The notes beneath the pieces are model-generated. The model was not told where the DNA came from and ran no database searches. It saw only the letters and a program-made list of their open reading frames with translations. Shown one piece after another: positions 1 through 49,528 of a stretch of DNA of 49,528 bases; within the stretch, counting starts at the first letter, position 1, and each line of letters starts with the position of its first letter. This stretch comes from Candidatus Thermoplasmatota archaeon (GTDB taxonomy: Archaea; Thermoplasmatota; SW-10-69-26; JACQPN01; JAIVGT01): NCBI GenBank assembly GCA_035541015.1, contig DATLFM010000096.1, forward strand, positions 1 through 49,528, given 5' to 3'. A program made the position numbers and the translations under genes.

Positions 1-160
1 CATGATGCGGCGCCTGGCCGTGGAGCTCAACATCCCCTACCTCACGAACATGGCCGCCGCCACGGCGGCCGTCCACTCGATCCGCGCGTTCAAGGACGGA
101 CGGCTGAAGACGATGGCAATCGACGAATACGCGGGAACCGCCACGACGCCTTCGACCTAG
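1..160 (+). CDS. carB: Carbamoyl-phosphate synthase large subunit, C-terminal end (partial)
   Basis: The open frame enters from the left edge and stops at TAG 158-160. The last 52 residues include RRLAVELNIPYLTNMAAA followed by a run ending in VHSIRAFKDG. This matches the end of the MGS-like allosteric domain of carbamoyl-phosphate synthase large subunits, where the chain typically reads like IPxxTxxAAAxAAVxAI. The enzyme makes carbamoyl phosphate for arginine and pyrimidines. Only the regulatory tail is visible, so activity cannot be judged. Its position near a LysW-type operon fits a shared arginine/lysine context, which is inference. Confidence 0.8.
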   Translation, partial: MMRRLAVELNIPYLTNMAAATAAVHSIRAFKDGRLKTMAIDEYAGTATTPST

Positions 161-210
161 CGCCAACCGTCGGGCGGAAGATTGAACGGGGCGTCGGTCG
201 ATGCCGCCGC

Positions 211-1035
211 ATGCCCCTCGTCGAGGCCAACGGCGTGCGCCTGTTCGTGAAGGACCGCGGAAGCGGCACGCCGATCCTGTTCGTGCACGGCTCCTGGAGC
301 GACCACCACGGATGGGATCTCGTCGTGCCCGGACTCTCGGCGCAATTCCGCACGGTGGCCTACGATCGCCGGGGCCACAGCCAAAGCGAAGGACTGGACA
401 CCTCGGGCCCGCGCGTGCGCAACGCGCAGGACCTTCTTGCGCTCGTGGACGCGCTCGACTTCGCGCCGACGTTTGCCGCGGGAAGCTCCTACGGTTCGGT
501 CATCCTGCTCACGGCGGCGGCGCTTCGGCCCGACGCCTTCGCCGGCCTCTTCGTGCACGAGCCTCCGGCCGTGAGCCTGCTTGCCGACGACGCGCAGCTT
601 GCGCCGATGCTCGAGGAGAGCGGTCGACGCATGCAGGCGGTGGAGCAGCTGCTCGACGAGGGAGACGTCGTGGCCGGCGCGCGCCGGTTCGTGGAGACGG
701 TCGCCTTCGGCCCCGGCCAATGGGAGAAGCTCCCGGCGCGGGTCCGCGACACGTTCGTCCGCAACGCGGCGACGTGGCGCAACGAGCGCCGGGATCCCCA
801 AAGCCTGACGATCGACCTTGCCGCGCTGTCGCGCTACCCTGGACCCGTGGTGCTCTCGCAGGGCACGCAGAGCCCACCGTTTTTCGCGGCCGTCCTCGAT
901 CGTCTGGCAAAGGCGCTGCCGCAGGCCAAGCGGCACGCCTTCGAGGGCGCCGGCCACGCACCGCAGCTATCGCACCCCGACGCCTACGTCCAGGCGCTCG
1001 CGGGCTTCGTCCAAGCCAACGCCGGCGGACGCTAG
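211..1035 (+). CDS. Alpha/beta-fold hydrolase
   Basis: 274 residues starting at ATG 211. The sequence shows a typical alpha/beta hydrolase. The oxyanion-side motif FVHGSWSDHHGWD lies near residue 24, YDRRGHSQS near 51, and the nucleophile elbow AAGSSYGS (G-x-S-x-G) near 90. The C-terminal catalytic His is in GAGHAPQLSHPD near residue 247. The family covers esterases, lactonases, C-C hydrolases and haloperoxidases, and the substrate cannot be read from sequence. No signal peptide is seen, so it is probably cytoplasmic. It stands alone between carB and the convergent gene at 1070-1420. Confidence 0.88.
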   Translation: MPLVEANGVRLFVKDRGSGTPILFVHGSWSDHHGWDLVVPGLSAQFRTVAYDRRGHSQSEGLDTSGPRVRNAQDLLALVDALDFAPTFAAGSSYGSVILLTAAALRPDAFAGLFVHEPPAVSLLADDAQLAPMLEESGRRMQAVEQLLDEGDVVAGARRFVETVAFGPGQWEKLPARVRDTFVRNAATWRNERRDPQSLTIDLAALSRYPGPVVLSQGTQSPPFFAAVLDRLAKALPQAKRHAFEGAGHAPQLSHPDAYVQALAGFVQANAGGR

Positions 1036-1069
1036 CGGGTCGCGCGACGGCGGCAGGCACGGGTCCGCT

Positions 1070-1420
1070 TCAAAGCGTCTTCTCGAGGAGCCGTCCGAGC
1101 TCCTTCTCGACGGTCGCCATGACCTCGCGCGAGAGCTCCTTGCGAAGGTCCTCGGGAAGCATCTCGATGCTAAGCTTGGCGCCGGCCTTGGCCAGCTTCA
1201 GGCTCGCGTAGGCCTCCTGCACCTTGGCCTCGAAGAACATGCCGATGGCCGCGCGGAACTCGGCGCGAAGCTCCGGGTCGGCGTCGAGCTGCTCGCGGAT
1301 GCGGCGCTTGATCTCGTCACGCACGAGGTCTTGGAAGGACTCGAGGATGAGGTCCTCGGCGCTCACCATGTCGCGCAGGCCGCCCTTGATGATGCGGGGG
1401 ATCGAGCCTTCCTCGGCCAT
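1070..1420 (-). CDS. Small charged helical protein, unknown function
   Basis: 116 residues starting with MAEEGSIPRI. I do not recognise the family. The chain is rich in Lys, Arg, Glu and Leu with heptad-like spacing (for example DLVRDEIKRRIREQLDADPE), so it should be largely helical. No membrane segment or cysteine cluster is visible. The start is chosen because a TATA box at 1443-1451 places transcription initiation almost on ATG 1420, making a leaderless transcript. The gene lies just downstream of lysK on the same strand but has its own promoter and an upstream palindrome at 1458-1475. Confidence 0.7.
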   Translation of the reverse strand: MAEEGSIPRIIKGGLRDMVSAEDLILESFQDLVRDEIKRRIREQLDADPELRAEFRAAIGMFFEAKVQEAYASLKLAKAGAKLSIEMLPEDLRKELSREVMATVEKELGRLLEKTL

Positions 1421-1442
1421 CGCGGTCCCCAGCGGGCTGCGG

Positions 1443-1451
1443 TTATAAAAA
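1443..1451 (-). promoter_or_regulatory. TATA box of the 1070-1420 gene
   Basis: The minus strand reads TTTTTATAACC. Initiation 22-27 nt downstream falls on or next to the ATG at 1420, as in leaderless archaeal transcripts. Confidence 0.6.
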
Positions 1452-1457
1452 CCCCCC

Positions 1458-1475
1458 TGCGATGAATGTTCATCG
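1458..1475. repeat. 18-bp palindromic element, copy 1 (TGCGATGAATGTTCATCG)
   Basis: The element contains CGATGAA-TG-TTCATCG, a perfect 7-bp inverted repeat with a 2-nt spacer. The same 18 bases recur at 44514-44531. Here it overlaps the lysK stop codon and lies directly upstream of the TATA box of the 1070-1420 gene. A transcription-factor operator is plausible (inference). Confidence 0.55.
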
Positions 1476-2579
1476 TAGGGCGCCGGGCCGGTTCCCCTCG
1501 CCCGTCGCCGGCTTCGCGAGCCTCCGCAGCACGCCCTCGACCACGCGGATGGACCGCAAGTAGTCCTCCGTCGAGACGGCCTCGCGCGGCGTGTGGTCGA
1601 GCCGCGAGTCGCCCGGGCCGTAGGCGAGGATGGGCAAGCCTGGGAAGGCGCGCGCAAGGAGGTTCATGTCGCTTGTGCCGGTCTTCTTGACGAACCGGGG
1701 CGCAAGGCCCTCGGCCCGAAGCGCGGCGAGGAACGCACGCACGAGCGCGTTGTTCTTGCCCGCGAGCACGGGCTCTTCGGCGTCCAGCACGACGGCTCGG
1801 CCCACGGCGGCGCATTTCTCCGCCGCCTCCCTGACGGCGTCCGGGAGGACGCCTGGCGGCGTCCGGACGTCCACGAGCGCTTCGCACGACGTCGTCAGCC
1901 CGTCGGTTCGCGTTTCCAGGCGTTTCACGGTGACGCCGGCGGCGTCGAACCGCGGCGTCGACGAGGCGTCGAGGGCTTGCCGCAGCCGGTTCACGAAGTC
2001 GATCGCCGCGTCGGGCGCGCTCGTGTGCGCGGCGCCCGCGTGGGCGACCTCGGTCTCGACCCGGTAGAGGAGCCGCACGGCGCCGCGGTAGCCGATCGTG
2101 ATCCCGTCGGTTCCCGAAGGCTCGCCCACGACGATGGCCGCGGGATCGTAGGCGCCCGAGTCGACGAGGTGGCGCGCGCCGCGGCTGTCGCCTTCCTCGC
2201 CGACGGCGCCCACGACGACGACGCGAAGCTCCGGCGAGTCGACAAAGCGCGAGGCGGCGGCGACGAAAGCCGCAAGAGCGCCCTTGGCGTCGACGGCGCC
2301 GCGCCCGTGCAACACGCCCGCTTCGAGCCGGACCGGAATGTCCCCGGGCACGGTGTCCACGTGGCCCACGAGCAGAACCTCGCGGTCGCCGCGCCCCGCG
2401 ATGCCGACGGGGTTGCCGGCCGCGTCGAGTCCGGCCTTCAAGCCAAGCGCGCGCATGGCTTCGACGAGGTAGGACGCCGCGGCCTCCTCCTGACCGGTTG
2501 GGCTTGGGATCGCCACGAGACGGCAGAGCATGTCGACGGGATCGGGTGGCGGAGAGAGCGCGCGAGCGTCAACGGCCAT
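1470..2579 (-). CDS. lysK: LysW-lysine (or LysW-ornithine) hydrolase, M20 peptidase family
   Basis: 369 residues from ATG 2579, which overlaps the lysJ stop by 11 nt. This is the last step of the LysW pathway, releasing free lysine (or ornithine) from the carrier protein. The M20 metal-site motifs are all present: GHVDTVPGDIPVR (first His), GRGAVDAKGAL (bridging Asp) and GEEGDSRGARHL (general-base Glu). KKTGTSDMNL follows near the C-terminus, as in LysK/ArgE-type enzymes. Length is normal for LysK. Reading further upstream only adds residues encoded opposite lysJ, so the overlapping ATG is preferred. Confidence 0.92.
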   Translation of the reverse strand: MAVDARALSPPPDPVDMLCRLVAIPSPTGQEEAAASYLVEAMRALGLKAGLDAAGNPVGIAGRGDREVLLVGHVDTVPGDIPVRLEAGVLHGRGAVDAKGALAAFVAAASRFVDSPELRVVVVGAVGEEGDSRGARHLVDSGAYDPAAIVVGEPSGTDGITIGYRGAVRLLYRVETEVAHAGAAHTSAPDAAIDFVNRLRQALDASSTPRFDAAGVTVKRLETRTDGLTTSCEALVDVRTPPGVLPDAVREAAEKCAAVGRAVVLDAEEPVLAGKNNALVRAFLAALRAEGLAPRFVKKTGTSDMNLLARAFPGLPILAYGPGDSRLDHTPREAVSTEDYLRSIRVVEGVLRRLAKPATGEGNRPGALR

Positions 2580-3741
2580 CGGCGAGCACGTCCCGGACGA
2601 CCGCAACGACGCGATCCATCTCCGATTCGGTGACGACAAGCGGCGGAAGCAGCCGGATGGTCGTGCTGCCGGCGGCAAGCGGGATCACGCCGCGCTCGAT
2701 CATGGCGCTGAGGAACGGTCCGGCCTTCTCGCGAAGCTCGACGGCGAGCATGAGCCCGACGCCGCGGACCTCGCGGATCTTGCCGGAGTCGATGGAGGAG
2801 AGCTGCTTTGTCGCGCGCTCGCCAAGCGTGGCGGCACGTTCCCACAGCCGCTCCCGCAGCAGGTACGCGAACGTTGCGTTGGCGGCCGCGCAGACGAGCG
2901 GGGACCCTCCGAAGGTGTTGCCGTGGGCGGCCTTGGGCAGCGTGCAGATCTCGGGCCGCAGGAGGGTCGCTCCGACCGGAAGCCCGCCGGCGAGGCTCTT
3001 GCCCAGGCACACGATGTCGGGCTCGACGCCCGAGTGCTCGCGCGCGAGGAGACGCCCCGTCCGTCCAAGCCCCGTCTGGATCTCGTCGAGCACGAGGAGC
3101 GCGCCGGCGTCGTGCGCGATCTGCGCGGCCGCGCGAAGGTACGACGGAGGCGGAACGACGACGCCCGCCTCGCCTTGCACGGGCTCGAGGAGGACGGCGG
3201 CCGTCTCGCGCGTGACGGCCTGCTTGAGCGCCTCCTCGTCCCCGTACGCGGCAAACGAGAAACCGGGAACCAGCGGCTCGAAGGGCTCGCGGTACTCGGG
3301 TTTCCACGTGGCCGAGAGGGCGCCCAAGGTGCGGCCGTGGAAGCCGCGCTTGGCGGCCACGACGCCGGCTCGGCCCGTGTGGGCGCGGGCGAACTTGATG
3401 GCGGCCTCCACGGCTTCGGCGCCGCTGTTCGAGAGGAACGAGCGCGTGAGGCCGGGCGAGAGCGTGGAGAGCCGTTCGAGGAGGTTGGCGCGCTGGGGCG
3501 TGTAGAGCGTCTGCTGCACGTACACGAGGCGCTCGGACTGTTCGCGCAAGGCCGCAAGCACCTCGGGATTCCCGTGGCCCACGTTCATGCAGCCGTAGCT
3601 TGCGCCCGCGTCGATGTATTCCTTGCCGTCAACGTCCCACAGGCGGGCGCCCTGCCCTCGAACGATGGCGACCGGACGCTTGGGAAAGACGCCCGACTCG
3701 TGCGCGTCCTCGCGCGAGACGATCTCGCGGAACGACGTCAC
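2569..3741 (-). CDS. lysJ: LysW-gamma-L-lysine/ornithine aminotransferase (class III, PLP)
   Basis: 390 residues. It transaminates the LysW-bound semialdehyde to LysW-lysine. Class III aminotransferase features are visible: the SNSGAEAVEAAIKFAR phosphate-binding region, LVLDEIQTGLGRTG (Asp contacting the pyridine nitrogen) and CLGKSLAGGLPVGA with the Schiff-base Lys. The start is GTG 3741, which shares a GTGA overlap with the lysZ stop, so translation is probably coupled. ArgD, which acts on acetylated substrates, is the close relative. The operon with lysW decides the assignment. Confidence 0.92.
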   Translation of the reverse strand: MTSFREIVSREDAHESGVFPKRPVAIVRGQGARLWDVDGKEYIDAGASYGCMNVGHGNPEVLAALREQSERLVYVQQTLYTPQRANLLERLSTLSPGLTRSFLSNSGAEAVEAAIKFARAHTGRAGVVAAKRGFHGRTLGALSATWKPEYREPFEPLVPGFSFAAYGDEEALKQAVTRETAAVLLEPVQGEAGVVVPPPSYLRAAAQIAHDAGALLVLDEIQTGLGRTGRLLAREHSGVEPDIVCLGKSLAGGLPVGATLLRPEICTLPKAAHGNTFGGSPLVCAAANATFAYLLRERLWERAATLGERATKQLSSIDSGKIREVRGVGLMLAVELREKAGPFLSAMIERGVIPLAAGSTTIRLLPPLVVTESEMDRVVAVVRDVLADGR

Positions 3742-4532
3742 GGCAGGATCACCGTTCCCTCGCCCGCGAGGGCCTTCTCGACGGGCCGCTCGACGTTGGC
3801 GCTTGCCAGCACGACGCGCGGCACGCCGCCCTCGATCGCCTCGCGGGCGCCAAGGAGCTTCTTCTTCATGCGGCCGGCGGCGAAGGCCTCGTACCGGTCG
3901 AACTCGGCCCGCGTGAAGCGCGGAACGAGCGACGCCGGGTCGTCGACGCGTTCGAGGAGCCCGGGCACGTTCGTGAGCACGACAAGCGTCTGCGCCTTCA
4001 TGGCCGAGGCGATGCGGGCCGCGACGCGGTCTCCGTCCGCGTTGACGAGCACGCCCTCGCGCGTGACGGCCGGCAACGTCACGACGGGCGCATAGCCAGC
4101 GGAGAGCAAGGTGGAAAGGAGCGCCACGTTGACGTCCTCCACGACGCCCGTGTGGTCGCCGCGCAGGAGGACCGTCTTCCCGTTCTCCACGGCGCGGACG
4201 GTTTCCTTGCGGCGGGCGACAAGGAGCCCGCCGTCGGCGCCGGAAAGGCCAATCGCGTTGGCGCCAAGCGCGCGCAGGCTGGCCACGAGCCGCGCGTTGA
4301 GGTTCGCCAAGGCCATGGTGAAGATCTCGAGCGTCTGGGCGTCGGTGAAGCGCGACGCGTGCCCGGAGGGGCTCTGGACGAACCGCGGCGGGTGGCCGAG
4401 GCGCTCGCCCAGCCGGTTGGCGTCGTCGCTTCCGCCGTGGACGAGGATCCAGTCGCGTCGACGGGCAAGGTCGGCGAGCACCGGCTCGGGATCGGCTCCC
4501 GCCGCCCCTCCGAGTTTCACGACAAGCGTCAT
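3738..4532 (-). CDS. lysZ: LysW-aminoadipate/glutamate kinase
   Basis: 264 residues, amino-acid kinase fold. It phosphorylates the side-chain carboxylate of LysW-bound alpha-aminoadipate (or glutamate). Visible are the N-terminal VVKLGGA glycine loop, WILVHGGSDDANRL, the substrate segment SPSGHASRFTD characteristic of the LysZ branch, LVNADGDRVAARIA and the ATP-site RMKKKLLGA. It starts at ATG 4532, 13 nt after the lysY stop, and its stop overlaps the lysJ GTG. ArgB is the homologue acting on N-acetylglutamate. The SPSGH-type substrate loop and neighbours favour LysZ. Confidence 0.92.
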   Translation of the reverse strand: MTLVVKLGGAAGADPEPVLADLARRRDWILVHGGSDDANRLGERLGHPPRFVQSPSGHASRFTDAQTLEIFTMALANLNARLVASLRALGANAIGLSGADGGLLVARRKETVRAVENGKTVLLRGDHTGVVEDVNVALLSTLLSAGYAPVVTLPAVTREGVLVNADGDRVAARIASAMKAQTLVVLTNVPGLLERVDDPASLVPRFTRAEFDRYEAFAAGRMKKKLLGAREAIEGGVPRVVLASANVERPVEKALAGEGTVILP

Positions 4533-4545
4533 GGATCGGGGGCTC

Positions 4546-5589
4546 CTAGCTCGGGTGCAGGCCCGGGAACGTGAGGGCGGTCGTCTCGTCGAGTCCGTGC
4601 ATGAGGTTCATGCATTGCACGGCCTGTCCGCCGCTTCCCTTGACGAGGTTGTCGAGGGCCGACACGACGACGAGACGCTCGCTGTGCGGGTCGCGGGCAA
4701 AGCCGACGTCGACGTAGTTCGTTCCCGCGAGGAGCTTGGGCTCGGGCAGGCGGTAGAGGCCGGAGCGTTCCTTGACGATCCGCACGAACGGCTCCTCGCC
4801 GTAGTGGGCACGGTACACCTTCCAGATCTCCTTCTCGTCCAGGCTCTTTGCCAGGAACAGGTGGCTCGTGGTGGAGATGCCGCGGACAAGCTCGATCGCG
4901 TGCGCGGTGAAGTGGACCCGAGCGGGCGCGCGCATCGAAAGCTCCTGCTCGATCTCCGCCTGGTGGCGGTGGCCGGCGGGGGCGTACGGGCGCACCACGC
5001 CGCTTCGCTCGGGGTGGTGCGAGCCGGGCTCCGAGCTTCGACCCGAGGCGCTCGATCCCACCTTCGAGTCGACGAGGACCTCGTTCCCGCGGGCCAGCCC
5101 CTCCTTGAACAGCGGGTACAGCGCGACGATGGCGCTCGTCGCGATGCAGCCGGCGGTGGCGACGAGGCGCGCGCCGCGGATCGCCTCCCGGTGGAGCTCG
5201 GGGATGCCGTAGACCGCTTCGGACAGGAGAGGCGCGGCGCGGTGCTTGGACGAGTACCATCGCTCGTAGACGGCGGGGTCGCGCAGCCGGAAGTCGGCCG
5301 AGAGGTCGATCACCTTGGCGGCGCGCTTGAGGTACGTTTCCATCTTGTCCATGGCCGCGCCGTGGGGCGAGCAGTTGAACAGCACGTCGGCCGACTCGAC
5401 GGACTCGTGCTGCGTGAACTTGAGGTCGGTGAGCTTGCGCAGGTTGGGGTGGACCGACGCGACGCGGTCGCCGGCGAACTGGTTCGAGGTGACCTTCGCG
5501 ACGCGGACGTCGGGATGGCCAAGCAGCAGCCGGAGGAGCTCGCCTCCCGTGTAGCCGGAGGCGCCGACGATGGCGACGTCGAGCGTCAT
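4546..5589 (-). CDS. lysY: LysW-aminoadipate semialdehyde/glutamate semialdehyde dehydrogenase
   Basis: 347 residues from ATG 5589, 4 nt after the lysX stop. It reduces the acyl-phosphate made by LysZ with NADPH. The N-terminal Rossmann loop is VAIVGASGYTGGELLRLL, and the catalytic Cys lies in VATAGCIATSA. The catalytic-side HFTAHAIELVRGI and the C-terminal VKGSGGQAVQCMN match ArgC/LysY enzymes. The frame is open for another 61 codons upstream, but that part is antisense-like and overlaps lysX, so the internal ATG is preferred. Confidence 0.92.
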   Translation of the reverse strand: MTLDVAIVGASGYTGGELLRLLLGHPDVRVAKVTSNQFAGDRVASVHPNLRKLTDLKFTQHESVESADVLFNCSPHGAAMDKMETYLKRAAKVIDLSADFRLRDPAVYERWYSSKHRAAPLLSEAVYGIPELHREAIRGARLVATAGCIATSAIVALYPLFKEGLARGNEVLVDSKVGSSASGRSSEPGSHHPERSGVVRPYAPAGHRHQAEIEQELSMRAPARVHFTAHAIELVRGISTTSHLFLAKSLDEKEIWKVYRAHYGEEPFVRIVKERSGLYRLPEPKLLAGTNYVDVGFARDPHSERLVVVSALDNLVKGSGGQAVQCMNLMHGLDETTALTFPGLHPS

Positions 5590-5593
5590 GCGC

Positions 5594-6445
5594 TCACCGC
5601 TTGGCGACGTCGACGAGGTGGTCCACGATCCGGCCCGGGATGTCCACGCCCGTGGGGGCGACGCTGTTCTTGAACTCCATCGTGTAGTTGACCTCGTGGC
5701 ACAGGAGGCCCCGCTCGCTCTCCATGATGTCAAGCGCAAGCACGCCTCCGCCCACGGCCTTGGCCGCCGCAAGCGCGATCTCGGCGAGCTCGGGCGTCAC
5801 CGGGCAGTTCGAGGCCGTGCCGCCCTGCGCCGTGTTGGTGATGAAGTGGTGGGGGTTCGTGCGGTAGATCGCGGCGATCGCCTCGTCGCCCACGACAAAG
5901 ACGCGGATGTCGCGGCCCGGCTTGCGGACGTATTCCTGCACGTAGAAGATGGAATGGAGGTACGACCCGAGCGTGGACTTGTGCTCGAGGATCGCCTGCG
6001 CGGCCTCGGGCGTGTCGACCTTGGCGATCAGGCGCCCCCAGCTTCCGACGACGGGCTTGAGCACGGCCGGATATCCGACGCGCTCGATGGCCTTCATCGC
6101 GGTCTCCGGGTCGTTGGCGACAAGCGTGCGGGGCGTGGGAACGCCGTGGCGCGCAAGCTCGATCGACGTCTCGGCCTTGTCCCCGCAAATGCGCGCCACC
6201 TCGTAGGAGTTGACGCACGGAATGCCGTAGTGCTCGAAGAACCGAAGCGCGTAGATGGCGTGGCTGTGGCTGATGCAGCGCTCGAGCACAGCGTCGTAGG
6301 CGTAGGGGACCTTCTTTGCGTCGATGTCGAGGACAAGCTCCCGGTCGTCGATCTTGGCAAGCTCGACGCCTCGCTCTCGCGCCGCTTCGAGGATCATCTT
6401 CTCGTCCATGCGGATGCGGCTGTAGAGCATGGCAAGCGAGGGCAT
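5594..6445 (-). CDS. lysX: LysW-alpha-aminoadipate (or glutamate) ligase, ATP-grasp
   Basis: 283 residues. It joins the alpha-amino group of aminoadipate (or glutamate) to the C-terminal Glu of LysW, using ATP. ATP-grasp features are visible: [17 protein letters not shown] (nucleotide lysine and glycine loop), [36 protein letters not shown] near the substrate site, and [13 protein letters not shown] with the metal-binding Glu and Asn. The ATG directly follows the stop of the homocitrate synthase gene. RimK is the distant relative. Whether this copy also accepts glutamate for arginine synthesis cannot be settled by eye. Confidence 0.93.
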
Positions 6446-7606
6446 CTACGCGCCTCCTGCAAAGGGCGTGTGCGCCTCGCGCGACAGGTGCGCGACGGCG
6501 TGGAGGCTCCGAAGCGTCTCGTCGTCCACGTCGGCGAGGTTGCGGCGCTTCACGGCCGCCAGGATGAGCTCGACCTCGCGCTCGGAGACCTCCTCCTTCG
6601 CAAGGCCAAGCGCAAGCAGGCGGTAGCGGATCGCGTCGCGGGAGGCGAGCTTGCCCGCGGCGATGCGCCTCGTGCGACCGACGAGCGCGGCCGGGATGGA
6701 CTCGTAGTGCTCGGGCGAGAGAAGGACGGCCGAGACGTGGAGGCCCGCGTTGTGGGTGAACGCGTTTGCGCCGACGATGGGCGCCTGGGGGCTCACGGGG
6801 ACGCCGCTGTGCTCCTCGACGAGCCGGGAGACGGCCGGAAGCGCGTCAAGCCTCCAGGGGTTCTGCGCCTCAAGCTTGAGCCGCAGCGCCACGAGCGTGG
6901 GCGCAAGCGCGGCGATGCCCGTTCGCTCGCCAAGGCCGTTCACGCACGTGTCCACGACGTCCGCGCCGGCCTCGACGGCCGCGATCGAGTTGGCCACCGC
7001 CATGCCGAGATCGTCGTGGCAGTGGATCGACAGCTGCACGCGCGGCGGAAGCTCCGCCCGGAGCCACCGCACGAACGCGGCCGTGCGGGCGGGGATCATG
7101 TGGCCGGTCGTGTCCGCGATTCCGATGCGGTCCGCGCCCGATTCGACGGCCGCGCGCGCCACGCGAAGCACCTTCTGCGGGTCGCTGCGAACGGTGTCTT
7201 CGGGCGTGTACCGGACGCGCAGGCCGTGACTCTTCGCGTAGGCGACGACGTCGCGGACGAGCGACTCGGCCGCGTCGATGTCCTTGCGGAACTGCGCCTC
7301 CAGGCGGGCGTCGGCCACGCTGAAGAAGATGCCGACCCAGTCCGCACCGGTCTCCACGGCGGCGTCCACGTCCCGTCGGAGGGCGCGGCTGTGCGCGAGG
7401 ATCTCCGCCGGAAGGCCCAACGAGGCGATCTCCCGCACGGATTGGGCGATCTGCGGCGAGGCGGCGGGGTGGCCGGCTTCGATGTAGTCCACGCCCACGT
7501 CGGCAAGCGCCCTGGCGATTGCGACCTTCTGCGCGCCCGTGAAGCTCACGCCGGGCGTCTGCTCGCCCTCGCGCAGCGTGGAATCGTTGATCCGGACCTT
7601 GACCAT
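6446..7606 (-). CDS. lysS: Homocitrate synthase
   Basis: 386 residues. It condenses 2-oxoglutarate with acetyl-CoA, the committed step of the aminoadipate lysine route. The N-terminus reads INDSTLREGEQTPGVSF, the HMG-CoA-lyase-like TIM-barrel signature. IHCHDDLGMAVANS carries the metal ligands, and VNGLGERTGIAALAP is typical of homocitrate synthases rather than isopropylmalate synthases. The chain lacks the long LeuA-type regulatory domain. A GGGAG-type RBS precedes ATG 7606. Isopropylmalate or citramalate synthase is the alternative, but the lysWXYZJK operon supports homocitrate. The symbol follows archaeal usage. Confidence 0.88.
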   Translation of the reverse strand: MVKVRINDSTLREGEQTPGVSFTGAQKVAIARALADVGVDYIEAGHPAASPQIAQSVREIASLGLPAEILAHSRALRRDVDAAVETGADWVGIFFSVADARLEAQFRKDIDAAESLVRDVVAYAKSHGLRVRYTPEDTVRSDPQKVLRVARAAVESGADRIGIADTTGHMIPARTAAFVRWLRAELPPRVQLSIHCHDDLGMAVANSIAAVEAGADVVDTCVNGLGERTGIAALAPTLVALRLKLEAQNPWRLDALPAVSRLVEEHSGVPVSPQAPIVGANAFTHNAGLHVSAVLLSPEHYESIPAALVGRTRRIAAGKLASRDAIRYRLLALGLAKEEVSEREVELILAAVKRRNLADVDDETLRSLHAVAHLSREAHTPFAGGA

Positions 7607-7626
7607 CCGTCGTCTCCCTTTGGCGG

Positions 7627-7788
7627 CTACTCGCCCCAGTCTTCGGCTTCCTGCGGGGCAAGGGCAAAGGCCAGCGGGGCAAGCCCCCGGACCTCAAGCT
7701 CGACCCCGCAGTCGGGACAGTCCACGATCTCGCCTTCGGTGGGATTCTCGACCGCCACCGCGGCTCCGCATTCGACGCATTCGCTCAT
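7627..7788 (-). CDS. lysW: LysW amino-group carrier protein
   Basis: A 53-residue acidic protein found by direct translation. It begins MSECVECGAAVAVENPTEGE and has two zinc-knuckle pairs, CVEC near residue 4 and CPDC near 25. It ends in EDWGE, the hallmark tail whose C-terminal Glu is ligated to aminoadipate or glutamate by LysX. It shields and carries the intermediates through LysZ, LysY, LysJ and LysK. A strong GAAGGAGG ribosome site lies 6 nt upstream (about 7793-7800), between the Lrp stop and the ATG, consistent with the high expression a stoichiometric carrier needs. Confidence 0.96.
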   Translation of the reverse strand: MSECVECGAAVAVENPTEGEIVDCPDCGVELEVRGLAPLAFALAPQEAEDWGE

Positions 7789-7801
7789 GCTTGTGCCTCC
7801 T

Positions 7802-8209
7802 TCAAAGCTCCTTGAGGATGAGACGGCTTTGGGTTCCCGCCGTCTCGTGAAGGGAACGGATGCGCTCCACCACCTCGTTGAGCCGTCCGGTCGAGGAAGC
7901 GTCGACGAGGACGACGATGTCGTTCTCGCCGGCCACCTCCCAGACCTGCTCTACGGAGTCCCAGCCGGCGATCTTCGCCGAGACATCGCCCGTGTTGACG
8001 TTCGCGGCGATCTTGACCTCCACGAGCGCCTTCACGCCGCGGCCGGCCGTGCGGACCGTGAACTGCCGGATGACGCCGTCGTCGAGGAGGCGTTTCACGC
8101 GCGCGCGGACGGTGCCCTCGCTCGTACCGACCTTCGAAGCGATGTTCACGAAGGGCTCGCGCGCGTTGCGCAAAAGGATGGCAAGGATCTTCGCGTCCAG
8201 ATCGTCCAT
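7802..8209 (-). CDS. Lrp/AsnC-family transcriptional regulator (LysM-like)
   Basis: 135 residues. The N-terminal winged helix-turn-helix (MDDLDAKILAILLRNAREPF, then NIASKVGTSEGTVRARVKRL) is followed by an alpha/beta RAM-type domain ending VERIRSLHETAGTQSRLILKEL. It is the first gene of the lysine operon with its own promoter. In other archaea Lrp paralogues such as LysM control the LysW operon in response to lysine. Autoregulation and lysine sensing here are inference from position. The stop codon is followed directly by the lysW RBS. Confidence 0.88.
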   Translation of the reverse strand: MDDLDAKILAILLRNAREPFVNIASKVGTSEGTVRARVKRLLDDGVIRQFTVRTAGRGVKALVEVKIAANVNTGDVSAKIAGWDSVEQVWEVAGENDIVVLVDASSTGRLNEVVERIRSLHETAGTQSRLILKEL

Positions 8210-8258
8210 GAGCGCACCGCTTCGAATTCCATCGAAGCAGGCGCGAAGAACGCAGATG

Positions 8259-8271
8259 CTATATAAATAGG
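8259..8271 (-). promoter_or_regulatory. TATA box and BRE of the lysine operon
   Basis: The minus strand reads CGAAAACCTATTTATATAGC: a purine-rich BRE followed by a clear TATA box. Initiation near 8235-8240 would give a short 5' UTR before ATG 8209. No second strong promoter is visible inside the operon. Confidence 0.7.
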
Positions 8272-8437
8272 TTTTCGTGAAACGACGTCAATCGCGAACT
8301 TTCCGTTGGCTCTCGCGGACAAGCCTCTGGATCAGTTCCTGTCGCGCGTAGTGCGCCCGGACGGAAGCAAAGAATCCCAAGCGATCGCTTGTCGTTCTCG
8401 GCCGCCTTCCCTATAAGCCATTCGCCAAGGAACAATT

Positions 8438-8674
8438 TCACGCGTCGCCCGCGGTGCGCTCGTGGACACCAAGGGCGGCCGCCGCGCACACGAGCGCGTC
8501 GTCGAGCGTGGAAAGCAGCGTCGCGATGCGGGGCGCGTCGCCCTCCAGATGGACGAGCGTCCCCTCGGCGCGCGCCCGCAAGAACCCTCCGTTGTCCGGA
8601 CCCAGGGCCGCCACGATCGCCCGTGCGGCGCTCTCGCTTGCCGCCGTCAGCACCACGTGGGCGGACGCCCTCAC
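8438..8674 (-). CDS. pcc1: KEOPS complex subunit Pcc1
   Basis: 78 residues of the Pcc1 alpha/beta fold, the dimerisation subunit of the KEOPS complex that makes the universal t6A modification at A37 of ANN-decoding tRNAs. The sequence VVLTAASESAARAIVAALGPDN, then LVHLEGDAPRIATLLSTLDDALVCAAAAL is typical in pattern and length. The start is GTG 8674, overlapping the stop of the RecJ-like gene in a GTGA. The order rps15, recJ-like, pcc1 is widespread in archaea and supports the call. Confidence 0.85.
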   Translation of the reverse strand: MRASAHVVLTAASESAARAIVAALGPDNGGFLRARAEGTLVHLEGDAPRIATLLSTLDDALVCAAAALGVHERTAGDA

Positions 8675-9864
8675 GGGGGGAACGCCCCCTCGACGGCCTT
8701 GACGAAGGCCTCCTCGGCCCCGGGCGGCACGCGCGCGCGGGATTCAAGATCGGTCCCTTCCGCCGCGCCCCCCACCGCCCGTGCCGCCTCCCGCGCCGCC
8801 ACGACTGCCGAAAGCCCCGGCTTGGCGTGCGAGGCTCGCGCGAAAAGCCACGCGCGCCCTGCCCCCAGAGCGAGCACGGGCGCCGCGCACAGGTAGTCGC
8901 TTGCAAGCGCGGCTCGAAGGCGCGCCAGGCGGCCGCCGTCGCGAAGCACGAGGAGGCCCCCGGCGGACCGGGCCTGCGTCTCGACCCGGACGAGGGCGGC
9001 GAGCGTCTCGGCCACCGCCGCCTCGCCGGCGGAGACGAACCGCTCGCGCGCGGACGACTCGCCAAGAAGGCCCGCCAGGGCGATCTCGGGTCCCTCGGCG
9101 GCCGCGGCGGCCTCGACCTGGAAGGCGAGGGTCCCAAGATCCTGCTCCGCGAACCGAAGGCGCGGTCGGTGGGCGGCGAGGATGGCGCGGGCGGATGCGC
9201 CTTGGTCGACGAGCCGAAGCGCAAGCGCGGAGGCAAGCTCGGATCCCGCCTCGTCGAGGAGGGCCCGCGCGGCGCGCGCCTTCCCGCCGATGCCCGCAAG
9301 GTACGGGTCGATCGACGACGCTAGCGTTTCGGGCCGCGGCTCGGCAAGGAGCGCGGCGGGCGAGAGAACGAGGGCGGGCGCAAGCTCCTGCGCGAGCGCG
9401 GCGTGCAGGCCGGCAAGCTCGGGCAGATGCTGGCGGCAGGCAAACGCCCCCGTGAGCGCCATCGCGCCCTCGATCGGCTCCGTGCGGCCAAGGTAGCGCG
9501 CAACAAGCCATGCGAGCGCGGCGACGGAGGCCTCCGTCGAGCCGTCGTACCCTCCCAGGCGTGGGTGCATCTCCGACCCGTCGGCGTCGCCGGCAAGGCC
9601 CCGGTGGATCCAGAGCGTCCGGTCGGGCGGGGAGGCCGCGGCCGGCGCGGCGTCGAGCACGAAGCGGAAGCTCTCCGGCTCGACGGCCTGGGCGCCCGGA
9701 GCGTCGGAAAAGCGCGCCGCGAAGGGGATTCCCGCGCGATCGAGAGCGTGCGCGAGCACGGCGGCGGCAAGGATCCCGTCGGCGCTTCCCGTCGCTTCGA
9801 GGTGGACGAACCCCGTCTCGGCCGCCGCGGCGGCCGCGCGCTTGGCCAGCGGATCGAGGCTCAC
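8671..9864 (-). CDS. RecJ/DHH-like protein with degenerate catalytic motifs
   Basis: 397 residues from GTG 9864. It occupies the slot between rps15 and pcc1, where archaea encode a DHH-superfamily RecJ/Cdc45-like protein. Motif I should read like DADG but is ATGSADGILAAAVL here, so its first Asp is replaced by Ser. The LWIHRGLAG segment stands where DHH is expected, so the metal-binding histidine pair is lost. A C-terminal DHHA1-like part (ALASDYLCAAPVLALGAGRAW) remains. It is therefore more likely a structural, Cdc45/GAN-like replication or tRNA-related protein than an active nuclease (inference). Confidence 0.72.
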   Translation of the reverse strand: MSLDPLAKRAAAAAAETGFVHLEATGSADGILAAAVLAHALDRAGIPFAARFSDAPGAQAVEPESFRFVLDAAPAAASPPDRTLWIHRGLAGDADGSEMHPRLGGYDGSTEASVAALAWLVARYLGRTEPIEGAMALTGAFACRQHLPELAGLHAALAQELAPALVLSPAALLAEPRPETLASSIDPYLAGIGGKARAARALLDEAGSELASALALRLVDQGASARAILAAHRPRLRFAEQDLGTLAFQVEAAAAAEGPEIALAGLLGESSARERFVSAGEAAVAETLAALVRVETQARSAGGLLVLRDGGRLARLRAALASDYLCAAPVLALGAGRAWLFARASHAKPGLSAVVAAREAARAVGGAAEGTDLESRARVPPGAEEAFVKAVEGAFPP

Positions 9865-9887
9865 GGTCCCCCCGGGCGCCGACCGCC

Positions 9888-10346
9888 TCAGTCGACGACG
9901 ATTTTGGCCTGGGCGCTGGAGTACTTCCAATCGGCGGGGACGCGTCCCTGTCGCTTGTAGTAGAACGCGAGCTTGCGGATGCGGCTCTCGATGAGCTGGA
10001 GGCCGCGCGCGTTGTGGCGGTCCTTGGGGTGCGTGGCAAGGTGCGAGCGCAGGCCCACGGCGCGCTTCATGAGGTTCACCATGTCCTCGGGAAGCTCCGT
10101 CGTGAGACCGGCGCCTTGCAAGATCTCGGTCACGGTCTTGCCCGTGGCCGCCTTGACGCTTGGCACGGCGTACTGATCGCGCAGGATCATGCCGACGACG
10201 GCCGAGGGCTTGCCCTCGCGCGCGAGCTTCACGACAAGCCCCTCGATCTCGCCCTTCTCGACGCCCGCCCATGCGGGAAGGCCGCTCTTTTGCTTGCCCG
10301 CCCGGCTTGCGGGCCGGGGCTCCGTGGACTTTGCCTTTTGGACCAT
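9888..10346 (-). CDS. rps15: 30S ribosomal protein S15 (archaeal/eukaryal S13 type)
   Basis: 152 residues if ATG 10346 is used. A second in-frame ATG at 10364 would add six residues. Landmark sequences are VGMILRDQYAVPSV, GKTVTEILQGAGL, LRSHLATHPKDRHNARGLQL and IESRIRKLAFYYKRQGRVPADWKYSS, matching archaeal S15 along its length. It binds 16S rRNA in the platform of the small subunit. The promoter is the TATA element at 10427-10438. The next gene starts 24 nt after the stop. Confidence 0.95.
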   Translation of the reverse strand: MVQKAKSTEPRPASRAGKQKSGLPAWAGVEKGEIEGLVVKLAREGKPSAVVGMILRDQYAVPSVKAATGKTVTEILQGAGLTTELPEDMVNLMKRAVGLRSHLATHPKDRHNARGLQLIESRIRKLAFYYKRQGRVPADWKYSSAQAKIVVD

Positions 10347-10426
10347 GCGCTCTTCCTCCGCCATGACGGCACGGACCGGTCGAGCCGATCCTCCGACAGA
10401 CGCGTGGCGCATCGCCACCGCGGCAT

Positions 10427-10438
10427 CCCTATAAAAAG
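10427..10438. promoter_or_regulatory. TATA box between divergent rps15 and the 10474 gene
   Basis: The plus strand reads CCCTATAAAAAGCC and the minus strand GGCTTTTTATAGGG. A start about 25 nt away fits both genes: near 10405 for rps15 on the minus strand and near 10460 for the plus gene at 10474. It is the only clear TATA in this 127-nt gap. Confidence 0.6.
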
Positions 10439-10473
10439 CCGCCGGTGGGGCGGCCCGGCGGAAGGAGAACCTT

Positions 10474-10656
10474 ATGCGGGCGCGGCCGGATGGGCGGTCG
10501 ATGGACCAAGCGGGCGCGCCGCTGCATTGCCGCGATTGCCGCTTGTGGTACGGCGCGGAGAACGACGAGTACGGCCCATGCCAGATCAAGCAGAGCCGCG
10601 GCGACGCCCGGTTCGTCACGTTTGGGAACCACCGGTGCGACGAGGGGATGGGTTGA
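10474..10656 (+). CDS. Small zinc-knuckle protein, unknown function
   Basis: 60 residues. A GGAAGGAG ribosome site at about 10459-10466 decides for ATG 10474 over the in-frame ATG 10501. Cysteines occur as HCRDCRLWY (C-x2-C), then GPCQIKQ and a C-terminal NHRCDEG, so four Cys plus His could bind one zinc. There is no signal peptide or membrane segment, and I do not recognise a named family. Its stop TGA overlaps the TTG start of the next gene, so it is translationally coupled to the GNAT and cysS genes. Confidence 0.75.
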   Translation: MRARPDGRSMDQAGAPLHCRDCRLWYGAENDEYGPCQIKQSRGDARFVTFGNHRCDEGMG

Positions 10657-11480
10657 CGGTTCGCATCGAGGCGCTCGGGAAGGCGGACGCTCCGGCGTTC
10701 CTCCCGCTCTTGCACGCGGAGGGCTGGCTCTTCGAGCCCCGGGACCTGGAGCGCCTGCTGGAGCTTCCCGGCGGGGGGATCGCAGCGTGGCTCGAGGGGC
10801 GGCTCGTGGGCGGTCTCACGGTCCTCCTGCACGACCGGCTGGCTTGGATTGGAAACGTCGTGGTGTCGCCGGCGCAGCGGGGAAAGGGGGTCGCGCAGGC
10901 CATGCTGGAGCACGCGCTCTTGCGCTTTGGGCAAGGTCGCAGCGTTCGCCTCTGCAGCGTGCTTCCGGCCCGCTCCTTGTACCTACGATTGGGCTTCCGC
11001 GCCGAGGGGCCCTGCGCCACCTTCGCGGGCCCGGCGCAAGCCGCCTCGAAGGCAGAAGGCGTCGAGCGGGGAGCCGCGCACGTGGCCGACGTCGTCGCGT
11101 ACGACCGGCGCGCCTTTGGCGCGGACCGCTCCGCCCTGCTCTCCCGGCTGGCCAAGGAGTTTCCCGACGGGCTCTTCGTGGCGCGCGACGGCGCGCGCGT
11201 TCGGGGGTACGTGCTCCTTCGGGCCGGACCCGCGGGCGGCGAGCTTGGCCCTTGGATCGCCGACGACGACGCCACGGCGGAAGCCTTGCTCGACGCGGCC
11301 CTCTCACGGGTCCCGGTGGCAAACCTGGAGGCCACCGTTCCCACGCACCGCGAAGCGTCCCGGCGCATGCTGCTGCGACGGGGCCTCGAGGAGCGGTTCC
11401 CGACCGTTCTTATGGTCCGGGGAAACCACCGGATGGACCTCGCGCGAACCTACGGCCTGTGCGCGCTGGAGAAGGGGTGA
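10653..11480 (+). CDS. Tandem GNAT-fold acetyltransferase
   Basis: 275 residues from TTG 10653, in a TTGA overlap with the preceding stop. No ATG or GTG lies nearby in this frame, and the protein sequence becomes GNAT-like from TVRIEALGKADAPAF onward. The first half has the acetyl-CoA loop VVVSPAQRGKGVAQAMLEHAL near residue 68 and LYLRLGFRAEGPC. The second half (from about residue 145) repeats the pattern with ARVRGYVLLRAGPAGGELGPWIADD and a degenerate loop. The substrate is unknown. Its stop overlaps the start of cysS (GTGA), which could suggest a role near translation. Confidence 0.8.
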   Translation: MTVRIEALGKADAPAFLPLLHAEGWLFEPRDLERLLELPGGGIAAWLEGRLVGGLTVLLHDRLAWIGNVVVSPAQRGKGVAQAMLEHALLRFGQGRSVRLCSVLPARSLYLRLGFRAEGPCATFAGPAQAASKAEGVERGAAHVADVVAYDRRAFGADRSALLSRLAKEFPDGLFVARDGARVRGYVLLRAGPAGGELGPWIADDDATAEALLDAALSRVPVANLEATVPTHREASRRMLLRRGLEERFPTVLMVRGNHRMDLARTYGLCALEKG

Positions 11481-12718
11481 TCGCGACGCTTTCGTTCTAC
11501 AACACGGCCACGCGCCGGATCGAGCCCTTCGACCCGCCCTCCGATCCGATCCGCATGTACGTCTGCGGGCCGACCGTGTACGACCATGCGCACCTCGGGC
11601 ACGCGCGCACGTACGTATTCTTCGACGTCGTGCGGCGGGTCCTCGAATTCCGCGGCCGCCAAACGCTGCACATCCAGAACTTCACCGACGCGGCGGAGGA
11701 GATCGGAACGCAGGCCCGCGCGCGCGGGCTTCCCCCGGCCGAGGTGGCCGACGGGTGGATCCGCGAGTTCCTCGCCGACATGGACGCGCTCGACGTCCAG
11801 CGCGCGCACCACTACCCGCGCGTCACGGAGTCCATCTCCCGCATGGTCGCTCTCCTGGAGGACCTCCGCGACCGCGGCCTTGCCTACACGGTCGGGGGCT
11901 CAACGTACCTCGACACCGCCCGGGCCGGCGGCATGGGCCGCGTCTCGGGCTGGAAACTCTCGGAGGTCGTCCAGGACGTGCAGGCGCCGCCGTCGGATCG
12001 CCAACGCCCGGAGGACTTCGTCCTCTGGCGGTGCGACGACAGCCGGGGACAGACCTGGGAGAGTCCCTTCGGACGCGGCCGGCCGGGCTGGCACGTCGAG
12101 TGCGTGGCCATGGCGATGTCGCACGCGCCCGGGGGATTGGACCTCCACGGCGGCGGAATGGACCTCAAGCTTCCCCACCACGACAGCGAAGCCGCCGTGG
12201 GCGAGGCCCTGCTGGGCCGGCCGCTTGCGCGAGCCTGGCTGCACAGCGGATTCGTGACCGTGTGGCAGCAGAAGATGAGCAAGAGCGCCGGCAACTTCGT
12301 GCGCGTCCGGGACCTCCTGCCCAGGCACGAGGCCTCCGCGATCCGGCTGTTCCTCCTGAGCGAGCACTATCCGGACAGCCTCGACTACACGCCCGAGCGC
12401 CTGTCCGAGGCGGGGGCGCTCCTCGCCGAGATCCGGGCCGCCGTGGACGCCTGCCGCTGCTGCCTTGCCAAGCCGGCCCGGCGGGAGCAGGCGCTCGCGG
12501 GCTCACGGCAAGCGTTCTTCGAGGCCGTCGCGGACGACCTGGACACCCGTCACGCGATCGTGCATCTGCGCGACGCCTCGCGCCACGTGAACCGCCTCTG
12601 CCGCCACGACCTCTTGGACGGGGCGACGGCCCGCGCGATGCTGGACTTCTACGGATCCGTCGAGCGCGTCCTTGGCCTTCGGCTGGGCGCGTCCGGACCT
12701 ATCGCTCCTGCGCGATGA
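11477..12718 (+). CDS. cysS: Cysteinyl-tRNA synthetase (short form)
   Basis: 413 residues from GTG 11477, overlapping the GNAT stop. It charges tRNA-Cys. YVCGPTVYDHAHLGHARTY carries the first zinc Cys and the HIGH-type motif (HLGH). GWHVECVAMAM has the second zinc Cys, and DLHGGGMDLKLPHHDSE the zinc His and Glu. QQKMSKSAGNF is the KMSKS loop. A DALR-like region follows (YTPERLSEAGALL). The chain ends roughly 50 residues earlier than typical bacterial CysS, so the C-terminal anticodon-binding part is reduced. MshC-type ligases are also about this long, but motif spacing favours CysS. Confidence 0.87.
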   Translation: MIATLSFYNTATRRIEPFDPPSDPIRMYVCGPTVYDHAHLGHARTYVFFDVVRRVLEFRGRQTLHIQNFTDAAEEIGTQARARGLPPAEVADGWIREFLADMDALDVQRAHHYPRVTESISRMVALLEDLRDRGLAYTVGGSTYLDTARAGGMGRVSGWKLSEVVQDVQAPPSDRQRPEDFVLWRCDDSRGQTWESPFGRGRPGWHVECVAMAMSHAPGGLDLHGGGMDLKLPHHDSEAAVGEALLGRPLARAWLHSGFVTVWQQKMSKSAGNFVRVRDLLPRHEASAIRLFLLSEHYPDSLDYTPERLSEAGALLAEIRAAVDACRCCLAKPARREQALAGSRQAFFEAVADDLDTRHAIVHLRDASRHVNRLCRHDLLDGATARAMLDFYGSVERVLGLRLGASGPIAPAR

Positions 12719-13205
12719 TCTCCTCGACGCGCAAGACGTACTCCCGCGTCACCGGCACGAGCGCCTTCGCGTAGATGGCGCCCTGGTTCTTGCTCTTGGG
12801 CGGGTGGCTGTACTCGAGCACGCGCATGCCCTGGAACTCGTCGTTCGTCACGACGTACTCGTCGTCTCCGCGCCGCCGCACGACGGTCGGGACCGCCGTG
12901 GGCGCGCCGGAGATCGCCGCCTGCGCGGCCGACGCCCCGCGCCCGCGGACGAGGAGGACGAGGAAGGCGACGATGATGAGCATGAACAGGACGCTTCCCG
13001 CCAGGACGAAGTCGGCAAGCGACACGGTTCGCTGCAGCGCGGGGACGGCCAGGAGGTTGATCCCCAGGGCAAGGACGAAGAGGAAGTACACCGTGGCGAC
13101 GACGAGCATCGCGACGACGGCGCGACCGGGCCCCTGCGCGTTTCGTTGAGCGACCATGGCAGCGTGGGCATTTGGCGCGGGCCGGATGAGCGTTTCGGTC
13201 CTCAT
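12699..13205 (-). CDS. Membrane protein with two TM helices and a C-terminal soluble domain
   Basis: 168 residues from ATG 13205, in an ATGA overlap with the preceding gene's stop. A basic N-terminus is followed by two hydrophobic helices, AVVAMLVVATVYFLFVLALG and LADFVLAGSVLFMLIIVAFL, then a polar domain of about 80 residues (VRRRGDDEYVVTNDEFQGMRV, ending VLRVEEIIAQER). No family is recognised. It is the last gene of a three-gene operon headed by the giant surface protein, so a role in its export, anchoring or assembly is conceivable. The 3' end overlaps the cysS 3' end by 20 nt, tail to tail. Confidence 0.72.
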   Translation of the reverse strand: MRTETLIRPAPNAHAAMVAQRNAQGPGRAVVAMLVVATVYFLFVLALGINLLAVPALQRTVSLADFVLAGSVLFMLIIVAFLVLLVRGRGASAAQAAISGAPTAVPTVVRRRGDDEYVVTNDEFQGMRVLEYSHPPKSKNQGAIYAKALVPVTREYVLRVEEIIAQER

Positions 13206-13558
13206 GCCGGCCCTGCCCTCCGCACGGTGCCGATCGCGCCGCAGTGCGGGCACGACCCGGTGAGGGGTCTTGAGCCCGTGTCCGCGATGGCGAACACCTC
13301 CTGGCAGGAGCGGCAACGGATGACGATCTCGGGCACGGCCGCCCGCCGCGCGGCGCCGGCGTGCCGGGCCATGGGACCGGAAGCCCACCGCAGCGCGATC
13401 GCCGCCGCGAGGAGCGCCGCGAGCACGAGGATCGCAAGGCCGGCCAACGCCGCCCCGTCGCGCGGGCTTGCAAACGCGCCCACGAGCGTTCCGACCATGA
13501 CGGCAATCGCCGCGGCCGCCACGCCCTGCGCGGCCCGCCTTCGCGTCGCGAGGTCCAT
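13202..13558 (-). CDS. Membrane protein with two TM helices and a zinc ribbon
   Basis: 118 residues. After a short basic N-terminus come two hydrophobic helices, GVAAAAIAVMVGTLVGAFA and ALAGLAILVLAALLAAAIAL. A cytoplasmic-looking zinc ribbon follows (IRCRSCQEVFAIAD, then GSCPHCGAIG: two C-x2-C pairs). The start at ATG 13558 lies 2 nt after the stop of the giant surface protein gene, and its stop overlaps the next ATG, so the three genes form an operon. No function can be assigned beyond a membrane-tethered zinc protein. Confidence 0.72.
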   Translation of the reverse strand: MDLATRRRAAQGVAAAAIAVMVGTLVGAFASPRDGAALAGLAILVLAALLAAAIALRWASGPMARHAGAARRAAVPEIVIRCRSCQEVFAIADTGSRPLTGSCPHCGAIGTVRRAGPA

Positions 13559-13560
13559 CG

Positions 13561-16500
13561 TCACCGCCTCCGCCACACGGTCGCCGAGACGCCCACGACG
13601 GCCGCAGCCAGGAGCGCCGCGAGGGCCCACAGAGCGAGGTTGCCCGAGATGGGATCGCCAAACCGCGTCACTTCGAACGTCCAGGCGCCCGGCACCTGCT
13701 GCTGGGTGCCGTCGTCGTAGAGGACGAGGAGGTCGGCGCGGTAGCGTCCTTCCTGCTCGACCCGCACGGAGCCCGTGTACAGGAGGTCGCCCGCGTGCTC
13801 GTCGGGCGGGACGCCGTCGTCCGTCAGGTTCAGCACGAGGGGGCGTTCCGCGGCCCCGGCGCCCTCGCGGTAGACCTTGGCCTCCACGAGCGTGACGAGG
13901 CGGTTTACGCGCGCCGAAAGCACCGTTTCGCCGCCGGGCGCGGACCGTCCGAGGTCCCGCAACGAGAGCGTCACGTTCTCGACGGGATTCTCGACGCGAA
14001 CGTGGACGAGGACGGACGTGCGGTTGTTCTCGACGTCACCGTCCTCGGCCGTGAGGTTGATCGCCCAGACGCCGTTTGCCAGCCCCGACACGTCGTAGTC
14101 GAGCTCGCGCTGCGCCTGAGCAAGTGACGGGATGCGCCGCATCGAAAACGGCACGCCGGTTCCCACCTCGCTTGCCGGAAGCGCGCCGATCGAGAGCTGG
14201 ACCGGGTCGTTGTCCAGATCGCGGACCGACCAGGTCAACGTGACGGTGCCCGAGACCACGTCGCCGTTTCGCGGCGAGAGGATGGCGACGTCCGGACGGT
14301 GATTCTCGGAGGAGAAGGTCTCCGGCTGCGTGGACGTCCGGAAGGTTCCCGCGTTGCCGAGGTTGTCGAACGCCTCGATCCAGTACTGGACGACCGTGCC
14401 CTTGGGCGCCCCCGGGAGCTCGCCCGTCCAAATGCCCGATCCGTCGGCGCGGGCAGGCGGCGCAAGGTGGAGCGTCTGGAAGTTGCCAAAGAGCCCGTGT
14501 CGCCAGTGCACGCGCACCTCGCGAACGCCCCCTTGCGGATCCTCGACGTGCACGGACACGTTCCATCCGGCCGCCGTCGACGTCCGCACCGGCTGGCGAA
14601 CCGTGGGGCCTCGCTCGTCGAGGAAGAACTCCAGGACCTTTGCGGGCGACTCGCGGTTGGTCGCGTTGTCGGTCGCGAAGAACTCGAGCGTGTAGTTGCC
14701 CTGGCGCTCGGACGGCAACGGATCACGGATCGCAGGAATGTCGCGAAGTCCGATGACGGTCGTGGATCGTGCGTCCTGCGAGGTGGCAAGGACCGTGGCC
14801 GCGCGCATGAGCGACCAGCGCAGCGAGGCAACGCCGGAGGCCGGCGCGGCCCCGTCGGTGGCCTCCAGCGTGATCGTCGAGTCCGGACGCAAGAGGTTCG
14901 AGCGCCCGGCGCCGGCGAGGCAAGTCGTCGGGAAGGACGCGGTGCAGCGCACGGCCGTCTCGGGGGGCCGGTCGTCCACGACAAAGCTCCATTCGAGGAA
15001 ACCCGCGAGCGTCTGCGGGCTCTTGTCGGTAGCCGTCACGTTCACGGTCACGGTCTGCCCGTGGGCAAGCCCCGGGACCGTGAAGCGTGCGAGGTAGCAG
15101 TCGCGCGCCAACGAGCCGACGTTGCAATCCGCGATGCCCGTCGTGGCGACCGTCGCCGGCGTCATCGCCCCGCTTCCCACGCGGTAGCTTGCGGCCACCG
15201 ACGTGCGCTCGACGCCGCCGCCCTCGCCAAAGTCGAGCACCTTGAAGGAGACCTCAAGCTGGGCCGCCACGTTGCAGCCAAGGTCGGGCGCGCACCCGAC
15301 GCGCGGGCCAAAGCCCGATTGGGCTGGGAACAGCTCGACGAACTCGGGCGGCAGGTTGGGGTCCACGCGGAACGTGATCGGGTTGGCCGTCCCCGCGCCT
15401 GCGCTTCCGACGCGGCCCTGCGCGTCGCGCAGCGTGAACGACACCGTGTAGGTGCCCGCCGGCAAGCTGGAAAGCGTGTGGTTCCACGTGCCCGAACACG
15501 GCCCGAAGTTGGGGGGCGCGGGGCAGGAAACGAGCTGGCTTGCCTTGAGGTCGTACGTCTGGGCGTGCACGACCGTGCCGCCGGCGTCCCGGCCTTCGAC
15601 GGTCGCCGTGACCGCGACGATGTCGAGGCCGGCCGTGCCGCGAGCCACGAGCCGGATGGGCGCTCCGACCTCGTACCGTCCGGCCTGCGACGGCCGGGTG
15701 CAGCCCCCCGGAAGGGTCGCAAGGCACGTGCCGCTGCCGCTTGCGTCGACGGCGGGCGCCGCGCCCGTGACGTCGATGCGCGCCGGATCGGTCGAGAGCG
15801 TCTCGCTCCGGTTGGCGTCCACGACACGGACAACGTAGGTGTAGCGGCCCGTCTGGTTGAAGTAGGGGTGGCCAAAGCCGCTTCCAAAGACGCGCTGCCA
15901 CGTGCCGTCCGCGCAGCCGTAGCGCGGAAGCGTGCCGCGGCAGGAATCGTGGCGCACGATGCCAAAGGCCACCTCCTCGCCCACCGGCAGCACGACAACG
16001 GACCCGTTTGGCTGCGTGAGCACGATCTCGACACGCTCCACGCTCACGTTGTCGCGGGCGGAGACGTTGAACGTGATGGGATCCCCGCCGACGAGGCTTC
16101 CGTTCACGTTGCCCGACGACAAGTGCGTGGCGGAGCGCAGGAGGGCTCGCTGCGTGTCGTACAGCGTGATGTTGAGCTCGGCAAATTCGGGATTCGCCGA
16201 GCCGGGGGCGGGAAGGTCCGAACGGTTGAACACGCCGACCACGTCCCGGACGACGATCGAGAGGTTGTACCGACCCGGGTAGTCGAAGCGCGGTCGCAGC
16301 TGCTCGGTGTTGTTCTGGGTGAGCTCGCGCGCGTTCCCCGCGACCTGGAACTGCCGCCACCGGCATTCCGGCGCAAGCGGGCACCCGACGCTTCCGCCAA
16401 CGAGCACCGTGTAGTTGCCCGTGCTGAGAACCGCGTCGCTGCCCGTGATGGGCCCAAGCGGATTGCCCTTGGGATCGCGGATCTCGATCCATCGGTTGGG

Positions 16501-18738
16501 CCAGGCGGCCGGATCGACGACGTTCCCGACGAAACCGAGCGAGGCGTTCGTGCTCTCGAACGTGATGTTGAAGCTCATGCCCAAGCCCGTGTAGTTCGTG
16601 GGCGCAAGGTACGGCATGTGCCGCGAGCACAACGGATCCTGCGGGTCGACCGTGGTCGAGATCTCGCAGTTGTCGATCGTGATGTTGAGGATGTCCTTCG
16701 GGTAGGGAACGATCGTCACGTTGAGGTTCGTTCCGTTGGCGTTGCCGCCCGGATCGGCAAACGTGACCTCCACGCGGTACCGCTGCACGCTTGCGTTGCT
16801 GAAGTTCGTGAAGTTCGCCGAGAGGTTCGTGATGTTCCAGGCGAGATTGTACACCGTGCCGACCGGAGCGTCGGGCGTGACGAGCGCGCGATGGTACACG
16901 GCGACGTTCGACGTGCCCCGGAACACCGTGAGGTTCACCCGCGCGATGCCGGAGAGGTCCGTGAGGTTGCCCGTGATGTTGATCCAATCGTTGGGCCGCA
17001 CGTCCAGAAGATCGACCGATCCGTCGGGATCGCGCTCGCTCTTGATCTTGAAGTCGTCAGGCGCGGGAGCGCGGATGTCGTGGACGACAAGCTCGAAGGG
17101 GAAAACCTCCAGGTCCGTGGAGGGATCGGCCTCGAGCCCAGCCAGGCGCGTTTCGTTCTGCGTGACGATGGTCTCGTTGGCGTCGATGCGCACGAGGATC
17201 CGCTGGGTCCCGTCCCGCGCGCTCCAGAGCAGTTGCGTCGGACTTGCCCCGGGGAACACGCAGGGGACGGTCGCGCTCGCGTTCACGCGATCGAGATAAC
17301 AGGACTGGATGTAGTTCTCGGTCGCCACTTCATTCATGTAGAGGCTCACGTTCAAACGCGTTTGCCGCGACGTGTCGTTCGAGCACCTGTGGTTGGTGAC
17401 GCTTTCAGCGGCGGCGGTTTCCAAGCCCGGACCGGCGCAAAAGTGGCCGACGTTCGTAACGCTCACGAGCAGTGCGATGACCTCGTCCCGAACGGCCTCC
17501 GTGACGTTCTGGCCGACTGGAGTCACGCGTGAGCCTGTCCCCCGGCGATCCAAATGCGGGATGAGCCGCGGCGCCTTCACGTTGAAGTGAGGGTACGCAT
17601 TCTCGTCCACTGGGGGCGTATTTCCGTCCTCGTCCTCGTCTTGAAAACGTTCGAGCTGCGGCACGACCTCATTATGCACCTGGAGCGCGTCGAACGTCAC
17701 GGTAAAGCTGTGGAGACCGCCCTTGTTCGTGAGGTTCCAGGGGCCGGAAAAGATGGAAACGGCCGTGTTGTTGTTCGTCCAGTTGCGCAATCCGAGGGAT
17801 GCTTTCACGGACTCGCCGGTGCGGTTGTCAGTGAGCGTGAGGTTCACGTACACGACCCGGGAAACCTCGCCGCTGTCGGGGCGGAAGATTCCCGCCAGGC
17901 TCGAATCCCATTGCAGACCAGCGGGGTGCAGGAACGGCGCGGTGCCGACGTTGCGGACACTCACATTGAAATGCGTGACGCAGGTGTTGAGCGGCGCCTG
18001 CCCTTGCTGGGTGGCTTGGCAGGGGTTCGGGTTCTGGTTCGCGGGGTCCACAGGGGGCTGCGCTTGCGTCGGATACCAGACGTGAACGTGAGCGCAATTC
18101 GAGATACAATACCCATTGACGTCTCGCCCAATCAACTTCGAGGGCGCGTGCTCCGACGCGGGGCCCAGGTACCATTCAACGTCAACGATTTCGAAGCGAG
18201 GGCGCCCCCCGATGAAGAACGTGCGCTTGACGCTGTGGCGAGCTTCGCAGGGAACCGACGCGTCCTTCGCCTCAGGGCTCAGGTATTGCGTGCAACTGAC
18301 GATCTCGAACGTGACGTTCACGTAGCCTGTGTAGAAGACCTCCCGGTCCAGTCCATCGCCGTCTGTCTCGATCTTCTTGAGATCCAGGGTAAAGCCCGTG
18401 CCCGGGAGTCGGCCTCGCGGGGGAATGTGGGTAAGCACCTGCGACGTGCGGTTCGAAGGGGCGGTAAAGCCGCTGTCGGGATCCAACTGGAACGAGACGT
18501 TTACGACGGCCTCCGAGAACAGGGCCTGGTGCTCGTTGGCCACCCAGAAGGTCGTGGAGACCGTTTCCCCCGCCTGCGGAAGGAACGGGTTGAATCGGAC
18601 GTCGCGGATGGCGGCAAGGGGCGTTTCCGTGGCAGCGTGGCCCGCCTCGACCTTCTGCTCACCGCCCAAACCGGCAAGGTTTGCGCCGAGCAACACGAGA
18701 ACAAGCAGGAAGGACCTTCGCCTTGCGTCCAAGACCAT
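13561..18738 (-). CDS. Giant secreted, membrane-anchored Ig-like surface protein
   Basis: 1725 residues. An N-terminal signal peptide (RRRSFLLVLVLLGANLAGLGG) and a C-terminal helix (LALWALAALLAAAVVGVSATV) followed by RRR show a type I surface protein with its bulk outside. The ectodomain is a chain of beta-rich segments resembling CARDB/PKD/Ig-like repeats, for example FVDDRPPETAVRC, FFLDERGPTVRQPV and SPRNGDVVSGTVTLTWSVRD. The N-terminal two thirds is unusually dense in N-x-S/T sequons, including clusters such as ITNLSANFTNFSNAS, so heavy N-glycosylation is likely. It could be an S-layer or adhesion component; no catalytic domain was found. Confidence 0.8.
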   Translation of the reverse strand: MVLDARRRSFLLVLVLLGANLAGLGGEQKVEAGHAATETPLAAIRDVRFNPFLPQAGETVSTTFWVANEHQALFSEAVVNVSFQLDPDSGFTAPSNRTSQVLTHIPPRGRLPGTGFTLDLKKIETDGDGLDREVFYTGYVNVTFEIVSCTQYLSPEAKDASVPCEARHSVKRTFFIGGRPRFEIVDVEWYLGPASEHAPSKLIGRDVNGYCISNCAHVHVWYPTQAQPPVDPANQNPNPCQATQQGQAPLNTCVTHFNVSVRNVGTAPFLHPAGLQWDSSLAGIFRPDSGEVSRVVYVNLTLTDNRTGESVKASLGLRNWTNNNTAVSIFSGPWNLTNKGGLHSFTVTFDALQVHNEVVPQLERFQDEDEDGNTPPVDENAYPHFNVKAPRLIPHLDRRGTGSRVTPVGQNVTEAVRDEVIALLVSVTNVGHFCAGPGLETAAAESVTNHRCSNDTSRQTRLNVSLYMNEVATENYIQSCYLDRVNASATVPCVFPGASPTQLLWSARDGTQRILVRIDANETIVTQNETRLAGLEADPSTDLEVFPFELVVHDIRAPAPDDFKIKSERDPDGSVDLLDVRPNDWINITGNLTDLSGIARVNLTVFRGTSNVAVYHRALVTPDAPVGTVYNLAWNITNLSANFTNFSNASVQRYRVEVTFADPGGNANGTNLNVTIVPYPKDILNITIDNCEISTTVDPQDPLCSRHMPYLAPTNYTGLGMSFNITFESTNASLGFVGNVVDPAAWPNRWIEIRDPKGNPLGPITGSDAVLSTGNYTVLVGGSVGCPLAPECRWRQFQVAGNARELTQNNTEQLRPRFDYPGRYNLSIVVRDVVGVFNRSDLPAPGSANPEFAELNITLYDTQRALLRSATHLSSGNVNGSLVGGDPITFNVSARDNVSVERVEIVLTQPNGSVVVLPVGEEVAFGIVRHDSCRGTLPRYGCADGTWQRVFGSGFGHPYFNQTGRYTYVVRVVDANRSETLSTDPARIDVTGAAPAVDASGSGTCLATLPGGCTRPSQAGRYEVGAPIRLVARGTAGLDIVAVTATVEGRDAGGTVVHAQTYDLKASQLVSCPAPPNFGPCSGTWNHTLSSLPAGTYTVSFTLRDAQGRVGSAGAGTANPITFRVDPNLPPEFVELFPAQSGFGPRVGCAPDLGCNVAAQLEVSFKVLDFGEGGGVERTSVAASYRVGSGAMTPATVATTGIADCNVGSLARDCYLARFTVPGLAHGQTVTVNVTATDKSPQTLAGFLEWSFVVDDRPPETAVRCTASFPTTCLAGAGRSNLLRPDSTITLEATDGAAPASGVASLRWSLMRAATVLATSQDARSTTVIGLRDIPAIRDPLPSERQGNYTLEFFATDNATNRESPAKVLEFFLDERGPTVRQPVRTSTAAGWNVSVHVEDPQGGVREVRVHWRHGLFGNFQTLHLAPPARADGSGIWTGELPGAPKGTVVQYWIEAFDNLGNAGTFRTSTQPETFSSENHRPDVAILSPRNGDVVSGTVTLTWSVRDLDNDPVQLSIGALPASEVGTGVPFSMRRIPSLAQAQRELDYDVSGLANGVWAINLTAEDGDVENNRTSVLVHVRVENPVENVTLSLRDLGRSAPGGETVLSARVNRLVTLVEAKVYREGAGAAERPLVLNLTDDGVPPDEHAGDLLYTGSVRVEQEGRYRADLLVLYDDGTQQQVPGAWTFEVTRFGDPISGNLALWALAALLAAAVVGVSATVWRRR

Positions 18739-18861
18739 TCAAGACACCCCGAGTGATGCGGCGCGGTCGTCCGACGGGTCGGCCAAGGATACCCTTTCTC
18801 GTAGGAGCGGCAAAGGTTCCCGCACGGCGCCCGTCGTCAAGACGCGCGAGCAAGCGTGGGC

Positions 18862-18872
18862 TATTTAAATAA
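18862..18872 (-). promoter_or_regulatory. TATA box upstream of the giant surface protein gene
   Basis: The minus strand reads CGAAACGGTTATTTAAATAG: a BRE-like purine stretch plus TATA. Predicted initiation near 18835-18840 leaves a leader of about 100 nt before ATG 18738, long compared with the other promoters here. The 205-nt gap to the next gene holds nothing else I can identify. Confidence 0.55.
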
Positions 18873-18943
18873 CCGTTTCGGAACGGCGCGGGGCGTGCTC
18901 CTTTGCAGACGGGGCGCAGGCGGCCAGGGGCAAGGCCTGCGCC

Positions 18944-20941
18944 CTAGACCGCTTCGTCCACCCCAACCGTCACCGATTTTTCCTCGTCGCCGACAGCGAC
19001 CAGGACCGTTACGCTTCCTTGCGCGGACGCGCTAGGCGGAACTGGAGCCGGGCACGTGCTCGCGCAAACGGTAACGGGGAACGGCCCAAACGGCGTCGGA
19101 ATCTCCACCGTGACGGGACCAACAGCGCTCGTCTCGCCAAGGTGCGGATCAACCTCGAGAACGAAGTCATCCGTTGCGACGCCCACCCGAACCGCCGGCG
19201 TCAAGGGCATCGGATCATTGCCGGGGACGTCGATCGTCTGAGGCGGCAACACCTCGGTCGCGGGCAAGCACGCATTCGGCGCCATACTGCAAACGGCCGG
19301 AAGGACAATCGCCGGCACCGTCGCATTCTGCGAGGGCAAGCCAGGCGTCGGGCCGACGGTCTGCTCGGGAATGGTGAAAGGGCCCACGCACACCAATCCG
19401 AGCGGCGTGCACACCTGCGGGATGAGGACGGACGGCGTCGTGATGGTTTGCGGCGGCACCTCCGGACTCGTAATCGTCTGTTCGTCCGACACGGTCGTTG
19501 GCTCGTCGCACGCTTGCACCGAGCACGTGGGCGGCGCCGTGACGCCTGGCGTCGTCACGCTCTGCGGCGGCACCGCAGGCGTGGACTGCTCAGGGATCGA
19601 CTCGTCGGCTTGCTGACCGGGAATTGTAACGTTCGCGGGACCCGGTCTTTCGACGTGCGCGATTTCCTCGCCCTCGTCAGCTTGCCCGTTGCCGTTGCGG
19701 TCGTCGTAGACGGTGAGACTGCCGTCGGGGTTGGACTGGGTCTTGACGCGGGGGCCGAATGCGAACGCAGTCGCTTCGTTGGATATAGGACCTTCGCCGC
19801 GGAGGTTGACCGCGCTGACGACATAATGATAGACGCCGAGGGATCGCTTGGTGTCCGTGTACGTGAGGTTGCCGGCGGGAACGTCGGCGACGAGGTCGTA
19901 TGGGCCATCACTTTCGTCGCCCCGATAGACACGGAATGACGAAACCGCAAATCCGCCATCGCTCGCAGGCAATTGCCACTTGAGCGTGATTTCGTCAACG
20001 CCCGGGCCGGGCAAGGCTTCAAGGTTTCGTGGCGCGCTCGGCGGGGAGTAACCCGTGGACTGGCCCCGACTGTTGGAACCCCAGCAGTGCACGTTTCCAC
20101 TCGAAAGGAGTGCACACGAATGATCATTACCGGCGGCGACGCCAACTGCATTCCCCCCCGAGTAGCCTGCGGACTGGCCGGCAACGTTGGAGCCCCAGCA
20201 GTGCACATTACCACTCGAAAGGAGCGAACACGAATGGAAGCCGCCGGCGGCGACGCCAACTGCATTCCCACCCGGATACCCCGCGGACTGGCCGGTATCG
20301 TTGGAGCCCCAGCATTGCACATTTCCATTCGAAAGAACCGCACACGAATGCCAAGTGCCGGCCGCGACGCCCACCGCAATCCCACCCGAATACCCGGCGG
20401 ACTGGCCATCACTGTTGAGCCCCCAGCAGTGCACGTTTCCATTCGAAAGAAGAGCACACGAATGCAGGTGACCGGCGGCGACGCCAACTGCATTCCCACC
20501 CGAATACCCTGCGGACTGCCCGCCAGTGTTGGAGCCCCAGCAAATCACATTTCCGTTCGAAAGAGCCGCACACGAATGAGCCCCACCCGCGGCGACGCCA
20601 ATTGCAAGCCCACCTGAATACCCCACGGACTGCCACTGACCGTTGTAGCCCCAGCAGCTCACATTTCCATTCGAAAGAAGCGCGCACGAATGGTAGCGAC
20701 CGGCGGCGACGCCAACTGCATTCCCACCCGAATATCCTGCTGACTGGCCCTTGTCGTTCAGGCCCCAGCAATGCACGTTTCCATTCGAAATGAGCGCACA
20801 CGAGTAGAATTCGCCAACCGCAACACCAACTGCCGGCTCCGCGGCCGCCCCCGCCTCCGGCAATCCGAGCACAACGACTGCCGCAAACATCGCAAGCAGA
20901 AGCATTATTGCGCGCACGCCAACCGACGCCATCCCGAACAC
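18944..20941 (-). CDS. Secreted RCC1-like beta-propeller protein with FN3 domain
   Basis: 665 residues. A signal peptide (RAIMLLLAMFAAVVVLGLPEA) is followed by seven 38-residue RCC1/BNR-like repeats at residues 37-302, each containing HSCALLSNGNVHCWG. The invariant Cys pair per repeat suggests one disulfide per blade. Next are a fibronectin type III-like domain (about 303-400), a calcium-binding DDRNGNGQADEGE loop near 415, and a Pro/Thr-rich stalk with spaced Cys (VTTPGVTAPPTCSVQACDEP). There is no C-terminal membrane anchor. A weak TATA (TCAAATAG at about 20962) would make the transcript leaderless. Probably extracellular and binding-related. Confidence 0.8.
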   Translation of the reverse strand: MFGMASVGVRAIMLLLAMFAAVVVLGLPEAGAAAEPAVGVAVGEFYSCALISNGNVHCWGLNDKGQSAGYSGGNAVGVAAGRYHSCALLSNGNVSCWGYNGQWQSVGYSGGLAIGVAAGGAHSCAALSNGNVICWGSNTGGQSAGYSGGNAVGVAAGHLHSCALLSNGNVHCWGLNSDGQSAGYSGGIAVGVAAGTWHSCAVLSNGNVQCWGSNDTGQSAGYPGGNAVGVAAGGFHSCSLLSSGNVHCWGSNVAGQSAGYSGGNAVGVAAGNDHSCALLSSGNVHCWGSNSRGQSTGYSPPSAPRNLEALPGPGVDEITLKWQLPASDGGFAVSSFRVYRGDESDGPYDLVADVPAGNLTYTDTKRSLGVYHYVVSAVNLRGEGPISNEATAFAFGPRVKTQSNPDGSLTVYDDRNGNGQADEGEEIAHVERPGPANVTIPGQQADESIPEQSTPAVPPQSVTTPGVTAPPTCSVQACDEPTTVSDEQTITSPEVPPQTITTPSVLIPQVCTPLGLVCVGPFTIPEQTVGPTPGLPSQNATVPAIVLPAVCSMAPNACLPATEVLPPQTIDVPGNDPMPLTPAVRVGVATDDFVLEVDPHLGETSAVGPVTVEIPTPFGPFPVTVCASTCPAPVPPSASAQGSVTVLVAVGDEEKSVTVGVDEAV
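20036..20833 (-). repeat. Seven 114-bp in-frame tandem repeats (RCC1-like blades)
   Basis: Seven consecutive 38-codon units encode AVGVAAG-x2-HSCALLSNGNV-x-CWG-x-N-x2-GQSAGYSGGN. DNA similarity between units is high, and the variable residues are concentrated at two surface positions per unit (after AAG and after CWG). Recent unit expansion or gene conversion is likely. Confidence 0.85.
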
Positions 20942-21017
20942 CGCCGCCCCATGCCGGTCGCGGCTATTTGAGGTTTATCTGGAAATCGCAGCAATTTGGT
21001 CTCATGCTTGCCTGTTT

Positions 21018-21452
21018 CTACGCCTGCCCCTTCTTCGCCGGCACCCGTGGAACGATCCCGTCGAACCCTTCGTCGAAGCTTGCGACGGTGGCTCCGAGAT
21101 CCTGCGCGAGGACGACGAGGATGCAGTCGGTGAAGGAGAGGCCTCGTTCGTAATGCTGGAAGTGGAGCCGCGCGGCCTTCTCGATCTCCTGCCGCGTGGC
21201 CGTGCGCAGCGAGATCGGAGGCGGAGAGTCTGCCTCGCCGAGGAAGAAGGACGCGTAGTCCTGCGAAACCTCCTTCCGGCCGGGGCGCCTGCGCAGGAGC
21301 GTGAGGCCCTCGTCGAGGACGTAGTCGCTTGTGACGGGAACGCCAAGTTCGCCGGCGAGGATGCGGCGCAAGAGCAGTTGTGCTTCCGGGTGCCGGGGCT
21401 CGTCGACGTTGATGGAGGCGATGAGGAGCGAGGTGTCGAGGACGACGGTCAA
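21018..21452 (-). CDS. vapC: PIN-domain toxin (VapC family)
   Basis: 144 residues from TTG 21452, which overlaps the antitoxin stop in a TTGA. PIN-domain acidic residues are visible: VVLDTSLLIA (first Asp), DYVLDEGL (Glu/Asp), LSFTDCILV (Asp) and TVASFDEGFD (last Asp). VapC proteins are RNases that cut tRNA or rRNA when freed from their antitoxin. The C-terminus (VPRVPAKKGQA) is basic. An upstream extension of 37 codons is open but overlaps the antitoxin completely, so TTG is preferred. Confidence 0.85.
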   Translation of the reverse strand: MTVVLDTSLLIASINVDEPRHPEAQLLLRRILAGELGVPVTSDYVLDEGLTLLRRRPGRKEVSQDYASFFLGEADSPPPISLRTATRQEIEKAARLHFQHYERGLSFTDCILVVLAQDLGATVASFDEGFDGIVPRVPAKKGQA

Positions 21453-21730
21453 GGCGCCTCGTTTCCGTAGACGATGTCGTCGATTTCGTCGATTGACCAG
21501 GCGCCAAGCGCGTGCGTCTTTGCCGACCACCGGCGGATCTCCGCGGCCGTCAGGGGCTTCCACGCGGCTTCGACCAGGAAGCGCTCGCGGTGGCGCAGCG
21601 CAAATTCGAGCGCCTTGCCCACCACGTCCTGCTGCGGCAGGCGCGTTCCGGTTGCGGCCGTGATCTCGCGGCGAAGCCGCTCAAGCTGCCCCTTGTCTTC
21701 GTCACGAATGCGGATCGGACTCGTTGCCAC
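21449..21730 (-). CDS. vapB: VapB-like antitoxin
   Basis: 93 residues. The N-terminus SPIRIRDEDKGQLERLRREI looks like a ribbon-helix-helix-type DNA-binding segment. The C-terminal half, ending WSIDEIDDIVYGNEAP, is acidic and would wrap the toxin. ATG 21730 lies just downstream of the predicted transcription start, so the message is near leaderless. Coupling to the PIN gene by TTGA overlap supports a toxin-antitoxin pair. Exact antitoxin subfamily is uncertain. Confidence 0.78.
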   Translation of the reverse strand: MATSPIRIRDEDKGQLERLRREITAATGTRLPQQDVVGKALEFALRHRERFLVEAAWKPLTAAEIRRWSAKTHALGAWSIDEIDDIVYGNEAP

Positions 21731-21736
21731 AAAGGA

Positions 21737-21773
21737 TTGTAGTATTTTCTACAAACATATATTTTTCTACATG
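21737..21773 (-). promoter_or_regulatory. VapBC promoter and palindromic operator
   Basis: TTGTAG-N6-CTACAA (21737-21754) is a perfect 6-bp inverted repeat. The half-site TTTTCTACA is repeated directly at 21763-21771. Between them the minus strand holds an AAATATAT TATA box (about 21757-21765). The operator therefore overlaps the initiation region, a layout that fits autorepression by the VapBC complex. Confidence 0.65.
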
Positions 21774-21837
21774 ATCGTGCGCCAGCGGGCGACTCGAAAG
21801 CTTGAAGCCTCCCACGGGGTCCTAGGGTCCTTGCCCC

Positions 21838-22791
21838 ATGCGCAAAGACCTCATCCGCGACGTCCGCGCCGTCCTCGCCCAGGCCGGCTACTGCCTTTCG
21901 GAGGAGACGCCCGTCCGGCCCGTGAGCTTCGACCTCGTCGCGCGGCGCGATTCCGAGCTTCTCATCGTCAAGGTCTTGGCGAACATCGACGCCTTCACGG
22001 AGAGCCTTGGCCAGGAGATGCGCACGCTTGCGAAGTTCCTCGAAGCGCGCGCGCTTCTGGTGGGCGAGCGCTCCAGCGGCGGGCCGCTGGAGGGAGGCGT
22101 GGCCTACGTTCGTCACGGCATCCCGCTTGTCTCGGTGGAGACCCTGCAGGAGCACCTTCTGGAGGGCGTCCCCCCGCTCGTGTACGCGGCGCCCGGCGGC
22201 TTCTACGTGAACGTGGACGGCGCGCGTCTTCGGGCCCTCCGCGAGCAGCGCAGCCTCTCGCTGGGCCAGGTCGCGGAGGCGGCAGGCGTGTCGCGTCGGG
22301 CCGTCCGCATGTACGAGGACGGCATGGGGGTGCTCGTCGACGTCGCTTCGCGTCTCGAGGAGTTCCTGCAGGAGCCCCTCGTCGAGCCCGTCGACCTCTT
22401 CTCGAAGGCGCGCTGGAAGGACGAGCCGGCGCGCGAGCTTGCAAGCGTCCGCGAAGCGATGACGCGGGAAGTGCTCGCGACGCTCGATCGGCTCGGGTAC
22501 ATGGTCGCGCCCACCGAGCGAAGCTCCTTCGAGGCGCTCTCGCGCGATGCGGACGTTCTCATCCTCACGGGCGTGGGCAAGCCCGAGCAGGACGTGCGCG
22601 GGAAGGCGCAGACGGTGGCCTCGCTTGCCCGCGTGATGGAGCGCCCGGGCGTGCTCGTGCTGCGCGCGCGAAAAACCCGCCTTTCGATCGAAGGCGTGGC
22701 GGTGATCGAGCAATCCGAGCTCGAGGGAATGGCCGATCGCGCGAAGGTCGTCGAGACGATCAAGGACCGCACGAAGACGCGCGTCGACTGA
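21838..22791 (+). CDS. Archaeal XRE-type HTH transcriptional regulator
   Basis: 317 residues. The N-terminal domain (about 1-120) resembles a nuclease-like or sensor fold (FDLVARRDSELLIVKVLANID). A lambda-repressor-type helix-turn-helix follows at about 130-185: LRALREQRSLSLGQVAEAAG, then VSRRAVRMYEDGMG. The C-terminal domain repeats the N-terminal fold pattern (RDADVLILTGVG, VLVLRARKTRLSIEGVAVIE). This architecture matches the conserved putative HTH-type regulatory protein family of euryarchaea. Targets are unknown. It stands alone and converges on the FAD oxidase gene. Confidence 0.85.
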   Translation: MRKDLIRDVRAVLAQAGYCLSEETPVRPVSFDLVARRDSELLIVKVLANIDAFTESLGQEMRTLAKFLEARALLVGERSSGGPLEGGVAYVRHGIPLVSVETLQEHLLEGVPPLVYAAPGGFYVNVDGARLRALREQRSLSLGQVAEAAGVSRRAVRMYEDGMGVLVDVASRLEEFLQEPLVEPVDLFSKARWKDEPARELASVREAMTREVLATLDRLGYMVAPTERSSFEALSRDADVLILTGVGKPEQDVRGKAQTVASLARVMERPGVLVLRARKTRLSIEGVAVIEQSELEGMADRAKVVETIKDRTKTRVD

Positions 22792-22801
22792 ATCGGCGCA
22801 C

Positions 22802-22817
22802 TTTTAGGACCCTAAAA
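22802..22817. terminator. Bidirectional terminator
   Basis: TTTTAGG-AC-CCTAAAA is a perfect 7-bp inverted repeat with T-runs on both strands. It lies in the 29-nt gap between the convergent stops at 22791 and 22821. It probably ends both transcripts. Confidence 0.6.
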
Positions 22818-22820
22818 ATT

Positions 22821-25616
22821 TCAGGCGGTCTCGACGCCCTTGGTCTGTGGCACGGCGGCGGGCTTTTCCGCTGCCGGTTTTGCGCCGGGCTTTGCCGCCG
22901 GCGCGGCGGGCTTGGGCAGGAGGCCCGCGGCTTGGGCCAGGAGCTCTTGGGCGTCGAGCACGGCAAGGCCGGTCTTGAGCTTGCGGTTGACCTCGCCCAG
23001 GTGCTGCGAGCAGATGGGCGCGCAGCCGACGACAGTCGAGGCGCCCTGCGCCTTGGCGGCGGTGAGGATGCGCGCGGCGATGCGCTCGGCCGTCTGCGGG
23101 TACTGCTCGCGGACGCCGCCTCCGGCCCCGCAGCAGTTCCCGCGGACGATCTCAAGCTCCATGCCCTTCACCGCCGACAGCGCGGCGACGGTGGCGCCCT
23201 CGTCGCTTCGCATGCAGGCGGGAAGCGCGAGCACCTTGCCCCAAGGGGGCGAGGTGGCGGCGACGCGGCCGCTTTTGACCTGGGGCGCGAGCACCTCGGA
23301 GACGTGCTGGACCTGCACGTTCCAGTCGTAGCCCATCTCGTTGGCGACGGCGGCGTAGTGGGTCTTCATGGCGCGCGCGCACTCGGCGTCGGGCGTGACG
23401 ACAAGCGACGCGCCGGATTGCAGGATCGCCTTCACGTTGGCTTCCATGTGCGGCCGCGCGGCGTCGTACTGGCCCGTCCACAGGAGCGTGTGGCCGCAGC
23501 AGGACTCGGCGGCGCCAAGGTGCGTCCACGCGACGCCCGCGGCTTCGAGGAGCTTGGCCGCCGCTTGCGCGGAGGCGGGGTGGCCGTAGGCGGCGCGGCA
23601 GCCGGCGAACAGAAGCGTGCCGGCGCCGGGCGTGGGCGAGAGCGCCGCGACGCCCTCGGGCAGGCTGGTCCAATTGGCGCGGTCGGCGCGCGGCTTGCCG
23701 ACGATATTTCCGTTGGCCGCGGCCGAGAGCGCAAGCTTGCCGTGCGCGGGAAGCGCGCCGAGGGTCTCCACGAGGTCCTGCCGGAACTGCACGAAGCCCG
23801 CGACGAGCGGGATCTTGCTCGAGCAGGCGTCCTCGCAGAGGCCGCAGAGCGTGCACTCGAAGTGCTCGAGCTGGAGTCGCTCGCTGGCGGAGGCCTCGTT
23901 CTCGAGGACGGCCTTTGCGCCCCAGACGTGCCCCCGCGGGAGCTGCCCCTCCATCTGCTCGCCGGACCACACGGGGCACACGGCGTTGCAGATGCCGCAG
24001 GAGCTGCAGCTTGTCATCTCGTGGTGGAAGCCCACGACGCCGCCGGCCGTGACGCGCCCGATGGCCGCATGCACGCCAAGCTGCGTCGTGTCCTCGCGCT
24101 CGGGGCCGCGGTACGTGAGAAGGCCGCGCAGCTGCGCCATGAGAGGCGCGTTGAGCGCAAGGAACGTGCTCACGCGCGCAAACGGAAGGCCCTTCATGCG
24201 CGCGGGCACCATCTTGCCCGGGTTGAAGATCTCGTTCGGGTCGGTCTTCGCCTTGAAGTCGACGATGAGCTCGTGCTGGCCGCGGAGGCTCTCGCGCGCC
24301 TCGTGGGCGAGCAGGTAGCCGTGGACGTACGGGCGGCCGCCGTGCTTGCGCGCGATGCGGTGGAGCGCGAACATCTCTCCGAGGCTCGTTGCGTGCTCGG
24401 GCCGCCGCTCGTCCTCGGGGATCGCCACGGTGACGAGCATCTCCCCGGATCCGACGACCTGGCCGAAGGCGCCACGCGTTTCCGTCGAGACGTTTGCCAG
24501 CATGGCCGGCACGGCGCGCGCGACCTCGGACAACGGCAGGATCGTCTCGACGAGCACGAGGCTCGGTCCCGCGCGCTTGACGACCCACAGGTGGAAGCGG
24601 GCGTCCCACTCCGCGCGCGCGATCTTGTCGTCGAGGAGCTGCCCGCCGAAACGCTCGGCGTCGGCCTTGAGCGCGTCCTTGTGGAGCGCATGGTCGTCCT
24701 TGGAGAGGCCAAGGAGGAGGCCCGTCTTCGTGGGCGCGATCGTCTTCTTCTCGCCTGCCTCCTGGCGCATCTCGAGGTACGAGGAGGTGTACAGGTTTGC
24801 GCTGTGGACGGGGTAGCGGCCGGCGAAGACCGAGGCGGCCTTCGCCGCGCCTTCGAGATCGTCGAAGGCAAGCGCCAGGGGAACGATCTCCTGCTTGGCA
24901 ACGACCGAGAGGCGCGCGCGCAGGAGAAAGCCCGTCGAGCCTTCGGCGCCGACGGCAAGGTCGAGCTCGCCGCCGCGAAGCGTGCGGAGCTTCTGGTCGG
25001 CGCTTAGCATCTCCACCTCGAGCACGGCGTCGCCGAAGCGGCCGTACTTCGCGCTGCCGTAGCCGGCCACGTTGGCACCGATGGCCCCTCCGACCGTGGC
25101 GCCAAGCGCCGTCTGGGGAACGACGCGCAGCGAGAGGCCCTCGGCCTCGAGGATGCGCTGGAGCTCCCACAGCTTCATCCCGCACTCGACGTCCACCTCG
25201 CGCTTCTCCTTGTCGATCGAGAGGACGGAGCGCAGGCCCGTGAGGTCCACGGAGATGCCGCCCTCGGCGGGCGTGGAGGCGCCGTAGGTGCTCGTGCCGC
25301 CGCCGCGCGGGACGAGCGGGAGGTTGAACCGGTTGCCAAGCTTCACGAGCTCGAGGAGGTCGCCGTGGTTGCGCGCGCGCACGACCGCGTGGGGCTTCGT
25401 GCGGAGGACCTTCTCGAGGTCGGGCAGGGGACCGCTTGTGCGCGGAAGGTCCGACGGGTCCTTCGCGTACATGTAGCGGTCGGCCTCGTCGAAGGAGACG
25501 GCGTCGCCGAAGATGAACCGGATCGCGCGCTTGAGCCCCTCGGGAAGCTCCGAAACCATGGGCGAGTACCGGTTCATGGTCCGGTCCGGGCTCGTGAGCG
25601 CTTCGAGGGGGTCCAT
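22821..25616 (-). CDS. FAD-linked oxidase fused to Fe-S/CCG subunit (glycolate or D-lactate dehydrogenase type)
   Basis: 931 residues from ATG 25616, about 10 nt after the predicted start of transcription. The N-terminal half has the PCMH-type FAD fold (PLVPRGGGTSTYGASTPAEG near residue 109) and a C-terminal FAD-oxidase domain. Two ferredoxin-type clusters follow (CSSCGICNAVCP and CTLCGLCEDAC). Two CCG domains then appear (AGCRAAYG with ESCCGHTLLW, and LPACMRS with GNCCGAGGG). The tail is Ala/Pro/Lys-rich. It joins GlcD- and GlcF-like parts in one chain and should pass electrons from a 2-hydroxyacid to a membrane carrier. The substrate cannot be fixed from sequence. Confidence 0.88.
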   Translation of the reverse strand: MDPLEALTSPDRTMNRYSPMVSELPEGLKRAIRFIFGDAVSFDEADRYMYAKDPSDLPRTSGPLPDLEKVLRTKPHAVVRARNHGDLLELVKLGNRFNLPLVPRGGGTSTYGASTPAEGGISVDLTGLRSVLSIDKEKREVDVECGMKLWELQRILEAEGLSLRVVPQTALGATVGGAIGANVAGYGSAKYGRFGDAVLEVEMLSADQKLRTLRGGELDLAVGAEGSTGFLLRARLSVVAKQEIVPLALAFDDLEGAAKAASVFAGRYPVHSANLYTSSYLEMRQEAGEKKTIAPTKTGLLLGLSKDDHALHKDALKADAERFGGQLLDDKIARAEWDARFHLWVVKRAGPSLVLVETILPLSEVARAVPAMLANVSTETRGAFGQVVGSGEMLVTVAIPEDERRPEHATSLGEMFALHRIARKHGGRPYVHGYLLAHEARESLRGQHELIVDFKAKTDPNEIFNPGKMVPARMKGLPFARVSTFLALNAPLMAQLRGLLTYRGPEREDTTQLGVHAAIGRVTAGGVVGFHHEMTSCSSCGICNAVCPVWSGEQMEGQLPRGHVWGAKAVLENEASASERLQLEHFECTLCGLCEDACSSKIPLVAGFVQFRQDLVETLGALPAHGKLALSAAANGNIVGKPRADRANWTSLPEGVAALSPTPGAGTLLFAGCRAAYGHPASAQAAAKLLEAAGVAWTHLGAAESCCGHTLLWTGQYDAARPHMEANVKAILQSGASLVVTPDAECARAMKTHYAAVANEMGYDWNVQVQHVSEVLAPQVKSGRVAATSPPWGKVLALPACMRSDEGATVAALSAVKGMELEIVRGNCCGAGGGVREQYPQTAERIAARILTAAKAQGASTVVGCAPICSQHLGEVNRKLKTGLAVLDAQELLAQAAGLLPKPAAPAAKPGAKPAAEKPAAVPQTKGVETA

Positions 25617-25649
25617 CGGGGGCCGACCGAGTCGGGAAAAAGGAGGACC

Positions 25650-25660
25650 GTATTTAAAGA
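25650..25660 (-). promoter_or_regulatory. TATA box of the FAD/Fe-S oxidase gene
   Basis: The minus strand reads TCTTTAAATACGG, about 35-40 nt before ATG 25616. Initiation would fall near 25626-25630. The palindrome at 25684-25705 lies about 25 nt upstream of this box. Confidence 0.6.
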
Positions 25661-25683
25661 TATAGAGGCGCGCGCGGGCGCCG

Positions 25684-25705
25684 TTCCTGCGCACGTGCGC
25701 AGGAA
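25684..25705. repeat. 22-bp perfect palindrome, copy 1
   Basis: The half-site TTCCTGCGCAC is followed directly by its exact reverse complement. It sits between the hisS stop and the promoter of the FAD/Fe-S oxidase gene. A near-identical palindrome with a TA centre occurs at 32844-32865 upstream of the VOC gene. It could be a transcription-factor operator, or the hisS terminator stem. Confidence 0.6.
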
Positions 25706-25706
25706 T

Positions 25707-26981
25707 TCAGAGCGCGCCTGCGATCGCGTCGAGCGGCACCTCGCGCTGCTCGCCGCTTTGCATGTCCTTCACCGTCGCCACGCCCCGCGACAGCTCCTTC
25801 TCGCCAAGGAGCACGACGCTCTTTGCGCCCACCGCGTTTGCGTAGTCGAGCGACTTCGACGGCCCGCGGCGCATGAGATCCACGTCCACGGCAAGCCCCG
25901 CGGCGCGAAGCCGCGAGGCGAGGCGGAAGCCCTCCGCGCGGGCCTTCTCGCCGATGGGGACGACAAAGGCCGAAAGCTTGGGTGCCGGCGCGGCCGCGCG
26001 TCCGGCGCGTTCGAGGGCCACGAGCGAGCGGTCGAAGCCGAGCCCAAAGCCGATGCTGCCGACGGGCTGGCCGCCGAAGAGCTCGGCAAGCGCGTAGGCG
26101 CCGCCACCGCACACCTGGCTCTCGGCGCCAAGGTCCGGGCTGTGGAACTCGAAGACGACGCCCGTGTAGTAGTCGAGCCCGCGGACGACGCCAAGGTCGA
26201 CGAGGAACGTGGGGACGCCAAAAGCCGGAAGGAGGCTCGCCACGTCGGCGAGCTCGGAGAGGGCGGTCATGGCGGCCGGGAAGCCGGCGAGGACGCCGCG
26301 GGCCCGTTCGATCGTGGCAGCCTCGCCCACGGTCGTGGCCACGGTCACGATCGCCTCGCGCTCCTTCTTGCCCACGCCCTTTGCTTCGAGGAAGGAATCC
26401 AGCGCGGCGTCCTTCTTGTCGATGCGGCGGTGCGCCTCGCCGCGGTCGGCGTCGTTGAGCGGAAGGCCCGCAAGGAGCGACTTGACGAGACCGACGTGGC
26501 CCACGCGAAGCTCGACGTTCTCGAGGCCCAGCGACGCAAAGCACGCGGACGCGAGCGCGACGACCTCCGCGACGGCCTCCGGTGTCTGCGGACCGATGAG
26601 CTCGCAGCCCATCTGCCAGAACTCGCGGTAGCGCCCGCTCTGGGGCTCCTCGTAGCGGAAGCAGTTTCCAAAGTAGAACCACTTCACGGGCTTGGGCGCG
26701 TTCTGGTGCTCGGCCACGTAGTAACGCAGCGCGGGCGCCGTGAGCTCCGGCCGAAGCGTGAGATCGCGTCCACCCTTGTCCTGGAAGTGGTAGAGCTGGC
26801 GCAGGACGCCCTCGCCGGACTTTGCCGTGAAGAGCTCGAGGTTCTCGAAGGCGGGCGTCGCGACCTCGCGATAGCCGAAGCGGCGCATGATCTCCCGAAG
26901 CTGGACTTCGGCGGCGCGTCGGCGCTCCATCTCCGCAGGCCCGAAGTCGCGCGTGCCGCGCGGCCGGGAGAACTCGGGCAT
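25707..26981 (-). CDS. hisS: Histidyl-tRNA synthetase
   Basis: 424 residues, class II synthetase. Motif 1 lies in RRFGYREVATPAFENLELF. Motif 2 is FRYEEPQSGRYREFWQMG. The His-specific signature is VRGLDYYTGVVFEFHS, and motif 3 is GFGLGFDRSLVAL. A C-terminal anticodon-binding domain follows (LSAFVVPIGEKARAEG to the end). Start ATG 26981 is 4 nt after the stop of the upstream membrane-protein gene, so the two are likely co-transcribed. Length is normal. Confidence 0.95.
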   Translation of the reverse strand: MPEFSRPRGTRDFGPAEMERRRAAEVQLREIMRRFGYREVATPAFENLELFTAKSGEGVLRQLYHFQDKGGRDLTLRPELTAPALRYYVAEHQNAPKPVKWFYFGNCFRYEEPQSGRYREFWQMGCELIGPQTPEAVAEVVALASACFASLGLENVELRVGHVGLVKSLLAGLPLNDADRGEAHRRIDKKDAALDSFLEAKGVGKKEREAIVTVATTVGEAATIERARGVLAGFPAAMTALSELADVASLLPAFGVPTFLVDLGVVRGLDYYTGVVFEFHSPDLGAESQVCGGGAYALAELFGGQPVGSIGFGLGFDRSLVALERAGRAAAPAPKLSAFVVPIGEKARAEGFRLASRLRAAGLAVDVDLMRRGPSKSLDYANAVGAKSVVLLGEKELSRGVATVKDMQSGEQREVPLDAIAGAL

Positions 26982-26985
26982 GGAC

Positions 26986-29046
26986 TCACGGTGCCGCGAG
27001 CACGACGCGCACGGCGTTGCGCGCGTCGACGGGCGTCCACTGGAACTGCGCGGTGGCGACCTCGCCGGGCGCGCAGGAGACGCGCTTCTCGTCGAGGAGG
27101 CTGTCGTTGAGGAACAAACGCACGAGCGTGGCGCCCTCGTTCCCGCCTTGGTTGCGGACGGTCACGGTCGTCGTGACGGGCGAGCCGACGACGGGACGCG
27201 AGGGTTCGTGGACGACGCTTGCCACGACGTACTTGGCCGGAGGCCCGGGCGCGGCGGCTTCGGGCGCCTCGGCAAGCCCCAGCGGCGACTCCGCGTCCTC
27301 GACCTCAGGCAGCGACGGGCGCGCGGCGGGAGCCGCGCCGGCCGCGACGACCTCGACGGACGCCTCCACGTTTGCGACCTTCGCCGGGCGCGAGCGGGCG
27401 GCGATCGCAAGCCCAACGAACTGCTGCGAGGGCGCGCTCCAGTCGGCCGGAGGCTGCACGAGGAGGCCCACCTCGCGCGTCTGGCGCGGCTCGAGCGCCA
27501 CCTCGCGGGCCGCCAGCACCGCTCGCCAGGTGGGCGGAAGCGGCGCGAGCGTGAGGTCGAGCACGTCGGAGTGGTTGTGGCGGTTGGTGAGCTGGATCGT
27601 GATCGAAGCGGCGCGGCCGGGGCTCGTCCGCGGGCGCGCGGGGAACAGCCGCACGCGGAACGGCTGGCGGCGCGAGGCGAGGAACGCGAGCAGAACGACG
27701 ATCGCAAGGATGCCGCCGATCAGCAGAAGGCCAAGGAGGTCGGCGCTTGCGCGAAGGCTCGGGGGAAGGTACGGCGAGAGCGCGCGGCCCAGGGGGCCAA
27801 GGGAAGAGCCCGTGCCGCGGTTGCCGCCGCCGTTTCCGCCGTCGCCGTCCTCCTCGCCGGGCACGTCGGGCGTCCCGATGGGGCGGCTTGCCGCGCTCAG
27901 CGGGTTCGTCCCCTCGCGGCATTCGAGCGCGTTCGAGTAGCGGTCGCCGTCGTCGTCCGTGTTGGGCGTGCTGTCGGCCCGGAAGGGATCCGAGCAGTTG
28001 GCCTCCTCCACGTCGTCGGCAAACCCGTCGCCGTCGGTGTCCACCGGGTTGGCGATGGGGCTTTGCACGGTCGTCACGAGCGACAGCTGCGCCGTGCCGC
28101 CGTTGATCGTCTGCACCAAGACGGTCGTGGTCGAGGACGTTCCCGCCTGCGCGCCCCTTGGCGGCGTGACGCGGATCGTGGCCGTGCCGGCCCCCACGGA
28201 GGCAAGCTCGATCGCCGGCGGGTCGGCCGCGGCCGTCCAGCCCGAGCCCGTCGTGGCAAGCGCGAGGTTTGCCCGGTCCGGCTCGACCTGGAGGTTCACG
28301 ACGCGCACGGTGAAGGAGGCCGCCTCGCCCGCGCGCGTAGTCCGCGAGGATCCGCCCACGGCTTCGATCTGCACGCGGCCGGGCGGGATGAGGTCGAGCG
28401 TGACGTTGAGGACCGAGGGGAAGTTCGTGCCGCCCACGAGAACCGAGGGCGGGGGAACCTGGTTCTCGACGCCCGGCTGGAGCTCGACGCCCGTGTCCCG
28501 CAGCGCGAGCACGATCGTGTCGCCGCGTTCCATGCGCAGGCCCGTGAACTCGCCAAAGTCGAAGCGGCCGCGCGTGGGCAGCGAGACGCACGAGCCTCCC
28601 ACCGGCACGCAGATGGCGTGGAACGCAAACGACACGAGCGAGCGGTTCGTGCCGAGGTCCGTCACGACGCCGTCGGCCGTGACGTGCTGCAGCATCGCCT
28701 CGATCTCCCGCTGCGCCGTCGCGGGAAAGGGTTGCTGGGCTTGCGCCTGGAACCACACGGAAGCGTTGGCGCCCCCGCGCAGGCGCTGGATGTCCTCGAA
28801 CGGAGGCGCGACCCAGAGCGTCCGGTTCTCCACGGACAGGGGAACGCGCGTGGAATCGGCCGTCGTGGGCACCTGGGCCGACATGTTGCGGCCGGAGATC
28901 CCGGCGAACTGGGTCTCGCCGGACAGAAGATAGAAGGTCGTGGGCCCGTCGTAGGCCGACGCCGACGGCGCGAGGGCGACGAAGAGGAGCGCCGGAACGA
29001 GCAGCGACGCGACAAACGATCCGGTCTTGCGCGACACCGGTTCCAC
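26986..29046 (-). CDS. Exported Ig-like protein with internal TM helix and C-terminal CARDB/NEW3-like domains
   Basis: 686 residues if GTG 29046 is used; TTG 29049 or GTG 29028 are alternatives. The GTG lies just after the start predicted from a TATA-like element at about 29075-29085. Signal peptide: FVASLLVPALLFVALAPSASA. Residues about 30-325 are beta-rich. Residues about 330-390 carry thrombospondin-type calcium loops (DTDGDGFADDVEEANC and NTDDDGDRYSNALEC). A Gly/Asn-rich linker precedes a TM helix at about 437-457 (LLGLLLIGGILAIVVLLAFLA). Two CARDB/NEW3-like modules follow, including TVTVRNQGGNEGATLVRLFL. The basic stretch after the helix predicts that the C-terminal domains face the cytoplasm, which is odd for such modules. 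Confidence 0.75.
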   Translation of the reverse strand: MEPVSRKTGSFVASLLVPALLFVALAPSASAYDGPTTFYLLSGETQFAGISGRNMSAQVPTTADSTRVPLSVENRTLWVAPPFEDIQRLRGGANASVWFQAQAQQPFPATAQREIEAMLQHVTADGVVTDLGTNRSLVSFAFHAICVPVGGSCVSLPTRGRFDFGEFTGLRMERGDTIVLALRDTGVELQPGVENQVPPPSVLVGGTNFPSVLNVTLDLIPPGRVQIEAVGGSSRTTRAGEAASFTVRVVNLQVEPDRANLALATTGSGWTAAADPPAIELASVGAGTATIRVTPPRGAQAGTSSTTTVLVQTINGGTAQLSLVTTVQSPIANPVDTDGDGFADDVEEANCSDPFRADSTPNTDDDGDRYSNALECREGTNPLSAASRPIGTPDVPGEEDGDGGNGGGNRGTGSSLGPLGRALSPYLPPSLRASADLLGLLLIGGILAIVVLLAFLASRRQPFRVRLFPARPRTSPGRAASITIQLTNRHNHSDVLDLTLAPLPPTWRAVLAAREVALEPRQTREVGLLVQPPADWSAPSQQFVGLAIAARSRPAKVANVEASVEVVAAGAAPAARPSLPEVEDAESPLGLAEAPEAAAPGPPAKYVVASVVHEPSRPVVGSPVTTTVTVRNQGGNEGATLVRLFLNDSLLDEKRVSCAPGEVATAQFQWTPVDARNAVRVVLAAP

Positions 29047-29196
29047 CAACGGGCGGTCAAGACAAGGGAAGCGGTAATAGTTTTTGTGGTCTGGAACGCC
29101 GATCGCCACCGCGCGCCCGGCGGCGCCCGAGCGCCTCGCGCTTGGCATGTCCCCAAGCTTTTTCCCTATGCACGAACTCCGGAGGCCCGAAATCCC

Positions 29197-30687
29197 ATGC
29201 CCGAGGCGCAAAAGGCCAAGGACGCGCCCGTGTCCAAGGCGGAGAACTTCTCCGAATGGTACAACGACCTCGTCGAGCGCGCCGAGCTCATCGACAAGCG
29301 CTACCCCGTGAAGGGCATGGACGTGTGGCGGCCCTACGGCCTTGCGCTCATGAACGCGGTGGACCGCGAGATCCACGCCCAGATGACCGCCACCGGCCAC
29401 CAGGAGGTCCGCTTCCCCGCGCTCGTTCCCGAGACGGAGTTCCAGAAGGAGGCCGACCAGATCAAGGGCTTCGGCTCCAACGTGTACTGGGTCACGCGCG
29501 GCGGCAACAACGACCTCGACGTGAAGCTCCTCCTGCGCCCCACGAGCGAGACGGCCATGTACCCCATCTTCTCGCTGTGGGTCCGCTCGCACGCCGACCT
29601 TCCCCTCAAGACGTACCAGATCGTCAACACGTGGCGCTACGAGACGAAGCAGACGCGCTCGTTCATCCGCGTCCGCGAGATCCACTTCTTCGAGGCCCAC
29701 ACCGTCCACGCGACCTACGAGGACGCCGAGGCGCAGATCGCAGAGGACCTCGCGATCTGGTCACGACTCGCCGAGAAGCTGTGCCTGCCCTACGCGCTCA
29801 ACCGCCGCCCCGACTGGGACAAGTTCCCCGGCGCGCGCTACTCGATCGGAGCCGACGTCCTCATGCCCCGCGACGCGCAGATCGGCGCCTACCGGACCTT
29901 GCAGGTCGCCACGATCCACCAGTACGGCGACAACTTCGCCAAACCCTACGACATCCGCTACGAGACGCCCGGCGGCGAGCGCCTCCACGCGCACCAGACG
30001 ACCTACGGCATGAGCGAGCGCCTCCTTGGCGCCATCGTCGGCGTGCACGGCGACGACCTCGGCCTCCTCCTCCCGCCGCAGCTCGCCCCCGTCCAGGCCG
30101 TGATCGTGCCCATCCTGTTCAAGGGCAAGGAAGGCCCCGTGCTCGAGAGCTGCCACACGGCCGCGCGCGAGCTTGCCGCCGCCGGCATCCGCGCGCACGT
30201 GGACGAGCGCGACCTCACGGCCGGCAACAAGTACTACCACTGGGAGCTCCGCGGCGTGCCGCTACGCGTCGAGATCGGACCCCGCGACGTCGAGAAGGGC
30301 GAAGCCGTCCTCGTCCGGCGCGACACGAAGGAGAAGACCACGGCCAAGCGCCCGCAGCTTTCCGCCGCCGTAGGCGACGTGCTCGCCAAGGTCCAAACGG
30401 AACTCTACGCCCGCGCGCAAGGCATCGCCAAGGGACACGAGACGTGGGCCAAGGACGCGGCCGACGCCAAGCGCGCCGAAGGCGTCGCGCTCGTCAACTG
30501 GTGCGGAAAGGAATCGTGCGGGCTCGACCTCGAAACGAAGACCGAGAAAGCCATCCTCGGCGTTCCCGTCCGGCCCGAGTTTACGCAAGGCAAGCTCACG
30601 TTCGTCGAGGAGATGCCCCCACGCGGCGCGTGCGTGACGTGCGGCACGGCGGGGAAGCACGTGCTAAGGGTGGCGAGGACGTACTAG
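29197..30687 (+). CDS. proS: Prolyl-tRNA synthetase, archaeal/eukaryal type
   Basis: 496 residues from ATG 29197, with GGAGG at about 29181-29185. The N-terminal FSEWYNDLVERAELIDKRYP is typical of the group without the bacterial editing insertion. Motif 2 is NTWRYETKQTRSFIRVREIHF. HQTTYGMSERLLGAIVGVHGDD covers motif 3. The C-terminal zinc domain has WCGKESCGLDL and CVTCGTAGKH, and the chain ends in Tyr as in this class. The last 72 nt are repeated at 32503-32574, so the present 3' end may have come with the adjacent insert. Confidence 0.95.
   Translation: MPEAQKAKDAPVSKAENFSEWYNDLVERAELIDKRYPVKGMDVWRPYGLALMNAVDREIHAQMTATGHQEVRFPALVPETEFQKEADQIKGFGSNVYWVTRGGNNDLDVKLLLRPTSETAMYPIFSLWVRSHADLPLKTYQIVNTWRYETKQTRSFIRVREIHFFEAHTVHATYEDAEAQIAEDLAIWSRLAEKLCLPYALNRRPDWDKFPGARYSIGADVLMPRDAQIGAYRTLQVATIHQYGDNFAKPYDIRYETPGGERLHAHQTTYGMSERLLGAIVGVHGDDLGLLLPPQLAPVQAVIVPILFKGKEGPVLESCHTAARELAAAGIRAHVDERDLTAGNKYYHWELRGVPLRVEIGPRDVEKGEAVLVRRDTKEKTTAKRPQLSAAVGDVLAKVQTELYARAQGIAKGHETWAKDAADAKRAEGVALVNWCGKESCGLDLETKTEKAILGVPVRPEFTQGKLTFVEEMPPRGACVTCGTAGKHVLRVARTY
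30616..30687 (+). repeat. proS 3'-end direct repeat, left copy (putative attachment site)
   Basis: These 72 nt encode the last 23 residues of ProS and its stop. They align without gaps to 32503-32574 with 66 identities. Three of the six differences are synonymous; the others change Thr to Ala and the final Tyr to His. This copy completes the working proS gene. Confidence 0.8.
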
Positions 30688-30904
30688 GATCCTTGAAGGG
30701 CCGCACCAGATCACGCGGTGATAGTTCGGGACAATGGACACATTCCCCTATCAGGACTCAAGAGATCCAGAGCGAACGACGCGTCCAGGTGATGCACCGG
30801 AAGCGCCCCTGCAAGAAAAATATTGCTGCACCGCATTCCCGTAGTTTGCACTTAACAGCATGGGGTTCGCCCAGAACCCTTCTGTTTTGTAGGAGAGGAA
30901 TAGC

Positions 30905-31573
30905 ATGGAAAAGTATGACAGCCTAAAGGCTGAGTTGCCGAGCATCGCGAACGCCGTAAGTCTGTTTCCTGCGCCGCTCCAGTTGCGCGTAATGGAGCTG
31001 ATGTTTGCGGAATTTTTGGCCGACCGCTTTGGAGCCAAACCGGCCGTGGCGATTTCCGGCCAAGAGTCTCGGCCGAAAGTTACGAGCAACGGTGGCGGCC
31101 CTCTGGTTCTGGAGGCCGACGGTCGAAAGGAGATCCCCGGCATCGCTGTTGTCGACGGCGAGGGGAAACTTGCCCTGACGATCCGAGACCCAAAGGCGTC
31201 GAGCGCCTCGGAGGCGGCGAAGCGCATTGCGTACGTCACCATTCGTGCCAGCCAGCTTCTCACCGGTTCTGAGACGGTCTCGTCAAAAGAGACTGTGGTC
31301 CCAGCCCTGAGGGAGTGGCGCCTGCTGAGCGGCGGCATCCGCCAGTCGCTGGCCAGCGACCGTGGTCTGCACCGTGAGGGTCGCGATCTTCTTTGGCTTG
31401 ACAAACCCGCCCAGAGCGAGGCGGACGAGTTTATCAAACAGATTCTCGACCCGAACGTAAGTGGCTCGTGGAAACCGGGGCGTGGCCGAAGCTCTCCGCG
31501 AAAGAACGGCGAATCCACCTCTGATTCCTCCGACGAGAGTGGCGACGATGACACCGGTGAAGAAAGTCTCTAG
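30905..31573 (+). CDS. Unknown protein of the proS-linked insert, acidic C-terminus
   Basis: 222 residues from ATG 30905, with GGAGAGG at about 30892-30898 as RBS. No family is recognised. An N-terminal helical segment (LFPAPLQLRVMELMFAEFLA) is followed by a polar linker and then by a central domain of about residues 75-185, including GKLALTIRDPKASSASEAAK and REWRLLSGGIRQSLASDRGL. The tail is basic then strongly acidic (STSDSSDESGDDDTGEES). There is no signal peptide or membrane helix. Its stop shares CTAG with the opposing gene, which suggests the two genes have been selected as a unit. Confidence 0.75.
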   Translation: MEKYDSLKAELPSIANAVSLFPAPLQLRVMELMFAEFLADRFGAKPAVAISGQESRPKVTSNGGGPLVLEADGRKEIPGIAVVDGEGKLALTIRDPKASSASEAAKRIAYVTIRASQLLTGSETVSSKETVVPALREWRLLSGGIRQSLASDRGLHREGRDLLWLDKPAQSEADEFIKQILDPNVSGSWKPGRGRSSPRKNGESTSDSSDESGDDDTGEESL

Positions 31574-32295
31574 GATCGAGACCGCTCTTCGATAAACTGA
31601 ATCAGTTCATGGACCAGCGGCCGAAGGTCGGCCGCGGTCCTCTCAATGTCAACCGCCATCGTTTGATATGAAATATGATGGGCCGCTAGATCCCCCGTCT
31701 TTTTTACGGCGTCCATAGTGCGCCGGGCATTTCGATTATGCACGATAGATGCGGCCAAAACAATCAGGTCTTCCAATGGCAAGAAAACTTTTCCACGCTT
31801 GACCTCGACTTCCCTATTTGCCACGAGGAACGCCTTGATAATGAGCGACTCCAAGAGTCGACGCATCAGGACCGCCGCGGCATCATAATACCCCAGTTCA
31901 TAACAACCATTGATTTGGGCGAATAGGAACCGTAACGCGCCGGTTTGTCCGTCGGCCCACTCGATGGGAAGGATTCCCGGGCCGATCGGTTTCGGTTTCT
32001 TTGCGAGCAGCGGCGCCAATCGTTCATCAAGTTCACTTCGGCGACGTAGGTCGAGTTTGATCCCGCGTGGGGTAGATCCCCTAACAGCCCATCCTTGAGC
32101 AAATAATTGGTCAAAGAGTCGCGTAGGATTCGGTCGGGAAAGCCCAAGGTCCGAAAGTTCTCTGCACAAGTCCGCAATTCGATGCTCGGACTTGCCATGG
32201 ACCGTGAGATCATACCACAACAGCGCCGCAGCAAGTTGCGGCTGCGTGTACCGTTCGTCAACGAGTTTGCGCATCAAACGATCTTTTTCGATCAA
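31570..32295 (-). CDS. Winged-helix-like plus DUF4145/HEPN-like protein of the insert
   Basis: 241 residues. The N-terminal half (HRIADLCRELSDLGLSRPNP, then TRLFDQLFAQGWAVRGS) looks like a winged-helix domain. The C-terminal half has the helical pattern of DUF4145/HEPN-type domains, including LGYYDAAAVLMRRLLESLII and the KKTGDLAAHHISYQ segment resembling their R/K-x2-G-x3-AH motif. HEPN-like domains are common in toxins, CRISPR effectors and restriction systems. A defence or toxin role is inference; the strict R-x4-H nuclease motif is not obvious. It converges on the 30905 gene with a 4-nt overlap. Confidence 0.72.
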   Translation of the reverse strand: MIEKDRLMRKLVDERYTQPQLAAALLWYDLTVHGKSEHRIADLCRELSDLGLSRPNPTRLFDQLFAQGWAVRGSTPRGIKLDLRRRSELDERLAPLLAKKPKPIGPGILPIEWADGQTGALRFLFAQINGCYELGYYDAAAVLMRRLLESLIIKAFLVANREVEVKRGKVFLPLEDLIVLAASIVHNRNARRTMDAVKKTGDLAAHHISYQTMAVDIERTAADLRPLVHELIQFIEERSRS

Positions 32296-32364
32296 TTCTT
32301 CTTCTAATTGCAGACCTCACATTTGGCTGTTCCCGTCGCCTACTGGGATTCCCGATGACCGCGA

Positions 32365-32387
32365 TGGTCCCGGAATTCGAACGGGAC
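32365..32387. terminator. Hairpin inside the insert's right flank
   Basis: GGTCCCG-N9-CGGGACC forms a 7-bp perfect stem around GAATTCGAA. It resembles a tRNA T-arm on the minus strand, but the loop is too long and no tRNA body surrounds it. A structural or recombination element, or a terminator, is possible. Confidence 0.35.
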
Positions 32388-32502
32388 CAATCCTTCCGCC
32401 GGCCCCGTATCTTTCTTATTCTCTTCGGACGTCGCATCTATGCGCCGTAGGCCCCAAACTGTCTCCGCCTGATCTCTTCCATCTGCAAGAGGCTGTAGAC
32501 AT

Positions 32503-32574
32503 CCCCCGCGCGGCGCGTGCGTCACGTGCGGCGCGGCGGGGAAACACGTGCTAAGGGTGGCGAGGACGCATTAG
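32503..32574 (+). repeat. proS 3'-end direct repeat, right copy (displaced gene end)
   Basis: The copy reads in frame PPRGACVTCGAAGKHVLRVA then RTH and TAG, the displaced tail of a ProS. It aligns with 30616-30687 (66 of 72 identical). Its TAG directly abuts the 3' end of the tRNA-like gene on the other strand. It has no start codon and is probably a non-functional remnant. Confidence 0.8.
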
Positions 32575-32661
32575 CGCCGCCGGCCGGATTTGAACCGGCG
32601 AAGCCACGAATGGCAACTCGCTTCTCGAACGAGCGCTATTTCCGATCTAAGCGACGGCGGC
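32575..32661 (-). tRNA. Type II tRNA (Ser- or Leu-like), anticodon ambiguous
   Basis: 87 nt. The acceptor GCCGCCG pairs with CGGCGGC, followed by G73. The T-arm is GCCGG-TTCAAAT-CCGGC. The D-arm has a short GCT/AGC stem with a loop containing GG. The long variable arm GCCA-TTCG-TGGC marks a type II tRNA. The anticodon arm reads CTCGT-TCGAGAA-GCGAG: with a 7-nt loop the anticodon would be GAG (Leu) but with C at position 33. Placing T33 before CGA (Ser) needs a 9-nt loop on a 4-bp stem. G73 favours Ser. It may be functional, variant or decayed. Confidence 0.65.
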
Positions 32662-32662
32662 A

Positions 32663-32812
32663 GCGGGCGCGCTCTGCCCGCAGGTTTCGAGAGCCAGTCA
32701 CAAGTCTTAAGATTCCGGACGAGCCATCCGAAACTGTCGGACGAGTGCTAGCCTCCGGATCTCCGGAGGTCCCGACCAAGCGACGGGGACCCGCCGGTTT
32801 TTCGGCGGGTCC
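32663..32812. other. Hairpin-rich intergenic region with three perfect stems
   Basis: The gap of 277 nt between the tRNA and the VOC gene holds three stems. GCGGGC-N7-GCCCGC is at 32663-32681, CCTCCGGA-TC-TCCGGAGG at 32752-32769, and a 10-bp stem GGACCCGCCG with loop GTTTTT at 32787-32812. A TATA-like CTTAAG (about 32706-32711) lies upstream of the tRNA on the minus strand. It could hold a non-coding RNA or only stacked terminators; no coding frame is convincing. Confidence 0.4.
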
Positions 32813-32843
32813 GCTCTTTGATCTGGGCGCGAGCCCGCCGTGA

Positions 32844-32865
32844 TTCCTGCGCATATGCGCAGTAA
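32844..32865. repeat. 22-bp palindrome, copy 2
   Basis: TTCCTGCGCATATGCGCAG then TAA: the same palindrome as at 25684-25705 but with centre TA instead of CG and one mismatch in the right arm. It lies about 75 nt upstream of the VOC gene start. Confidence 0.5.
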
Positions 32866-32938
32866 GGCTTCTTTCGCCCATCCCCCGGCGCGGGTTCATG
32901 CCCAACAAGCGCCATGCCGCCGCCGGAGGCTTCTCCGC

Positions 32939-33325
32939 ATGGACCCCGTCGTGCACTTCGAGATCCCAGCCGACAACGTCGAACGCGCCAAGAAGTTCTA
33001 CGCCAGCCTGTTCGGGTGGCAGCTAAACGACGTTCCCGGCATGGATTACACGCTTGCGAACACGACGCCCGTCGGGGCCGACCAGCGGCCCACGACGCCG
33101 GGCGCGATCAACGGGGGCATGATGAAGCGCCAGAGCGCGCAGCAGCGCACGAACGTCGTGATCAAGGTGAAAAGCATCGACGCGACGCTGCCGCGCATCG
33201 TGCAGGAAGGCGGAAAGATCGCGATGGAGAAGACGCCCGTGGCGGACATGGGCTTCACAGCGTACTTTCAGGACCCCGAGGGGAACGTCTTGGGGCTCTG
33301 GCAGGACGCGACGGCGCGGCAGTAG
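32939..33325 (+). CDS. VOC (glyoxalase/bleomycin-resistance) superfamily protein
   Basis: 128 residues from ATG 32939, with GGAGG at about 32925-32929. The chain has the two beta-alpha-beta-beta-beta halves of VOC proteins: VVHFEIPADNVERAKKFYAS with FGWQL in the first, and NVVIKVKSIDATLPRIVQEG with FTAYFQDPEGNVLGLWQ in the second. The His near residue 6 and the C-terminal segment DPEGN fit the usual metal or ligand positions. Function within the superfamily is open (glyoxalase-like, dioxygenase-like or binding). An upstream extension to 32840 is open but lacks an RBS. Confidence 0.87.
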   Translation: MDPVVHFEIPADNVERAKKFYASLFGWQLNDVPGMDYTLANTTPVGADQRPTTPGAINGGMMKRQSAQQRTNVVIKVKSIDATLPRIVQEGGKIAMEKTPVADMGFTAYFQDPEGNVLGLWQDATARQ

Positions 33326-33406
33326 GAAGGCGCGCCGAACCGGAGGGCGCCTAGGCGTCGGAGTCGAGCACCCAAGCTCCGCCGCTCATACGTTGGTGCC
33401 CACGCT

Positions 33407-34378
33407 TCAAAAGATGTAGCGCTTACCCACCGCGATCGGGTCGACGGCCGGGCCGAGCGCCTGCGCGAGCGCGCCCATCGCCCTCCATCCGGTGCAGTGG
33501 CCCGGGGCGACCACGCGCAGGTCGAGCTGCCGCATCGCGTTGACGGTCGGCTCGATGATCGATTCGGTGCCCCCCGCGAGGTGGAAGCCCCCGATGACGG
33601 CGTGGATCGGGACATCCGGATGCAGGGCGCGCGCGTGCTGCAGGACGTTCACGACGCCCGCGTGTGAGCAGGCGGTGAAGACGACAAGCCCCTTGCCCGC
33701 GACGCGCAGCCAGAGGGCTCGCTCGTCCAGGAGCAGCGGGTCGGGCTCCCAGCTTCCGTCGGCCGCCTGGCGCTGATGGCCCGGGAACCCACGTTCGAAC
33801 GGCGTGTTGCGGGGAATTTCGCCGCTGAGTTCGAACGTGCCGTCAAGGAGCGTGTGCCGCGTCTCCGTCGCGTCCCGCCGCGCGCCGTGGCGCTCCAACG
33901 AGTCGGGGCTTGGGACCTCGCCGAAGCGGAGGAACACGCGCGGGGTTTCCAGGCCGCGCGCGACGAACATCCCGTCGTGCGCGTGGAGGGGGACGTCGGC
34001 TCCGCCGTTGCGCTTGCGGATGAGTTCAAGCGCGGCAAGCAGTCCTCCCGCGTGATCCCAATGCCCATGGGAGAGCACGACCGCGTCGACGGCGCCCATG
34101 TCGGCATCCAAGCGCGCGACGTTGCGGCGGAAGCTCTCCTCGTCCGGTCCGGCGTCGAAGAGCACCGTCCGCTTGGCGGTGCCGCGCGTGGCCGTTACAA
34201 GACAGGAGAAGCCGTGCGAGGCGTGGCAGAGGTTCTCGCCCGCAAGCGCAAGCCCGCCGCGGCGCGCCAGTCCGGCAAATTCCGTCTGCGCGTGTGGCGG
34301 GACCGTCGAGAGACCGTCGGTCGCGTTGTCCACGAGGATCCGTATCTCGACGCTGTCAACGGCATGGAGTTCGGTCAT
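33407..34378 (-). CDS. MBL-fold metal-dependent hydrolase (COG1237-like)
   Basis: 323 residues. The metal-site motif is VVLSHGHWDHAGG near residue 103, with further ligands in VFTACSHAGVVN and VIGGFHLAGG and a C-terminal APGHCTGW. LVDNATDGLSTVP at the N-terminus and LCHASHGFSCLVTA are typical of the COG1237 branch, some members of which are annotated as dihydropterin-related synthases. A TATA-like GGTTTATCC at about 34408-34416 places initiation near the ATG. Substrate is unknown. An MptE gene at 40501 makes a pterin link possible but unproven. Confidence 0.82.
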   Translation of the reverse strand: MTELHAVDSVEIRILVDNATDGLSTVPPHAQTEFAGLARRGGLALAGENLCHASHGFSCLVTATRGTAKRTVLFDAGPDEESFRRNVARLDADMGAVDAVVLSHGHWDHAGGLLAALELIRKRNGGADVPLHAHDGMFVARGLETPRVFLRFGEVPSPDSLERHGARRDATETRHTLLDGTFELSGEIPRNTPFERGFPGHQRQAADGSWEPDPLLLDERALWLRVAGKGLVVFTACSHAGVVNVLQHARALHPDVPIHAVIGGFHLAGGTESIIEPTVNAMRQLDLRVVAPGHCTGWRAMGALAQALGPAVDPIAVGKRYIF

Positions 34379-34597
34379 GCGGATCGGCGGTCAACGGTCC
34401 GCGGCCGGATAAACCGTCCGGGGCTTCCCGGCCAACAAGGTCGTGCCCCTCTCCGCGATCCTCGACCCCACCTCCCCGGTGGCTCCCGCCATTCTGCGGT
34501 AAGGCACCCTCGCGCGGAACCCCCGCGGGGCCGGTTCCTCTACGATCTCGCGACAAGGTTCTTGTCCCCCGACGCCCACTGGGGCGCCGGGAGTGGC

Positions 34598-35536
34598 ATG
34601 CGAGCGATGGCTGGGTTCCGTCCGTTGGTCTTGTGCGCGGTGTTTTCGTTGCTCTTGGCGCCCGCGGCGTCCGGGTTCTTCAACGACGACGACTACCACG
34701 AGGTGGTCCTTTTCACGTGGGACGAGTCGACGCTCGACGTCGTCATCGTTCCGCCGATTCACCCGTTGGTTACGTACCGCGTCGAGGCCGTGAAGCAGAG
34801 CGTGCAGGCGTGGCAGGACGGCATCGACGAGATCGGCGGCTGGCTGTCGGGCCGCGTGGTCCTCAACACGTTCACGATCGGCGACGTGGCCACGCCCACG
34901 ATCGACCACGTGGCCGATCCCGAGGTGATCGTGCTTCTGTCCACGGAGCCGGGCGTGCTTGGCATCGGCATCCCGTGGGACTTCTTCGTCTGCGAGTTTG
35001 CGTTTGGCGAGTCCCCGTATTCCCTCCCGGCGGCCTTCGAGCGGGCGCTTGCAGGCGCCCACCAGCACGAGGGCTCGCCGTGGGCCGTGTTCCGGGCGTC
35101 CTCGTGCCGCGACTCGACGGAGAACGTCTGCTTTGTCGTCAACACGAACTGGATGATGTACCAGAACGGGATGTACGATCTCAACGCGCACGAGTTCGGG
35201 CACTGCCTTGGCATCGGGCACGTCGGCGACGCCGGCGACTTCAAAGCGAAGAAGTTTCCCGCCACGGACATCATGAGCTACCAGCACGACCCCAATCGCG
35301 TGCACTGCGTAAGCACGCTCAACATCCTGGCGATCCAAGTGGCCTTCGCCGGCGTGCTCGGCGAGACGCCGCCGCCCACGGAAAGTCCCTCCTGGCGCTC
35401 GTGGCGCGTGTTCGTGCGGCAGGCGCCGGCGGACTACGGGCAGGTGTCGTGCCTGAATCCGCCTTACGCGCCGCTCGACGAGTGCCAGTGGGATTTGATT
35501 CCACGGCTCAATTGCCAGTTCGTAGCTCCGAACTAG
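34598..35536 (+). CDS. Secreted metzincin-type zinc metalloprotease
   Basis: 312 residues from ATG 34598 (second ATG at 34607). The signal peptide is FRPLVLCAVFSLLLAPAASG. The catalytic zinc motif LNAHEFGHCLGIGHVGD (HExxHxxGxxH) lies near residue 203, followed by the Met-turn DIMSYQHD near residue 227, which together define a metzincin. Paired cysteines (for example SSCRDSTENVC) suggest disulfides outside the cell. No prodomain with a cysteine switch is evident. A hairpin terminator follows at 35578-35611. Confidence 0.83.
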   Translation: MRAMAGFRPLVLCAVFSLLLAPAASGFFNDDDYHEVVLFTWDESTLDVVIVPPIHPLVTYRVEAVKQSVQAWQDGIDEIGGWLSGRVVLNTFTIGDVATPTIDHVADPEVIVLLSTEPGVLGIGIPWDFFVCEFAFGESPYSLPAAFERALAGAHQHEGSPWAVFRASSCRDSTENVCFVVNTNWMMYQNGMYDLNAHEFGHCLGIGHVGDAGDFKAKKFPATDIMSYQHDPNRVHCVSTLNILAIQVAFAGVLGETPPPTESPSWRSWRVFVRQAPADYGQVSCLNPPYAPLDECQWDLIPRLNCQFVAPN

Positions 35537-35577
35537 GCCATCCAAGGGCTGTCGAAAAGGGCGGGGAGAGGGAGGCA

Positions 35578-35611
35578 GCCGCCGGTCCTCGAAGGCAGGA
35601 CGACCGGCGGC
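35578..35611. terminator. Hairpin terminator downstream of mini zinc ribbon 1
   Basis: GCCGCCGGTC-N14-GACCGGCGGC is a perfect 10-bp stem in the gap between the convergent protease stop (35536) and the zinc-ribbon stop (35620). A similar GC-rich stem follows the paralogous gene at 35873-35904. Confidence 0.5.
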
Positions 35612-35619
35612 CGTTGGCG

Positions 35620-35754
35620 TCAGGCGGGAAGCGGCGCCGGGCCGCCGACGAGGCCCGCGAACCGGCAGGTCCAGCAGGCCACGACCACCGTGGCCACGGG
35701 GGCGGTCGCGAGGATCCGCCCGCAGTGCAGGCATTGCACGTTCGCAGCTTCCAT
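35620..35754 (-). CDS. Mini zinc ribbon protein 1 (44 aa)
   Basis: Found by direct translation. The protein starts MEAANVQCLHCGRILATAPV and continues with a hydrophobic run ATVVVACWTCRFAGLVGG. Two C-x2-C pairs (CLHC and CWTC) form a rubredoxin-like zinc ribbon with a short loop. It is a paralogue of the 44-residue protein at 35932-36066: same length, same CWxCRFAGLV core. A TATA-like TTTCATATCC about 25-30 nt upstream makes it leaderless, and a 10-bp stem follows its stop. Function unknown. Confidence 0.72.
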   Translation of the reverse strand: MEAANVQCLHCGRILATAPVATVVVACWTCRFAGLVGGPAPLPA

Positions 35755-35872
35755 GGTAATCCCATGGCATGCGCGAGGATATGAAACGCCATCGTCGTCC
35801 TTGGTCCGCGCGGCAACCGGATGGTTGTACGGGGCAAGGAGGGGAGGTTCGAACGGGGAGGGAAGAAGGAGT

Positions 35873-35904
35873 CCCGCCGGCTCACGGGAGGGAAAGCCGG
35901 CGGG
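35873..35904. terminator. Hairpin terminator downstream of mini zinc ribbon 2
   Basis: CCCGCCGGCT-N12-AGCCGGCGGG is a perfect 10-bp stem starting 28 nt after the stop of the 35932-36066 gene. It shares the GCCGG core with the stem behind the paralogue. Confidence 0.5.
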
Positions 35905-35931
35905 GAGGCTTCGGGGGTTTGTCGTCGCGCC

Positions 35932-36066
35932 CTACAGGTGGGTCTGCGTGGCGCGTACCAGTCCTGCGAACCGGCAAGACCAGCATTGGAGGATCGGAGC
36001 CGCCGAGCCCACGTTGCGCGCCACGAGGACGCCGCATTGCGTGCAGCAGAGGTCCGCTCCTTCCAT
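35932..36066 (-). CDS. Mini zinc ribbon protein 2 (44 aa)
   Basis: The protein begins MEGADLCCTQCGVLVARN and has LQCWSCRFAGLVRATQTHL at its end. Pairs CTQC and CWSC mirror CLHC and CWTC of the paralogue at 35620-35754, and both share Gly after the first pair and RFAGLV after the second. A TATA-like CTTATC at about 36087-36092 precedes ATG 36066 by about 22-26 nt. Longer upstream frames exist but are antisense to the sugar dehydrogenase. Possible roles include small regulators or adaptor subunits, which is speculation. Confidence 0.72.
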   Translation of the reverse strand: MEGADLCCTQCGVLVARNVGSAAPILQCWSCRFAGLVRATQTHL

Positions 36067-36158
36067 GGATGCCCGTTGGCCTTCGTGCGAGATAAGCAGA
36101 GTGGTCGGACTCTTTGAGGGGGGCAACCGAAAGGTTGCGCGGCGACGACAACGGGTTG

Positions 36159-37346
36159 CTACCGGAGGAGCGCCGAGGGAAGCTTCGTGGAGCCGGCCTC
36201 GAAGCGGTGGAGGGAGCCGCCGTGGTCGACCACGTAGAGCTCGCCGGCCTCGTCCTCGCCAAAGGACGTGATGCGAAGCTGCGTGCGGAGGATGGGCTCG
36301 CCGCGCCATTCTCCGCCCACGCCGCGAAGGCCCCACACGGTGCCGGTGCAATAGTCGGCGAAGAGGTACACGCCGCGCAGCGCGGGAACCTGCGCGCCCC
36401 GGTAGACGTACCCTCCCGTGACGGCGCACGTGCCGGCCTGGCGCAGCGGGTAGGTGAACACGGGGAAGGTCGCCTCCGTGGCGGTCTCGCCGGAGCGGTG
36501 GCGCGTGGTTCCCTCCCAGACGTTCCAGCCGTAGTTTCGCCCGGCGGCCGAGGCGGCGGGGACGTGGTTCACCTCCTCCGTCCGGTCCTGGCCGACGTCG
36601 GCGATCCAGGCGTCGCCGGTTTGCCGGTCGAACGAGAAGCGCCACGGGTTGCGAAGCCCCAAGGCCCAGACCTCGCCCGCGAATCCCGAGCGGCCCACGA
36701 AGGGGTTGTCGCGGGGAACCTCGTACGAAGCGCCCGAGACGTCAAGCCGCAGGATCGAGCCAAGGAGCGTGGCGGGATTCTGTCCATGCCCTTGCGGGTC
36801 GCCGCCGCTTCCGCCGTCGCCCAGGCCCGCGTACAGCATGCCGTCGGGGCCAAAGAGGACAAGCCCGCCGTTGTGGTTGGCAAAGGGCTGATCGACCGAG
36901 AGGATCACGCGGCCGCTTGCGGCGTCGGCGCGGTCCGGATCGTCCGCGCGGACGAGGAAACGCTCGATCGCCGTGTCGCCGCGCGCGTCCGTGTAGCTTG
37001 CAAAGAAGCGGCGGTTGCGCGCAAAGTCCGGATCGAACGCGATCGAAAGAAGCCCCTGTTCGCCGCCGCTTCGGACCTTGTCGCGAAGGTCGAGGAACGG
37101 CCGCGCCCCCACGCGCCCTTCGGCGAGGATCTTGACGAGGCCGCCCTGCTCCACGACGAAGAGGCGGCCGGTGCCGTCGTGGGGCGAGACGATCTGGATG
37201 GGTGACGAGAGGCCCGTGGCGACGCGGACGAGCTCGAAGCCCGCCTCCGGGTCCGGCCCGGGACCGCCCGGCGGCGGAGAGCCGGGGGGCGGGCCCAGGC
37301 AGCCGGAAAGCGCAAGGACGACGGCAAGCGCCGTCGCTCGCGTCAC
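36159..37346 (-). CDS. Lipoprotein PQQ-dependent sugar dehydrogenase-like beta-propeller
   Basis: 395 residues from GTG 37346, overlapping the TrmJ stop (GTGA). The lipobox LALSGCLG near residue 15 is followed by a Pro/Gly-rich tether, so the enzyme should sit on the outer face of the membrane. Family landmarks are GLSSPIQIVSPHDGTGRLFV, GGEQGLLSIAFDPDF, FANHNGGLVLFGPDGMLYAG with GDGGSGGDPQ, and GLRNPWRFSFDRQTG. These match soluble glucose/aldose sugar dehydrogenases that bind PQQ and calcium. Substrate and cofactor use in this archaeon are inferred from the family. Confidence 0.87.
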   Translation of the reverse strand: MTRATALAVVLALSGCLGPPPGSPPPGGPGPDPEAGFELVRVATGLSSPIQIVSPHDGTGRLFVVEQGGLVKILAEGRVGARPFLDLRDKVRSGGEQGLLSIAFDPDFARNRRFFASYTDARGDTAIERFLVRADDPDRADAASGRVILSVDQPFANHNGGLVLFGPDGMLYAGLGDGGSGGDPQGHGQNPATLLGSILRLDVSGASYEVPRDNPFVGRSGFAGEVWALGLRNPWRFSFDRQTGDAWIADVGQDRTEEVNHVPAASAAGRNYGWNVWEGTTRHRSGETATEATFPVFTYPLRQAGTCAVTGGYVYRGAQVPALRGVYLFADYCTGTVWGLRGVGGEWRGEPILRTQLRITSFGEDEAGELYVVDHGGSLHRFEAGSTKLPSALLR

Positions 37347-38056
37347 CTTCGCGCCTCCTGCGATTCGATCTTCTTGGCCGCGCCCTTCACGACGCCCATG
37401 AGGCGATGGAACTCCCACTTGCCGAGCATGGCGCGGCCCAGCAGCCGGCGGAAGGTGACGTTGGCGATCTTGACGCGGTGCTCGGGAAGCGCAAGCGCCC
37501 GCACGAGGCGGTCCCACTGCGCAAGCAGGACGTCCGTTTCCTGGCGGCTTGCGAGGCGGTATCCCCGCGGCTCGTACCGCTGCGAGAAGAGCTCGTAGAA
37601 GACGATCGCGGCCGCGTGGCTCAGGTTCATGCTGGGATAGTCGGGGCTCGTCGGGATCTTCACGACGACGTCGCAACGCTCGATCTCGGCGTTCACGAGG
37701 CCAAAGTCCTCCCGGCCGAACAGGAGCCCGACGGTGCCCTTCACGTTCCAGACGGGCGCGGCGAAGTCGCGAAGCGGCGTGGGAGCGCGAAGCTGGCGCT
37801 TCTCGTTGCGCGCGACATCGCTTGCCGTTCCCACGGCGTAGTCGATCTCGTCGAGCGCCTCGTCGAGCGAGCGCGCGACGCGCGCCTTCTCGATCAGGGG
37901 CCAGGCGTGGAGCGCGCGCTCGCGGGCCTTGTCGCCAAGCGGAGGCGGGTTCACGAGCGTGAGCCGCGAGAGCCCGAAGTTGGCCATGGCGCGGGCGACC
38001 GCCCCCACGTTGCCCTCGACCTTGGGATCGACGAGGACGACGACGAACTCGGGCAC
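37343..38056 (-). CDS. trmJ: SPOUT tRNA 2'-O-methyltransferase (TrmJ-like)
   Basis: 237 residues. SpoU/SPOUT class motifs are clear: VEGNVGAVARAMANFGLSRL (motif 1), GTVGLLFGREDFGLVNAEI (motif 2) and VVKIPTSPDYPSMNLSHAAA (motif 3, the knot that binds AdoMet). The C-terminal helical extension is typical of TrmJ, which methylates the ribose at position 32 of tRNAs. Assignment to TrmJ rather than another SpoU member is by motif style and length. The stop overlaps the GTG of the sugar dehydrogenase gene. Confidence 0.85.
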   Translation of the reverse strand: MPEFVVVLVDPKVEGNVGAVARAMANFGLSRLTLVNPPPLGDKARERALHAWPLIEKARVARSLDEALDEIDYAVGTASDVARNEKRQLRAPTPLRDFAAPVWNVKGTVGLLFGREDFGLVNAEIERCDVVVKIPTSPDYPSMNLSHAAAIVFYELFSQRYEPRGYRLASRQETDVLLAQWDRLVRALALPEHRVKIANVTFRRLLGRAMLGKWEFHRLMGVVKGAAKKIESQEARR

Positions 38057-38098
38057 GGCGGCAAAGAAGGTCGGCGACGAATTAAGGCTGCCGTCGGG

Positions 38099-38494
38099 TC
38101 AGAGTCCGCGCTTGCTCCGCGAGGACGTGGCGACGCCTTCGAGCGCGGGATCGATGCGCTTCTTGTAGGAATCGGGAAGGCGGCGCGCGATCTCCTCGGC
38201 CTCCTTGCGGATGGCGAGCACATCGCTCTTCTTCTCGACGCGCAGCGTCTTTGCGAACTTGCGCCGAAGGTACACCTGCTCGACGAAGTAGTAGCAGGCG
38301 ACGAGCGCGACGAAGCCCGACACGGGCATGAGCAGGAGGTTCCACTCGCGCACGGCGGCGATGTACGACGCGAAGGCCTCCGGCGCAAGCCCCGCGCCAA
38401 ACAGCGAGAAGAGCAGCAAGCCCAGGAAGACGAAGAAGAAGCTCCCGCTGAAGGGGAGCATGTAGTTCTTGAAGAACTTGTAGCCGAAGGACAT
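38099..38494 (-). CDS. EMC3/TMCO1-like or unknown small membrane protein
   Basis: 131 residues. Two to three hydrophobic stretches, FSGSFFFVFLGLLLFSLFG and LLMPVSGFVALVACYYFV, are followed by a basic cytoplasmic tail rich in Lys and Arg (YLRRKFAKTLRVEKKSD, ending SSRSKRGL). The family is not recognised with certainty; a helper of membrane protein insertion is only a guess from shape. ATG 38494 lies next to the start predicted from the TATA box at 38519-38528, giving a leaderless message. Confidence 0.65.
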   Translation of the reverse strand: MSFGYKFFKNYMLPFSGSFFFVFLGLLLFSLFGAGLAPEAFASYIAAVREWNLLLMPVSGFVALVACYYFVEQVYLRRKFAKTLRVEKKSDVLAIRKEAEEIARRLPDSYKKRIDPALEGVATSSRSKRGL

Positions 38495-38518
38495 CGAAGG
38501 CCGGGAGAAAGGAAGGCG

Positions 38519-38528
38519 AGTTTAAACC
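38519..38528 (-). promoter_or_regulatory. TATA box and BRE of the 38099-38494 gene
   Basis: The minus strand reads CAGAAAGGTTTAAACTCG: BRE then TATA. Initiation near 38497 would coincide with ATG 38494. The box lies in the 52-nt gap to the site-2 protease gene. Confidence 0.65.
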
Positions 38529-38546
38529 TTTCTGAACGCCCGGCGC

Positions 38547-40046
38547 CTAGCGGGCGAGGTGGGGCAGCAGCAGCGGGACGAGGATGAGGCCCAGGATGAG
38601 AAGCCCCGTCGTCCACGTGATGCGGCGCGCCGTCCGCTCGACGCGATCGAGCTTCTCCTGCGTCTGCGCGTCGAGTCCCCGCACGCGCAGGCTGCGGTCG
38701 TCGAGGCGCTCGACCACGATCCGGTCGCCCGGCACGCCGAGGATCCGGCGCAGGATGCCTCGAACGCTCGTCCGGTACATCTGGCCGCCGTCGAGCGGCC
38801 CGGCTGGAAGCGCGTTGAAGGTGCCCACCATGAGGTTGAGCCAGAAGATCCAGTACATGGCGTTGGCGAGCACGAGGGTTCCTCCGACGCCAAGCGCCGA
38901 GAAGGGCCCGTCCTTCACGGCGTAGAACGTTGCGAGGTCGTCGGGGAATGGGGACAGGCCGGCGAAGGGAAGGCCGATGAAGAAGCCAAAGCTGTTCCAT
39001 CCGCCGGCAAGCGGCTGCGTCTGGAGCTGGATCAGGTCCTGCATCGAGGGCGGCGGGCACCGGTCGCACACGACGGGGTAGCCGCCCTGCGAGGTGAGGT
39101 TGAGCGTGCCCACGCCAAGCCACGGGCGGCCAAAGTAGCTCTGGTTGTTGGCTTGCGGGAAGTGCGCGGCGAAGTAGCCGTAGCGGTCGACGAGGTGGAC
39201 CTCGCGCTCGACGACGCGCCCGTCGGGCTGGAGGATGCGAAGGCCGATCGTGTCGTACACGTTCTTTCCCTCGAGCCGCCGGCTGAACTCGATCGTGTTC
39301 GCGACGGGCCGCGCGTCGACGTGCGTGAGCACGCTGCCGCTCCGGAGGCCCGCCTCCTCCGCGGGCGAGCCCGGGTACACGACGGAGACGCCCACACCTT
39401 CGCTCTTGACCGCAAGCGCCCCCCACGCGGAGGTGAACACGAGCGCGCACAGGAGGGCGACCACGAGGTTCGAGGTGACGCCCGCGGCAAAGACGCGGTT
39501 CTTGACGCGCGTAGGGGCCCGCTCCATCTCCTCGTCGTCGGGCTCCACGAAGGCGCCGATGGGCACGATGAAGAAGATGAGGCCCATCGACTTCACCTTG
39601 AGGTCGTGGGCGCGAGCGAGGATGCCGTGGCTGTATTCGTGCACGATGAGGGCGACGGCAAGCGCGAGGATGCCGTACCACAGCGGGATGAGCGGGTTCA
39701 ACCCGGGAAGCACGAGGAGCTGCTCGGGCGGCACGGCCGCGCGCGAGGCCACCACGGGGTTCGTGGCGAAGATCCAAAGCTGGAAGAGGAGAAGCGCGAA
39801 GATGCCCGCGCCGGCCACGATCGTCGCCACGACGCCCACGTCGCCGGCCACGCGCCAGAACGATTTGGCGCGCGCGAGGCGGTCCATGAGGCGAAGGCCC
39901 TTCTCGGTGCGCCAGAGGATGCACGCTCCAAGCGCAAGCTCGAAGTTGGGCCCCGAGAGCTTGCCGCGGAAGCGCAGGACGAGAAGGACGACGAGGTAGA
40001 GGTTCAGGGCCGCCAGGAACAGCAGCAGCCCGTCGAACGATGCCAT
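38547..40046 (-). CDS. Site-2 protease family intramembrane metalloprotease (M50) with PDZ domain
   Basis: 499 residues. N-terminal membrane helices precede LIVHEYSHGILARAHDLKV, the HExxH zinc motif within a helix near residue 140. Hydrophobic segments follow (SNLVVALLCALVFTSAWG), then a PDZ-like domain (VVYPGSPAEEAGLRSGSVLT). The second metal motif is FNALPAGPLDGGQMYR (LDG) near residue 426, and a final helix is TWTTGLLILGLILVPLLLPH. S2P enzymes release membrane-bound regulators. A possible anti-sigma-like target is unknown in archaea. Confidence 0.9.
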   Translation of the reverse strand: MASFDGLLLFLAALNLYLVVLLVLRFRGKLSGPNFELALGACILWRTEKGLRLMDRLARAKSFWRVAGDVGVVATIVAGAGIFALLLFQLWIFATNPVVASRAAVPPEQLLVLPGLNPLIPLWYGILALAVALIVHEYSHGILARAHDLKVKSMGLIFFIVPIGAFVEPDDEEMERAPTRVKNRVFAAGVTSNLVVALLCALVFTSAWGALAVKSEGVGVSVVYPGSPAEEAGLRSGSVLTHVDARPVANTIEFSRRLEGKNVYDTIGLRILQPDGRVVEREVHLVDRYGYFAAHFPQANNQSYFGRPWLGVGTLNLTSQGGYPVVCDRCPPPSMQDLIQLQTQPLAGGWNSFGFFIGLPFAGLSPFPDDLATFYAVKDGPFSALGVGGTLVLANAMYWIFWLNLMVGTFNALPAGPLDGGQMYRTSVRGILRRILGVPGDRIVVERLDDRSLRVRGLDAQTQEKLDRVERTARRITWTTGLLILGLILVPLLLPHLAR

Positions 40047-40073
40047 CTCGCGAGCGCATACTCGCCCGCATCG

Positions 40074-40080
40074 TTTAAAG
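40074..40080. promoter_or_regulatory. TATA box of the site-2 protease gene
   Basis: On the minus strand, ACCTTTAAACGATGC lies 28-34 nt before ATG 40046, giving a very short or absent leader. On the plus strand TTTAAAGG lies about 53 nt before cutA at 40131, so it might also serve that gene. Confidence 0.55.
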
Positions 40081-40130
40081 GTTCGCGTGCGCCCGAAGTC
40101 TTGATAGGACCTTCCTTCCTACGCAGCCGC

Positions 40131-40583
40131 ATGCCCGCTCCCGGTCCACGCGACGACCTCTCGGAAGTGCTGTTTCTGTACACGGTCGCCGCCAGCGAAG
40201 CGGAGGCGCGGCGCGTCGCCTCGCACCTTCTCAAGCGGCGCCTGGTCGCCTGCGTGAACGCCTTCCCCGTCTCGTCCCGCTACTGGTGGAAGGGCAAGAT
40301 CGAGTCCGCGTCCGAGGTCGCGATGGTGATGAAGAGCACGCAGGGCCTCGTGCGCGAGGTCGCCAAGGAGCTTCGCCGCGTGCACTCGTACGACGTTCCC
40401 GCGCTCGTGGCGCTTCCCGTGGCCGAGGGGCTTGGCGCCTACCTCGACTGGGTGCGCGGCGAGACGCGCGGCCCCCCGCTCTCGAAGGCGGTGAAGCCCA
40501 TCAAGGCTCGAAACGGACGGGCACGCGCGGGGCGACGAACTCGTCGATCAGGCGCTTGGCCCAGGCGAGCTTCCTCCGCTTGA
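40131..40583 (+). CDS. cutA: CutA1-like divalent-cation tolerance protein with C-terminal extension
   Basis: 150 residues from ATG 40131. The CutA core is clear: LYTVAASEAEARRVASHLLK, RLVACVNAFPVSSRYWWKGK, EVAMVMKSTQGLVREVAKEL and HSYDVPALVALPVAEGLGAY, ending at LDWVRGETR near residue 114. CutA forms trimers of unclear physiological role. The extra 36 residues are Arg-rich (RNGRARAGRRTRRSGAWPRR) and are encoded opposite the 3' end of mptE. Either the extension is real or the annotated stop is an accident of open GC-rich sequence; the core assignment is firm. Confidence 0.85.
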   Translation: MPAPGPRDDLSEVLFLYTVAASEAEARRVASHLLKRRLVACVNAFPVSSRYWWKGKIESASEVAMVMKSTQGLVREVAKELRRVHSYDVPALVALPVAEGLGAYLDWVRGETRGPPLSKAVKPIKARNGRARAGRRTRRSGAWPRRASSA

Positions 40584-41169
40584 CCTCGGCGTCCTTGCCC
40601 TCCTTGGGCGCGGGACGCGAAAAGTCGAACCCCGTGAGAACGAGCTCGCGCGCGCCGGCTGCGGCGGCCAGGAAGCAGGCGCGGTCCCCGTCGGTGAATC
40701 CGCCGGCGTTGACGAGCTTTCCTTGCGGACGCGCTTGCGTGGTGCCAAGCACGGGACCGGCAAACTCGGGCACCCAGCGCTCCAAGGCGTCGCGGTTGTC
40801 CCCGTGCGCGGCCACGCACGCGATGGCGCCGCGGTCGTTGGCCCAGAGTTGGTCGCGCACGTCCCCGTCGAGGTCGGTCACGACGACGGCCGGGAAGACG
40901 GCCTGCGCGACGCATGCGGTGGTGGCGGCGTCGCAGGCGACGACGACGTGGTCCTCGGCGAGCGAAGCGAGGCTTTCGGACGGGGCCGGACCGGCCACGA
41001 CGACCGTCTTTTGGCCAAGCCTACGGGCAAGCGCGCCAACGTCGACGCGCTGCCGGCACCCATCGAGCAGGCGGTCCAGACGCGCCGCGGCGGCCTCGTC
41101 CTCGGGAATCGAGTACCCGAAGTCGCGCGCGATCTGGCGGTAGAGCGGCTCCCACGCGGGCCATTCCAT
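40501..41169 (-). CDS. mptE: 6-hydroxymethyl-7,8-dihydropterin pyrophosphokinase, archaeal MptE type
   Basis: 222 residues, DUF115/MptE family. It transfers pyrophosphate from ATP to 6-hydroxymethyl-dihydropterin in tetrahydromethanopterin or folate synthesis. The family core is visible: VVVAGPAPSESLASL (glycine loop), VVACDAATTAC, FPAVVVTDLDGDVRDQL (the metal-binding TDLDGD), AHGDNRDALERWVPEF and GGFTDGDRACFLA. LVLTGFDFS closes the fold. The stop is within cutA's extended 3' end (83 nt antisense overlap). The next gene upstream, DUF373, ends 7 nt before it. Confidence 0.9.
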   Translation of the reverse strand: MEWPAWEPLYRQIARDFGYSIPEDEAAAARLDRLLDGCRQRVDVGALARRLGQKTVVVAGPAPSESLASLAEDHVVVACDAATTACVAQAVFPAVVVTDLDGDVRDQLWANDRGAIACVAAHGDNRDALERWVPEFAGPVLGTTQARPQGKLVNAGGFTDGDRACFLAAAAGARELVLTGFDFSRPAPKEGKDAEVKRRKLAWAKRLIDEFVAPRVPVRFEP

Positions 41170-41175
41170 GGCCCA

Positions 41176-42252
41176 TCACCGGGCGGGCACGCCCGCGCGC
41201 GCGTTCCACGACTTGAGGTACGCGTTGCTCGCCGCGCCGGCAAGCGCAAGGAGCAGGCCCGCGACAAGCTGCAGGAACTCGATCGTGGCCAAGCCCAGCG
41301 ACTCGCCTTGGAGCGCCCGCGCCATCGAGGCGAGGATCGCCGAGCCGATGAGGCCCGTGGCGATGGCCGAGAAGGGAAGCGGCCAGTAGGGCGAGACGTC
41401 CTCGTCCTTCAGCATGGCATCGATGATGCGGCCCGAGAGGTGGATGATGAACGCGAGCACGAACCACCAGATGAGCTGCGCTGCGACCGTGACGACGTAC
41501 GCCGGCAGGTTGCCGCGGTAGTCCGTCCCGGCAAACGTGCTGAGAAGCCCGTTCACGACGACAAGGAGCGCCACGACGCCCGTGTACACGACAAGCTCGC
41601 CCGAAAGGAGGCCCGAGGCGACGCGCGAGGCGAAACCGCGCGCGGTGGCGAAGAGGTGCAGCGCTTTGAGGATGAAGTACGTGCCGATCGTGAAGGTGAT
41701 GGCGCCGATTCCCTTGTCGGCCTGGCCGGCAAGCGCGAAGGCGCCGTACACGACAAGGCCAAGCGCAAACGGGATGACAAACGTGCGGCGGACCTTGTCG
41801 TCCTCGAGGGCCTTCTTGACGACGTAGAACGTGCCCTCGATGTCCGCGTTCTGCTTCACGATGATGCGCCGCACGGCCTCGACGCGCACGCGGCTTGTGA
41901 CAAGCGGCAGGATGAACTCGTCCTCGGCGCCGTCGGTGACAAAGACGCACCGGTCCGCCTGGATGCGGGAGAGGACCTCGTCGAGCTGGCGGGTGATGCC
42001 CGTGTCGCTCGTGAGCCCCACGCGCTTGTCGCCGCAGATCGTCACGATCTCGGCGTCCACGCCCTCGCGGCGGAGCTGGTCGTAGATGTTGATGGCCCCA
42101 AAGAGGGCGTTCGTGTCGCTCTCCTCGGGGTCGGCGATGCCCATGAGTGTGGCCACGCGAAGGTTGTTCTCCCGACCGATGATGGGCGAGCCGGCTCCCA
42201 CCTTCTCGCCAAAGTCGTTGTCGCGGTCGATGCACAGAACAAGCGTCTTCAT
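41176..42252 (-). CDS. DUF373 family membrane protein
   Basis: 358 residues from ATG 42252. The N-terminal cytoplasmic domain begins MKTLVLCIDRDNDFGEKVGA and includes NLRVATLMGIADPEESDTNA, the DUF373 signature. The second half has about six hydrophobic helices (VIPFALGLVVYGAFALAG, ELVVYTGVVALLVVVNGLL, LIWWFVLAFIIHLSG and others). The family is found mainly in archaea and has no proven function; the Asp-rich N-terminus could bind metal. It lies just upstream of mptE in the same orientation. Confidence 0.87.
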   Translation of the reverse strand: MKTLVLCIDRDNDFGEKVGAGSPIIGRENNLRVATLMGIADPEESDTNALFGAINIYDQLRREGVDAEIVTICGDKRVGLTSDTGITRQLDEVLSRIQADRCVFVTDGAEDEFILPLVTSRVRVEAVRRIIVKQNADIEGTFYVVKKALEDDKVRRTFVIPFALGLVVYGAFALAGQADKGIGAITFTIGTYFILKALHLFATARGFASRVASGLLSGELVVYTGVVALLVVVNGLLSTFAGTDYRGNLPAYVVTVAAQLIWWFVLAFIIHLSGRIIDAMLKDEDVSPYWPLPFSAIATGLIGSAILASMARALQGESLGLATIEFLQLVAGLLLALAGAASNAYLKSWNARAGVPAR

Positions 42253-42283
42253 GGGAGGGCAGGCGCCCGATTTCCCCTGCACC

Positions 42284-42293
42284 GTATAAATAA
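42284..42293 (-). promoter_or_regulatory. TATA box of DUF373-mptE
   Basis: The minus strand reads AGAGCTTATTTATACGG, 32-41 nt before ATG 42252. Initiation near 42260 gives a leader of about 10 nt. Confidence 0.65.
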
Positions 42294-42366
42294 GCTCTGA
42301 GACAGGACACGAAGCAAGCAAGGGGCAAGCGCGCGCTTTCGGGTTGACGAGAGCGTCGCGGGAACG

Positions 42367-42374
42367 TATTTAAT
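42367..42374 (+). promoter_or_regulatory. TATA box of the S15-type peptidase gene
   Basis: GTATTTAAT lies 24-31 nt before GTG 42398. Initiation falls on the start codon, so the transcript is probably leaderless. This supports GTG 42398 as the true start. Confidence 0.65.
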
Positions 42375-42397
42375 CCCGCAGAACGCCTGGCGCTCGG

Positions 42398-44224
42398 GTG
42401 CCGCCCGTGCGCCTCGCGCTTGCCTTGTTCGTCGTCGTGCCCGCCGCCTCGCTTTCCGGCTGCCTTGGCCCGTCCGCCGAAAACGGGACGCTTGCGCCTG
42501 CCGACCTGCCGCTCGTCGATCGCCTGGCGCCCGTGCTCTTTGGCGGCTACCTGCACGAGTACTTCGACATTCCCGTCGACGGCCCGCAAGGACGCATCTC
42601 GATCCACCTCGACCTGTGGCGCCCCGACCCGGCCACGTTTGTCGGCGACGACGCGTCGCTTGCGGAGGCGCCCGCGCCCGTCGTGGTCGACATGGGCCCG
42701 TACTTCGGGTCGATCAAGCGCGGCGAAGACCGCCGCACGTCCCACTACGTGCACAAGTGGATGTTCGAGCACATGATCCCGCGCGGCTACGCGTTTGCCG
42801 CCGTCGAGAACGCGGGAAGCGCGGGCTCGACGGGCTGCTGGGACTTCATGGGGCCCAACGAGGTGGCCGGCGCGGCCGCCGCCGTCGATTGGCTGGGATC
42901 GCAGCCCTGGAGCAACGGCAAGGTGGGCATGATCGGCAAGAGCTACGACGGCATGACGCAGATCATGGCGGCAAGCCGCAATCCGCAGCACTTGGCGACG
43001 ATCGTTCCGGTGGCGCCGCTCACGCACGCCTACGCCGGCGTCTACATGAACGGCGTGCCCTACCTCGGATTCTGGGGCGGCGCGCTTGCCGCCTACACGG
43101 TCCTGACGGGCATCGCAGACATTCCCACGCACACGCCCGAGCGCGTCCCGAACGCCGTCGCGCGGGCGCCGCACATGGCCCAATGCACGCCCGAGAACGT
43201 CGTGGGCGGCCTTGGGAACCTCGGCGACTACAACGAGTACTACCAGAAGCGCGACTTCCGCGAAAGCGCAAAGACGCTCTCCATCCCCGTCTTCTTCATG
43301 CAGGGGTTCCTCGACGCAAACGTGCGCCCGGACAACGCCTTCCCGTACGTGAACGACCTCCCCGGCCCGAAGATGGTGTGGCTTGGGCAGTGGCGCCACG
43401 ACTACGCGAACGCCACGTGGGCCGGCCGCGAGGACATGTACCTTGCGCTCCACCGCTGGTTCGACCGGTGGCTCCTTGGCATCGACAACGGAATCGAGAA
43501 CGAGCTTGGCATCGTAGTCCAAGACTCGCAAGGCAACTGGCGCCGCGAGGAAACGTGGCCCCCCGCCGACGCGCAGCCGCTCCTGTTCCGCTTGGCCGAG
43601 GGCCGGCTCGTCGCCGACCCCGCCGCGCAGGGAACCTTCTCGCGCTTCGTCGACGACGGCAACCCCGAATGGCACCTTGGCCGCGCCCGGCCCGTGCAAG
43701 CGCCCCTGCCAAACTACGTCGTCTACTACGGCGAGCCCCTGACGCACGCCGCGCACGTCGCCGGACCGGCCGTGCTCGAGATCCACGTCAAGTCCAACGG
43801 TCCCCGCGGCCAGATCGTCGCCTTGCTCCTCGACTGCCCCGCGACCGGAAGCCACGAGTGCGACCTCGTCGCGTACGGCGCCATGAACCTCCTCCACCGC
43901 AACGGGCTTGCCCGCGGCGAGCCCCTCACGCCGGGGGAAGCCGTGCGCGCGGTCTTCGAGCTGCAGCCGCGCGACTACGTCTTTGCCGCCGGGCGCGTGC
44001 CCGCGCTCGTGCTCGCCGGCACGGACGGGCGGTTCTTCATGCCCGAGCCCACGCGCAACGTCCTCACGATCTTCGAGGACGACGAGCGCCCCTCGAGCCT
44101 CCAGCTTCCGCTTGTCGCGCGCGGACCCGAGACGGTGCTGTTCACCGCCTGCGGCGTCTACCAGAAGAGCTTGCCTTGCTACGATCCCGAGCGCAAGGAC
44201 GCCTACCACGCGACGAAGGCCTAG
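42398..44224 (+). CDS. Lipoprotein S15-type (X-Pro dipeptidyl-peptidase/CocE-like) hydrolase
   Basis: 608 residues from GTG 42398. The signal peptide ends in a lipobox (AASLSGCLG), so the enzyme is anchored outside the membrane. The CocE/NonD alpha/beta hydrolase core has the nucleophile in VGMIGKSYDGMTQ near residue 189, the acid in MQGFLDANV and the His in GQWRHDYANA. The C-terminal half (from about 390) is the jelly-roll domain of the family (HVAGPAVLEIHVKSNGPRGQ). Peptidase or acyl-esterase activity is likely. Its stop shares CTAG with the opposing gene. Confidence 0.88.
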   Translation: MPPVRLALALFVVVPAASLSGCLGPSAENGTLAPADLPLVDRLAPVLFGGYLHEYFDIPVDGPQGRISIHLDLWRPDPATFVGDDASLAEAPAPVVVDMGPYFGSIKRGEDRRTSHYVHKWMFEHMIPRGYAFAAVENAGSAGSTGCWDFMGPNEVAGAAAAVDWLGSQPWSNGKVGMIGKSYDGMTQIMAASRNPQHLATIVPVAPLTHAYAGVYMNGVPYLGFWGGALAAYTVLTGIADIPTHTPERVPNAVARAPHMAQCTPENVVGGLGNLGDYNEYYQKRDFRESAKTLSIPVFFMQGFLDANVRPDNAFPYVNDLPGPKMVWLGQWRHDYANATWAGREDMYLALHRWFDRWLLGIDNGIENELGIVVQDSQGNWRREETWPPADAQPLLFRLAEGRLVADPAAQGTFSRFVDDGNPEWHLGRARPVQAPLPNYVVYYGEPLTHAAHVAGPAVLEIHVKSNGPRGQIVALLLDCPATGSHECDLVAYGAMNLLHRNGLARGEPLTPGEAVRAVFELQPRDYVFAAGRVPALVLAGTDGRFFMPEPTRNVLTIFEDDERPSSLQLPLVARGPETVLFTACGVYQKSLPCYDPERKDAYHATKA

Positions 44225-44529
44225 GGTCCCGACACGGGCGGGACCTTCGACAGCTCGCCGGGCGAGAGCGCGACCGCCTTCTTCCACACCCACGCGCCGT
44301 GCTCCTTCGCAACCTCCTCCACGCGGGGCGCAAGGTCGGCCGGAAGCAAGAGCACGTTGCGGCGCAGGAGAAGGTGGGGCTTGCCCGCAAGAAGGCCCGG
44401 GCGCTCGCGGCCGCGGTCCGTCCAGCCAAAGAGCGCGCGCTGGAGGCGGTTCATGGAGGTGCGCGAGGCGGCGGGCGGGTGCCCGTAGACGAGGACGAAG
44501 CCGGCGGCCATCGTGCGATGAATGTTCAT
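44221..44529 (-). CDS. Unknown small basic protein
   Basis: 102 residues if ATG 44529 is used (MNIHRTMAAGF); ATG 44511 would trim six. I do not recognise the family. It begins with a beta-strand-like FVLVYGHPPAASRTSMNRLQ followed by ALFGWTDRGRERPGLLAG, a basic stretch, and VLLLPADLAPRVEEVAKEHG. This pattern suggests a small alpha/beta domain. The start codon lies within the 18-bp palindrome at 44514-44531, which also occurs at 1458. It converges on the peptidase gene with a CTAG overlap. Confidence 0.65.
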   Translation of the reverse strand: MNIHRTMAAGFVLVYGHPPAASRTSMNRLQRALFGWTDRGRERPGLLAGKPHLLLRRNVLLLPADLAPRVEEVAKEHGAWVWKKAVALSPGELSKVPPVSGP

Positions 44530-44531
44530 CG
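44514..44531. repeat. 18-bp palindromic element, copy 2 (TGCGATGAATGTTCATCG)
   Basis: Identical in 18 of 18 positions to 1458-1475. Here it covers the ATG at 44529 of the minus gene and lies about 57 nt upstream of the plus-strand MBL gene at 44588, so it could control either direction. Confidence 0.55.
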
Positions 44532-44587
44532 CAGGCTTGAAGGCTTCGCCGGCAAGCTTCAAGCGCGCCGCGCGGCCTCCCTCGCGC

Positions 44588-45223
44588 ATGCTCCTTGAGC
44601 GCCGCATCGTGGGCCGCATGCAGAACTTCACCTACCTCGTGGGCGACCCGCAGACGAAGGAGGCGGCCATCGTCGACCCGAGCTTCGACGCAAGCGTGCC
44701 GGTGAGCCTCGCGCGCACGCTTGGCTACGAGGTGACGCACGTCTTCAACACGCACGAGCACTTCGACCACGTGCAGGACGACGCCGTCGCGCGCAAGCTC
44801 ACGGGGGCAAAGGTCGTGGCCCACGAGGCGGCCGACATCGACGAGAAGGACGTTTCCGTGCGCGACGGCGAGATCGTGCGCGTGGGCAGCCTCGACGTGA
44901 AGGCGCTCCACTGCCCCGGCCACACGCCAGGCAGCACGAGTTGGCTCGTCCACGACCCGGCGGGCGTGGGCCACGTGTTCACGGGCGACGTGCTCTTCGT
45001 GGGCAACTGCGGCCGGTGCGACCTTCCCGGAAGCGACCCCGCGGCCATGTGGAACACGCTCCACAACGTGCTCGGCAAGCTTCCGGACGAGACGGTCGTG
45101 CTGCCCGGGCACGACTACGGCCCCACGCCGCAGAGCACGATCGGCCACGAAAAACGAACCAACTACACGATGGCGCGCATGACGCAATCCGAGTTCGTCC
45201 GCTTCGTGCTGTCGCCCGGCTGA
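44588..45223 (+). CDS. MBL-fold hydrolase, glyoxalase II / persulfide dioxygenase (ETHE1)-like
   Basis: 211 residues from ATG 44588. The metal motif THEHFDHVQDD (HxHxDH) lies near residue 56. CPGHTPGSTSWLVHD and TGDVLFVGNCGRCDLPGSDP follow, the GNCGR segment being typical of the ETHE1/glyoxalase II branch. LPDETVVLPGHDYGPTPQST carries the last ligand. Substrates in this branch are glutathione thioesters or persulfides; archaea often use other low-molecular-weight thiols, so the exact reaction is open. No other glyoxalase gene is adjacent, although a VOC protein is encoded at 32939. Confidence 0.85.
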   Translation: MLLERRIVGRMQNFTYLVGDPQTKEAAIVDPSFDASVPVSLARTLGYEVTHVFNTHEHFDHVQDDAVARKLTGAKVVAHEAADIDEKDVSVRDGEIVRVGSLDVKALHCPGHTPGSTSWLVHDPAGVGHVFTGDVLFVGNCGRCDLPGSDPAAMWNTLHNVLGKLPDETVVLPGHDYGPTPQSTIGHEKRTNYTMARMTQSEFVRFVLSPG

Positions 45224-45307
45224 GCGCCGGGACGGACCTTGGAATCGTCCGCGCGCGCTACGGGGCGTCCCTCATCCTATTTTCGCGCCCGCGTCGCAGT
45301 GCGGCTG

Positions 45308-46309
45308 ATGGAAGCCACGGTCATCATCCCCGTACTGAACGAGGGACCGCGGCTTGCCCGCTGCGTGGAGGCGGTCGCCCGCCAGGAGGGCGCGAAGTTC
45401 GAAATCCTCGTCGTGGACGGCGGCAGCACGGACGGCTGCCTGGCCGCCTTGCGGTGCAGCGAAGCGACGGTCGTCCACGCGCCCGGCCTTGGCGTCTCGG
45501 CCTCGCGCAACCTGGGCGCCCGTCGGGCGCGCGGGCACGTGTTGGCGTTCACGGACGGCGACTGCGTGCCGCGGCCGGGGTGGCTTCGGACCTTGCTCGA
45601 CCGCGCCTCGGAGCCGGGCGTGGGCGGCGTGGGCGGGGCGTTGCGTCACTCGGCTCGCGGCTTTGCCGGGCGCGCCGAGGACCTCGAGACGACGGCGTTC
45701 TACCGGGGGTACATCACGAGCAACGTCGCCTACCACGCGGACGTCTTCCGCGAGGTCGGAGGGTTCGATCCCTCGCTGCGCTGCGCGGAGGACTGGGACC
45801 TCGCCTGGCGCGTCATGGCCATGGGCCACGACCTCGTCTATTGTCCGGAGGCCGTGGTGGAGCACGACCCGCCGGAGAACGAGGGGTACTCCTCCTTCCT
45901 TCGGAAGCAGTTCTGGTACGCGCGCAACGACGTCCCCGTCCTGCTTCGCCGGGCGCGCGGCGCCAACGGCCCGGGCCGCCGGAGCGCGCGGGAGTTCCTG
46001 GGCGGCGCCCTGTACCACGCCGCAAGCCTCGCCCTTCTGGGCTCGGTCGTGGGCGCGCCCGCCGGCGCCGTCCTGTGGGGCGGCTGGGCCCTCCGGCGCG
46101 CGCTCATGGTCCGTCGCCGCAACGCGTACGCGAGAGGGCGCGTCGCGCACCTGGCCGCCCACTTCGCCCTGAAGAGCCTCGCGCGCGGGGCCGGCACGTG
46201 GGTGGGCCTCGCCGACGTGGCCCGAACGGGTCTGGCCGCGCGGCGGCAGGTCCCGGAGGGACCTGCGCGACCCCTCAAATCCGAGAAGCGCACGAACGTG
46301 CGCGCATGA
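45308..46309 (+). CDS. GT2-family glycosyltransferase
   Basis: 333 residues from ATG 45308, next to the start predicted by a TATA-like TCCTATTTTCGC (about 45276-45287). GT-A fold motifs: ATVIIPVLNEGPRLARCVEA, FEILVVDGGSTDG, GVSASRNLGARRARGHVLAF, TDGDCVPRPGWL (metal-binding DxD-type) and RCAEDWDLAWRVMAMGHD (ED/ERW-type catalytic region). A hydrophobic segment near residues 236-262 (ALYHAASLALLGSVVGAPAG) may bind the membrane. Role in lipid or protein glycosylation is inference. Its stop overlaps the next ATG. Confidence 0.88.
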   Translation: MEATVIIPVLNEGPRLARCVEAVARQEGAKFEILVVDGGSTDGCLAALRCSEATVVHAPGLGVSASRNLGARRARGHVLAFTDGDCVPRPGWLRTLLDRASEPGVGGVGGALRHSARGFAGRAEDLETTAFYRGYITSNVAYHADVFREVGGFDPSLRCAEDWDLAWRVMAMGHDLVYCPEAVVEHDPPENEGYSSFLRKQFWYARNDVPVLLRRARGANGPGRRSAREFLGGALYHAASLALLGSVVGAPAGAVLWGGWALRRALMVRRRNAYARGRVAHLAAHFALKSLARGAGTWVGLADVARTGLAARRQVPEGPARPLKSEKRTNVRA

Positions 46310-46551
46310 AGGCGCCCGATCCTCTCCTGTCCGCCATCGACCGCTTCCCCGACCTCGACGCGCGCCTTGCGCGCACCGTGACCCGCCTCTCCGAGCGCAT
46401 GCCCCAGGCGGCCGAGCGCGTCGGCGCGCCGCGCGACGGTTGGGACGCCGCGCTTGCGTCCTGGGCGCGCGACTGCCGGCGGATCGAGCGCGCCATCGTG
46501 GAGGTCACGAAGGTGCGGTGCAGGATCCCCGACGGGGCGCCCACGCGCTAG
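46306..46551 (+). CDS. Small protein coupled to the glycosyltransferase, unknown
   Basis: 81 residues from ATG 46306, in an ATGA overlap with the GT2 stop. The sequence MKAPDPLLSAIDRFPDLDAR, then LARTVTRLSERMPQ and RRIERAIVEVTKVRCRIPDG, is helical with no known motif. It ends with CTAG shared with the opposing DUF488 gene. Coupling suggests a partner of the glycosyltransferase, but there is no direct evidence. Confidence 0.6.
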   Translation: MKAPDPLLSAIDRFPDLDARLARTVTRLSERMPQAAERVGAPRDGWDAALASWARDCRRIERAIVEVTKVRCRIPDGAPTR

Positions 46552-46991
46552 AAGAGGGGCTCCTCGCCAGGATACGTAGGCACGCCAGCCACCACGCGGG
46601 CGAGCTTCGAAAGCTCGTGCGGCTTGATCGAATCGGGTCCAAGCAGATGGACGACGTCTGCCCCGCGCGCCACGGCGGCGTCGGCCAGGAGATTGCGGTG
46701 GCAGCGCCACGGGACGGCCTCGGCGCACATGACCACGGTGGGCGACTGCGCGGCTTTGGAAAGAAGATGGGAAAGCGCGGCTTGGAACTCCGGTGTTGCC
46801 ATGTGGTCCGCGTAGGCGCGGAACATGCCGCTTCGAAGCGCCGTGTTGCGCGAGCCGGGCTTGGGCTTCCGTAGGCCGCCCAAGGCGGGCGCGTGCTCGT
46901 ACGCGATGCCGTGCTCGGCCAAGGTCACCGACAGGGCGTCGCCGCTTGCCCACGGGACCCGGCGTGAGGCGGGAACCGTGCGGACGTCCAC
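46548..46991 (-). CDS. DUF488 family protein with missing or displaced start
   Basis: The listed start (GTG 46991) gives 147 residues: VDVRTVPASRR, LGGLRKPKPGSRNTALR, FRAYADHMATPEFQAALSHL and MCAEAVPWRCHRNLLADAAV. These are hallmarks of DUF488. The conserved N-terminus is also present upstream in the same frame as RLFTIGHSNQDLARFLETLG (codons from about 47072), but no ATG, GTG or TTG lies between it and the in-frame TGA of the DUF5611 gene at 47082. Either an ACG-type start is used, the TGA is read through, or one base was gained. See findings. Confidence 0.75.
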   Translation of the reverse strand: MDVRTVPASRRVPWASGDALSVTLAEHGIAYEHAPALGGLRKPKPGSRNTALRSGMFRAYADHMATPEFQAALSHLLSKAAQSPTVVMCAEAVPWRCHRNLLADAAVARGADVVHLLGPDSIKPHELSKLARVVAGVPTYPGEEPLF

Positions 46992-47081
46992 GAGGAGGCG
47001 GACCCCGTGCGCCCCGAGGGTTTCGAGGAAACGGGCGAGATCCTGGTTCGAGTGACCGATCGTGAAAAGCCGCGTTCGGCC

Positions 47082-47417
47082 TCACGCCTCGGGAACTTCG
47101 GCCGCCTTCGCGGCCTTCTGCAAGCGCTGGCTTCTCTGCTTGGCATTGAAGCCCGTCACGCGCTCGAGGAACTGGTTCCACACGGTCATCGTCTGACGCG
47201 CCACGTCGGTGCTCGCCTCGCGGTCCGTCTCGGAATCGATGGCGATCTTGTCCTTCGCGAGGACCTTCACGCGAATCCGCTTGATGGCGCCGAAGGTTGC
47301 CGTGAGGTACCCATCGCCGTCCTGCGTCACGGTGCCGAAGGCCTCCTCCATGACCTTGCGCAGTTCGTCGCCCTCGATCGTCTTGTAGTGGCCGCGCTTG
47401 ATCTCGTATTCACGCAT
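47082..47417 (-). CDS. DUF5611-like protein
   Basis: 111 residues from ATG 47417: MREYEIKRGHYKTIEGDELR, KVMEEAFGTVTQDGDGYLTA and TFGAIKRIRVKVLAKDKIAI, then DREASTDVARQTMTVWNQFL and ERVTGFNAKQR. I match this to the DUF5611 family of Thermoplasmatota-like archaea from memory of its YEIKRGHYK and TGFNAKQR segments. The tail is basic and Ala-rich. Function is unknown. It is divergent from the zinc-finger gene at 47473 and in the same frame as the DUF488 gene behind it. Confidence 0.7.
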   Translation of the reverse strand: MREYEIKRGHYKTIEGDELRKVMEEAFGTVTQDGDGYLTATFGAIKRIRVKVLAKDKIAIDSETDREASTDVARQTMTVWNQFLERVTGFNAKQRSQRLQKAAKAAEVPEA

Positions 47418-47446
47418 GGGGACCGCAGGGTTCAAATCCCCGCGGG

Positions 47447-47456
47447 ACTAAAAAGG
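47447..47456 (+). promoter_or_regulatory. TATA box of the 47473 mini zinc finger gene
   Basis: ACTAAAAAGG lies 17-26 nt before ATG 47473, predicting a leaderless transcript. The adjoining CCCCGCGGG is palindromic. Confidence 0.55.
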
Positions 47457-47472
47457 ATGACGGAGCCGTCCC

Positions 47473-47610
47473 ATGGTCGTTCCCGGCCTTTGCGTCGTCT
47501 GCAGCCGGCCCGCCACCACGAGCTGCCGCCTTTGCGGCTCGATCGTGTGCCAGGCGCACGCCGTCGGACCCGCCGGCGGCTGCGCCCGCTGCCTGGGATC
47601 GAGGATCTGA
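47473..47610 (+). CDS. Mini cross-brace zinc finger protein (45 aa)
   Basis: Found by direct translation: MVVPGLCVVCSRPATTSCRL, CGSIVCQAHAVG and GCARCLGSRI. The ligand order C-x2-C-x7-C-x2-C-x4-C-x2-H-x7-C-x2-C gives eight potential zinc ligands, as in B-box/HIT-type cross-brace fingers that bind two zincs. A TATA box at 47447-47456 supports it. Function unknown; small fingers of this kind are common in archaea and often uncharacterised. Confidence 0.72.
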   Translation: MVVPGLCVVCSRPATTSCRLCGSIVCQAHAVGPAGGCARCLGSRI

Positions 47611-47628
47611 CGCGATCCGCGCAAGCGC

Positions 47629-47637
47629 GATATAGCA
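47629..47637 (+). promoter_or_regulatory. TATA box of the thioredoxin-ccdA pair
   Basis: GATATAGCA lies 21-29 nt before GTG 47658, so initiation coincides with the start codon. Confidence 0.5.
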
Positions 47638-47657
47638 CAAGCGCGTAGGCCAAAGGC

Positions 47658-48215
47658 GTGATCCGGTTCCTGGCGACGCTCGCCTTGCTCCTTGCGGCCC
47701 TTGCCGTCTCGGGCTGCACGAGCCCGCCGAATCCTTCCTCGCCCTTCGTCGGCAAGACGGCGCCCGAGGTCTCCGTCGTGGACGTGCAGGGAAACGCGCT
47801 GAGGCTCTCGGAGCTTCGCGGCCGCGTCGTCGTCCTCGACCTCATGGGCGTGAACTGCCCGCCGTGCCGCGAGCAGATGCCCTACTTCGTCCGCTTCGCC
47901 GACCGCCACGGCGGCGGCAACGCCCAATCCGGAGAGGGCGTCGTGATGATGAGCGTCGACCTCGCCGCAACTTTCCCGGGCCTTGGCGCGAGAAACGACG
48001 ACGAGGTCCGCGCGTTCGCGCAGGAATACCGCGCGGGCTGGCATTTCGCACAGGACCTCGACTCGGCTGTCGGGACCGCGTACCGGCCCGTGGGCCTGCC
48101 CACGGTCGTGATCGTCGACGCAAACGGAGTCATCCAGTTCCGCAAGGACGGCGGCGTCGTGTCCGACGAGACGCTCGAACGCGAGCTCCAACGCATCGGG
48201 GGGCAGACGGCCTGA
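47658..48215 (+). CDS. Lipoprotein TlpA-like thioredoxin
   Basis: 185 residues from GTG 47658. The signal peptide ends in a lipobox (LAVSGCTS). The redoxin fold has LRGRVVVLDLMGVNCPPCRE, where NCPPC is the C-x2-C redox site near residue 73, and the cis-Pro loop is GLPTVVIVDANGV. It should act outside the membrane, reducing or maturing exported thiols such as cytochrome c apo-forms. The following gene encodes CcdA, which could supply electrons across the membrane. The stop overlaps the ccdA start. Confidence 0.88.
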   Translation: MIRFLATLALLLAALAVSGCTSPPNPSSPFVGKTAPEVSVVDVQGNALRLSELRGRVVVLDLMGVNCPPCREQMPYFVRFADRHGGGNAQSGEGVVMMSVDLAATFPGLGARNDDEVRAFAQEYRAGWHFAQDLDSAVGTAYRPVGLPTVVIVDANGVIQFRKDGGVVSDETLERELQRIGGQTA

Positions 48216-49096
48216 CCGACCCCGTCTTCCTCCTGCAAGCCTTCGCCGTGGGCCTCCTCGCCTTCTTCGCGCCGTGCACCGTGGCCATGCTGCCCGCGTA
48301 CCTCGGATTCTTCCTCGGCCGCGACCTTCCGGCGCCCGCTGCTCCCCTCGCCGCCGCGCGGGCGCAGATTCCCATGCTTCGCGCCTACGCCGCGCTTGCC
48401 GCGCTCGCAGGCGCCGCGCTTCTTGTCGTCGGCGCCCTTGCGATCGTCGACCGCGCCACGGGCGTTCGCGAGCTGTCGCCCGTCGACGCGGCAGCCGTGC
48501 TCGCCGGCGTCGCCCTCCTCGTGCTTTCCGGCTACGCGCTCGTCGGCGCCGAGGCGCGCCGGGGCCTCCGGATCGGGCTTGTCACGACCGCCGGCCTCCT
48601 CTCCGTCTTCCTCCTCATCGGCCTTCCCGCCTCCGCCGTGCCCGGCCTCCTCAACGCCGCCACGCTTGGCGTGCTCGTGGCCGTCGTCGCGATCGCGCTC
48701 GTCGCCCTTGGAATCCTCTCGCTCGCCGGCAAGGACTTCTCGCTTGCGATCCCCTTCCGCGCTCCCGCGACGCGCACCGACGCGAGCTTCTTTGCCTTTG
48801 GCGCAGGCTACGGCCTCGTCAGCTTCGGCTGCAACTTCCCCCTCTTCGCCTTCGTCCTCCTCTCGCCCCTTGTCGTCGGCGACTTCCTCGGAAGCCTCGC
48901 CGGCTTTGCCGCCTACGCGCTTGGCAAGGGAAGCCTCCTTGTCGTGGCAAGCGTCTCCGTCGCCACCTCGCGCGGACTCACGCGCGAGCGCATGCTCCTA
49001 GTCCTGCCCCACGTCAAGCGAGCGACGGGCGCCATCCTGATCGCCGCGGGAGCCTACATTCTGTGGTACTGGTGGACGGTCCTCCGGCCGCCGTAG
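48212..49096 (+). CDS. ccdA: CcdA/DsbD-type thiol-disulfide electron transporter
   Basis: 294 residues if translation begins at CTG 48212, which forms a CTGA overlap with the thioredoxin stop; GTG 48248 inside the first helix is the next option. The core Cys pair is split over two helices: LAFFAPCTVAMLPAYLGFFL near residue 21 and VSFGCNFPLFAFVLL near 209. About six to eight membrane helices fit the CcdA fold. It passes electrons from cytoplasmic thioredoxin to the lipoprotein thioredoxin. Confidence 0.87.
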   Translation: MTDPVFLLQAFAVGLLAFFAPCTVAMLPAYLGFFLGRDLPAPAAPLAAARAQIPMLRAYAALAALAGAALLVVGALAIVDRATGVRELSPVDAAAVLAGVALLVLSGYALVGAEARRGLRIGLVTTAGLLSVFLLIGLPASAVPGLLNAATLGVLVAVVAIALVALGILSLAGKDFSLAIPFRAPATRTDASFFAFGAGYGLVSFGCNFPLFAFVLLSPLVVGDFLGSLAGFAAYALGKGSLLVVASVSVATSRGLTRERMLLVLPHVKRATGAILIAAGAYILWYWWTVLRPP

Positions 49097-49165
49097 GCCT
49101 CGTCGGCGACCGCCACCGAGAAATGTCCCTGAACCACGTTGACACGAGGGACGTGACCTTGCCCT

Positions 49166-49267
49166 ATGCCCCGCTGCACCGCCTGCGGCATCGAATTCAC
49201 GACCGCCCGCGAATACGAGGACCACGACCGGTACGCCCACCCGCACGAGCCGTCGAAGGTCGTTTGA
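49166..49267 (+). CDS. Mini C2H2-like zinc finger protein (33 aa)
   Basis: Found by direct translation: MPRCTACGIEFTTAREYEDH followed by DRYAHPHEPSKVV. C-x2-C-x12-H-x4-H (or with the last His two residues later) fits one small zinc finger. ACCTTGCCCT just upstream is a weak promoter candidate at best. Size makes it less certain than the other mini zinc proteins. Confidence 0.5.
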   Translation: MPRCTACGIEFTTAREYEDHDRYAHPHEPSKVV

Positions 49268-49362
49268 GGCCCAGAGGACGCCGCCCGCGCATGGTCAAAA
49301 GGCTGAAAAAGGGACGAACGGGTGCGGGGCTAGTCGCGAGTCGCCAGCCCCGTGGCGCTCGT

Positions 49363-49387
49363 GGAATCCGCCCTGCGGTCGGATTCC
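49363..49387. other. Hairpin upstream of tRNA-Gln
   Basis: GGAATCCG-N9-CGGATTCC is a perfect 8-bp stem, 24 nt before the tRNA. Just before it, CAGCCCCGTGGCG (49347-49359) repeats the first ten bases of the tRNA gene. No gene is seen in 49268-49411 otherwise. Confidence 0.4.
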
Positions 49388-49411
49388 CCGGCGCCCGTGG
49401 CTAGCTTCGCT

Positions 49412-49484
49412 AGCCCCGTGGTGTAGCGGCCAATCATGCGGGACTTTGGATCCCGCGACTCAGGTTCGAATCCTGACGGGGCTA
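49412..49484 (+). tRNA. tRNA-Gln (anticodon TTG)
   Basis: 73 nt. The acceptor AGCCCCG pairs with CGGGGCT, then A73. The D-stem is GTGT/ATGC. The anticodon arm is CGGGA-CTTTGGA-TCCCG, with T33 and TTG at 34-36. The T-arm TCAGG-TTCGAAT-CCTGA is canonical. No intron and no encoded CCA. Confidence 0.93.
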
Positions 49485-49489
49485 TAGAA

Positions 49490-49508
49490 CCGGGGTCTTG
49501 AACCCCGG
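49490..49508 (+). terminator. Hairpin after tRNA-Gln
   Basis: CCGGGGT-CTTGA-ACCCCGG is a perfect 7-bp stem 5 nt after the tRNA. It may serve 3' processing or termination; no long T-run follows within the window. Confidence 0.45.
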
Positions 49509-49528
49509 ATCGTACACTTGCAGAATAC

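Follow-up and report, generated by a model that had tools for sequence, protein, structure and literature searches.

The stretch of DNA analysed here, called the window in the following, is a contig (C96) of 49,528 nucleotides with a G+C content of 68.5%. It belongs to a 2.2-Mb genome bin of an uncultured archaeon that consists of 114 contigs and is 96% complete. Two open reading frames of equal length, each of 44 codons plus a stop, lie in tandem on the minus strand, as a sequence-only reading of the window had described. ORF 1 (35932-36066) would encode a zinc-ribbon-like protein with the pattern C-x2-CG ... C-W-x-C-RFAGLV, and ORF 2 (35620-35754) would encode its paralogue. The shared motif CWxCRFAGLV given in that reading is indeed present in both, but the spacing of the N-terminal motif has to be corrected from ME-x(6)-C-x2-CG to ME-x(5)-C-x2-CG. 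The ORF upstream of the pair, on the same strand, contains a Glucose/Sorbosone dehydrogenase domain and is followed by genes for a SpoU-type RNA methylase and an M50 protease. The closest named relatives of the methylase are mostly found in Thermoplasmata / Thermoplasmatota bins, which makes Thermoplasmatota the probable phylum. Beyond ORF 2, the end of a convergent ORF on the plus strand lies at 35536.

A search of the own genome with ORF 1 recovers ORF 2 at an E value of 5.5e-6 and 46% identity, and 17 of the 43 aligned residues are identical. Protein coding is supported by the use of different codons at six of these 17 residues, four of them within RFAGLV, together with alignment gaps that comprise whole codons only. 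Over the full length of the two ORFs pS is 0.49 and pN 0.38, and the constraint outside the shared motif appears to be weak or mild. The G+C content by codon position in the three ORFs of the family, including a further copy described below, is 0.64/0.56/0.80, 0.71/0.62/0.89 and 0.66/0.56/0.90, which fits the coding pattern of the genome. Long spurious ORFs are abundant in a window of 68.5% G+C, and one could suspect that chance frames in GC-rich DNA have been picked up. This reading is contradicted by the three-copy paralogy and by the common rare promoter element and is highly improbable. The paralogy argues that the ribbon genes are real, and it is likely, as had been proposed, that such short ORFs escape gene callers.

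Upstream elements and 3' stems

A TATA-like box just upstream of each ORF had been claimed and was readily located on the minus strand. The sequences are TTATC for ORF 1 (36091-36095) and CATATCC for ORF 2 (35777-35783), and in both the first base lies 29 nt ahead of the start codon's A. A TATA box about 29 nt before the ATG is what one expects of an archaeal mRNA without a leader, and judged by this spacing the transcripts of ORF 1 and ORF 2 are probably leaderless, with RNA polymerase initiating at or near the ATG. This agrees with a survey of 48 stretches of the same genome (411 rough gene calls in 663 kb), in which the TATA-like words at most 60 nt before a first start codon cluster at a distance of 27-34 nt (17 of 43).

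Further upstream, both genes carry the exact palindrome CAACC-N4-GGTTG, a feature absent from the sequence-only reading, 58 nt before the ATG of ORF 1 (36124-36137) and 60 nt before that of ORF 2 (35814-35827). The exact palindrome occurs at five places in the genome and the reversed control at none. Two of the five sit at ribbon genes and the other three elsewhere, and the palindrome is not exclusive to the ribbon family. Inspection of the remaining places (C15, C36 and C114:4) revealed no link to ribbon genes. The one at C15:4917-4930 is embedded in a longer palindrome, AATTCAACCATTTGGTTGAATT, shortly before a minus-strand ATG, and is possibly another candidate operator, unrelated to the ribbon genes. 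The combination CGGTTGCC-N22-32-TATC was found at four places in the 2.2-Mb genome (reversed control 0), namely at three genes of the family and inside an ORF named by eye as an EamA-like transporter; the spacing range was set after the three sites had been seen, so that this count is descriptive. The similarity score of the upstream regions in the three pairs of family members was reached by 0, 3 and 3 of 1000 shuffles (p <=0.003), the regions of ORF 1 and ORF 2 being more alike than all 1000 shuffles.

An archaeal element directly above the TATA box usually serves activation, and a shared dimeric activator is therefore the simplest reading of the palindrome. Such a dimeric factor would bind CAACC-N4-GGTTG above the TATA box and control the gene set. 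It is also conceivable, as a long shot, that the ribbons form a private, self-controlled regulon, in which their homo- or heterodimers bind the palindrome upstream of the ribbon genes' own promoters and adjust the dosage of a diverging set of paralogues. If true, these self-binding ribbons would represent a minimal (44-residue) lineage-specific family of archaeal transcription factors.

The perfect 10-bp GC-rich stem with a GCCGG core reported 3' of each ORF was found at 35873-35904 behind ORF 1 and at 35578-35611 between ORF 2 and the convergent plus-strand ORF. Compared to shuffled sequences, the fold z-scores are -2.51 for the ORF 1 stem and -3.84 for the ORF 2 stem. Past each stem, on the minus strand, lies a pyrimidine-rich, putatively terminator-like tract (35855-35872 for ORF 1, 35560-35577 for ORF 2). 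Perfect stems that have 10 bp or more and loops of 3-14 nt are not rare as such, with four in the window versus a mean of 1.9 and a maximum of 4 in 30 Markov-1 sequences; yet two of the four stand directly behind ORF 1 and ORF 2. Perfect stems with 10 or more pairs occur 43 times in the 48 genome stretches, and in seven cases 13-14 of the 14 adjoining bases on one side are pyrimidines. The stems of ORF 1 and ORF 2 are two of these seven, and it looks as if the combination of stem and pyrimidine tract is used elsewhere in the same genome too. From this order of stem and tract we infer that the stems may act as transcription terminators, behind which transcription would end.

A third copy and the search for relatives

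A third member of the family, a likely ORF of 61 codons with the sequence CCGRCG...CYRCRQRFAGGVV, is located on another contig (C114:8095-8280). Within the own genome it was matched at E 0.009 with a single protein and at E 0.0025 with a two-row profile; the E value of 2.4e-16 that it reached in the profile search of the phylum is no evidence, the copy itself having been in that profile. The four cysteines and RFAG are invariant across the three copies. The cysteine pattern of the third copy fits only with a shift of two residues between CxxC and RFAG, and its membership rests for this reason on promoter and profile together. Its promoter shows the same half-site (the right half of the palindrome only) and a TATA box. 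A chromate transporter, which is divergent, and a YdjM-like protein are its neighbours on the other strand. A further match in the genome (C66:3498-3620, E 0.245) was dismissed as chance. At C114 8078-8098, upstream of the third ribbon ORF, a frame of six codons begins with an ATG whose distance from the TATA box is nearly that of a leaderless start, and the TGA of this frame overlaps the ATG of that ORF (ATGA). It is possibly a candidate leaderless leader peptide coupled to the third ribbon gene.

The view that a whole transcription unit had been duplicated is supported for the tandem pair, in which promoter, ORF and 3' stem are alike, but not for the family at large, since the member elsewhere keeps the promoter and not the stem. 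In a shuffle test the region behind ORF 1 resembles that behind ORF 2 (p = 0.017), and that of the third copy is unlike both (p 0.644 and 0.421), its 3' palindrome being unrelated to their stems. In the tandem pair, the duplicated unit would comprise the palindromic element, the TATA box, the ORF and the 3' stem with its pyrimidine tract; tandem duplication is able to carry along a very short ORF together with its promoter and its 3' stem.

Stable stems, and the presence of dispersed palindrome families in the same genome, would also suit a unit that acts as a regulatory RNA, or a palindrome-bearing element that has spread, the ORFs being incidental. We regard this as very unlikely: the differences within the invariant peptide motif are synonymous, gaps are in-frame only, the third copy retains ORF and promoter without the 3' stem, and Rfam 15 covariance models gave no match at E <= 1 over 35500-36250.

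Relatives were sought at several levels. A profile search revealed no convincing orthologue in the 388 other genomes of the phylum sample and no convincing relative in six other genomes of the same class. At phylum level (389 genomes including the own), three genomes had a match at E <= 0.001, the own among them, and the two others were not counted, both being partial (E 4.8e-4 over 15 positions and E 8.4e-4 inside a 988-residue frame). At class level, three of seven genomes including the own had a match at E <= 0.1, and the other two matches were again partial. A search with the single protein yielded matches at E <= 1 in 20 of 60 genomes (own included); the best one outside the own genome, E 0.008, crosses a stop codon and was thus taken as noise. 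Peptide-pattern searches gave 60 matches in genome_contigs and 30 in viral_contigs, none of which was confirmed, and tblastn of ORF 1 against phages and plasmids gave none at E <= 0.1. Six sugar-dehydrogenase/methylase loci in relatives were inspected for synteny and contained one Cys-rich ORF of unrelated sequence. The absence from the sole other genome of the same family is weak evidence, because that genome is 76% complete. As far as searched, the ribbon genes appear lineage-restricted.

The sequence-only reading had named missing conservation in relatives as a finding that would speak against the genes. No convincing relative was found, yet the paralogues within the genome support coding; given the outcome among the 388 other genomes of the phylum sample, this support comes from within-genome paralogy without orthologues.

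Kind of protein and likely role

Searches of Pfam and NCBIfam gave no match above the curated cut-off, and PHROGs none at E <= 0.001. The best family below threshold was DmmA-like (17.2 bits versus a cut-off of 27.4; 18.8 versus 60), and the best PHROGs match had an E value of 0.079. An AlphaFold2 model from the two-row alignment predicts five short strands (mean pLDDT 73, pTM 0.50) and is compatible with a zinc ribbon, although such models reportedly cannot tell whether four cysteines are set for metal (PMC11241148). A fold search of the PDB returned nothing at E <= 0.001, the best matches being zinc-bearing parts of helicases and polymerases at E 0.75 and above.

CPxCG-related proteins have been defined by a length of less than 100 residues, a CxxCG pattern and a second Cys/His pair with 2-3 residues between, located 7-40 residues away (PMC2253796). 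The three predicted proteins are 44, 44 and 61 residues long, start the putative finger with CTQCG, CLHCG and CGRCG, and, some 12-16 residues behind this pattern, continue with CWSC, CWTC and CYRC. By their predicted sequences they fall under the sequence part of this published definition of small zinc-finger proteins. The kind is already known, namely the small archaeal CPxCG-related zinc-finger proteins such as Brz, HVO_0758 and HVO_2753, and what appears to be new here is a lineage-restricted member. The ribbon set opens no new kind of system. Literature searches on small archaeal zinc ribbons and on Thermoplasmatota turned up no description of the three-gene set, which is not proof that there is none.

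Brz (OE3104F) of Halobacterium salinarum likewise has less than 100 residues, a CxxCG paired with a second Cys pattern and a short gene of its own (PMC2253796). The proteins described here are shorter, have CWxC followed by RFAGLV as second pattern and belong to another lineage; the likeness meant here is one of definition. HVO_0758 and HVO_2753 of Haloferax volcanii are also small, single proteins that carry C(P)XCG motifs, and the HVO_0758 transcript is reported to be leaderless (PMC10716476), as the spacing suggests for the present genes. They differ from the present proteins in length (56 and 59 residues), and here three paralogues with a common upstream element lie in one genome; HVO_0758 moreover has a 3'-UTR of about 200 nt, in contrast to a stem close to the stop codon.

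Published accounts give a first idea of function. Brz is described as required for bop transcription (PMC2253796), deletion of HVO_0758 is reported to alter 108 genes more than twofold (PMC10716476), and 12 of 16 deletion mutants of such small zinc-finger proteins had a phenotype (PMC6562870). In our best explanation, for which we hold somewhat better than even confidence, ORF 1 and ORF 2 are co-regulated leaderless genes that were duplicated as units, the third copy is controlled as part of the same set, and the zinc ribbons are small regulators or adaptors like Brz. The tandem, monocistronic and probably leaderless genes would encode 44-residue single zinc-ribbon proteins, whose four cysteines would hold one metal ion. 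By analogy, a regulator or adaptor role of the products is most likely, and they may act on nucleic acid or protein, as the Brz and HVO_0758 deletion mutants indicate.

The ribbons might instead be accessory parts of the ribosome or of RNA polymerase. Weak sequence likeness to S27e, and of the third copy to L37Ae, points in this direction, as do a match to chain 9fhl_C, a small zinc finger protein resembling HVO-2753 (E 0.33), and fold matches, among them small subunits of RNA polymerase and a 50S protein of 44 residues, whose E values all exceed 1. All these scores fall short of significance. The likeness to the zinc ribbons of S27e, L37Ae and the DmmA C-terminus is weak and local around the first CxxC, with scores below the curated cut-offs and a misfit of lengths and other positions. 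Absence from relatives argues against a component of a conserved machine, three diverged copies would be unusual for one, and we consider this role unlikely.

Proteins with two C(P)XCG motifs need not bind zinc: nine of 14 produced did, and five of the 14 Haloferax proteins were zinc-free, three of these holding another metal (PMC11241148). The ORFs could accordingly encode proteins that bind iron, some different metal or no metal at all and serve redox or metal homeostasis, and the chromate transporter divergent from the third copy hints at metal stress. The genes next to the tandem pair (for a sugar dehydrogenase, a SpoU methylase and an M50 protease) are without a metal theme, and such a function seems quite doubtful.

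Small archaeal zinc-finger proteins are numerous and their function is mostly unassigned. Three paralogues with a common rare upstream element offer a connection between proteins of this kind and a cis site that can be put to the test.

Dispersed palindromes in the same genome

Two further palindromes are dispersed in this genome and were both found at no place in six other genomes of the class. The first, ACTGCGCA-NN-TGCGCAGT, often in the form TTACTGCGCA-NN-TGCGCAGTAA, occurs at 26 places (reversed control 0). One copy (C114:8303-8324) supplies the 3' hairpin of the third ribbon gene, and shorter relatives lie in the window at 25687 and 32847. Eight of nine sampled copies are outside rough gene calls, four of these between divergent genes, and the palindrome is possibly the operator of a genome-wide regulator. 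The second, GCGATGA-N4-TCATCGC, occurs at 37 places (control 0), including 44515-44532 of the window. Of 15 sampled copies, five are flanked by convergent rough gene calls and none by divergent ones, and several copies overlap a stop codon whose TGA belongs to the palindrome. It is perhaps a two-way terminator or a REP-like element. A perfect 27-bp inverted repeat also occupies the start of contig C54 (1-68), which is an artefact of the assembly or else a genuine hairpin at which the assembly was interrupted.
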